Positions 1 through 35,806 of a DNA stretch of 35,806 bases are shown piece after piece. How positions within the stretch are numbered: the first letter of the stretch is position 1; each line of letters begins with the position of its first letter. The stretch is from contig JAKLKA010000071.1 of assembly GCA_023150915.1 (NCBI GenBank), forward strand, positions 1 through 35,806, read 5' to 3'. This DNA comes from Polyangiaceae bacterium (lineage in GTDB: Bacteria > Myxococcota_A > Polyangia > Polyangiales > Polyangiaceae). The translations under genes were made by a program, and so were the position numbers. Under the pieces are notes generated by a model. The model worked only from the letters and a program-made list of their open reading frames with translations, was not told where the DNA came from and did no database searches.

Positions 1-1
1 G

Positions 2-2221
2 CCCCCGGGCATGAAGCTGGAGGAGAAGCGCGCCGACAAGAAGAACAAGGACGGAAAGCCGACGCCCATCGCGATGCGCAGCGACTTCGGCTCGCTGGCG
101 GCGTTCGTGCCCAAGCTGACCACCGACGCCCAGGGCCGCACCGCCACCAGCGTGAAGCTGCCCGACAACCTGACGCGCTATCGCATCATGGCGGTGGTGG
201 CCGCGGGTGAGAACCGCTTCGGCTCGGGCGAGGGCGCCGTCACGGCGCGCCTGCCGCTGATGGTTCGCCCCTCGGCCCCGCGCTTCCTCAACTTCGGCGA
301 TCGCTTCTCGCTGCCGGTGGTGCTGCAGAACCAGACCGCGAGCCCGCTCAGCGTGGACGTGGGCGTGCGCGCCGACAACCTGAAGATCACCGAGCCGCAC
401 GCGCTGCGCGTGAGTGTGCCCGCTCACGACCGCGTCGAGGTGCGCTTCCCCGCGGCGGCCATGTCCGCGGGCACCGCGCGCCTGCAGGTCGGAGCCGCCT
501 CCAGCGCCGGCGACGATGCAGCCGAAATCGAGCTCCCGGTCTGGACCCCGGCCACCACCGAGGCCTTCGCCACCTACGGCCAGCTCGACCAGGGCGCCAT
601 CGCGCAGCCCATCAAGATGCCAAGCGGCGTGTTCAAGGAGTTCGGCAACGTCGAGATCACGACCTCGTCGACGGCGCTTCAGGGGCTGACCGACGCCTTG
701 CTCTATCTGGTGCGCTACCCGTTCGAGTGCAACGAGCAAGTTGCCTCGCGCGTGCTGTCGATCGCGGCGCTGCGCGACGTGCTGGAGGCCTTCGATGCCG
801 AAGGGCTGCCGCCGCCCAAGGTGCTGAACGAGACGGTGAAGGCCGACCTGGAGAAGCTCAAGGGCCGGCAGAGCTACACCGGTGGCTGGGACTACTGGCG
901 GCGCGATCGCCAGCCGGTGCCCTATGTGAGCGTGCACGTGACGCACGCGCTGATCCGGGCAGAGAAGGCCGGCTACGCCGTGCCCCGCGAGATGCGGGAG
1001 TCGGCGCTACGCTTCCTGCGCAACATCCGCAGTCACTTCCCCCACTGGTATCACCCCGACGCGCGCCGGGTGATCGAGGCGTTTGCTCTCAACGTGCGCT
1101 GGATGGCGAAAGACGCGGACCCAACCCGGGCGCGCGGCTTGATCGCCGAGGGCGGCGGCGTGGAGAAGCTGCCGCTGGACGCCCTGGGCTGGCTCTTGCC
1201 GGTGCTGAGCAAGGACGCCGCGTCGAGCAAAGAGGTGGAGCAGATCCGGCGCCACGTGGACAACCGCACCAGCGAGACCGCGGGCAAAGCGCACTTCGTC
1301 ACTCGCTTCGACGAGAGCGACGAACACGTGCTCTTGGCCTCGAACCGCCGGAGCGACGCCATCTTGCTCGAGGCGTTCATCGAAGACCGCCCCGACAGCG
1401 ATCTGATCCCGAAGGTGGTGGGCGGGCTGCTCGGCCACAAGAAGCGCGGGCGCTGGCTCTCGACCCAAGAGAACGCGTTCGTGCTCTTGGCGTTGCACCG
1501 CTACTTCACCACCTACGAGAAGGTCACGCCCAGCTTCACCGCTCGGTCGTGGCTGGGCCCGCGGCTGGCCAGCGAGCACCGCTTCCAGGGTCGCAGCACC
1601 GATCGCAAGCACGTCGACATCCCCCTGGCGATGCTGGCCGAGCTGCCCCAGCCGGCCAGCCTGGTGCTGGCCAAAGAGGGTGACGGGCGGCTCTACTATC
1701 GCCTGGGCCTGCAGTACGCCCCGCAAGACCTGCGGCCGCCGCCGGCAGAGCACGGCTTCTCGGTGAGCCGGCTGTACGAGGGCGCCGAGAAGGCCGACGA
1801 CGTGCGGCGCGACGCCGACGGCACCTGGCGCATCAAGGCCGGGGCGCTGGTGCGGGTGCGCCTGGCGATGGCCGCGCAAGGCCGGCGCTATCACGTGGCG
1901 CTGGTCGATCCGCTGCCAGCGGGGCTCGAGCCCCTGAACCCAGCGCTGGCCACCACCGGGTCCATCCCGGTCGACACCAAGGCCGACGAGAAGTCGAAGA
2001 CGCCCTGGTGGTGGTCGCGGACCTGGTACGAGCACCAGAACCTGCGCGACGAGCGGGTCGAGGCCTTCGCGTCGCTGCTCTATGCCGGGGTCTACGACTA
2101 TACGTACGTCGCGCGCGCCACCACGCCCGGCGACTTCGTGGTGCCGCCCCCCAAGGCAGAAGAGATGTACGACCCCGAAACCTTCGGCCGCGGCGCCGGT
2201 GACCGGGTGATCGTCGAATGA
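2..2221 (+). CDS. Alpha-2-macroglobulin family protein, C-terminal part (5' end outside window)
   Basis: The reading frame is open from the left edge, so this is the C-terminal ~740 residues of a larger protein. About residue 240 (counting from the first in-frame ATG at 11) it has the thioester motif Cys-Asn-Glu-Gln (CxEQ), preceded by LVRYPFE and followed by VASR, in the position expected before the alpha-helical thioester domain. That domain fits the segment from about 200 to 520, followed by a beta-rich receptor-binding-like C-terminus. Family knowledge: bacterial alpha-2-macroglobulins trap attacking proteases covalently in the periplasm. Many have a partner pbpC gene; none is in the window, though it could lie upstream. 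The stop overlaps the next start (ATGA), so the amylase-like lipoprotein gene is translationally coupled. The intact CxEQ suggests a functional, thioester-type member. The family call is confident; target proteases and localisation are inferred. Confidence 0.9.
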   Translation, partial: PPGMKLEEKRADKKNKDGKPTPIAMRSDFGSLAAFVPKLTTDAQGRTATSVKLPDNLTRYRIMAVVAAGENRFGSGEGAVTARLPLMVRPSAPRFLNFGDRFSLPVVLQNQTASPLSVDVGVRADNLKITEPHALRVSVPAHDRVEVRFPAAAMSAGTARLQVGAASSAGDDAAEIELPVWTPATTEAFATYGQLDQGAIAQPIKMPSGVFKEFGNVEITTSSTALQGLTDALLYLVRYPFECNEQVASRVLSIAALRDVLEAFDAEGLPPPKVLNETVKADLEKLKGRQSYTGGWDYWRRDRQPVPYVSVHVTHALIRAEKAGYAVPREMRESALRFLRNIRSHFPHWYHPDARRVIEAFALNVRWMAKDADPTRARGLIAEGGGVEKLPLDALGWLLPVLSKDAASSKEVEQIRRHVDNRTSETAGKAHFVTRFDESDEHVLLASNRRSDAILLEAFIEDRPDSDLIPKVVGGLLGHKKRGRWLSTQENAFVLLALHRYFTTYEKVTPSFTARSWLGPRLASEHRFQGRSTDRKHVDIPLAMLAELPQPASLVLAKEGDGRLYYRLGLQYAPQDLRPPPAEHGFSVSRLYEGAEKADDVRRDADGTWRIKAGALVRVRLAMAAQGRRYHVALVDPLPAGLEPLNPALATTGSIPVDTKADEKSKTPWWWSRTWYEHQNLRDERVEAFASLLYAGVYDYTYVARATTPGDFVVPPPKAEEMYDPETFGRGAGDRVIVE

Positions 2222-3852
2222 GCCGCGTCGCCTTCGCCCTGGCCGCTTGCCTGGCGCTCTCGGGGTGCAGCAGCAGCGACAGCCAGCCCGAGCCCGAGCC
2301 CTTTCCGGAGAAGGACTGGCCGGCAGAGGCGGCCACGCTGCTCGAGGGCAGCGACTGGTATCGGCACGCGGTGTTCTACGAGGTCTACGTGCGCTCGTTC
2401 CAGGACTCGGACGGCGACGGCATCGGGGATCTGAAAGGCCTGACCTCACGCCTGGACTATCTGAAAGAGCTGGGCGTGGATGCGATCTGGCTCATGCCCA
2501 TCATGCCCACGCCGTTCAAGGACTCGGGCTACGACATCTCGGACTACGAGGGCATCAACCCCGACTATGGCAGCATGGCCGACTTCGAGGCGCTCTTGGC
2601 CGCCGCCCATCAGCGGAAGATGCGCGTGATCATGGACCTGGTGCTCAACCACACCAGCGACAGCCACGCGTGGTTCTCCGAGTCGCGCAAAGACAAGACC
2701 AACCCCAAGGCCGACTGGTACGTGTGGTCCGACACGCCCTCGGCGCCGAACAACGGCTGCGGCACCGCCAACCCCACCTTCGGCGACTCGGCCTGGCAGC
2801 TCGATCCGGCGCGCGGGCAATACTATTTCCACCGCTTCTATCCCGAGCAGCCGGATCTCAACTACCAAAGCCCGGCGGTGGTCGATGCCACGCTCGGCGT
2901 GGCGCGTTTCTGGCTCGACAAGGGCGTGGACGGCTTTCGCTGCGACGTGATCGGCCTGCTCTTCGAGTCGGCCAGCGAGTGCGACCTGGTCCCCGAGACG
3001 CGCGACTACATCAAGAAGCTGCGCAAGGTGCTGGACGAGTACCCGGGTCGCGTGATGGTGGCCGAGCCCTCGAAGCTGACCGACGCCAGCGGCTATCTCG
3101 GCAGCGGCAGCGACATGTTCCACATGGCCTTCCACTTCGGCTACGGCTACTTCTGGGGGCTGCCGTTCGCTGCGCAGAACGCGGATGGCATCGTCGACAC
3201 GTTCGAAAAATCGCTGGCCACCTATCCGGCCGGTGCTCAAGACGCGCTGGTGATCGGCTCTCACGACGTGCAGCGCGCGTTCACCGTGGCCCAGGGCGAC
3301 GACACCAAACACCAGCGCGCGGCGCTGATCCAGCTCACCGCCAAGGGCACACCGTTCGTGTATTACGGTGAAGAGCTGGCGCTTCGCCCCGGAAAGCAAG
3401 AAGTGGTGGACCAGCGCGATGCGGCGCGCACGCCCATGCTCTGGGACGGCAGCGCCGGCCACGGCTTCTCGACCGGCCAACCCTGGATCGCCTTTGGCGG
3501 CGGCGCCGACCAGTACAACCTGGAGGCCGAGCAAGGTGACCCCGAGTCGATGTACGCCTTCTATCGCGAGCTCTTCGCTCTGCGCCGCGGGCGCGCGATC
3601 TGGGGCACGGGCGCGATGGAGGTTCTGGAGACCGGGACCCCGACGGTGTTCGCGCTGTACCGCGCCGACGACTTCATGGCTTACGTCGCGGCCGTGAACA
3701 TGAGCGACGAAGCGCAGGTCGCCGAGCTGGTGCGGCCCGAGCTGGGTGCCCGCACGAGCCGCGTGCTGGGCGCGGGCACGCTCACGCTGACCAGCGGCGG
3801 CGCCACGCTGAGCCTGCCGGCCCAGGCCGGCGCGATCTTCCGGGTGAGGTAA
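2218..3852 (+). CDS. GH13 alpha-amylase-family lipoprotein
   Basis: The 544-residue protein begins with a signal peptide ending in a lipobox (LSGC), so it is probably membrane anchored. The catalytic barrel starts near residue 45 (WYRHAVFYEVYVRSF). The GH13 conserved regions are visible: region I DLVLNH (D140, N144, H145), region II GFRCD (nucleophile D243), region III AEP (acid/base E283) and region IV SHD (D350; the usual Asn before His-Asp is Ser). The YYGEEL segment follows. A short beta-sandwich C-domain ends the protein. All three catalytic acids are present, so it should hydrolyse or transfer alpha-glucosidic bonds. The sequence resembles the alpha-amylase/oligo-1,6-glucosidase/trehalose-synthase group but the substrate cannot be assigned. 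The ATG overlaps the upstream alpha-2-macroglobulin stop by 4 bp, implying one transcript. It converges with the minus-strand lipoprotein whose stop is 20 bp away. Confidence 0.92.
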   Translation: MSRVAFALAACLALSGCSSSDSQPEPEPFPEKDWPAEAATLLEGSDWYRHAVFYEVYVRSFQDSDGDGIGDLKGLTSRLDYLKELGVDAIWLMPIMPTPFKDSGYDISDYEGINPDYGSMADFEALLAAAHQRKMRVIMDLVLNHTSDSHAWFSESRKDKTNPKADWYVWSDTPSAPNNGCGTANPTFGDSAWQLDPARGQYYFHRFYPEQPDLNYQSPAVVDATLGVARFWLDKGVDGFRCDVIGLLFESASECDLVPETRDYIKKLRKVLDEYPGRVMVAEPSKLTDASGYLGSGSDMFHMAFHFGYGYFWGLPFAAQNADGIVDTFEKSLATYPAGAQDALVIGSHDVQRAFTVAQGDDTKHQRAALIQLTAKGTPFVYYGEELALRPGKQEVVDQRDAARTPMLWDGSAGHGFSTGQPWIAFGGGADQYNLEAEQGDPESMYAFYRELFALRRGRAIWGTGAMEVLETGTPTVFALYRADDFMAYVAAVNMSDEAQVAELVRPELGARTSRVLGAGTLTLTSGGATLSLPAQAGAIFRVR

Positions 3853-3871
3853 CCGCCCGGCAGCCCCCGCG

Positions 3872-4231
3872 TCAGCCGCCGTCGCCCAGATCGCACGAGC
3901 CCGAGTCGGGCGCGGGGCACGCCCCAAGGTCTTGCGACGTGAGCGCACACGACCAGCTCCCAGAGGTGCAGGTGCAGGTGTAGAACTGCCGGGGCGACTG
4001 CACGTTCAGACACGGGCAGCTCCGCAGGATCAGCTTGCACTCGAGCTCGCCGGGGTCCGGCGTGCACGCGCCAGTGGGCAGCGTGTCAGAGTCCCGCCGC
4101 GCCACGGAATCGGTGGTGGTGTGAACGCAGGGCGTTGGGTTGCCGTTCAGCCCGCTGTCGGTGTCGTCCGAGCTGGGCGAGTCGGTGCCGCAAGCGCAGA
4201 GAAGCAGAGCGAGCCAGATCGTGCGGGGCAT
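3872..4231 (-). CDS. Small Cys-rich lipoprotein, unknown function
   Basis: I start this gene at the ATG at 4231 because a near-perfect Shine-Dalgarno (AAGGAGG) lies 5 nt upstream. Longer in-frame extensions would run through the neighbouring gene. The 119-residue product opens with MPRTIWLALLLCACGTDSP, a signal peptide with a lipobox-type Cys. The mature part has a Ser/Asp-rich linker and then about a dozen cysteines, including CPC and CTC pairs, suggesting a small disulphide-bonded extracellular domain. No family is recognised. The Shine-Dalgarno sits just after the TAA of the upstream lipoprotein gene (10 bp from stop to start), so it is the last gene of a three-gene minus-strand unit beginning at 6203. 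Confidence 0.75.
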   Translation of the reverse strand: MPRTIWLALLLCACGTDSPSSDDTDSGLNGNPTPCVHTTTDSVARRDSDTLPTGACTPDPGELECKLILRSCPCLNVQSPRQFYTCTCTSGSWSCALTSQDLGACPAPDSGSCDLGDGG

Positions 4232-4241
4232 GCCTTCCTCC

Positions 4242-5096
4242 TTACTTCGTGGACGCGTCCGGATAGGTTTGCTGTTCCTCGGGCGTCTTGAATTCGTTTC
4301 CGGCGGAATCGAAGTGGCGGGTAGTGGCAAACCCACCGCTCTTGTAGTTGACGTCGTACGCTGCGCGCGCCCAGAAAGTGCCACGATGAGCGAAGGACGT
4401 GTGCCGAATCACCACCTTGCCGGGGCCGGTCGCGCCCTTGGGTAACTTGTCCGCCACGGTCTGTACCCAGGCTGGGGCTGAAGCCGCGGCCTTCAGGCTC
4501 TCGGCCTCCTGCAACACGGCAGCCGGGATCGGCGGCCAATAGACCGTTTCCGCGACAACGTCGTCGTCCGCGCTGAACCGGGCCCACGCGACTGAATCTG
4601 GGACCGGCGTGCCCGAAATTTGACGACGCAGTACGGTGTACCAGGCAACGAATCGCTCTGCGCGACCTCCCTCCGGACCGCCGCTGAGAAAGTGCTCGGA
4701 GCTCGCACCTACTGCGTCGATCTGGTTCTTGGGGAGGCCGGCCGCAACGAAGTACCCCACCACGCGGGTGTTGTGGCCTTCTGGGCCTCCCGCGGGGGGT
4801 GGTGCTGCCAGGGACGGCGCGTCGGAGTTGGGCGTGGCGAGAACAGCCCCATTGTGCGCGAATGTCGCGAACACCCCCTGCTCGCCGGCGGTCTTCACGA
4901 ACCCAAGCTCTTGCTTCTCGTGAACGCTCCCGCCAGGCTTGAACCGGGACGCGGCGAACGTGTGCTGGTAGCCGGGCGCTTCAGAAAGCACGCCGCGCTG
5001 GACGACATTGGATTGCGAAGGTGACTCATCGGGCGCACCGCCGCCGCACCCCGTTACGACCACGATCAGACACGCCGAGCGAGAGATAGCATTCAT
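4242..5096 (-). CDS. Lipoprotein, unknown function
   Basis: The 284-residue protein starts MNAISRSACLIVVVTGCGGG, with lipobox VTGC. The ATG at 5096 is preceded by an AGAGG Shine-Dalgarno 6 nt away. The mature protein has no cysteines and no recognised domain. It is mixed alpha/beta with an Ala/Pro/Gly segment near residues 90-105. It lies 15 bp downstream of the DUF6345-like gene and 10 bp upstream of the small Cys-rich lipoprotein gene, so the three are probably co-transcribed. A role alongside the secreted caspase-like protein is inference from context only. Confidence 0.8.
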   Translation of the reverse strand: MNAISRSACLIVVVTGCGGGAPDESPSQSNVVQRGVLSEAPGYQHTFAASRFKPGGSVHEKQELGFVKTAGEQGVFATFAHNGAVLATPNSDAPSLAAPPPAGGPEGHNTRVVGYFVAAGLPKNQIDAVGASSEHFLSGGPEGGRAERFVAWYTVLRRQISGTPVPDSVAWARFSADDDVVAETVYWPPIPAAVLQEAESLKAAASAPAWVQTVADKLPKGATGPGKVVIRHTSFAHRGTFWARAAYDVNYKSGGFATTRHFDSAGNEFKTPEEQQTYPDASTK

Positions 5097-5111
5097 TGGT
5101 AGCCTCTGCGT

Positions 5112-6203
5112 TCAGGGCAAATGGTAGGGGTACTGGGCCTGGTTGTAGTTGCAGATTTGTCGACCAGCCCACCAGCCGCTACTCGTTGCGTCGTTGCTGT
5201 CGAGCTTCACGCCGACCCAGCTCTCGGTGTTCACGTACCAGTTTGCCCAGCTCGCGTGCTGGGCCTGGACCCAGTTGCAGCCGCAGCCGTTGATCCCGCC
5301 GCCGCTGCAGTTGGCACCACCCAGGTCAAGCACCACGTAGATCCAGGATCCAGCCACGGACTGCCACTCGTTGGAGGCCCAGCGCGCCGCGAAGGCCGAG
5401 CCCCGATTCGGAACGTCCGCCGTGTCGCCGGTGACGGGCATGATCGTCCCGATCAGGTGAACTCCCGCGAATGCCTGGCTGAGCTGCTGCGGCGCGAACT
5501 GGGGAAGCACTCCGCAACTGACATCCAGGATCGCCATGTTGACTCCACCGTTGGTGCCAGCGCCGGACCATCCACCCGAGGTCGCGCTCTCACCCAGCTT
5601 GACCTGGCCGCCGGTGTAGTTCACATCGTTGTTGTGTGCAGACGATGTGCTGCAGGTGAACGCGCGACGGGGTGTGAAGTAGTGGCACCAGCCTTGTCCG
5701 AGCGGGGGGAATCCCGATCCGGGCGGCCCCTGCTTGCACGATGAAGGCATGGTCGCGCCCGGTGGTGGGCTATTGCACTGCGTGCTGGACGTGCAGAGTG
5801 TCGTGGTCGCTCCGTCACAGACACCATGCCCACTGAAGAACGCGATGCCATCACCGGCCCGATCGAAGTTGTTTGTGTCGTTGTCGAGCGCATTCCCAGT
5901 ACGCTCCGGATCGTACATGTCTCGATCCCAGACGGAAGAGTTCGTGTAGTTTGCGCCAGCGGTCCACCGTCCGTCTCCGGTGATCATCCCGGACCGAAAA
6001 CCGTTGTTGTTTGCTACGCGGTTGTTGAGTGCCCCACCCCAGCCGCACTGGTTTGCCACGTACTGATCGACGGCTTCGGTCGTGATCTTCGTGCCGGCAG
6101 CCGCAGGGCCGCCCGCGGCCACGGCCCCAAGGAGCGACGCTCCCAGCCCCGGGCGCCGCCACCACCGACCAGCTAAGAAACGCACCCGGGTCCGCATCTC
6201 CAT
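5112..6203 (-). CDS. Secreted DUF6345-like protein with caspase-like His-Gly and Cys motifs
   Basis: I start this 363-residue protein at the ATG at 6203 (Shine-Dalgarno-like GGGCGGAG adjacent). An upstream extension would only read antisense to the regulator gene. A signal peptide covers about residues 1-36 (GASLLGAVAAGGPAAA), so the protein is exported. Two motifs stand out: GIAFFSGHG (H126-G127) and AILDVSCGV (C230). Each is a hydrophobic strand ending in His-Gly or Asp-x-Ser-Cys-Gly, the arrangement of clan CD cysteine peptidases (caspase, gingipain and legumain families) and, as I recall, of DUF6345 proteins. The 104-residue His-Cys gap is long and holds a Cys-rich insertion (about 129-185). 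The C-terminal quarter is rich in Trp, Asn and Gly. Whether it is a peptidase is not established. It heads a minus-strand operon with two lipoproteins, divergent from a winged-helix regulator. Confidence 0.72.
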   Translation of the reverse strand: MEMRTRVRFLAGRWWRRPGLGASLLGAVAAGGPAAAGTKITTEAVDQYVANQCGWGGALNNRVANNNGFRSGMITGDGRWTAGANYTNSSVWDRDMYDPERTGNALDNDTNNFDRAGDGIAFFSGHGVCDGATTTLCTSSTQCNSPPPGATMPSSCKQGPPGSGFPPLGQGWCHYFTPRRAFTCSTSSAHNNDVNYTGGQVKLGESATSGGWSGAGTNGGVNMAILDVSCGVLPQFAPQQLSQAFAGVHLIGTIMPVTGDTADVPNRGSAFAARWASNEWQSVAGSWIYVVLDLGGANCSGGGINGCGCNWVQAQHASWANWYVNTESWVGVKLDSNDATSSGWWAGRQICNYNQAQYPYHLP

Positions 6204-6285
6204 CTCCGCCCTTTCTTCGTTCGCCACGGCCGGAGCGACTCGCGACCGCGTTCCCAACTCATACACGCCGCAGACGTCGAGCCGA

Positions 6286-6311
6286 GTTATTTTTGCGTTA
6301 GTTTTTTTCTC
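6286..6311. promoter_or_regulatory. AT-rich tract in divergent promoter region
   Basis: Within the 153-bp gap between the DUF6345-like gene (minus) and the regulator gene (plus) is a stretch with T5 and T7 runs (GTTATTTTTGCG, then GTTTTTTTCTC) in otherwise about 70% GC DNA. Read on the minus strand it is A-tract DNA upstream of the operon start, as in UP elements or bent promoter DNA. No clear -35/-10 pair is visible. Confidence 0.4.
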
Positions 6312-6344
6312 GACCGGCCGCTCGACTCGCGTCGCTCCCGGCGG

Positions 6345-6350
6345 CAGCAT
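6345..6350 (+). promoter_or_regulatory. Candidate -10 box (CAGCAT), leaderless start of the regulator gene
   Basis: CAGCAT ends 6 nt before the ATG at 6357, and no Shine-Dalgarno is present. The spacing matches the TAnnnT boxes found before several other first genes in this window. The call is inference. Confidence 0.35.
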
Positions 6351-6356
6351 CCGGGC

Positions 6357-7121
6357 ATGGCTTCTGGCAACGGGCAGGGTCGCCCGTGGGTGGATCGGAC
6401 GTGCCGGCTCGTGCTGGTCGAATGCGAACCCGACTCTGAGGGTGTCGAGCAGGCCGTGCTCTCCGCGCTGGGGGATCCGAGCGTGACGCGCGCGTTCCCC
6501 GTGGTCGTGCGGCCGTACACGGACGGCATGCTGGAGGACGCGCATGTCGTGGTGGTCGCGCAGCGGGAGGAGGGCGTTTCCCTCTGCGGTCGTGGCGAGC
6601 GAATTGCCGCGGCAGGGTTCCCAGGCCCGCTCGTCGCGGTGTGCGATCGGATGGACGAGGATCTGGCGGTCCGAGGCTACTCCGTGGGTTTCCACGCGTG
6701 GCTCACGTTGCCGCTGAGAGCGCGGGTTTTCGCCGCGCAGATCGAGGCGCTCGCGGCACGCATGATCGGGAACGTCGGGCCCCCTCAGGTCGACGTTTCG
6801 CTTCGCCGTGACCGCCGGCAACTCACGATCGACGGAACGTCCGTTCGCCTGACAGGCCGGGAGTTCGACGTCTTCTGTTACCTGCTCGCGCGGCGCGAGA
6901 TCTGGACCGACTCGGCCAGGATCATCGCGGAGGTCTTCCCGGGGAAGCACGCTCCCAGCTCGGCCGTCCTCCGGGTGCAGATCCACGCCATCCGCCACGC
7001 CCTCGGGCCGGCCCTCGCCTGGGTTCTGGAGGGGGCCGAGGGGAAAGGCTACCGGGTCACGCTCCGCCGCGACTCGACCGCGGCGTTGCGGGGAAGCCCG
7101 CACCCGAGGTACCGGCGCTGA
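6357..7121 (+). CDS. OmpR/PhoB-type winged-helix transcriptional regulator with degenerate receiver
   Basis: The 254-residue protein has a C-terminal OmpR/PhoB-type winged helix (about residues 150-245). LTGREFDVFCYLL is the first helix, SAVLRVQIHAIRHAL the recognition helix, and EGKGYRV the wing. The N-terminal ~130 residues have the strand/helix rhythm of a response-regulator receiver (RLVLVECEPD at the first strand). However, the strand where the phosphoacceptor Asp should end reads HVVVVAQREE, and no conserved Lys is evident, so phosphorylation control is probably lost. It is divergent from the DUF6345-like operon with a 153-bp shared intergenic region and is the obvious candidate to control it. 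It converges with nuoD. The DNA-binding domain is secure; the target is inferred. Confidence 0.85.
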   Translation: MASGNGQGRPWVDRTCRLVLVECEPDSEGVEQAVLSALGDPSVTRAFPVVVRPYTDGMLEDAHVVVVAQREEGVSLCGRGERIAAAGFPGPLVAVCDRMDEDLAVRGYSVGFHAWLTLPLRARVFAAQIEALAARMIGNVGPPQVDVSLRRDRRQLTIDGTSVRLTGREFDVFCYLLARREIWTDSARIIAEVFPGKHAPSSAVLRVQIHAIRHALGPALAWVLEGAEGKGYRVTLRRDSTAALRGSPHPRYRR

Positions 7122-7235
7122 TCCGGGGGCCGCCCGGTGCCGCCCGGGTGTCAGATGCGCGCGGTGTGTGCCGGCGGGTGGTGCGAGCCAGCGCTCTCCA
7201 AGGCATGCGACGGCTGACCCCGCCAGCGCCCTGCC

Positions 7236-8510
7236 TCAGCGATCGACTTCGCCCATGATCGGATCCACGCTGCCCAGGATCACGATCGCGTCGCTGACGC
7301 TGTGCCCCGGCAGCACGTACGGCAAGCAGGCCGCCGCGTGCAGGCTGGGCGGGCGGATCTTCAGGCGATAGGGGCTGGTGCCCTTGTTCACGCCGCCGCC
7401 GATCACCCAGGTGCCGAGCTCGCCCCGCGGGCTCTCGAGGGCGGCATAGGCCTGACCGCCGGCGCTGCGCTCTTGCAGCACGATCTTGATGGGCTTGTGC
7501 CCGCAGATCGGGCCCTCGGGCACGCCGTCGATCAGCGCGCGAACGATCCGGATGCTCTCGCTGATCTCGCGGATGCGAACCAGGGTGCGGGCCTGGCAGT
7601 CCCCGGCCGTCTCGGTCTGCACGCGCACCTCGACCTCGTCGTAAGCGTGGTACGGCGCGTCGCGCCGCATGTCGTAGTCGACGCCAGCGGCGCGCGCCAT
7701 GGGGCCGGTGATGCCCAGCTCGAGGCACAGCTCGCCGTCGACCACACCCACGCCGCGCGTTCGCTTCACGAAGATGCTGTTGTCGGTCATCAGCTCTTCG
7801 TACTCGGGCAGGCGTGACTCGATCACGGCGAGGGCCTGCTTGACCAGCGACGCCCAGCCTTCGGGAATGTCGTGGCGGTTCCCGCCCACGGTGTGCGTGT
7901 TGTAGTGGAAGCGGCAGCCGGTCAGCGCCTCGAACAGGTCGAGGATCAGCTCGCGCTCGCGGAAGCAGTGCAAGAACACCGTCGAGCCGCCGCCCAGGGC
8001 GCCCCCCAGATCGAGCGCGAAGGTGCCGAGCCAGAGCAGGTGGCTGCCAATGCGCTGCAGCTCGGCCACCAGCGTGCGGAGATAGCGCGCGCGCCGCGGC
8101 ACCTCGGCGCCGAGCAGCGCCTCGAACGCCAGGTTGATGGCCTGCTCGTTCATCATCGGCGAGACGTAGTCGTTCTTGTCGACGATGGGCGTGATCTGGG
8201 TGAACGCCAGCTTCTCGCACAGCTTCTCGACGCCCCGGTGCAGGTAGCCGGCGAAGGGCACGGCCTTCACGATGATCTCGCCGTCCAGATACAGCTTCAC
8301 GCGGAAGACGCCGTGGGTGCTGGGGTGCTGGGGCCCCAGGTTCAGCACCATCAGATCCGCTTCGGGATCATAGTCCTCGATGTCCAGGTAAGGATCCGCG
8401 CGCTCGATGGGCGCCACGGCACCGGGGATGAGCCAGGCGGGGCCGGCCTTGGCCGCGGGCTTCTTCGCCGGTTTCTCCGGCGGGGGGTCGACGCTCAGCT
8501 CCACGGTCAT
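7236..8510 (-). CDS. nuoD: NADH-quinone oxidoreductase subunit D
   Basis: The 424-residue protein is the 49-kDa subunit of respiratory complex I, in the peripheral arm at the quinone site. Diagnostic segments are LNLGPQHPSTHGVFR, the RGVEK motif, YVSPMMNEQ, RIGSHLLWLG and, near the end, SVDPIMGEVDR. Length is normal. I use the ATG at 8510, whose A is the last base of the nuoC stop (TGATG), with GGAGG directly upstream. A GTG at 8528 would add six residues. The N-terminal ~40 residues form a Pro/Lys/Ala-rich extension before the conserved core. It is the last gene of nuoABCD here. The 114 bp after its stop, up to the convergent regulator gene, hold no gene and no clear terminator. Confidence 0.97.
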   Translation of the reverse strand: MTVELSVDPPPEKPAKKPAAKAGPAWLIPGAVAPIERADPYLDIEDYDPEADLMVLNLGPQHPSTHGVFRVKLYLDGEIIVKAVPFAGYLHRGVEKLCEKLAFTQITPIVDKNDYVSPMMNEQAINLAFEALLGAEVPRRARYLRTLVAELQRIGSHLLWLGTFALDLGGALGGGSTVFLHCFRERELILDLFEALTGCRFHYNTHTVGGNRHDIPEGWASLVKQALAVIESRLPEYEELMTDNSIFVKRTRGVGVVDGELCLELGITGPMARAAGVDYDMRRDAPYHAYDEVEVRVQTETAGDCQARTLVRIREISESIRIVRALIDGVPEGPICGHKPIKIVLQERSAGGQAYAALESPRGELGTWVIGGGVNKGTSPYRLKIRPPSLHAAACLPYVLPGHSVSDAIVILGSVDPIMGEVDR

Positions 8511-8998
8511 CACCTCCACGGAGTGCACGCCGTGTCGATGGCGTAGTCCTTGCGCAGCGGGTGCCCCTCCCAGTCGTCGGGCATCATCAGGCGACGCAGA
8601 TCGGGGTGGTCGTCGAAGCGCACGCCGACCAGATCGAACTGCTCGCGCTCTTGCCAGTCGGCACCGGCGAACAGGCCCACCAGCGACGGAATGCCCTCGC
8701 CCACGGCCAGCTTGCAGCGCCAGGCAGCGAGCGTGCCGCCCTGGGTCGGCTTGCGCAACGCGGTGGCGACCTCGAAGTGCTCCGGCTGCTCGGGGCCGGC
8801 TTTGCTGGCGGCTTGGGGCAAATAGTGGGTCGCGACCACGGTCACGTAGAGGCGATAGCCCAGGGCCTTCAGCCGCGCGGCCAGCTCGAGGTGCCGCGCG
8901 CGATCGACCAGCGGCGGTGCGTCGGACGGAAACTCGGTGACGCCGAACTCGGCGGCGAGGAGCTGCTCGAGCTCTTCGTTCTTCGGGGCACCTTTCAC
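8510..8998 (-). CDS. nuoC: NADH-quinone oxidoreductase subunit C
   Basis: The 162-residue protein is the 30-kDa subunit of complex I, in the connecting region of the peripheral arm with NuoB and NuoD. The family signature is near the C-terminus: [20 protein letters not shown], then [19 protein letters not shown]. The start is a GTG at 8998, supported by AAGGAG 7 nt upstream that overlaps the nuoB stop codon. The stop overlaps the nuoD start (TGATG), so the two are translationally coupled. Length is typical for a free-standing NuoC (not a NuoCD fusion). Confidence 0.96.
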
Positions 8999-9001
8999 GC
9001 G

Positions 9002-9760
9002 CTACTCCTTCTTCTCGGCCGGCTCGGCCGGCGCGGCCGGGGCCCGCAGGGCCGCCAGCTTCGCGGCCAGCGCCTCACCCGCCTTCGAGCGACGCAGCTC
9101 GATCAGGTTCATCTCGGTGCCATGCCCCAGGCTGCCGGCGCTCTGGGTCTGGAGCAGGCTGAGCTCGTCGGGCCGAGTGGGGTCGTCCAGCCGCGGCAGG
9201 CTGGGCCGGCGCATGTGCTCGGGGGTCGGCGGGCGCTCGGCGGCGCCGCGGGGCTTTCCGGCGCGAAACGCCCGGATCTTCTCTTGCAGCCGCAAGAGGC
9301 CGTGCATCAGCTCTTCGGGGTTGGGCGGGCAACCCGGAACGTAGACATCGACCGGCAAAAAGGTGTCGATGCCCGGCACCACCGAGTAGATGTCCCGGTA
9401 GAAGTCGCCGCTGATGGCGCACGAGCCCATGGCCAGACACCACTTGGGCTCGGGCATCTGATCCCAGAGCTTCTTCACGCGCGGCGCCATCTTCACCGTG
9501 ATGGTGCCGGCGACGACCATCACGTCGCTCTGCCGCGGCGTACCGCGCACGATGGTGCCCATGCGGTCGAGGTCGACGCGGCTGGCGGCGGCGGCCATGA
9601 ACTCGATGCCGCAGCAGCTGGTGGCCATGGGGAAGATCCAGAGCGCGTTCGACGCGCCCCAGGTGAGCAGCTTGTCGACGCTGGTGGTGGCCACGTCCAG
9701 GCCCGGCATGCGGGCCATGAAGTCGTAGAGCGGGTGGGTGAACGCGCGGTCGTCTTCCAT
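9002..9760 (-). CDS. nuoB: NADH-quinone oxidoreductase subunit B, with C-terminal extension
   Basis: The 252-residue protein is the subunit that ligates the terminal [4Fe-4S] cluster N2 of complex I. The four ligand cysteines are visible: the tandem C49-C50 in ATSCCGIE, C114 in MGSCAISG and C144 in VPGCPPNPE. The conserved domain ends near residue 170. The remaining ~80 residues are an Arg/Pro-rich then Ala/Glu/Lys-rich tail (ending EPAEKKE) that most NuoB proteins lack. The ATG at 9760 overlaps the nuoA stop (TGATG), and the nuoC Shine-Dalgarno overlaps the nuoB stop. The family call is certain; the role of the tail is unknown. Confidence 0.97.
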   Translation of the reverse strand: MEDDRAFTHPLYDFMARMPGLDVATTSVDKLLTWGASNALWIFPMATSCCGIEFMAAAASRVDLDRMGTIVRGTPRQSDVMVVAGTITVKMAPRVKKLWDQMPEPKWCLAMGSCAISGDFYRDIYSVVPGIDTFLPVDVYVPGCPPNPEELMHGLLRLQEKIRAFRAGKPRGAAERPPTPEHMRRPSLPRLDDPTRPDELSLLQTQSAGSLGHGTEMNLIELRRSKAGEALAAKLAALRAPAAPAEPAEKKE

Positions 9761-10119
9761 CACTGCCACTTCAAGGCACCCTTCTTGATGGCGTACCACC
9801 AGCCGAGCATCAAGATGGCGACGAAGACCACCATGTCGATCACGGCAACCAGGCCGAGCTTGCCGACGCTCACCGCCCAGGGAAACAGGAACGCGGCTTC
9901 GACGTCGAACAGCACGAAGACCAGCGCGACCACGTAGTAACGCGGATGGAACTTGAGCCACGCCGGCCCCTCGGGCTCTTCGCCGCACTCGTAGGTCTGG
10001 TGCTTCAGCGGCGAGTCGTGCCGAGCGCGCACCGAAAGCAGCCGCGCGATCACCAGCATGCTGACGCCGACGACGGCGGAGAGACCGAGAAAGGCCAGCG
10101 CTGCGGCCCAGTGGTTCAC
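9760..10119 (-). CDS. nuoA: NADH-quinone oxidoreductase subunit A
   Basis: The 119-residue membrane subunit of complex I has three predicted transmembrane helices (about residues 5-28, 62-82 and 88-108). The conserved loop YECGEEPEGPAW and helix segment FVLFDVEAAFLFPW are diagnostic. The start is a GTG at 10119 with GGAG 6 nt upstream. It is the first gene of the nuoABCD operon. It is divergent from the Cys-repeat lipoprotein gene across about 275 bp. Confidence 0.96.
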   Translation of the reverse strand: MNHWAAALAFLGLSAVVGVSMLVIARLLSVRARHDSPLKHQTYECGEEPEGPAWLKFHPRYYVVALVFVLFDVEAAFLFPWAVSVGKLGLVAVIDMVVFVAILMLGWWYAIKKGALKWQ

Positions 10120-10140
10120 GACGTTCTCCGTAGAAAGCCT

Positions 10141-10161
10141 GATGCCACGAGACGTGGCGTC
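10141..10161 (-). promoter_or_regulatory. Inverted repeat in the nuoA leader
   Basis: Arms GATGCCACG and CGTGGCGTC flank the 3-nt spacer AGA, with one mismatched pair. It lies about 22 nt upstream of the nuoA GTG. A minus-strand box GCTAGAAA (near 10171-10178) could be the -10, placing the hairpin in the 5' leader. It may be an operator or an RNA hairpin. The symmetry is seen; the function is inferred. Confidence 0.35.
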
Positions 10162-10395
10162 GAGCCGGCGTTTCTAGCACGAGTCCGCGAGGCGACCGAT
10201 ACTCCAGATTCGCGGGGGAAACCCGGGCTTGCGCTGGGGCCGGGGGGCTCTAAGCAAGCCGGCCCGGCGGGGGGGAAGATGCGGGCTCTGGCGTCGGTAT
10301 GAGCCCCCGGCGTCGTGTGTCCGCTCGCTGGTGAGCTTCACGATGCCCCCGCCGCGGGAGGGTCGCAGCGGGCACTTCTTGGAATGGGAGCAGAC

Positions 10396-12885
10396 ATGAA
10401 CATCAAACCTCGATTGAAACTGCGTTCGGCGATCATCACCGCCGCAGCGCTCGCCGCCATCGCGGCCGCCCCCCTCGCGGGTTGTGGCAGTGACAGCGGA
10501 TCATCGACGGGAAGTCCGGGCGGCGACAGCGGTGTCGGCGGCTCCGCGGCAACCGGCGGCATGGGCGGCAGCGGCGCCACGGGTGGCAGCGGCGCCACCG
10601 GCGGCAGCGGCGCCACGGGCGGCGGCGGCGGCCAGTGTCCTGGAGCGACGCTGTGCAACGGCAAGTGCGTCGACACCACCCTGGATCCGGCCAACTGCGG
10701 GGCGTGCGACGCGGCCTGCAAGACGGGCGAGCTGTGCTCGGCCGGCAAGTGCGCGTCGTCGTGCCTGGGTGGCACCACCGAGTGCAGCAACAAGTGCGTC
10801 GACACCCAGATCGACCCCGCCAACTGCGGCGCCTGCGGCACCGCCTGCAAGTCCGGCGAGGTCTGCTCGGCCGGCAAGTGCGCGTCGTCGTGCCTGGGTG
10901 GCACCACCGAGTGCAGCAACAAGTGCGTCGACACCCAGATCGACCCCGCCAACTGCGGCGCCTGCGGCACCGCCTGCAAGACCGGCGAGGTCTGTTCGTC
11001 GGGGCAGTGCGCCAGCCAGTGCCTGGGCGGCACGGTGCTGTGCGGCAACAAGTGCGTCGACACCCAGATCGACCCCGCCAACTGCGGCGCCTGCGGCACC
11101 GCGTGCTCGGGCGGCCAGGTCTGCTCCACCGGCGCGTGTGGCCTGACCTGCACCGGCGGCACCACCAAGTGCGGCACGGTGTGCGTCGACACCAACACCG
11201 ACAGCGCGAATTGCGGGGCCTGCGGCACCGCCTGCACCGGCGGTCAGGTCTGCTCGACCGGCACCTGCAGCTTGCAGTGCTCGGGCGGCGCCACCAAGTG
11301 CGGCACCACCTGCGTCGACACCAACACCGACCCTGGCAACTGCGGCGGCTGCGGCAACGCCTGCCCCAGCGGTCAGGTCTGCTCGGCAGGCGCCTGCAGC
11401 TTGCAGTGCTCGGGCGGTACCACCAAGTGCGGCACCACCTGCGTCGACACCAAGACCGACGGCGCCAACTGCGGCGCTTGCGGCAACGCCTGCACCACCG
11501 GTCAGGTTTGCACCAACGGCGCGTGCGCCAGCGTGTGCGGCGGCAGCCTCACCAAGTGCGGCAACTCGTGCGTCGACACCCAGACCGATCTGGCCAACTG
11601 CGGCACTTGCGGCAACGCCTGCGCCCCCGGCGCCAAGTGCGTCACTGGCACCTGCCAGCAGTGCAACAGCGCCACGACCGACTGCGACGGCGACGGCTGG
11701 CTCGCGTCGGAAGGCGACTGCTGCGACAAGCCCGGCACCTGTGGCAGTGAGCCGCAGTACGTGAACCCGGGCGCGGTCGAGGTCGTGGGTAACGGAATCG
11801 ACGACAACTGCAACGCCAAGGTCGACCTATTCGACCAGGATGACGCGCTGCCCTGCGACCAGACGCTGGCCTCGAACTCGGCCACGGCCACCGACTACGC
11901 CAAGGCCATTGGCGTGTGTCGCACCACCACCGAGACGCCGGCCCTGAAGAAGGACAAGACCTGGGGCCTGATCAGCGCAGAATTGCTCCGCGCCGACGGC
12001 TCGGCGCTTGGCGACGCACGCGCGCGCTCGATCCGCCCGAAGTTCGGCACGAGCAACGTGCCGATCGAGGGCAGCTCGATGGCGGTGTTCTCCAGCGGCA
12101 TCGCGTCCGACGCCACCCAGACCCTTCCGGGTCCGAACGGCGGCGCCCCGGGCAGCAGCAACGTCAGCACGACCCACGCACCGTCGAGCTCGGTGGACGT
12201 CGCCGCCTGCACCGACGCACGCTGCATCAAGGACTGGTTCACCACCGCGAACCCGCCGCTCAAGGCTGCCAATGCCTTGCCGGTGGCGCCGAACTGCGGC
12301 TCGGGCACCTCGGGTGGCCCGAACCTGGCCCGCGACTCGGTCATGCTGCGGCTGCGCCTGCGCGCTCCGACCAACGCTCGCGCGTTCTCGTTCAACTCGT
12401 ATTTCCTGAGCGCGGAGTATCCCGAGTACGTGTGCTCGAACTTCAACGACCAGCTGGTCGCGCTGGTGGACACGCCGAGCGGCGCGCCCTCGCCCATCCC
12501 GAACCCGGTCGACAAGAACCTGATGACGTACCTGGACTCGGCCGGAAAGAAGTGGCCGATCGGCATCAACATCGCGGCGGGCACCAGCTTGTTCGCTGTG
12601 TGTGAGAGCCAGACGGCCAACCCGGGCTGCTGGGACACCAGCGTGAACACCGCGTCCTGCGCGGCGGGCATCGGCGGCCTGCTGGGCACCGGCTTCGAGA
12701 AGTCGGGGTCGTGCACCGTGGGTGGCGGCACCTTCTGGCTGACGACGGCGGGCAACGTCGTCCCGGGTCAGATCGTGGAGCTGCGCGTGGTGGTCTGGGA
12801 CGTGGGTGACACCGCCTTCGACTCGGCCGTGCTGCTCGACGGCTTCAAGTGGCTGTCGAACGCCACGCTGCCGGGCACCGGCTGA
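10396..12885 (+). CDS. Large surface lipoprotein with eight Cys-rich repeats, MopE-like metal-binding motif and choice-of-anchor-L-like domain
   Basis: I start this 829-residue protein at the ATG at 10396 (Shine-Dalgarno GGGAG 6 nt upstream), which gives a clean signal peptide with lipobox LAGC. A Gly/Ala/Ser/Thr linker follows (about 25-80). Residues 81-422 are eight tandem repeats of 42-43 residues, each with eight cysteines around the core CVDT..DPANCGACG.AC. About residues 433-475 contain DCDGDGW and GNGIDDNCNAKVD, the motif of MopE-related putative metal-binding proteins. The C-terminal ~350 residues resemble myxobacterial choice-of-anchor L domains, with FSSGIASDA, FNSYFLSAEYPEY and VWDVGDTAFDSAVLLDGFKW. 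It is probably displayed on the outer surface; ligand and function are unknown. A 54-bp piece of a paralogue survives at 15094-15147. Confidence 0.85.
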   Translation: MNIKPRLKLRSAIITAAALAAIAAAPLAGCGSDSGSSTGSPGGDSGVGGSAATGGMGGSGATGGSGATGGSGATGGGGGQCPGATLCNGKCVDTTLDPANCGACDAACKTGELCSAGKCASSCLGGTTECSNKCVDTQIDPANCGACGTACKSGEVCSAGKCASSCLGGTTECSNKCVDTQIDPANCGACGTACKTGEVCSSGQCASQCLGGTVLCGNKCVDTQIDPANCGACGTACSGGQVCSTGACGLTCTGGTTKCGTVCVDTNTDSANCGACGTACTGGQVCSTGTCSLQCSGGATKCGTTCVDTNTDPGNCGGCGNACPSGQVCSAGACSLQCSGGTTKCGTTCVDTKTDGANCGACGNACTTGQVCTNGACASVCGGSLTKCGNSCVDTQTDLANCGTCGNACAPGAKCVTGTCQQCNSATTDCDGDGWLASEGDCCDKPGTCGSEPQYVNPGAVEVVGNGIDDNCNAKVDLFDQDDALPCDQTLASNSATATDYAKAIGVCRTTTETPALKKDKTWGLISAELLRADGSALGDARARSIRPKFGTSNVPIEGSSMAVFSSGIASDATQTLPGPNGGAPGSSNVSTTHAPSSSVDVAACTDARCIKDWFTTANPPLKAANALPVAPNCGSGTSGGPNLARDSVMLRLRLRAPTNARAFSFNSYFLSAEYPEYVCSNFNDQLVALVDTPSGAPSPIPNPVDKNLMTYLDSAGKKWPIGINIAAGTSLFAVCESQTANPGCWDTSVNTASCAAGIGGLLGTGFEKSGSCTVGGGTFWLTTAGNVVPGQIVELRVVVWDVGDTAFDSAVLLDGFKWLSNATLPGTG
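10636..11661 (+). repeat. Eight tandem ~129-bp coding repeats (43-residue Cys-rich units)
   Basis: There are eight in-frame units (42+43x6+42 residues). Cysteines fall at unit positions 1, 8, 12, 22, 25, 29, 35 and 40. Units 1-3 share an exact 117-nt direct repeat (10735-10851 equals 10864-10980, offset 129 nt), which indicates recent duplication or gene conversion. Later units are diverged. Confidence 0.9.
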
Positions 12886-12902
12886 TCGGCCCGAGCCGAG
12901 GC

Positions 12903-12946
12903 ACACGGACGCCGCGGGTTCCTTCGGGGACCTGCGGCGTTCGTGT
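12903..12946 (+). terminator. Strong hairpin with UUCG loop after the Cys-repeat lipoprotein gene
   Basis: Arms at 12903-12922 and 12927-12946 can form a 20-bp stem with only G-U wobbles as imperfections, closed by the loop C-TTCG-G. It begins 17 bp after the stop codon. There is no long T-tract (only TTT spanning the end), so it may act as a terminator, as an mRNA 3' stabiliser, or on both strands, since the minus-strand lipoprotein gene ends at 12981. Confidence 0.75.
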
Positions 12947-12980
12947 TTGGCGGGCCATGGTGCTCAAGCACCGTCCCAGC

Positions 12981-13742
12981 TCAGGGCGAGCGAAGAGGAG
13001 GAAAGTGCTCCACCTTCCAGTCCGGGTCTTGGGGCAAGCCGCTGCACCGGACCTGATACGCTTCGTTCGTTTGGCAGGCTGAGGGCGCGAGCCCCAGCAA
13101 AGAGCATTGGCACCTGCACGCGGCGCCTTCGGAGCGGAAGCACAGGAGACCCGAGCCGAACGGAGAGCCAATCACGAAGCACTGGCGATGTTCTGAGGTG
13201 ACATCGTACCCTCGTCGCCCGCTGCGGCAGGCTTCGGAGGAATTTGGCGCGGCGTGGGAAAGCACGCGCTCTGCGACGTCCGGTCGGTCCATCGGATGGC
13301 GCTTGTTTACCAAGTAGACATCGAGCCACCCGTCCGAGCGCTCCCGGATGCTCCCAAATTGGACGCCAGCCCAGTCCGCATGAGCTCCCTGCGACTTTTC
13401 AGGAGGCCGAATGATGAAGGCGATGAGGCAGGTCATGCGCCGACACTCGACGGCGACCAGCCGGCGGTCGGGCGTGTTCTCGAAGCGCTGTTTCAGAATG
13501 TGCTCGGTCCGCGGCGCCCACTCTTGGTCCAGGGGCTCCTTTTCACGGACCAGCCGAAACCCATAGGCAATCCACTGGTCCTCCGGCTCGATGCTGGCAG
13601 GCTCGCCGACGGCTTTCGCCGGAACCCCCGCGTCGGTCTTGGCAACGAGCGGCGGCTCGATCTTCCCTGGGCGGGGATGTGGCCCGGAGCACCCGGCAGC
13701 CAGAAGGAGCGCGACCCGAGCACACCTCGGTGTCTTCATCAT
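12981..13742 (-). CDS. Lipoprotein, unknown function
   Basis: The 253-residue protein starts at ATG-ATG (13742/13739) behind GGAG, giving MMKTPRCARVALLLAAGCSG with lipobox AAGC. The mature protein has a Pro/Lys/Ala linker and then a compact domain (about 60-180: EDQWIAYGFRLV, LVAVECRRMTCLIAFII). The C-terminal third is Cys-rich (CRCQC, C...C pairs). The ECRRMTC segment resembles a recurrent myxobacterial lipoprotein domain, but I cannot name a family. The upstream Cys-rich gene's stop lies inside the start region (GGATGATG), so the two are coupled. Confidence 0.75.
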   Translation of the reverse strand: MMKTPRCARVALLLAAGCSGPHPRPGKIEPPLVAKTDAGVPAKAVGEPASIEPEDQWIAYGFRLVREKEPLDQEWAPRTEHILKQRFENTPDRRLVAVECRRMTCLIAFIIRPPEKSQGAHADWAGVQFGSIRERSDGWLDVYLVNKRHPMDRPDVAERVLSHAAPNSSEACRSGRRGYDVTSEHRQCFVIGSPFGSGLLCFRSEGAACRCQCSLLGLAPSACQTNEAYQVRCSGLPQDPDWKVEHFPPLRSP

Positions 13743-14284
13743 CCCGCTCCGCCATAGCACGCGGCGGAGCATTGGCCCCCTGCAGGCGACCCCGGAGCGC
13801 CGCCGAGGCACGAGACGGGCGCGAGCGTCTTTGGCGCCAGCTTGGGTTTGGTCGCGCAGAGCGACGCGCAGGATGCGCTCGCAGAGGCGAGCGGCTGTTC
13901 CGCGCCGGCGGCCGCGACCAGGCAGTCGCGCATACAGGCCGCTTCGCCTCTGCCGTCCGGGCCGCCGGACGTGCATTCCGGGTCGCCCATGCACGCGGTC
14001 AGCTCTGCGCAACACTGCACCCTGGCGCAACGCTCGCAGTCGTCCACGTCATCTCCTATGGGGACACAGACCGCGGCCGCCGGCGGTGCGGTCGAGACGT
14101 ACAGGGGACCACCGTCGCCGCAAGCCATTCCGTTGTGTGGCACGCAGACCTCCAGCGCACCAGTACACGTCGCGCCCGTCGGATCGGACGCCAGGGCAGC
14201 ATGAACCCCGACGCGGTGATTACCCAAGGCAAGCTGAAGCTCCGAGCTGAGCGCTCGGGCAAGGGGGACGGGCGCGTCTATCAT
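13739..14284 (-). CDS. Cys-rich protein, unknown function; start uncertain
   Basis: The convincing part is the C-terminal ~130 residues: a Cys-rich domain with C-x2-C-x4-CC-x5-C-x5-C spacing, then CMRDC and further cysteines. The same spacing occurs in the lipoprotein at 22444-22941. I place the start at the ATG at 14284, with GGAAG 5 nt upstream. This gives 181 residues with no signal peptide, which is odd for such a Cys-rich domain. The frame stays open further upstream, overlapping the truncated protease in another frame. It may be the 3' half of a gene whose signal-peptide end was lost. Its TGA overlaps the ATG-ATG start of the downstream lipoprotein. Confidence 0.5.
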   Translation of the reverse strand: MIDAPVPLARALSSELQLALGNHRVGVHAALASDPTGATCTGALEVCVPHNGMACGDGGPLYVSTAPPAAAVCVPIGDDVDDCERCARVQCCAELTACMGDPECTSGGPDGRGEAACMRDCLVAAAGAEQPLASASASCASLCATKPKLAPKTLAPVSCLGGAPGSPAGGQCSAACYGGAG

Positions 14285-14786
14285 GTGCACTTCCGGGCCC
14301 GAACGCGTTGTTGTCCGTCCCGAGACAATGCCCCGCGGTCGCGAAGAGCCTGTCGCCAACGCGAAATGCCGTACAGTCCCCGACCCAACGCTCTTGCGCG
14401 AAGGCTTGGTCGGAGCAGAGGCCGCCACCAGACAAGCCTGGCAGCGGACCCTTCGTGCGAGGCAGTGAATTGAAGTAGCAGAGGTTGGACGTCGCCGACT
14501 TCGCGCACACGGCGTCAGTGAGTCCCGGCGTGCGCCCCAACACTGCGACGGAGTCCGTCCACTGGAGCACCTGCTTGGCGCCAGCGAACGCCACCACGTT
14601 CTTGCGGCTGTCCGCGCCAAAAAGGACAGGAGATGATGTCCCGCCCCGCTCCGAGGCGTCTTGCTCTCCCCCGCAGGCGATCGCGGCAGCCGCCAGCAGC
14701 GTCAGCGCGACCGCGAACGGTCGCTGCCAGCACGCAGTGCTGCGTGCTGCGTGCTGCGTGCTGCGTGCTGCGTGCTGCATGCGCAT
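14220..14786 (-). pseudogene. Truncated trypsin-like (S1) serine protease lipoprotein
   Basis: The 188-residue frame starts at ATG 14786, 7 nt after GGGGAGG. After MRM come two copies of QHAARST encoded by a 7-bp tandem repeat. A signal peptide with lipobox IAC follows (ALTLLAAAAIACGG). About residues 110-155 resemble the start of a trypsin-like protease: a Cys, then VGDCTAFRVGDRLFATAGHCL with the catalytic His in TAGHC. The frame ends about 35 residues after this His. The Asp and GDSGGP Ser regions are absent in this frame and are not convincing in the others; a GDGGPL string in the overlapping Cys-rich frame lacks the Ser. It is probably the 5' remnant of a protease fused by deletion or frameshift to unrelated downstream sequence. 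A short functional protein cannot be excluded. Confidence 0.6.
14737..14778 (-). repeat. Six tandem copies of a 7-bp repeat in the protease signal-peptide region
   Basis: Plus-strand unit GTGCTGC (minus GCAGCAC) occurs six times without error, beginning right after the start codons of the protease-like gene. Since 7 is not a multiple of 3, gain or loss of one unit would shift the frame and switch the gene off. Confidence 0.9.
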
Positions 14787-14868
14787 GAGCCGACCTCCCC
14801 GTGTGCTCCTGCAAGCTACGGGGGATTCGCAACGGCGGTCAAGCAGGCAGCGATGTGTGGGAGTGTGC

Positions 14869-14888
14869 GCGTTGATCGTGATCAACGC
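14869..14888. promoter_or_regulatory. Perfect inverted repeat, candidate operator
   Basis: Arms GCGTTGATC and GATCAACGC are separated by GT. It lies about 83 bp upstream of the protease-like start, where a dimeric repressor or activator site would be plausible. There is no gene between it and 15094. Confidence 0.45.
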
Positions 14889-15093
14889 CGCGGCGCGGCG
14901 ACCTCGCAGCCGCCCGTGCCATACTGCCGGCACGCGGCGACTGCGGGGCTCAAGCAGCTGGTTCACGACGCGGTCGATGCGACCACCCAGCTGGTGAAAG
15001 AGGGGCACGGTCGGGCAGCTGAGCCGCGAGTGCCCGATCAGACGTGGACGCCGCGGCGGCCGTCCGATGACCCGACGACGCCGCCCGAGCACT

Positions 15094-15147
15094 GCAACCG
15101 ACTACGCCAAGGCCATCGGCGTCTGTCGGACCACCACCGAGACCCCG
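15094..15147 (+). pseudogene. 54-bp remnant of a paralogue of the Cys-repeat lipoprotein
   Basis: The stretch encodes ATDYAKAIGVCRTTTETP, the same 18 residues as in the Cys-repeat lipoprotein at 11887-11940, with about five nucleotide differences, mostly synonymous. Homology is not visible on either side, so this is a fragment left by deletion or rearrangement. Confidence 0.75.
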
Positions 15148-15480
15148 CACGGTGCACTTGTCCTTTAGGCACTTCTCGAGCGGCACGTTCCACTTGCTCG
15201 GGTCCGGATCATCTTCGTAGCGGCAGTTGCACCAGCGGAGGCCGGCGGTGAGGGCCGCCGAAGTGGTCTGGTAGCCCTTCAGCTCGTCGCGCCCGCTGCC
15301 CGCGCTGGTGATGAACCGCACCCGCTTCGTGTAGCCCCCTCGGATGGAGCTTGCCCGATGTGAACCACTGCCGACAAGGCGGGTTGGCCTTCCCACGGCA
15401 ATTCGATGCGCGCAGGTGCGACACGCAGCGTGTGCCCGATCCGTGCAGCGGCGTGGCAGTCACCGCCGCGGGCTCCGTCA
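15148..15480 (-). pseudogene. Frameshifted gene remnant, family not recognised
   Basis: Protein-like sequence appears in two minus-strand frames in succession. Near 15350-15450 it reads HTLRVAPARIELPWEGQPALSAVVHIG. Near 15150-15330 it reads RVRFITSAGSGRDELKGYQ, TSAALTAGLRWCNCRYEDD and WNVPLEKCLKDKC. A frameshift near 15345 separates them. No start, signal peptide or complete domain is visible. The remnant ends where the plus-strand fragment at 15094-15147 begins. Boundaries are approximate. Confidence 0.45.
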
Positions 15481-15570
15481 CCGTTTCGGTCTCGGCCACC
15501 GCCACCCGACCCCGGCACGCACCCCTCCCGCGGCCGCCGCGAGCGGCAGCGAGCGCGGACGCTTGGGAGG

Positions 15571-15662
15571 GGCAGCGCGCGAGGCCGCCGCTTGGGCGGC
15601 GAGCGCGCTGGGGGTGGGCATCATCGCCCGACGGAGTCGAACCGGGCCGAGCGTGCTGCTCG
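15571..15662 (-). repeat. Dispersed ~92-bp repeat, copy 1 (decayed lipoprotein 3' end plus hairpin)
   Basis: This matches 17989-18082 at roughly 85% identity by eye, with two short indels. In copy 2 the right part encodes the last residues of a lipoprotein (LARFDCFGR-stop). Here the corresponding minus-strand frame reads FDSVGR-stop with an upstream frameshift, so it is a remnant. The left part holds a hairpin (CGCCGC-TTGG-GCGGCG at 15586-15601). Confidence 0.7.
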
Positions 15663-15730
15663 ACGGCTCAGTGCCACCGCGCTGTGCCCGAAGCCCGCGT
15701 TGAGGTACACCATGGCTGGAAGCGACCGCA

Positions 15731-16219
15731 ATGACGCCAGATCCGACCACCGAGGGGCCGAGCATCGACGTCCTCCATCAGCAAGCCGGCAACGTCGTGG
15801 CGTTGATCGACAAGCGCGTGGTGGTGTTCGCGCGCACGCAAGCGCTGACTCTGGCGGCGTTGGAGGCCGCCGAGCTGGCGGTGCGGCTGGCGGCTTCCAG
15901 CGCCAACCAAGACCGGCCCGGCGGCGCGCTGGCCATCGTCCCGGCCGACGCCGGGCTCAGTCGCAACGAGCTCCTCGACCGACAGCGCCAGCTCATCGCT
16001 GCTGCCCGCACCCGCAAGCACGTGTGGGTTGCCTTCTGCGCCCACGGGACCGGTCCGCAAGTGACGGTGATGCGCGCCGTCATCCGGATGTTCCTGCTCG
16101 GCCAGCGCAACATGAAGATGTTCGACACCCCGGCCGAGGCCGTGCGCTGGTTGGCCGAGCGGGTGCGGCTCGAACCCAATGCGTTCTCGAAGCACGTCGA
16201 CCAGCTGCGAAAAGGGTGA
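15731..16219 (+). CDS. STAS/SpoIIAA-like domain protein
   Basis: The 162-residue soluble protein starts at ATG 15731 (GGAAG 8 nt upstream). It has the alternating strand/helix pattern of SpoIIAA-like proteins common in myxobacteria. VVALIDKRVVVFARTQALT is near the N-terminus, a central HVWVAFCAHGTGPQ strand precedes the helix VMRAVIRMFLLG, and FDTPAEAVRWLAE is the typical end. The match is to fold style rather than a firm family signature. It is flanked by decayed DNA upstream and a lipoprotein gene 116 bp downstream. Confidence 0.65.
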   Translation: MTPDPTTEGPSIDVLHQQAGNVVALIDKRVVVFARTQALTLAALEAAELAVRLAASSANQDRPGGALAIVPADAGLSRNELLDRQRQLIAAARTRKHVWVAFCAHGTGPQVTVMRAVIRMFLLGQRNMKMFDTPAEAVRWLAERVRLEPNAFSKHVDQLRKG

Positions 16220-16323
16220 GCCCCTGGGAGGCGCAACGTGAGGCGGCCGCTCGGCCAGCGCAAGCGCATGCCGCTCGATCCCGAAGCGACGACGGCCTGT
16301 TCCCCCCGTCCGGACGGGCATGG

Positions 16324-16329
16324 TATGCA
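16324..16329 (+). promoter_or_regulatory. Possible -10 box (TATGCA) before the Gly-rich lipoprotein
   Basis: TATGCA ends 6 nt before the ATG at 16336. A weak AAAGG overlaps the spacer, so this is not a clear leaderless case. Confidence 0.25.
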
Positions 16330-16335
16330 AAGGCG

Positions 16336-16860
16336 ATGCCCAGGTACCTGTTCGCGATCGTAACGCTCGTGGCTGGCTGTTCGTCGTCGTCTACGAACGT
16401 CGCTGGCTCGTCCACCGGGGGTGCTGGCTCTGGCGGCGCGTCCACCGGCGGGTCTGCGGGTGCGGCGACTGGCGGTGCCGCCGGCTCCGGTGGCCAGGCG
16501 ACTGGGGGCGGCGGCGCGGGTGGGGCGGGTGGAGCGGGCGGCGCGGGTGGAACGGGCGGCGCGGGTGGAACGGGCGGCGCGGGTGGAACGGGCGGCGCGG
16601 GCGGCGCGGGCGGCTCCGTGACTTGTACCTCTCAAGACACCTGCACCAAGAGCTGCGTCGACGCGCTCGCGGGGTCCGGCGCTGCCGCCGTCGTCAAATG
16701 CGCGAAGTCGCCGACTTGCTGGTGCGATCTGGCGTGCATGTTGTCGGGCTACTGTGGAACCAGCCCCGGATGCTCGCCCAACGCGGACGCGAGCGCTGCG
16801 CTGAAGGAAGTATGCAGCATTCCGAGCTGCTCGTTCGTGCCGAGCGTTGCGTGCCAGTGA
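16336..16860 (+). CDS. Gly-rich-linker lipoprotein with small Cys-rich domain
   Basis: The 174-residue protein starts MPRYLFAIVTLVAGCSSSS (lipobox VAGC). Residues ~25-98 are Gly/Ala/Thr/Ser low complexity, including repeated GGAGGT. The last ~75 residues form a small domain with 11 cysteines (CTSQDTCTKSC, CAKSPTCWCDLAC, CGTSPGC, C..PSC). No family is recognised. The linker plus disulphide-rich head is the design shared by several lipoproteins in this window. Confidence 0.75.
   Translation: MPRYLFAIVTLVAGCSSSSTNVAGSSTGGAGSGGASTGGSAGAATGGAAGSGGQATGGGGAGGAGGAGGAGGTGGAGGTGGAGGTGGAGGAGGSVTCTSQDTCTKSCVDALAGSGAAAVVKCAKSPTCWCDLACMLSGYCGTSPGCSPNADASAALKEVCSIPSCSFVPSVACQ
16540..16593 (+). repeat. Three tandem 18-bp coding repeats in the lipoprotein linker
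   Basis: The unit GGCGCGGGTGGAACGGGC occurs three times exactly (GAGGTG residues) and is followed by related GGCGCGGGC units. It is in frame (18 bp), so copy-number change would alter linker length only. Confidence 0.8.
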
Positions 16861-16869
16861 GCGCGGCGG

Positions 16870-17067
16870 TTGGCAGTCACCGTGCGGCTCGTTCGCGGCG
16901 GGTTGCTCGTGTGCGCCGAGGCGCCTGCGCTCGCGCAGTTCTCGGCGATTGATCTGGAGCTCGTCGCGCCCGACGAGGCGACGCTGACGCTGACGGCCGA
17001 GGTCGTCCAGCCCGCGGACACGCAAGCCTGGTGGGGGCGCACGGTTCGGTCTAGACCAAGCAGATGA
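16870..17067 (+). pseudogene. Possible small PilZ-like fragment
   Basis: In the 242-bp gap before the DUF455 gene, a 65-codon frame from a TTG reads VTVRLVRGGLLVCAEAP, then FSAIDLELVAP and LTLTAEVVQ. This resembles the N-terminal half of a PilZ-type beta barrel, but it stops before a full domain. It could be a remnant or chance coding-like sequence. No ribosome site is evident. Confidence 0.25.
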
Positions 17068-17090
17068 CGCCCGCGCCTCGTCGATTGCGC

Positions 17091-17096
17091 TAGCAT
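17091..17096 (+). promoter_or_regulatory. -10 box TAGCAT, leaderless start of the DUF455 gene
   Basis: TAGCAT, preceded by GC, ends exactly 6 nt before the GTG at 17103. There is no Shine-Dalgarno. It is one of the clearest members of the recurring pattern. Confidence 0.5.
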
Positions 17097-17102
17097 GCCC
17101 CC

Positions 17103-17951
17103 GTGATCCCGACCCCTCGCGTCCCCACCGAAGGCACCATCGAACGCTGGTGCTTCGAGTACATCACCAGCACCGAGCTGGCAGCCAAGTTGTCCCCTCG
17201 TCCGGCCCCCGACTCGGCAGACGAGCGCGCGTGGGAGGTGGGGCCCGAGCCGCTCAGGCTGACGCGACCGGGCCGCCCGCCCGAGCTCTGCATGGTGGCG
17301 GCTGGCGAGTCGACGCGCCTGTGTCGAGACCTGAGCACGGCATCGGCGCGAGGCGCGCTGTTCCATCGCTTCGCGCATCACGAGCTGCAGGCCGCCGAGC
17401 TGTTCGCCTGGGCGCTCTTGGCGTTTGCCGACGCGCCGCGGGCCTTCCGCCAAGGGCTGCTCGCTCTGGTGGCCGAGGAGATCGCCCACCTGCACCTTTA
17501 TCTCGGCTACCTCCGAGAGCAGGGCCTCGCGTTCGGCGCGCACCCGCTGCGAGACTACTTCTGGGAGCGCATGTTGGGGTGCACGACGCCGCAAGCGTTC
17601 GTGGCGCTGCAAGGGTTGGGGCTCGAGGGGGCGAACCTGGATCACTGCCTGCCGCTCGCGCGCCAATTTCGCAAAGCCGGCGACGAGCTGGGGGCCCGCG
17701 TGCTCGAGCGGATCGAAGAGGACGAGATCGGACACGTGGCGTTCGCCAAGCACTGGTTCGAGCAGTTCACGGGAGCCCCCCTCACCTACGCGGCGTGGGG
17801 AGCAGCGCTGCCCGAGCCGGTGACGCCGTCGGTGTTGCACGGGCGGACGCTCAACCGCGAGGCACGGGCGCGCGCGGGGCTCGACGCAGCGTTCCTGGAC
17901 GCGCTGGCCAGAGCCCCGTCGCCGCATCTCCCGCGGACGAAGTCTGCTTGA
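17103..17951 (+). CDS. DUF455 family ferritin-like protein
   Basis: The 282-residue protein matches DUF455 (ferritin-like superfamily): RFAHHELQAAELFAWAL at residues 89-105, VAEEIAHLHLYL at 123-134 and IEEDEIGHVAFAKHWF at 204-219. Candidate diiron ligands are E94, E126 with H129, and E208 with H211, the ExxH pairs of ferritin-like four-helix proteins. Family members are soluble; biochemical function is not established, and some are annotated near tRNA-modifying or rhamnosyltransferase functions. The start is a GTG at 17103 with no Shine-Dalgarno but a TAGCAT box 6 nt upstream. It converges with the lipoprotein operon ending at 18039. Confidence 0.88.
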   Translation: MIPTPRVPTEGTIERWCFEYITSTELAAKLSPRPAPDSADERAWEVGPEPLRLTRPGRPPELCMVAAGESTRLCRDLSTASARGALFHRFAHHELQAAELFAWALLAFADAPRAFRQGLLALVAEEIAHLHLYLGYLREQGLAFGAHPLRDYFWERMLGCTTPQAFVALQGLGLEGANLDHCLPLARQFRKAGDELGARVLERIEEDEIGHVAFAKHWFEQFTGAPLTYAAWGAALPEPVTPSVLHGRTLNREARARAGLDAAFLDALARAPSPHLPRTKSA

Positions 17952-17988
17952 CTCATCCGCTTCGAGCGTGGGCGCTCACGGGCCGAGC

Positions 17989-18082
17989 GGCAGCGCGCGG
18001 GGCCGCCGCGTGGACGGCGAGCGCGCGGGGCGTGGGTGTCATCGCCCAAAGCAGTCGAACCGGGCCAGCGTCACGCTGCTCG
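17989..18082 (-). repeat. Dispersed ~94-bp repeat, copy 2 (3' end of lipoprotein gene and downstream hairpin)
   Basis: This is the partner of 15571-15662. It spans the last 14 codons of the lipoprotein gene and about 50 bp beyond its stop. The downstream part holds the hairpin CGCCG-CGTGGA-CGGCG. The corresponding stem is 6 bp with a TTGG loop in copy 1, so the structure is kept although the loop differs. It may act as a transcription end signal for the minus-strand gene. Confidence 0.7.
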
Positions 18083-19388
18083 TGCCCGACCCCGAGTTGG
18101 CCTGCCAGGCGACCACCGCCGAATTCCCCGAAGGCGCACCGATCACCGAGAGCGGGCCGAAGAAGCCGGGTTCGAACGCGAGCGTGCCGAGGCTCGCACC
18201 GAACGGGTGGAACAGCGACAGCGTCAGGTCCGGCGGGTTACCCGCAGGGTCGTTACCCCAGGCCACCAGCAGGCGATCGCCCAGCGCGGTCGCGTCGAAC
18301 TCCAAGGGGAAGTCGCCCGGCCCTGAAACATCCTGGGGACCGACGAAGTCCCCGGTGGACGCGATGAGGCGCAGCCAGCGGATCGGCGCAACCTCTCCAC
18401 CGCTGGCGACGCGATACACCACGTACGCGCCCTCGGGATGCGGCGCCATGGCGATGTGCATCACCGGCGCGCCGACCACGAGGTCTTCGACCGGCTTCAC
18501 CGAGCCGTCGGGCCCGACTTGCAAGAAGTCGATCCGGATGGGCGGCCCCGGATCCGAGTCCCCGCAGCCCAGGGGTGGGGCGTTCGAGCCGACCGCGACC
18601 GCAACCAGCCAGCCACCGGCGAAAACAACCGCGTCGCCGATGGGGGCGAACCCGGCGCAGCCGAGCGTGCTGGTCGCGACGAGCTGGGTGGCCTGGAAGA
18701 TCTGACCGTAGAGCTGAGTGTCGTCGCGCGTGCCAACCAGGTGAAGGCCGCCCTCGCCTCGCGCCACCAGCTCGGGTGTGGAGCCGGCGGGGGTCGCGGT
18801 CGGGCCGCCGCTGGAGGCGCCCGCCGCCACCTGCGGCGCGAAGCTGGTGAACGCCTTCGGACCGGCCTGGTGCGCCACGAGCAGCGCCAGGCTGTCGCCG
18901 AAACCGGCGCCTGCGCGGAATTTCCCCGAGAGCTGGGGGCTCGAGAAGCTGTCGTGGACCGGCGCGAGCTGTTTACCCTGGGGCCAGGCGGCCCAGGGCG
19001 AGAGCGTGGCGTGCTGGATCGCGTTGAACGCCACCGGCGTCTCGACCGGCTGGCGCACGAACGCGACGCTGACCTGCTGTCCGTCGGCACTGGAGGAGAC
19101 CAGCTGCGGGGCCGAGTCTTGGTCCTTCGCCGGCTTCTGCACCTGGATGCCGTCGCCGACTTGAAACAGGCCCGCGCACTGCACGCCGCCGGCCACGCCA
19201 CCGAAGCCGCCGTCGCTCCCCGCGACACCTCCGAAGCCGCCCGTGCTTCCGCCGAAGCCACCGCCGCCCTGACCTGCAATGCCGCCGGTGCCGGCAGTGC
19301 CACCCGCGTTCGTGCCCAGATCGAGCAAGCGTGACCGCGAGCCGCACGCCGCGGCGCACACTGCGAGCGCGACCGCGGCGGCTCTCAC
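18039..19388 (-). CDS. Large lipoprotein, probable beta-propeller-like, unknown function
   Basis: I choose the GTG at 19388 because it overlaps the upstream stop (GTGA) and yields a signal peptide with a lipobox-type Cys (VALAVCAAACGS). The frame's upstream extension only shadows the neighbouring gene. The 449-residue product has a Gly-rich linker (about 25-65, GGFGG repeats) and then ~380 residues of short repeating beta segments (e.g. VSVAFVRQP, GLHLVGTRDD, MHIAMAPHPEGAYVVYRV, DRLLVAWGND, SAVVAWQAN). This is the pattern of propeller-type myxobacterial lipoproteins. No catalytic motif is seen. It is co-transcribed with the Cys-rich lipoprotein upstream. A decayed copy of its 3' end sits at 15571-15662. 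Confidence 0.8.
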   Translation of the reverse strand: MRAAAVALAVCAAACGSRSRLLDLGTNAGGTAGTGGIAGQGGGGFGGSTGGFGGVAGSDGGFGGVAGGVQCAGLFQVGDGIQVQKPAKDQDSAPQLVSSSADGQQVSVAFVRQPVETPVAFNAIQHATLSPWAAWPQGKQLAPVHDSFSSPQLSGKFRAGAGFGDSLALLVAHQAGPKAFTSFAPQVAAGASSGGPTATPAGSTPELVARGEGGLHLVGTRDDTQLYGQIFQATQLVATSTLGCAGFAPIGDAVVFAGGWLVAVAVGSNAPPLGCGDSDPGPPIRIDFLQVGPDGSVKPVEDLVVGAPVMHIAMAPHPEGAYVVYRVASGGEVAPIRWLRLIASTGDFVGPQDVSGPGDFPLEFDATALGDRLLVAWGNDPAGNPPDLTLSLFHPFGASLGTLAFEPGFFGPLSVIGAPSGNSAVVAWQANSGSGTSSVTLARFDCFGR

Positions 19389-19930
19389 TTCAGCTTGCAG
19401 GTACCGCCCTGGCACACGACGCCCTTGCCGGCACATGGATCTTTGAGGCAGCTCACGGTGGTGCCGGTGCACTTCGGATCCGCCTCGCCCGGTTGCAGCA
19501 CGATGCACTGGCAGGGTGCCGTCGAACAGTAGGACGAGAACAACTTGCAGTCGGCGTCGTAGGTGCACTTCGACGGGCCGCCGTCGGTCTTCCCACCGTC
19601 GGGCTTTCCGCCGTCGGTGCTGCCACCGCCGGTGCCGCCGCCGTCGGTGCCGCCACCGCCCGTGCCCGCGCTTCCGTCCGTGCCTGCGTCTGTGCCCGCC
19701 ATGCCGCCCGAGCCGCCGGTGCTGCCGCCCGAACCGCCGCTGCCGCTCGAACCGCCGCTACCCGCGCCGCCGCCCGTGCCCGCGCTGCCACCGGTGGCGC
19801 CGCCCCCGGTTCCGCCCGTGCTCGCGCCGCCGGTGCCTGCGCCGCCCGTTCCGCCCCCGTCGTCGCCGTCGTCACCACAGGCGTTGAAGCAGAACAGCGC
19901 CAGAACCAGCCCAAGACCTTGGATCCGCAT
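19385..19930 (-). CDS. Gly/Thr-rich-linker lipoprotein with C-terminal Cys-rich domain
   Basis: The 181-residue protein begins MRIQGLGLVLALFCFNACGDD (lipobox FNAC). Residues ~22-118 are a long Gly/Thr/Ser/Ala/Asp linker ending in GGKPDGGKTDGGPS. The last ~62 residues carry ten cysteines (CTYDADCKLFSSYC, CQC, CLKDPC, CQGGTC). The stop overlaps the start of the next lipoprotein gene (GTGA). On the upstream side it is divergent from the sugar ATPase gene across only 47 bp. No family is recognised. Confidence 0.8.
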   Translation of the reverse strand: MRIQGLGLVLALFCFNACGDDGDDGGGTGGAGTGGASTGGTGGGATGGSAGTGGGAGSGGSSGSGGSGGSTGGSGGMAGTDAGTDGSAGTGGGGTDGGGTGGGSTDGGKPDGGKTDGGPSKCTYDADCKLFSSYCSTAPCQCIVLQPGEADPKCTGTTVSCLKDPCAGKGVVCQGGTCKLK

Positions 19931-19936
19931 CGCCCA

Positions 19937-19942
19937 ATCATG
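19937..19942 (-). promoter_or_regulatory. Possible -10 box (CATGAT) for the lipoprotein operon
   Basis: On the minus strand CATGAT ends 6 nt before the ATG at 19930, with no Shine-Dalgarno. It keeps A at position 2 and T at position 6. It shares the 47-bp divergent region with the sugar ATPase promoter. Confidence 0.3.
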
Positions 19943-19965
19943 CCACGACTTCGGGCCGAGTTGGC

Positions 19966-19971
19966 TACTCT
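19966..19971 (+). promoter_or_regulatory. -10 box TACTCT, leaderless start of the sugar ATPase gene
   Basis: TACTCT ends 6 nt before the GTG at 19978, and the spacer GGCGGG could be mistaken for a Shine-Dalgarno but abuts the start. The arrangement matches those at 17091, 24165 and 26076. Confidence 0.5.
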
Positions 19972-19977
19972 GGCGGG

Positions 19978-21456
19978 GTGCTGCTCGAGCTCGCGCACGT
20001 CAGCAAGGCTTTTGGCCCGACCCGGGCGCTCTCGGACGTCTCGTTCGGCGTGCGGGCCGGTGAGGTCCACGTGGTGGCCGGTGGGAACGGCGCGGGCAAG
20101 AGCACGCTGATCAAGATCCTGTCGGGGGCCATCACCGACTATCGAGGCGAGCTTCGGATCGGTGGCGGAACTGTCCGCTTCCACGAGCCGCAGGCGGCGG
20201 TCCGCGCCGGCGTGGCGACTCTCCACCAAGAGCTCTCGCTATTGCCAGCGTTGTCGGTGCTCGACAACCTGCTGCTCGGCGAACGGCGACGGTTGATCAG
20301 CGCGTGGCGGGGCAGCGCCCGTATCGGCGAGTGCCAGGCTCTCTTGCAGCGAGTCGGCCTGAGCATCGATCCGATGCGCCGCGTGGAGACACTGGGGCTC
20401 TCGGAGCGGCAGCTGGTCGAGATTGCGCGCGCCCTGGGGCACGCCGCCCGCGTGCTCGTTCTCGACGAGCCCACCAGCTCCCTCGCAGAGCCCGAAGCCG
20501 AGCGCCTGTTCGATCGGATCGCCGAGCTTCGCTCCCAGGGCAAGGGCGTGGTGTTCATCTCGCACCGGCTGGACGAGATCTTCCGGGTCGCCGATCGCAT
20601 CACCGTGCTGCGCGACGGGCAGGTCGTCTTCTCGGGGCCCGCGTCCGAGCTGGACGAGGGGTCGTTGGTAGAGAAGATGGCGGGCCGGGCCCTCGACGAG
20701 GCAGACGTGCCCAGGCCTCGAGAGCGCGCCCGCGTCACCCTGGCCGTCTCCAAGCTGGGCGTTCGCCCAGGGCTCGCCGACCTCTCCTTCGAGCTGGGCG
20801 AGGGGGAGATCCTGGGCGTCGCGGGTCTGCAAGACTCGGGCGCGAGCGATCTGCTTCGAGCGCTGTGCGGCGCCGCCCCCCACCGCGGTGACGTCACGCT
20901 GGCAGGGCACCCCTTCTCGGCGGCGTCGCCCCGCGCTGCCCTGGCGCGCGGCGTTTGCTTCCTGGCGCGGGACCGCTCCGAGAGCGTGTTCCCCGCTCGC
21001 CCGATCACCGAGAACGTCACGCTCTCGAGCCTGGGTCGGCTCTTTCCGTCCGGCGTGCTCGCCCTCGGCCGCGAGCGTGCGCTGACCGCCAGCGCCACCG
21101 AGCCCATGGCACTGGTCGCGCCATCGCTGGCCGCGCCCGCCGGAGCGCTGTCCGGCGGTAATCAGCAGAAGGTCGCGCTGGCCCGCTGCCTGCTCGCCGA
21201 GCCGAAGCTGCTCTTGCTCGACGATCCGACCCGCGGCATCGACGTCGCGGCCACGGCCGACGTGCACCGCTTGGTGCGAGAGGCCACTGCGCGAGGCACC
21301 AGCGTGCTCTTGGCATCATCGGACTTCGACGAGCTGCTCACCCTGTGCGATCGCATCCTGGTGCTGTTCCGGGGAGAGCAGCGCGCCGTGCTCGGGCGCG
21401 AAGAATTCGACCGGGCACACCTGCTGGCCCTGGCCATGGGGGCAGAGGCCGCGTGA
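19978..21456 (+). CDS. Sugar ABC transporter ATP-binding protein, two ABC domains (RbsA/MglA/XylG type)
   Basis: The 492-residue cytoplasmic protein has two fused ATPase domains. Domain 1 has Walker A GGNGAGKST (residues 35-43), the Q-loop LHQELSL, signature LGLSERQ and Walker B VLVLDEPTSSL. Domain 2 has a degenerate Walker A (GLQDSGASD, no Lys), signature LSGGNQQK (from 391) and Walker B LLLLDDPTRGIDV (from 412). This asymmetric pair is typical of RbsA/MglA/XylG. It powers import through the permease at 21453, whose GTG overlaps its stop (GTGA). A matching binding protein lies at 26102, 3.7 kb after the permease gene. The substrate is probably a monosaccharide; a nucleoside is possible. Confidence 0.95.
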   Translation: MLLELAHVSKAFGPTRALSDVSFGVRAGEVHVVAGGNGAGKSTLIKILSGAITDYRGELRIGGGTVRFHEPQAAVRAGVATLHQELSLLPALSVLDNLLLGERRRLISAWRGSARIGECQALLQRVGLSIDPMRRVETLGLSERQLVEIARALGHAARVLVLDEPTSSLAEPEAERLFDRIAELRSQGKGVVFISHRLDEIFRVADRITVLRDGQVVFSGPASELDEGSLVEKMAGRALDEADVPRPRERARVTLAVSKLGVRPGLADLSFELGEGEILGVAGLQDSGASDLLRALCGAAPHRGDVTLAGHPFSAASPRAALARGVCFLARDRSESVFPARPITENVTLSSLGRLFPSGVLALGRERALTASATEPMALVAPSLAAPAGALSGGNQQKVALARCLLAEPKLLLLDDPTRGIDVAATADVHRLVREATARGTSVLLASSDFDELLTLCDRILVLFRGEQRAVLGREEFDRAHLLALAMGAEAA

Positions 21457-22442
21457 AGGCCCTGGCCTGGCTCCGCACCAGCTCGGGGCGCGCGCTCGTG
21501 CCTCTGGCAGTGGTGATCCTGATCGGCTGCCTCTTCCACCAGAACGGGGCGTTCTTCGAGTGGAGCACCCATCGCGCCCTGCTGCGCGAGATCAGCGTGC
21601 TCGGCATCCTTGCCTGCGGCATGACGCTGGTGATCGTGACCGGCGGCATCGACCTGTCGGTGGGCAGCGTGATGGCCGTAGCCGCCGTGCTGGTCTCGCT
21701 CATGACCATGCCGCTGGGCTGGGGCGGCCTTTCTGCGACTGCGCTGGTGCTCATGGCCGGCACTGCGCTGGGGCTGGCCTCCGGAGCGCTGATCGCCCGC
21801 TTCCGGGTGCAGCCGTTCATCGTGACCCTGGCGATGATGGTGTTCGCGCGGGGCCTGGCCAAGCTGCTCTCGGGCGGGAAGAAGGTCACCAATTACGTCA
21901 CCCTTCCCGACGGCTCGTCGTCCACCGTGGATCTGCCGGCGCTGTTCCGCGCCATCGACAGCAAGGTCCTGGGTGACCACGTCTCGGTGGTCACGCTGAT
22001 CTTCGCCGGCTGCGCGCTGGTCACCTGGGTGGTGCTCGCGCGACTCACGGCGGGGCGCTACTTGTACGCAGTCGGCGGCAGCTACGAGGCGGCTCGCCTC
22101 TCGGGCGTCCCGGTGGGGCGCACCGTGCTCCTCTCTTACGCGCTCTCGGGCGCGTTCGCCGCAATCGCGGGGATCTGCCAGGCGGCACAAGAGACCCACG
22201 GCGACCCCGAGACGGGAGCCGGCTACGAGCTCGACGCCATCGCCATGGTGGTGCTGGGCGGCACGTCGCTGTCGGGTGGGCGAGGGGGCGTGGGGCTGAC
22301 GCTGGTGGGGGCCCTGACCTTGGGAATGCTGCAGAAGATCTTGAGCCTGAACGCCTTCAGCACCGAGGCGCGCTTGATGCTGACCGGCGGCATCCTGGTG
22401 TTCGCGGTGCTGTTCCAGCGGCCGTGGCAGAGCCGCGCGTGA
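21453..22442 (+). CDS. Sugar ABC transporter permease (RbsC type)
   Basis: The 329-residue inner-membrane protein has 8-10 predicted transmembrane helices. Family hallmarks are LGILACGMTLVIVTGGIDLSVGSV (about 40-63), FIVTLAMMVFARGLA, AVGGSYEAARLSGVPV (the conserved cytoplasmic loop that contacts the ATPase) and AMVVLGGTSLSGGRGGV near the C-terminus. The start is GTG 21453, overlapping the ATPase stop. Its gene is followed at once by the convergent lipoprotein gene ending at 22444. It should form the channel for the sugar bound by the 26102 protein. Confidence 0.95.
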   Translation: MKALAWLRTSSGRALVPLAVVILIGCLFHQNGAFFEWSTHRALLREISVLGILACGMTLVIVTGGIDLSVGSVMAVAAVLVSLMTMPLGWGGLSATALVLMAGTALGLASGALIARFRVQPFIVTLAMMVFARGLAKLLSGGKKVTNYVTLPDGSSSTVDLPALFRAIDSKVLGDHVSVVTLIFAGCALVTWVVLARLTAGRYLYAVGGSYEAARLSGVPVGRTVLLSYALSGAFAAIAGICQAAQETHGDPETGAGYELDAIAMVVLGGTSLSGGRGGVGLTLVGALTLGMLQKILSLNAFSTEARLMLTGGILVFAVLFQRPWQSRA

Positions 22443-22443
22443 C

Positions 22444-22941
22444 TCATTGAATGAGCATGGGGCAGACCTTCGAGCAGTGGGTCTGTAGGCACGACGACAT
22501 GTTCACGAAGATCAAGCTGGCGCCCAGACACGCAGGGCATGCCACGGGCACGCAGTTCGTCGCGCTCTGGCCCAGGCAGCTCTCCAGGTAGCACTTGAGT
22601 TGCTGCGCGCAGGTCGCGTTCGCCAGGCAAGCGTCGGTCTGGGTGCAGCAACTCTGCCGCCCGCAGGTATCACAGGCAGAGTCGCCGGTGGTCACCAACG
22701 GGTCGTTGCAGGTCTTGCCGAAGAGCTCGCTGGTGCACTGGTTCACGGGCGCGTCTGGGCCCGCGTCGGTCGAACCGCCCGAGCCGCCGCCCCCGCCGCT
22801 GCCCCCGCCGCCGCCGACGGCGGCATCCGAGCCCGCGTCGCTCCCGCCGGTCTCACCGTCGCTCGAGAATTCGTTTCCGCCGCAGGCCGTCGCGCCGCAC
22901 GCGACGACGCACAGCCCGACCCACCAAGCCAAGCTACCCAT
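22444..22941 (-). CDS. Cys-rich lipoprotein
   Basis: The 165-residue protein starts MGSLAWWVGLCVVACGATACGG (lipobox ATAC likely). A Gly/Ser/Asp linker spans ~25-65. The C-terminal ~100 residues contain about 14 cysteines with the spacing C-x2-C-x4-CC-x5-C-x5-C also found at 13739-14284, so the two share a domain. Function is unknown. It converges with the permease gene, with 1 bp between the stop codons. Confidence 0.8.
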   Translation of the reverse strand: MGSLAWWVGLCVVACGATACGGNEFSSDGETGGSDAGSDAAVGGGGGSGGGGGSGGSTDAGPDAPVNQCTSELFGKTCNDPLVTTGDSACDTCGRQSCCTQTDACLANATCAQQLKCYLESCLGQSATNCVPVACPACLGASLIFVNMSSCLQTHCSKVCPMLIQ

Positions 22942-22983
22942 CGCCCGGCATTGTTCGCCGAAGTCGCGCCTTCCGCAAGCGAG

Positions 22984-23487
22984 CTACTCTGCTTCGGGCT
23001 CGCCGTCCCAGTAGTCCAGGCTCTCACCCTGGCGCGAAATCCAGCGGTGGACGGGCTTCTCGAACGCCCCGGCCGTGCCCGCAACCTTGTTCGAGTCGGG
23101 ATAGGCGACCACGTCGACCTTCTGCACGGACGCCGACACGCACAGGTAGACCAGCGGCTCGGCGCCGTCGTTGATCATCTGGTGGGGGTGCTCGGGCCCG
23201 GCCGGAAACGCGAGCCAGTCACCGGCGCGCACCGCCACGCGCGACTCGCCGATGCGCGCCGTGCCCGATCCGGACAGCACGTAGACCGCCTCTTCGGTCG
23301 CGCAGTGGTAGTGAAACGGGAACGACACCGCTCCGGGCGGCACCTCGGTCAAGTTCGCACCGATCAGCTGCCCGCCAGCCGCCGCGCCCAGCCGGCGCAG
23401 CTGCATGCGGTGCCGACCCTTTTCCATGTTCATGACGGAGACTTCGTCGCGATGCACGACGTTCGGGTGGCGGCGCTCTTCACTCAT
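22984..23487 (-). CDS. Cupin-domain protein
   Basis: The 167-residue protein starts at ATG 23487 (MSEERRHPNV). It has a single cupin barrel: PFHYHCATEEAVYVLSGSGTARIG is motif 1, with metal-ligand His-x-His and Glu. GDWLAFPAGPEHPHQMIND is motif 2, with the later His. Metal binding is therefore likely. Such stand-alone cupins include sugar isomerases, dioxygenases and sensory proteins, and the substrate cannot be deduced. It lies 32 bp downstream of the lipoprotein gene at 23520, probably in one transcript, and 42 bp upstream of another minus-strand gene. Confidence 0.88.
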   Translation of the reverse strand: MSEERRHPNVVHRDEVSVMNMEKGRHRMQLRRLGAAAGGQLIGANLTEVPPGAVSFPFHYHCATEEAVYVLSGSGTARIGESRVAVRAGDWLAFPAGPEHPHQMINDGAEPLVYLCVSASVQKVDVVAYPDSNKVAGTAGAFEKPVHRWISRQGESLDYWDGEPEAE

Positions 23488-23519
23488 GGGCCGAGGTGTG
23501 GGGGCACGCCGGCCGGACG

Positions 23520-24158
23520 TCAACGCACCAGCGTGATCGCGTGGGTGGTGACGCCGTCGACGCGCACCCAGACCGGCACCCGCCGACCGAGCTCGCCCCA
23601 CGGAACCCTCACGCGCCACAGCCCGGTCGGTGTCGGCTCGGCGGCCAAGAGACGGCGATCGGGGAGGAGCAGCTCGACCGAAGAGACGTCGGGGTCGAAG
23701 CGCGTGCAGGGGGCGGCGACTTCGTCTGGTGGCCGCGGCACCCAGCGCGTGTGGGTCTCTTCCGAGTCGATCGGCTGGGTGAAGGCGGTGGCAGCCCCGG
23801 CGAAGACCAAGGTGCCACCGAACAGCCTTCGCTCGACTCTGCTCAGGTTCGTCCACGGGACCGTCGCCATCCACACCCCCAGACCTGCGACCAGCGCGCC
23901 GGCCACCAGCGGCCCTTGCCGGGCCTGCCGCCGGGTGACAACGCGCAGCAGCCGCTGGTTTTGCACCAGCGCGAAGCAGGGTGGGTCCCGGTTCACGCGC
24001 AAGAGCACCCCTTCATCGTCCGACCGCACCACCAGCCCAGGTGGCGCAAGGCGCTCGCCCAGTCGCACCTCGTGCTGATCGAGCACGGTGACCTGGTGTG
24101 TCACGCGATGGCCACAGCCGGCCAGCACCAGCGCCGCCCACCAGAACGCCCGCACCAC
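23520..24158 (-). CDS. Lipoprotein with internal hydrophobic segment, unknown function
   Basis: The 212-residue protein starts at GTG 24158 (MVRAFWWAALVLAGCGH, lipobox LAGC). About residues 25-60 form a small beta domain. Residues ~80-100 (LVAGALVAGLGVWMATV) and ~112-125 are hydrophobic and could be membrane segments. The C-terminus (~140-212) looks like a beta-sandwich. No family is recognised. There is no Shine-Dalgarno, and TAGGCT stands 6 nt upstream of the start. It is divergent from the VOC gene and probably co-transcribed with the cupin. Confidence 0.75.
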   Translation of the reverse strand: MVRAFWWAALVLAGCGHRVTHQVTVLDQHEVRLGERLAPPGLVVRSDDEGVLLRVNRDPPCFALVQNQRLLRVVTRRQARQGPLVAGALVAGLGVWMATVPWTNLSRVERRLFGGTLVFAGAATAFTQPIDSEETHTRWVPRPPDEVAAPCTRFDPDVSSVELLLPDRRLLAAEPTPTGLWRVRVPWGELGRRVPVWVRVDGVTTHAITLVR

Positions 24159-24164
24159 TCGGTC

Positions 24165-24170
24165 AGCCTA
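24165..24170 (-). promoter_or_regulatory. -10 box TAGGCT, leaderless start
   Basis: Minus-strand TGC-TAGGCT ends exactly 6 nt before the GTG at 24158. The TGC in front looks like an extended -10. There is no Shine-Dalgarno. Confidence 0.5.
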
Positions 24171-24222
24171 GCAGTCGCCGGGCCGATTGCACCCCCAGCG
24201 CGAGTGAGCAACCCTCGGCGCC

Positions 24223-24609
24223 ATGCTCGTACGCCACGCGCTCACCATCTTGGCCGTCAGCGATCTCGAGCGCGCGAAGCGCTTCTACGCGGCAGCGTTC
24301 GGTTGGCCGCGCACGGTGGAAGTGCCGGTGTACGTCGAGCACGAGCTGCCGGGCGGGATGCGCCTGGGCCTCTACGAGCGCACCGCTTTCGGAGCGAACA
24401 CCGGGCAGGTGCCGGCACCGATCGCTGCCGGCGCGCTGGCGCCCACCGAGCTGTACTTCTACGCCGACGACGTGCCCGCCGCGATGGCCCGGCTGGTGGC
24501 CGCGGGCGCGCGCGAGCTCTCGGCGCTGGCGCTGCGGCCTTGGGGGGACCACGCGGCGTACTACGCGGATCCCGACGGCAACGTGCTGGTCGTGGCTCGC
24601 CCGGGTTGA
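24223..24609 (+). CDS. VOC-family (glyoxalase/bleomycin-resistance fold) protein
   Basis: The 128-residue soluble protein has the two beta-alpha-beta3 modules of the vicinal-oxygen-chelate fold. ALTILAVSDLERAKRFYAAAFGW is the N-terminal module (His5 a possible metal ligand). GDHAAYYADPDGNVLVVARP is the C-terminal signature. Family members include lyases, dioxygenases and antibiotic-binding proteins; the specific role is unknown. The start is ATG 24223, with no clear Shine-Dalgarno. It is a single gene between two divergent or convergent lipoprotein genes. Confidence 0.88.
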   Translation: MLVRHALTILAVSDLERAKRFYAAAFGWPRTVEVPVYVEHELPGGMRLGLYERTAFGANTGQVPAPIAAGALAPTELYFYADDVPAAMARLVAAGARELSALALRPWGDHAAYYADPDGNVLVVARPG

Positions 24610-24626
24610 CGGCGCTGCGGCCTGGC

Positions 24627-26069
24627 TCACAGCTTGGCGGGCAGCTGCCAGCGCACGATCTCGGCCTTGGTCGGCCAGCCCAGCGTCAGGTGATACAGGT
24701 ATCCGTCGGGCGCGATGGTGATGCGGCCGACCTCCGGGGCAGTCTGGAAGGTCTGGAGGTCCGAGCCGTCTTCGGCGAACGATACGATGCTCTTGTCCGC
24801 GAGCTCGGCGTAGATGCGCCCGCTCCACGCGTCGCGGACCAGGCTGGTGGCGTGGGTGGCGAGGGTGATCAACGCCTTGGGGGCGCCGCTCTTCCCCAGC
24901 ACCGGCACCAGCTGCACCTCGCCGCCCTCGAGGACCACCATCATCCGAGCCGCGTCGAACGGCGCGCTGGCGATCACGCGCTTGCCGAAGGTGGCAACCA
25001 CCTTGCTGGTCTGCGTGGTCAGATCCAGCGCGTGGTAGTCGCCGTTGGCGTCCACGTTGCCGACGTACAGCACCTGGTCGAGCCCCCAGGTCAGGCCGTA
25101 CGGCCCGGTATCTACCGAGGGCTTGCCGAACGGCCCGGTGCCGGACGAGAACTTGGCGGTGGGGATCTTCATCGGCAGCGTGCCGTTGCCGAAGTCCAGC
25201 GCGGCAACACCCTGCGGGTTGCCGCCGGATCCGGACAGCACGCAGCCGCAGGCGGCACAACAGATGTAGGTGAGCGCGATGTCGTCGAGCCCGCCCCCGA
25301 ACAGCCCGCCCTTGCCCTGAATCGCCGCGACCTCGCCCATGTTCAGGTTGGTGACGCCGGCGTACTCGGTCACCTTCCCCTGCGGGTCGATCTTCCGCAG
25401 GTAGTCGGTGCCCGAGATCATGGTCACGCCCCAGGCGTTGCACTTCTGGTCGAAGTCCAGATCGAAGATGCCGCCGTCGCAGCTCGAAAGCGAGCCGCAG
25501 CGCGAGAACTTGGGGTCGTTGAGCGTGCCCACGTCGCCCACCTTGCCGAGCGGCGCGGGGGCACACGCGGGCGGCGGACGCGTGCAGGCGCACTCGGTCC
25601 CGTGGCAGGTCTGGCCGTCGCACTTCATCGATTTGCAGGGCAACGCCGGGTAGCACGCGCCCGCGCCGTCGCAGCGGGTTCCCGGACCGCAGGTGAGCCC
25701 GGCGCAGGTCGCAGGCTGCGACGTGACCACGCAGCCGCTGCCGGGGACGACGCACTTGCCGGGGTTGTCGTCCCCCACGTGGCACACCGTGCTGCCCGCG
25801 CAAGCGCTGGCTCCGGGCGCGCGGCAGTCCTCGACGCAGGCCCCGCCCACGCAAGCATGTCCGGGTGAGGCGCAGCTGGCGGGCGTGCAGCCGCCTTCCA
25901 TGCCCGCATCGCCCGCAGCCCCGGCGCTGCCACCGTTGGCCGTACCGCCAACGCCGCCGCTGGCAACGATCCCGCCGGTGCCCCCGCCGGCGCTCGAACC
26001 ACTCTCGTCGGAGCCGCCGCAAGCCATGAAGGTGCAGGCGAGCAGGACCGAGACCACGATGCGTCGCAT
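24627..26069 (-). CDS. Large lipoprotein: Cys-rich N-terminal region plus propeller-like domain
   Basis: The 480-residue protein starts MRRIVVSVLLACTFMACGG (lipobox FMAC). A short Gly/Ser linker (~20-58) is followed by a Cys-rich segment (~60-172, about 20 cysteines, e.g. CASPGHACVGGACVEDC, CDGQTCHGTECAC). A C-terminal ~300-residue region has repeated beta units typical of propellers (VLYVGNVDANGDYHALDL, RVIASAPFDAARMMVVLE, GRIYAELADKSIVSFAEDG, GYLYHLTLGW). The design resembles the lipoprotein at 30156. Function is unknown. The start lacks a Shine-Dalgarno but has TAGGAT 6 nt upstream. It is divergent from the sugar-binding lipoprotein. Confidence 0.82.
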   Translation of the reverse strand: MRRIVVSVLLACTFMACGGSDESGSSAGGGTGGIVASGGVGGTANGGSAGAAGDAGMEGGCTPASCASPGHACVGGACVEDCRAPGASACAGSTVCHVGDDNPGKCVVPGSGCVVTSQPATCAGLTCGPGTRCDGAGACYPALPCKSMKCDGQTCHGTECACTRPPPACAPAPLGKVGDVGTLNDPKFSRCGSLSSCDGGIFDLDFDQKCNAWGVTMISGTDYLRKIDPQGKVTEYAGVTNLNMGEVAAIQGKGGLFGGGLDDIALTYICCAACGCVLSGSGGNPQGVAALDFGNGTLPMKIPTAKFSSGTGPFGKPSVDTGPYGLTWGLDQVLYVGNVDANGDYHALDLTTQTSKVVATFGKRVIASAPFDAARMMVVLEGGEVQLVPVLGKSGAPKALITLATHATSLVRDAWSGRIYAELADKSIVSFAEDGSDLQTFQTAPEVGRITIAPDGYLYHLTLGWPTKAEIVRWQLPAKL

Positions 26070-26070
26070 G

Positions 26071-26083
26071 GGTAGATCCTACC
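26071..26083. promoter_or_regulatory. Short inverted repeat in the divergent promoter region
   Basis: GGTAG-ATC-CTACC overlaps the minus-strand TAGGAT box and sits in the 32-bp gap between two divergent starts (26069 minus, 26102 plus). It could be an operator or a by-product of back-to-back -10 boxes. Confidence 0.35.
26076..26081 (-). promoter_or_regulatory. -10 box TAGGAT, leaderless start of the large lipoprotein
   Basis: Minus-strand TAGGAT ends 6 nt before the ATG at 26069, with no Shine-Dalgarno. The divergent gene has GC-TAGCGT at 26088-26093, 8 nt before its ATG at 26102. Confidence 0.5.
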
Positions 26084-26101
26084 ATGCTAGCGTCTCGCCC
26101 C

Positions 26102-27088
26102 ATGCACGCACCGACCCAGGCTGCCCTCGTCACCGGGTGCGCGCTCGCGCTCGGGGCGTGCAAGCCGTCGGCAAAGTCCGACGCTGCGCCCTCTGCAAGC
26201 GCCAGCGCCCAGCGCGGCACCGCCCAGAGCCCGTGGCTCATCGGCATGAGCCAGTGCAACCTGGGCGAGCCCTGGCGCGTGCAGATGAACCAAGACGTGA
26301 AACTGGCGGCCGAGAAGCACCCCAACCTGAAGGTGGTGTTCAAGGACGCCCAGAACGACTCGCTGCGCCAGCGCGCTCAGGTCGAAGAGCTGGTGGCGCA
26401 GAAGATCGACCTGCTCATCATCAGCCCCAAGGAAGCGGCGCCCCTCACCCAGCCGGTGGCCGAGGCCCACCGGAAGAAGATCCCCGTGATCGTGCTGGAC
26501 CGCGGGGTGCAAGGCGACGAATTCACGACCTTCATTGGCGCCGACAACGTGAAGATTGGACGCGAGGCGGGCAAGTGGGCGGTGAAGGCCCTGGGGGGCA
26601 AGGGGCTGATCGTCGAGCTCGAAGGGCTGATGACCAGCACGCCCGGGCAAGATCGCCACAAGGGCTTCCGCGAGGGGCTCGAGCTGGAAAAGCACCCCGA
26701 CCTGAAGGTCGTGTTCGAGGCCGACATGCAGTGGCTGGAACCGAATGCGCGCAAGGAAATGGAGTCGGCGCTGACCACGCAGAAGAAGATCGACCTGGTG
26801 TATGCCCACAACGACCCGGGCGCACACGGGGCATACCTGGCGGCCAAGGCCGCCAGCCGCGACAAAGAGATGAAGCTGATCGGGATCGACGCCCTGCCCC
26901 ACGAGGGCGTCGAGTACGTGAAGCAGGGGATCTTGGACGCGACGTTCCTCTACCCCACGGGCGGGGTCGAAGCGATCGACACGGCGCTCGATCTTCTGGC
27001 GGGCAAGAGCGTGCCGAAGAAGGTCGTGCTCGGGACGCGCGCCTTCACCAAGGACAACGTGAGCCTTGGGGGCGAGGCCATTCCGTGA
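26102..27088 (+). CDS. Sugar ABC transporter substrate-binding lipoprotein (RbsB-like)
   Basis: The 328-residue protein is read from ATG 26102, which gives a compact lipoprotein signal (ALVTGCALALGAC; an ATG at 26084 would add six residues). The mature protein is a periplasmic-binding-protein fold of the ribose/galactose type. LIGMSQCNLGEPWRVQMNQD starts lobe 1, KIDLLIISPKEAAPL and KKIPVIVLDRG follow, then FIGADNVKIGREAGKWA, LVYAHNDPGAHGAYLAAK and LIGIDALPHEG. It should deliver substrate to the ATPase/permease at 19978-22442. Anchoring as a lipoprotein is less usual for this family in Gram-negatives. Its stop overlaps the next gene's GTG (GTGA), making it the first of four coupled genes. Confidence 0.93.
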   Translation: MHAPTQAALVTGCALALGACKPSAKSDAAPSASASAQRGTAQSPWLIGMSQCNLGEPWRVQMNQDVKLAAEKHPNLKVVFKDAQNDSLRQRAQVEELVAQKIDLLIISPKEAAPLTQPVAEAHRKKIPVIVLDRGVQGDEFTTFIGADNVKIGREAGKWAVKALGGKGLIVELEGLMTSTPGQDRHKGFREGLELEKHPDLKVVFEADMQWLEPNARKEMESALTTQKKIDLVYAHNDPGAHGAYLAAKAASRDKEMKLIGIDALPHEGVEYVKQGILDATFLYPTGGVEAIDTALDLLAGKSVPKKVVLGTRAFTKDNVSLGGEAIP

Positions 27089-27816
27089 GGGCCCTTCGCG
27101 CCACGGTCCTCGGCGGGTGCTGCGCGCTGCTCGGCGGCTGCGGCCCGTACATCGACGAGGTGGTGAAAGAGCGCGGGCCCCGCGTCGAACAGAAAATCTC
27201 CGCGGTGAAGGCCGTGGGCGACGAGCTGTCCAAGACCCCGCTCTTGGACAAAGACGAGCCCGCCAACCTGAAGGCTTCGTTCCAGATGACCTCGGGCACG
27301 CCCGCTCCGGCGAACGCTGCCCTGGTCTACGCCGAAGACCTGCGCGAGCTCGACGAGCTGGGCCTGGTCTACGCCCGCGTCAGCGGCACCCAGCTGGTGA
27401 ACACCTGCGCGGCGTTCGTCCACACCGAGCGGCACCCCTGGGATCCGCTGCACCCCGAGGTGGCGCCGAGCTCGGGCACCGGATACACGGCGACCAAGCA
27501 CTTCGACCTGTGCGAGAAACTCGACTTCCTGTTGGTGCTACGCACCCGAGGGTTCGTGAAACCGTCGGTGGGCCGAGCCGGCTCGAGTCGACAAGAGTTC
27601 GACGGCGGGTGGATCGACGCCGACTTGCTGGTGTTCGACCTGGCCAGCAAGAAGAAGGTGGGCGGCGTGCGCGTTCAGGCCGAGAGCTCGGAGCAGCTCG
27701 AGGGCGCCAGCGCCTTCGAGGTCGAGTTCGATCTGCAATGGAACCTGCAGAAGGCGGTGGTCGCTGCGCTGAAGCAGCACCTGCCCAACGTCGAAGTGAA
27801 GGGAGGGCCGAGCTGA
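27085..27816 (+). CDS. Lipoprotein, unknown function, coupled to the sugar-binding protein
   Basis: The start GTG at 27085 overlaps the binding-protein stop. The product (243 residues) begins VRALRATVLGGCCALLGGCGPY, a signal peptide with lipobox LGGC. The mature protein starts with an amphipathic region (YIDEVVKERGPRVEQKISAVKAVGDEL). A beta-rich domain follows (~70-215) with LVNTCAAFVHTERHPWD, LDFLLVLRTRGFVKP and DADLLVFDLASKKKVGGVRVQ. It ends in a helix before KQHLPNVEVKGG. I do not recognise a family. The stop overlaps the next ATG (TGATG), with GGGAGG upstream of that start. Confidence 0.8.
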   Translation: MRALRATVLGGCCALLGGCGPYIDEVVKERGPRVEQKISAVKAVGDELSKTPLLDKDEPANLKASFQMTSGTPAPANAALVYAEDLRELDELGLVYARVSGTQLVNTCAAFVHTERHPWDPLHPEVAPSSGTGYTATKHFDLCEKLDFLLVLRTRGFVKPSVGRAGSSRQEFDGGWIDADLLVFDLASKKKVGGVRVQAESSEQLEGASAFEVEFDLQWNLQKAVVAALKQHLPNVEVKGGPS

Positions 27817-28442
27817 TGTCGGGCGATCACGACTGGCTCGGGGCTGACGCCAAACGTCGCGTCGAGCAGGCGGTCGTCGCGCTCGAGGCCCGAACCTCGG
27901 CCGAGGTGGTGGTCACCGTGCGCCAGGCTTCGGGCAACTACCGCGCCGCAGATCTCGGCTTTGCCTCGCTGGTCGCAGGTATCGGGCTGTTCGGCTACGT
28001 CTACCATCCGGCCGAGTTCGCCGACGACCTGGTTCCGCCGGCGCTCTTGGTCCTCTACCTGTGCGCCGCCTTCTTCTGCGCGCAGGTGCCCGGGCTGCGA
28101 CGCCTGCTGGTACGCACCGGCACCCTCCGCGACAGCGTGCGCCGCGCTGCCTTGACCGCGTTCCACGAGCAGCGCATCGACGCCACCTCGGGCCGAACCG
28201 GGATCCTGATCTACGTCTCGCTGTTCGAGCGGGTGGTCGAGGTGGTGCCCGACGTCGGCATCGACGCGAAGCGCCTGGGGGCCGACTTCGGGCGCGCGGT
28301 CGCCGAGGTGACGGCCGCCGTGCGCGGCGATGGGGTCGCCCAGCTCGAGCGGGGGCTGGGGCAGATGGCCGGCCCCCTGGCCAGGGTCTTGCCCCGAGCC
28401 CACGACGACGTGAACGAGCTGCCCGACGGGATGGTGGCATGA
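27816..28442 (+). CDS. TPM-domain membrane protein
   Basis: The 208-residue protein has a TPM-domain (TLP18.3/Psb32/MOLO-1) pattern split around membrane segments. RVEQAVVALEARTSAEVVVTVRQ is the N-terminal strand/helix. Two hydrophobic stretches follow (~47-62 and ~72-90, FADDLVPPALLVLYLCAAFFCA). The C-terminal part resumes the domain with TGILIYVSLFERVVEVVPDVGIDAK. Family members are acid-phosphatase-like or serve membrane-protein repair and assembly; no enzyme activity is claimed here. It is coupled on both sides (TGATG upstream, ATGA downstream) to the unknown lipoprotein and the Tim44-like protein. Confidence 0.8.
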   Translation: MSGDHDWLGADAKRRVEQAVVALEARTSAEVVVTVRQASGNYRAADLGFASLVAGIGLFGYVYHPAEFADDLVPPALLVLYLCAAFFCAQVPGLRRLLVRTGTLRDSVRRAALTAFHEQRIDATSGRTGILIYVSLFERVVEVVPDVGIDAKRLGADFGRAVAEVTAAVRGDGVAQLERGLGQMAGPLARVLPRAHDDVNELPDGMVA

Positions 28443-30115
28443 GGCGGGCGCTGGTCATCGCGCTGCTCGCGGCGTTTTGCCTGATCGCCCACGGCTCCGC
28501 GGCGCGGCCGGGCGGCGGCAGCTCGTTCAAGAGCAGCTCGTCTTCGTCGTCGCGTTCGTCGTCCAGCTCCTCCAGCTCGTCGTCTCGCAGCTCCAGCTCC
28601 AGCGGCAGCTCGTCCCGCTCGAGCTCGGGCTCGTCGTCGACCAAGAGCGGCAGCTCGACCCCCAGCACGCCGGCGCCCAAGATCTGGGTCTACCGTGCGA
28701 GCCTGCCGCGCGAGCGGGCCGCGGCGTGGTCACCGGGCGCGCCTTCGGTGTACGGCGTGGTGCCGCCGCGCCCCGCCTCGACCCGCGTGCGAGGCAACAG
28801 CGAGCGCGAGGGCGAGATGGTCGCGCTCGGCTTTCTGGGCTTCGTTGGCTTGGTGGCCACCGCCATGCTGGGCCTGGGTGGCGTGCTCTTCTTGCGCTGG
28901 GTCAGGAAGCCCAAGGGTTGGAGCACCGCTGCCCCGCCGCCCCCCGAGACGGTCACTTCGGCACGGGCGAGGCTCGAGGCGCTGAAGCAGTCCGACCCGG
29001 ACTTCTCCGTGGTGAGCTTCGAGGACTTCGTGTACGCGCTGTACGCCGAGGCGCACACCGCACGCGGTGCCGGCAAGCTCGACACGCTGGCGCCCTACCT
29101 GCAAGCCAGCGCCCGCAGCGCGCTGGCCTCGCTGGGGCAAAGCCCCGTCACCACGGTGGTGGTCGGCGCGATGCGCTACGACGACGTGCGTGTGAGCGAC
29201 GACGGCGCCCGGGCGGTGATCGAGCTCGAAGCCAACTACACCGAGGCGGCGCCCGGCGCGCAGCCGGCCAGCTACTGGGCGCGTGAGTCGTGGGTCTTCA
29301 CCCGCAAGGCCGGCGCCAAGAGCCGGCCGCCCGATCGGGTGCGGGTGTTTTCGTGCCCGAACTGCGGCGCGCCCCTCGACCGCGTGATGGGTTCGAGTTG
29401 CGGATATTGCCAGGCGGTGGTCGACACCGGCGCGTTCGATTGGGTGGTCAGCGGCGTCGCGGTGCTGGGTCGCGAAGCACGCCCGCCGATGCTCACGGGC
29501 ACTACCGAAGAGCAGGGCAGCGAGCTGCCCACCCGCATCGATGCCGGCCTCGACGCGGCGCTCGCGGCGCTGCGCCAGCGTGACCCGGCGTTCGATCCGG
29601 ACACCCTGTTCGCGCGCGTCGGGCTGGTGTTCCAGACCATGCAGGTGGCCTGGTCGTCGCTGGCGTGGGACAAAGCGCGGCCCTATCTGAGTGACAACCT
29701 CTGGACCGCGCAGACTTACTGGATCGATGCCTACCGGCGCTCGGGCCTGCGCAACGTGATGGAGAGCCCGCGCATCGGCAAGCTCGAGCTGGCGCGCATC
29801 ACCAGCGACCGCTGGTTCGACGCCGTGACCGTCCGCGTGTTCGCCGCCGGACGCGACTACACCGTCCGCGACAGCGACGGCGCGGTGGTCGGCGGCGACA
29901 AGAGCCGGGACCGCGAGTACACCGAGTATTGGACCTTGATCCGCGCCAGCACCGCCAAGGGACCGGCGAAGCGCGACGACGCGTGCCCGAGCTGCGGCGC
30001 GCCGCTGGCGATCAACGCCGCCGGGCAGTGCGGGCACTGCCAGGTCAAGCTCACGTCGGGCCAGTTCGACTGGGTGCTGTCGCGCATCGAGCAAGACGAA
30101 GTCTACGAGGGCTAG
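28439..30115 (+). CDS. Membrane protein with two Tim44-like domains, each followed by a zinc ribbon
   Basis: The 558-residue protein has an N-terminal signal sequence (MRRALVIALLAAFCLIAHGSA), a Ser-dominated low-complexity segment (~28-78), and a transmembrane helix near ~132-155 (LGFLGFVGLVATAMLGLGGVL). Two homologous halves follow. The first runs from ~185 (FSVVSFEDFVYALYAEAH) to zinc ribbon C306/C309...C321/C324 (CPNCGAPL, CGYC). The second runs from ~390 (LFARVGLVFQTMQVAWSSLAW) to zinc ribbon C516/C519...C531/C534 (CPSCGAPL, CGHC). The post-ribbon sequence TGAFDWVVS/SGQFDWVLS is also repeated. The domains resemble bacterial Tim44-like proteins. The ATG overlaps the TPM gene stop (ATGA). 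TPM proteins and Tim44-like proteins are often neighbours; the link to a sugar-binding protein is unusual. Confidence 0.85.
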   Translation: MRRALVIALLAAFCLIAHGSAARPGGGSSFKSSSSSSSRSSSSSSSSSSRSSSSSGSSSRSSSGSSSTKSGSSTPSTPAPKIWVYRASLPRERAAAWSPGAPSVYGVVPPRPASTRVRGNSEREGEMVALGFLGFVGLVATAMLGLGGVLFLRWVRKPKGWSTAAPPPPETVTSARARLEALKQSDPDFSVVSFEDFVYALYAEAHTARGAGKLDTLAPYLQASARSALASLGQSPVTTVVVGAMRYDDVRVSDDGARAVIELEANYTEAAPGAQPASYWARESWVFTRKAGAKSRPPDRVRVFSCPNCGAPLDRVMGSSCGYCQAVVDTGAFDWVVSGVAVLGREARPPMLTGTTEEQGSELPTRIDAGLDAALAALRQRDPAFDPDTLFARVGLVFQTMQVAWSSLAWDKARPYLSDNLWTAQTYWIDAYRRSGLRNVMESPRIGKLELARITSDRWFDAVTVRVFAAGRDYTVRDSDGAVVGGDKSRDREYTEYWTLIRASTAKGPAKRDDACPSCGAPLAINAAGQCGHCQVKLTSGQFDWVLSRIEQDEVYEG

Positions 30116-30155
30116 GCGCTTGCACTCGGCCCGCGGCGCTGTCAGGGTGCGCAGC

Positions 30156-31211
30156 ATGCGTGTGTTGCTGTCTTTCGCCTGCGTCTCTGCGGTCGGCTTC
30201 GCGCTTGCGGCTTGTGCCACCAGTGCCGGCAGCGGGGGCGGCCCAGGCGGTGCGGCAGGCGCCGGTGGGGGCGGCGCGGGCGGCGCGGGCGGCGGGTCCG
30301 GGGGCTTCGCCATCGACTCGGGCACGGATGGGTCGGCGGGCAAGAGCGCGCTGGTCTACGTGCACACCGACAGCACGCTGTTCCGCATCGACCCCACCGC
30401 GCCAGCACCCAACCTGGAGCAGCTGGGGGACTTCGACTGCGTGGGGGCGACCGGGCAGGACCCGGCCATGACCGACGTGGCCGTAGACAAAGACGGCAAG
30501 CTGTGGGGCATCAGCCACACGCAGGTGCACGAGCTCGAGGTTTCGAACAAGGTCGTGCACTGCGCCAAGTCCACACCGCTGGCGGTGGGCGTGGACGTGA
30601 AGTTCTACGCGCTCACCTTCGCGCCCATCGGCGTGGTCTCGCCCACCGAAGAGGTGCTGGTCGCCGGCAACACCGCGGGAGAGCTGTGGGCCATCGAGAA
30701 GAACGGCGATGTTTCGCAGCGTGGCACCTTCGGTGACGTGCCGGTCAGCGACGGCAATGGACACGTTTACCCCAAGACCAACCAGAACAAGCCCTGGGAG
30801 CTGTCGGGCGACATCGTGTTCGTCGAGAACGACGGCAACCCCATCGGTTACGCCACGGTGCGCGACTGCCCGACCCCCCCGGCCACCAGCAACTGCAACA
30901 CCACCGACACGCTGATCGAGATCGACATCCCGAAGCTGAACAAGGCCTCTATCTTGCCGGTGACCAAGGCGGTTCGCGGGCAGATCGTCAAGCACGCCAC
31001 GTGCAGCGACAGCCAGAACGCGGCCTACGGCAGCATGTACGGCATCACCGCCTGGGGGGACAAGGTCTACGGCTTCTCCCGCACCGGCAAGCTGGTGGAA
31101 ATCGACACCAACGACGGCAGCGCCTGCCTGCTCGCCGCCTTTCCGAACGCGGACTTCGGCGGCGCCGGCGTGACCACCCAGGCCGTGGTGATTCCGCCCC
31201 CGCCGAAGTGA
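30156..31211 (+). CDS. Lipoprotein with propeller-like domain
   Basis: I start the 351-residue protein at ATG 30156, giving MRVLLSFACVSAVGFALAACAT (lipobox LAAC). A Gly/Ala-rich linker (~25-60) is followed by repeated beta units: ALVYVHTDSTLFRIDP, DVAVDKDGKLWGISHTQVHEL, LVAGNTAGELWAIEKNGDV, GDIVFVENDGNPIGYATV and YGITAWGDKVYGFSRTGKLVEIDT. This is an NHL/SQD-style propeller that probably binds a ligand or surface partner. No catalytic motif is seen. It lies 40 bp after the Tim44-like gene and 15 bp before the isomerase gene, all on the plus strand, so it may belong to the same transcription unit. Confidence 0.82.
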   Translation: MRVLLSFACVSAVGFALAACATSAGSGGGPGGAAGAGGGGAGGAGGGSGGFAIDSGTDGSAGKSALVYVHTDSTLFRIDPTAPAPNLEQLGDFDCVGATGQDPAMTDVAVDKDGKLWGISHTQVHELEVSNKVVHCAKSTPLAVGVDVKFYALTFAPIGVVSPTEEVLVAGNTAGELWAIEKNGDVSQRGTFGDVPVSDGNGHVYPKTNQNKPWELSGDIVFVENDGNPIGYATVRDCPTPPATSNCNTTDTLIEIDIPKLNKASILPVTKAVRGQIVKHATCSDSQNAAYGSMYGITAWGDKVYGFSRTGKLVEIDTNDGSACLLAAFPNADFGGAGVTTQAVVIPPPPK

Positions 31212-31214
31212 GCT

Positions 31215-31220
31215 AAGTAT
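31215..31220 (+). promoter_or_regulatory. Possible -10 box (AAGTAT) before the isomerase gene
   Basis: AAGTAT, at the same 6-nt distance from the ATG at 31227 and with no Shine-Dalgarno (spacer TTCTCC). It is a weaker match because position 1 is A. If real, the isomerase has its own promoter only a few bases after the upstream stop. Confidence 0.3.
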
Positions 31221-31226
31221 TTCTCC

Positions 31227-32747
31227 ATGGCGAAGCAGGTCGCGATCTTTTGGCCGGGGGATGGTCGTGCGCGCCCCAACGAGCAGGCGCTGCCGAACAT
31301 GGAGGCGGCAACCCAGAAGCTCGAGTCGGCGCTGAAGAAGCTGGGGCGCACGCCCTACCGGGTGCCTGGCTTTCTGACCAAGCCGCACGAGTCGATCGAG
31401 AAGCTTGGTCCAATCTCCGATCCGCTGATCGGCATGTTCGTGCACTGGGTGTACGGCCCGCACACCACCGACGGCGTGGTCGGGAAGGAAAGCCCGCTCT
31501 TGCTCGCGTCCAACTTCAGTGGCCAGTGGCCGGGCCTGGTGGGCCTGCTCAACACCGGCGCCTGCCTCGAGACCGTGGGGCGCGCGCACTCGCGCATCTG
31601 GACGTCGGCCGAGAGCTTCGAGAGCGACCCGGCTTTCATGGCTCGCCTGGACGAGTGGTGCACCACCGGGAAGGTGGGCTACTCGGAAGCAGCGCTCGCG
31701 TGTCACGCGCCGGTCAGCCCCGCGGCCTCTGCGCTGGCCAGCCAGGTCGCCGCGGGCATCCGCCGGCGACACCCGCTGGTGTTGATGCTGGGCGACACCA
31801 GCATGGGCATGATCAATGGCTACTTCGGACCGCGCCTTCTGGCGCGGCACGGCTTCGCCGAGCACAAGATCGACCAGGCGTGGCTCATCGATCGCGGGCG
31901 CTCGGTGGCCGCGCAGCGCATCGACGACGCCTTCCGCTTCGTGGTCGACCGGGGCGTGACCTTTCACTGGCGGGGGGCGGGCGCGGCCGATTTCGACGAG
32001 GCGGCCACCCGCGAGCAACTGCGCGACTATTTGGCGGTGCTCGATCTGATCGACGAGTACAAGGCCGACTGCCTGGGCTGGCAATACCAGCTGGGGCTGC
32101 TTTCGCTGCGGCCGCCCAGCGACTTCGCCGAGGGCTTGCTCAACTCGGTGTGCCGCCCCGAGTCGAACGGCGACACGGTGGCGTGCGCCACCGAGGCCGA
32201 CCAGGGCAACGCGCTGCCGATGGAGATGTTGAAGCGCCTGCTCTTGGCCAAGGGGCTGCATCAGGCGGTGATGTTCCACGACGTGCGCTGGGGCGCCGAG
32301 CACGACGGGCGCTTCTTGTGGGTGCTCCTCAACAGCGGCTCGTGCGGCGCGTACGCTTTCAACCACGACCCGACCACGCTCTCGGGCGTGCACAGCTACC
32401 GCCAACCTGCGGGCTACTTCCCGGTGGCCGGAGGCACGTTCGCGGGCGAGAGCCTGCCGGGCGCCATCACCTGGGCGCGCGCCTACCTGAAAGGCGACGT
32501 GCTCTGGATGGACGTCGGCCGCGGAGAGGTGGTGCGGCTGCCACCGGCGGTGCGGGACGCCTGGTGGCAGGGCACCACCCGCGAGTGGCCCTTCATGGCC
32601 GCCGACCTCGGGGTCTCGCGTGACGATCTGATGGCCCACTTCCTCTCGAATCACGTGGCCGTGGCCTACGGCGACGTGTTCGGCGAGATGGTCGCGCTCA
32701 GCCAAGAGCTGGGCTTCAAAGTGCGGATCCTGGCCTCGAAGCCATAA
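31227..32747 (+). CDS. L-fucose/L-arabinose isomerase-family protein
   Basis: The 506-residue cytoplasmic protein resembles the FucI/AraA superfamily, aldose-ketose isomerases using Mn2+. The N-terminal Rossmann-like region includes FVHWVYGPHTTDG and LLLASNFSGQWPGLVGLLN. The C-terminal part includes ACATEADQGNALPMEML with a Glu/Asp metal-ligand candidate, MFHDVRWGAEHDG, and the late FLSNHVAVAYGD, whose His-x-x-x-x-x-x-Asp resembles the active-site end. The exact substrate is not identifiable. It lies downstream of the binding-protein operon and could process the imported sugar. No fuculokinase or aldolase gene is present in the window. Confidence 0.82.
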   Translation: MAKQVAIFWPGDGRARPNEQALPNMEAATQKLESALKKLGRTPYRVPGFLTKPHESIEKLGPISDPLIGMFVHWVYGPHTTDGVVGKESPLLLASNFSGQWPGLVGLLNTGACLETVGRAHSRIWTSAESFESDPAFMARLDEWCTTGKVGYSEAALACHAPVSPAASALASQVAAGIRRRHPLVLMLGDTSMGMINGYFGPRLLARHGFAEHKIDQAWLIDRGRSVAAQRIDDAFRFVVDRGVTFHWRGAGAADFDEAATREQLRDYLAVLDLIDEYKADCLGWQYQLGLLSLRPPSDFAEGLLNSVCRPESNGDTVACATEADQGNALPMEMLKRLLLAKGLHQAVMFHDVRWGAEHDGRFLWVLLNSGSCGAYAFNHDPTTLSGVHSYRQPAGYFPVAGGTFAGESLPGAITWARAYLKGDVLWMDVGRGEVVRLPPAVRDAWWQGTTREWPFMAADLGVSRDDLMAHFLSNHVAVAYGDVFGEMVALSQELGFKVRILASKP

Positions 32748-32790
32748 GTTCGGCAGCCGCGCCGATTTCGCCTAAACTGGGCGCCCCTCG

Positions 32791-33570
32791 ATGGCTCAGG
32801 ATCCCGGACCCCGCTCGCGGCAAAGCGTCCCGGTGTCGACCCGCAACCCGGACGCGCTCGACGTGCTGGTGGTGGACGACGATCCGCGCTGGCGACAGTA
32901 CACGGCGGACCCGTTTGTGCGGCGGGGTGATCGAGTGCGAAGCGTGGCCGACGGCCTCGAGGCGCTGTCGATGTGCATCGCGGATCCGCCCGACGTGGTG
33001 CTGACCGACGTGAACATGCCGCGGATGGACGGCTGGCAGCTGCTGCGCATGATCCGCGCACGTCCCAACCTGGGCGGCGTGCCGGTCGTGTTCCTGACCA
33101 CGCTCGACGGCGACGAAGAGCGACTGAAGGGCTACCAGCTGGGCGTGGACGCCTACATGCCGAAGCCCTTCCACCCCGACGAGCTCTTGCTGCGCGTGCA
33201 CCGGGTGGTTCGCCGGCGGCGCCAAGCTGCCGAGAGCGACACCGCGGGGACGCTGCGCGGCGATCTCGAGAACGTCTCGGCCGCGTCGCTGCTCTCGTTC
33301 TTGGCGGTCGAGCGCAAGACGGGCATCTTGGTGGTGGTGGGCGATCGGGTGGCCCGCGTCTTCTTGCGCGAGGGCCGGGCGCTGCGCGTCGAGCTCGAGG
33401 GCGAAGGCGGAGCCCTTCCCTCGCGTGACGCCTTGATGGACATCTTGGGGTGGCGCTCGGGCCAGTTCGAGTTCACCCTCGAGCGCGTCGGCGGCGTGGA
33501 CGAGATCCGCGCGGCCATCTCGGCGCTGGTGCTGGAGCACGCCCGGCAAACCGACGAGGCCGGGCGGTAG
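32791..33570 (+). CDS. Response regulator: receiver plus DUF4388 (PATAN-like) output domain
   Basis: The 259-residue cytoplasmic protein has a complete receiver domain (~23-145): the acidic pair in LVVDDDP, phosphoacceptor D73 in LTDVNMPRMDG, Thr in VVFLTT and K125 in YMPKPF. The C-terminal domain (~150-255) matches DUF4388: LRGDLENVSAASLLSFLAVERKTGILVV, ARVFLREGRALRVELEG and LMDILGWRSGQFEFTLE. DUF4388 is frequent in myxobacteria and carries no known catalytic activity, so it signals by protein contact rather than DNA binding. The gene converges with a histidine kinase gene (24 bp between stops), a plausible but unproven partner. Confidence 0.93.
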   Translation: MAQDPGPRSRQSVPVSTRNPDALDVLVVDDDPRWRQYTADPFVRRGDRVRSVADGLEALSMCIADPPDVVLTDVNMPRMDGWQLLRMIRARPNLGGVPVVFLTTLDGDEERLKGYQLGVDAYMPKPFHPDELLLRVHRVVRRRRQAAESDTAGTLRGDLENVSAASLLSFLAVERKTGILVVVGDRVARVFLREGRALRVELEGEGGALPSRDALMDILGWRSGQFEFTLERVGGVDEIRAAISALVLEHARQTDEAGR

Positions 33571-33594
33571 CGCAGAGCAGCGTGGGCCCAGGGC

Positions 33595-35181
33595 TCACGC
33601 CCGCGCGGGCGCCATGCTCGCTGCTCGGCCGTTCTTCTCGCGCAGCTTCACCGTGAGCACGAAGGCGCTGCCCCGCGGCGAGGCGGCCTCGACCCAGGCG
33701 CGCCCGCCGTGGGCCTCGGCGATGTGCTTGACCAGCGCAAGCCCGATGCCGCTGCCGCGGATCTGCTTGGATTGGACGCCGCGACCGCGCTCGAACCGCT
33801 CGAAGATGCGCTTGCGATCCTCGACCGGGATCCCGGGCCCTTCGTCCACCACGCGGATCTCGATCTGATCGCTGGCGCGGCGCGTCAGCACCTGCACGCT
33901 TCGCCCGTCGGGCGCGTATTTGAGCGCGTTGTCGACCAGGTTGATGACCGCGATCTCGATGGCGCGCTCGTCGATCTCGGCGGCGAGCAACTCGTCGGCC
34001 TGCGTCAAGACCAGCTCCACCTGGTCGCGCTGCGCGCGCACGCGGCACGCCTCGACCGCGCGGGTGACCACGTCGCGCACGTCGGCGGTCGAGAACTGGT
34101 AGGCCGCCTTGCCGCGCTCGACCTTGGCGAAATCGAGCACGTTCTCGATCAGCGAGCCCAAGCGCTCGCTCTCTGACACGATGATCTTGAGGTATTGGGC
34201 GCGTTTTTCGTCGTTTTCGACGCGCCCGCTCTGGAGCAGCTCGCCGAACATTCGCACCAGTGAGAGCGGTGTCTTCAGCTCGTGCGAGACGTTGGCGACG
34301 AAATCGCTCTTGAGTCGCGACAGTTTGCGCTCGCGCGCGGCCGCCACCAGCACCACGGTGAGGCCGACCAGCACCACCAGCCACGACGTGCCCACCAGCA
34401 CCAGCTCGAGGGTACGCCGACGGGCGACCGCCTCGGTCAACTCGGCGGCGCTGACCAGCGTCACGTTCACGCTCCACTTGTAGAGCGTGGTCTCGAAGCG
34501 CCGGCCCAGCGTGAAGCTGCCGCGGCTCAAGCTGGGCCCGAACACCACCCGCGAGCTCTCGTCCACCACGTTGACGCGCGCGTTCTGATCGCGCTCGTAG
34601 AGCACGGGAAAGAGGTCGTGGACCACGCGCGGCACGTCGTGCCACGCAACCAGCAAGAGCCGGCGCCCGCGGGCCTCGCGCTGCCAGTAGCTGAGCAGGT
34701 AGCTCTGCCCGTCGACCGTCTTGTGCAGGTGTCTGAGCTGGGCTCGGGGGTCGCCCAGCTCGAGGTCGGGCACCAGCTCGCGCACCAGCAGCCGCCGCTC
34801 GCTCTCTGCCTGAAGCGGCGGCACGCGGGTCGAGAACGCGACCACCTCGCGGTCTTTCGAGTCGAGGTCGATCAAGAACACGTTGCTCACGGTCGGGGTC
34901 TGGCGCGCCGCCACCGTGAGCCACTGCTGCCCGAAGGTGTCGCGGTCGGCGACGTCGATCAGCGACAGCACGGCGTTGTCTTGCTCGATGATGCGCTTGT
35001 CGAGCCGGTCGGCCTTCTCGTTGGCCAGGGTCAGCGTGGCTTCGACGACCGACTGCTCGCGCAGCTTTTCCAGCTGGAAGCTGTTGCGGAAGGTGACACC
35101 CAACAGGACCACCACGGCGAACACCAACGCCGGCACGAAGATGAACGTGAGCACACGTTCGCGTCGGGTCCGGACGGCCAT
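33595..35181 (-). CDS. Membrane sensor histidine kinase
   Basis: The 528-residue protein has a transmembrane helix at ~10-30, a ~230-residue extracytoplasmic sensor region (VFLIDLDSKDREVVAFS suggests a dCache/PAS-like fold), a second helix at ~257-281, and then the kinase core. H300 lies in the H-box (VSHELKTPLSLVRMF). The N-box is INLVDNALKYA (~413-423), G1 is DEGPGIP (~446-452), F is RIFERFERG and G2 is GSGIGLALVKH (~477-487). It should autophosphorylate at H300. The start is ATG 35181, 18 bp after the GAF gene stop, so the two are co-transcribed; there is no Shine-Dalgarno. It converges with the REC-DUF4388 gene. Confidence 0.93.
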   Translation of the reverse strand: MAVRTRRERVLTFIFVPALVFAVVVLLGVTFRNSFQLEKLREQSVVEATLTLANEKADRLDKRIIEQDNAVLSLIDVADRDTFGQQWLTVAARQTPTVSNVFLIDLDSKDREVVAFSTRVPPLQAESERRLLVRELVPDLELGDPRAQLRHLHKTVDGQSYLLSYWQREARGRRLLLVAWHDVPRVVHDLFPVLYERDQNARVNVVDESSRVVFGPSLSRGSFTLGRRFETTLYKWSVNVTLVSAAELTEAVARRRTLELVLVGTSWLVVLVGLTVVLVAAARERKLSRLKSDFVANVSHELKTPLSLVRMFGELLQSGRVENDEKRAQYLKIIVSESERLGSLIENVLDFAKVERGKAAYQFSTADVRDVVTRAVEACRVRAQRDQVELVLTQADELLAAEIDERAIEIAVINLVDNALKYAPDGRSVQVLTRRASDQIEIRVVDEGPGIPVEDRKRIFERFERGRGVQSKQIRGSGIGLALVKHIAEAHGGRAWVEAASPRGSAFVLTVKLREKNGRAASMAPARA

Positions 35182-35199
35182 GGCTGTTCAAACATACAT

Positions 35200-35806
35200 T
35201 CAGCGCTTGCCAAGCACCACGTCGGCGTCGACCACGATGGGCCGCGCCGCCAGGAACTCGGCCAGCTGCTCGCAGATGTAGTCGAGCGCGTGGGACTCGT
35301 GCTCGGTGTACGCGCCGCCGCCCTGCGGGTTGGCCAGCTCGATGGCGCCCAGGTAACGACCGTGCTGCTGTACCGAGCCGATGATCGCGACCTCGGGGGT
35401 GACACCCAGAAGGCTCCACCGATCGCCGCGGTAGGTCTCTTCGCTGGAAGCGTTCTGGGTCACGACGGCGCGGGTGCCTCGCATCACGCGGCGGAACATC
35501 GCCTCGCGATCCGGCGTTCGGTGCAGCACCACCGCTTGGGGTGACACGCCCAGGGCTCGGACCACGACGAACTGCCGCGAGTTGATGTCGAAGATGTGGA
35601 TCAGGATGGCTTCGCTCGGGAGCGTCTTGTTCAAGATGCCGAGCACGAACTCAACGCCGGACATCATGTCGGGCATGAAGTGAAGGTCGTGCATCGACTC
35701 GAACAGCTCGCCGATCAGATCTTCGTCCGCGCGCCGCTTCTGGGCGGCCGGCGCGGGCGCAGGCGCGGCGGCCGGCGCGGGCGCGGGCGCGGGCGCGGGC
35801 GCAGGC
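35200..35806 (-). CDS. GAF-domain protein, partial (5' end outside window)
   Basis: The frame enters from the right edge. About 30 Ala/Pro/Gln-rich residues ((AP)n linker, 35730-35806) lead into RADEDLIGELFESMHDLHFM and then a GAF domain. Features are MMSGVEFVLGILNKTLPSEAILIHIFDIN, FVVVRALG, VAIIGSVQQHGRYLGAIELANP and FTEHE-like YTEHESHALDYICEQLAEFLA. The internal ATG at 35694 would give 164 residues, but the helix before it looks native, so the protein probably extends upstream with another domain. It may provide a ligand-sensing input for the kinase gene 18 bp downstream. No phytochrome Cys or catalytic motif is seen. Confidence 0.82.
   Translation of the reverse strand, partial: PAPAPAPAPAPAAAPAPAPAAQKRRADEDLIGELFESMHDLHFMPDMMSGVEFVLGILNKTLPSEAILIHIFDINSRQFVVVRALGVSPQAVVLHRTPDREAMFRRVMRGTRAVVTQNASSEETYRGDRWSLLGVTPEVAIIGSVQQHGRYLGAIELANPQGGGAYTEHESHALDYICEQLAEFLAARPIVVDADVVLGKR

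Follow-up and report, generated by a model that had tools for sequence, protein, structure and literature searches.

Organization of the locus and its divergent regulator

The window analysed here, a stretch of 35,806 nucleotides, carries four adjacent genes whose positions had all been given correctly in the original prediction. Three are on the minus strand. P1 (5112..6203) encodes an exported DUF6345-like protein of 363 aa, assigned from its homologues and from profile comparison; P2 (4242..5096) encodes a lipoprotein of 284 aa that was placed by sequence and profile comparison in a superfamily of DUF6345 partners; and P3 (3872..4231), characterized from its sequence and relatives, encodes a Cys-rich lipoprotein of 119 aa. 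On the plus strand P4 (6357..7121) encodes an OmpR-type regulator with a degenerate receiver, identified from Pfam, NCBIfam and its relatives, and the coordinates leave 6204..6356 as the intergenic region from which P1 and P4 diverge. Because the gaps between P1 and P2 and between P2 and P3 are 15 and 10 nt, respectively, and because the AAGGAGG that precedes P3 overlaps the stop codon of P2, it is very likely that the three genes form one transcript. Promoter and terminator scans yielded no signal that exceeded those in shuffled sequences. A 25-nt imperfect repeat in 6204-6356 was dismissed since an equally good one was present in 3 of 60 first-order simulated sequences.

P4 contains a Trans_reg_C winged helix (Pfam, 3.5e-9) and at E<=1 no Pfam receiver match; the NCBIfam response-regulator models give weak alignments that mostly begin at about residue 70. 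By eye, the expected site of the receiver Asp reads AHVVVVAQ and is Asp-free, in agreement with the description of P4 as a winged-helix regulator that has lost this residue. The further claim that it is the dedicated regulator of a self-contained module fared less well. No relative of P4 was found in 10 other module loci (best E 0.21), and we therefore reject it as a part of the module. The proteins most closely related to it are paralogues at other sites in the genus, and on sequence grounds P4 is a member of a genus-level family of pseudo-receiver regulators. In one other genome (G337) a P4-like match (27%, 1.9e-12) and the module are about 10 kb apart. This nearness is read as a coincidence, because the G337 regulator has 90-99% identical counterparts in three further genomes of its genus, for which no P1 is reported. 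P4 is probably a local regulator of the divergent promoters and not intrinsic to the module. Atypical OmpR/PhoB proteins such as ChxR and HP1043 (PMC3960148, PMC8345958) reportedly resemble P4 in combining a winged helix with a receiver whose phosphorylation role has been lost; the P4 family differs in its common C-terminal PH-x-RYR tail and in being paralogous within one genus. The existence of a separate P4-type family suggests a way in which individual surface genes of one genus may each be controlled by a switch of their own that works without phosphorylation.

P1, the DUF6345 family and a candidate His/Cys dyad

The predicted export of P1 is upheld by a signal peptide recognized by eye at residues 1-36 (6096..6203, minus strand), which ends in an A-x-A|G cleavage site. 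An A-x-A-G site is present in six of the eight long P1 homologues, and in the remaining two another small-residue site is assumed. The assignment to DUF6345 is borne out by profile-profile comparison (94.9%, E 4.1e-8, over 185 columns), while P1 or DUF6345 compared with eleven other profiles gave at most 0.64% in each case. When P1 alone was compared with PF19872 it scored 24 bits, under the curated cut-off of 26.9, and two other Pfam searches with P1 alone returned no DUF6345 match; PF19872 is matched by two of the eight P1 family members, with a best value of 4.4e-9. Judged by these profiles, P1 is a divergent but genuine DUF6345 protein.

The two motifs that had been singled out in P1, SGHG with H126 (codon at 5826..5828, minus strand) and DVSC with C230 (5514..5516, minus strand), are both present, and the profile alignment sets His on His and Cys on Cys, establishing by alignment that H126 and C230 are equivalent to the conserved His and Cys of DUF6345. 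The His is found in 8/8 long homologues and in 15/15 canonical DUF6345 domains, 14 of the 15 having Gly after it. A Cys equivalent to C230 is present in all 15 aligned canonical domains and in five of the eight long homologues, the other three having F, F and Q. By eye, the His and the Cys each end a hydrophobic stretch in 15/15 canonical domains.

Clan CD peptidases are described in PMC4357240 as sharing a His/Cys dyad, whose residues end strands 3 and 4, together with a Gly next to the His. P1 has the His followed by the Cys, with Gly beside the His, and in this resembles the caspases (C14), gingipains (C25), clostripain (C11) and legumain (C13); as in those peptidases, both residues appear by eye to terminate hydrophobic stretches. 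From sequence alone, then, the order and setting of the two residues are those of the clan CD dyad, with C230 at the position of the nucleophile, and in this respect the clan-CD-like context that had been proposed is supported. The idea of a dyad intact across the family is weakened by the absence of C230 from three of the eight long copies. P1 and DUF6345 also differ from clan CD peptidases in lacking detectable sequence similarity to them, and their clan CD fold and activity are putative. The comparison concerned is powerless: profiles of DUF6345 showed no link to C25, C14 or CHAT, and these three families miss each other as well.

A quite unlikely explanation is that DUF6345 does not have a peptidase fold at all and that its conserved His and Cys are ligands of a metal or cofactor, or else help to form a domain of the lectin or adhesin type. 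It would be consistent with the outcome of searches for sequence links to solved structures, of which none was convincing (best values 0.17 for P1, 0.18 for the P1 profile and 0.77 for the canonical profile), and with the low quality of the AlphaFold2 model of P1 (326 aa, single sequence), which had a mean pLDDT of 28.6 and was discarded. However, the order of the His and Cys, the Gly beside the His and the hydrophobic stretches that end at both residues are features that clan CD peptidases have in common.

The differences between P1 and canonical DUF6345 domains, apart from the sub-threshold Pfam score and the lost C230, lie in a longer Cys-rich stretch between the His and the Cys and in an additional residue, C129 (codon at 5817..5819, minus strand, from the homologue alignment), three positions after the His. 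A Cys at H+3 occurs in exactly those five long homologues that keep C230, in none of the other three and in 0/15 canonical domains. Moreover, the eight long homologues contain 12, 12, 8, 12, 14, 12, 14 and 10 Cys residues, in every case an even number; among 17 canonical domains 9 have odd and 8 even counts, which refer to the domain and not to whole mature proteins. Since C230 is lost exactly where there is no Cys at H+3, and since the counts are even in 8/8, C129 and C230 may form a disulphide, and even counts are more easily reconciled with C230 in a bond than with a free nucleophile. These patterns raise the possibility, which we regard as doubtful but deserving of attention, that P1 is retired or redox-locked, with a C129-C230 disulphide beside H126, and serves either as a structural or binding protein of the surface or as an enzyme that depends on reduction. 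Yet H126 is retained in all eight copies, including those without C230, and with eight sequences that perhaps represent two independent losses the association of the two Cys residues may be a coincidence. In a DUF6345 protein of Deinococcus the conserved Cys is the sole Cys apart from that of the lipobox, and it can therefore be in no intramolecular disulphide. Among the broken copies of P1, one (L017) ends before position 230 and another (L019) is without that segment.

P2 and its counterparts beside other DUF6345 domains

The description of two lipoproteins accompanying P1 agrees with lipobox-like sequences recognized by eye in P2 (VTGC) and P3 (LCAC) and with the operon-like spacing. The module is real: P2 directly follows P1 in 8/8 long copies and a P3-like frame comes next in 8/8. 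Beyond these copies, the phylum search gave 17 other DUF6345 places, 15 of which have a partner of the P2 superfamily; one Deinococcus plasmid protein has such a partner too. The partner is fused before the DUF6345 domain in L051 and in the Deinococcus protein and after it in L053, while at 13 further places its gene lies close downstream on the same strand. The gene adjoining L065/L066 was not supported as a partner (1.5%).

The partner genes were initially chosen by eye and then tested by group, one score being common to the members of a group. In this leave-one-group-out profile test, which covered L063 but not its near-copy L064, P2 scored 92% (E 5.4e-7), and none of 60 control ORFs scored as high; these controls were 60 of 106 ORFs of at least 200 aa, not all of which are real genes. 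In pairwise profile comparisons P2 reached 33% with one partner group and 0.25-3.4% with five others. By these comparisons P2 is a member of a divergent, newly recognized superfamily that adjoins or is fused to DUF6345 domains, and relatives of P1 and P2 recur, paired or fused, in distant bacteria.

A core at residues 121-192 of P2 (4521..4736, minus strand), aligned with the other partners and with FTP, is weakly similar to the FTP/PepSY propeptide domain (PF07504). The partners share with this domain a short core, G-x-P-V, with strand-like stretches after it, and of six outside profiles compared with the pooled partners that of FTP scored best (6.6%, E 0.0055). They differ from it in falling below threshold everywhere, and P2 alone is unmatched: its profile comparison with FTP gave 0.13%, and a Pfam search of P2 returned no FTP/PepSY match above the cut-off. 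An FTP match was obtained at 0.11 in one of seven P2 homologues, and at 0.05-0.12 in three of ten other proteins, all three from one related group, although unrelated families reached similar scores (0.016-0.1) in the same search. The resemblance of P2 to the FTP propeptide domain is thus weak. An AlphaFold2 model of part of P2 (238 aa; mean pLDDT 35.8) was discarded. The FTP/PepSY fold is known from metallopeptidase prodomains; whereas that domain belongs to secreted metallopeptidases, the P2 partners accompany a putative cysteine peptidase and are mostly separate proteins.

Distribution of the module and its proposed role

The module is rare and accessory, occurring in 10 of 317 genomes of the class, broken copies included, and decayed copies are present in one species of the genus and in the same genome. 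Homologue searches of genome contigs, viral contigs and phages found no relative, nor did a plasmid search with P1; a plasmid search with the canonical DUF6345 domain of L051 found one Deinococcus plasmid. The P3-like frame that follows P2 in the long copies was recognized by a simple, uncontrolled pattern of Cys spacing, and BLAST with P3 (E<=0.01) found it in three of six long copies tested. Cys-rich lipoproteins are possibly common in these genomes. P3 also occurs as an orphan (G276), in a species of the same genus, with a dN/dS of 0.17 between the two copies; the genes that adjoin the orphan were read by eye as an antitoxin and a toxin. An orphan P2 in G392 rules out a restriction of P2 to genomes that bear P1.

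Several of these features would be expected if P1 were a protease secreted against competitors or prey, with P2 and P3 as the immunity lipoproteins of the producer. The module is rare and has decayed copies, the GC3 of P1 (0.77) and P2 (0.75) is below the 0.88-0.93 of four flanking genes (P3 has 0.88), and the orphan P3 beside toxin/antitoxin-like genes, like the orphan P2, resembles an orphan immunity gene. Even so, we consider such an effector set improbable, as three other proteins carry a P2-like domain in fusion with DUF6345, which is hardly expected of an immunity protein.

The explanation that we prefer, with a probability of about 0.4, is that P1 is a surface peptidase with a probable clan CD fold and that a propeptide-like partner acts on it in trans. 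According to this proposal the DUF6345 family, of which P1 is an exported member, would most likely have a clan CD (caspase-haemoglobinase) fold and a His/Cys dyad. P2, a lipoprotein possibly containing an FTP/PepSY-like domain, would serve P1 as a folding chaperone, an inhibitor or a tether and would thus be the trans-acting equivalent of the fused domain of other lineages, while P3 would probably be part of the same surface complex. The gene order is established, and so is the recurrent association between DUF6345 and the P2 superfamily; the fold, peptidase activity, chaperone or inhibitor role and surface location are what we infer from them and from the comparisons above. A more elaborate version, which we think rather unlikely, would make DUF6345 and its partner a previously undescribed class of surface-tethered caspase-fold protease that employs a prodomain-like chaperone or inhibitor in cis (fused) and in trans (as a separate lipoprotein), and that in this branch has acquired a redox-gating C129-C230 disulphide latch.

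The recurring pairing of P1- and P2-type proteins suggests, at the level of sequence, an undescribed kind of controlled protease, even though the key residue is missing from some members of this branch. DUF6345, an uncharacterized Pfam family, gains a testable function and a partner. If P2 is indeed propeptide-like and has a cysteine peptidase as its target in trans, a fold of metallopeptidase prodomains would be serving another class of protease.

Gene arrangement and distribution of the module

The four genes were located as the original prediction had described them. P1 (5112-6203, reverse strand) encodes the exported protein, with an N-terminal signal peptide identified by eye, and P2 (4242-5096) and P3 (3872-4231), on the same strand, each start with a lipobox-like sequence. 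P1 and P2 are separated by 15 nt and P2 and P3 by 10 nt; the sequence AAGGAGG, 5' of P3, overlaps the P2 stop codon. P4 (6357-7121, forward strand), which encodes the winged-helix regulator, is divergent from P1 and separated from it by 153 bases. Among the eight long P1 homologues, six carry an A-x-A-G signal-peptide cleavage site; in the remaining two, cleavage was taken to fall between ALA and SK and between AAA and QS. The module is flanked by what we take, from the translations, to be a gene of alpha-amylase type on one side and nuoD on the other. In G099, another species of the genus, the distance between the two flanking genes is about 1.4 kb, compared with 3.4 kb in the window, and no match to P1-P4 at E<=1e-3 was found between them. 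The GC3 values of P1 (0.77) and P2 (0.75) are lower than those of four flanking genes (0.88-0.93); those of P3 and P4 are 0.88 and 0.85. Elsewhere in the window, the ORF list contains a long protein (10315-12885, forward strand) in which a Cys-rich unit, CVDT-x-x-D-x-x-NCG-x-C-x-x-AC, is repeated about eight times.

P1 was found in 4 of 377 phylum genomes and 8 of 108 family genomes, and a profile search reached 10 of 317 class genomes when broken copies were counted. The eight long copies are distributed over seven genomes (the window, L012, L013, L014, L015, L016, L018 and L049). In all of these P2 directly follows P1, and a P3-like, Cys-patterned frame is present on the same strand, with the L018 frame lying about 670 nt farther downstream. 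The homology of P3 is less certain, because BLAST at E<=0.01 reached only three of the six such loci tested (L014, L015 and L016), with E 0.87 in L012 and no match in L013 or L018. P2 is present in 8 of 106 family genomes, once as a 40-residue fragment; a complete P2 was seen without P1 in a single case, at a contig end (G392).

Several loci carry partial sets. One congeneric species (L050:5280-6253, forward strand) has a continuous reading frame that runs from the P1 N-terminus into the P2 C-terminus, with a P3-like stretch after it in a different frame; this remnant is an internal deletion. The genome of the window itself contains, on contig C50 (L212:3948-4784, forward strand), a second, decayed P2-P3 end, with P2 recognized by profile and P3 by eye, and P1 is broken in L017 and L019. 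An orphan P3 in another species of the genus (L191:4570-4926, reverse strand) is 88% identical to that of the window, with a dN/dS of 0.17; by eye, the two genes beside it resemble those for an antitoxin and a MazF-type toxin. On inspection, L211 (G289:C2:223000-233000) contains a fragment of P2 together with a P3-like frame within a long degenerate-repeat stretch, and frames resembling IS66 transposase nearby.

P1 as a DUF6345 protein and its recurrent partner

In a six-frame search PF19872 scored 24 bits on P1, against a cut-off of 26.9, and hmmscan of P1 against Pfam listed no match; the same profile matches two of the eight P1 family members, with a best E of 4.4e-9. For comparison a canonical set of 15 DUF6345 domains was assembled from 17 non-window places by removing L064, a near-copy of L063, and the frameshifted L054. 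Profile-profile comparison of P1 with canonical DUF6345 gave 94.9% (E 4.1e-8) over 185 columns, with FFTGHA placed opposite FFSGHG and AACGPL opposite VSCGVL, so that H126 and C230 correspond to the His and Cys of the DUF6345 family. Judged from these alignments, P1 is a divergent DUF6345 protein. Both residues are present in 15/15 canonical domains, and the His is followed by Gly in 14 and by Ala in L051. In the Deinococcus peraridilitoris protein, that Cys and the lipobox Cys are the only two. In PmC11, a clostripain-family enzyme, the dyad is described as sitting where two core strands end, and these strands are termed homologous (PMC4850288).

The phylum search for DUF6345 matched 13 of 282 genomes, the window's own match falling below the cut-off. 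A P2-like region is fused to DUF6345 in two proteins, before the domain in L051 and after it in L053, and likewise in the Deinococcus protein. At 13 places (L031, L052 and L054-L064) a separate partner gene lies close downstream on the same strand, with one further gene intervening in L057. At L065 and L066 the next gene is unsupported as a partner, scoring 1.5%. A partner is thus present at 15 of the 17 non-window places, or 14 of 16 if the near-copy L064 is left out. The initial choice of partners was made by eye on the basis of a G-x-P-V core; they were subsequently submitted to a leave-one-group-out profile test, in which P2 scored 92% (E 5.4e-7) and eight other groups 49-98%, values that none of the 60 control ORFs, taken from a pool of 106 neighbour ORFs, reached. 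The L031 partner, at 36.2 against 33.5 for the highest control, is marginal, and pairwise links to the P2 profile are weaker, at 33% for L054/L055/L063 and 0.25-3.4% for five others. The recurrence of DUF6345 with a partner superfamily that includes P2 is a firm result. In two of the f42 loci the third gene is FGE-sulfatase-like (L056:2706-3539, 1.6e-23; L061:2160-2879, 1.6e-21); the remaining third genes were judged only by eye. DUF6345 was not mentioned in the literature searched, and its pairing with a P2-type partner did not appear among the matches listed for PepSY/propeptide domains, clan CD DUFs, caspases with FGE or atypical regulators.

The divergent regulator

P4 contains a winged helix by profile and, by eye, a receiver without its phospho-site. 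No relative of P4 was found in the 10 other module loci (best E 0.21). Of 106 family genomes, 101 have OmpR-type matches; after P4 itself, the six highest-ranking (E 1.1e-49 to 1.5e-23) all come from the genus. Five open paralogues were aligned (L194, L195, L196, L197 and L198) and share a C-terminal PH-x-RYR tail; the P4 paralogues make up a family of pseudo-receiver regulators at genus level. Four of the five have a directly divergent neighbour: a trypsin-like protein (PF00089, 1.3e-6) in one case, one and the same 672-aa lipoprotein-like protein in two, and a membrane-type protein in the other. At the fifth locus, L197, a second and apparently broken tandem paralogue stands between the paralogue and a divergent 193-aa lipoprotein-like gene. 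Since four of the five are divergent from other genes, a divergent local regulator is a habit of the genus rather than of the module. Just upstream of P1 in L049 there is a regulator of another kind, of Fis type, with a receiver match below the cut-off (0.0032). The original observation was correct, and its interpretation, of a possibly proteolytic unit with its own regulator, was half right: P1 aligns with the DUF6345 His and Cys, but the regulator is not tied to the module.

The His/Cys pair and the possible role of P2

Some observations speak against simple catalysis by P1. Position 230 is Cys in five of the eight long homologues, F in L015 and L016, which belong to one genome, and Q in L049; these three copies should be inactive as cysteine peptidases. 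A Cys three residues past H126 occurs in exactly the five homologues that have C230, and in 0/15 canonical domains. The Cys count is even in all eight mature P1 proteins, whereas the canonical domains, counted from the domain, divide into 9 odd and 8 even (n=17). These patterns would allow a C129-C230 disulphide adjoining H126, which might serve as a redox latch or mark a retired site. The co-occurrence is only suggestive, because perhaps two independent losses underlie it.

FTP and PepSY domains play a propeptide role. When the pooled partners were compared with six outside profiles, FTP was the best (6.6%, E 0.0055), the other five giving at most 0.21%; P2 alone gave 0.13% against FTP. FTP matches were obtained in three of ten proteins (0.05-0.12), all from one related group, where unrelated families score as well. 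The FTP likeness of the partners is a lead and not membership. The best explanation of the module, to which we assign a probability of roughly 0.4, is that P1 would be a putative clan CD peptidase held by P2, a propeptide-like lipoprotein.
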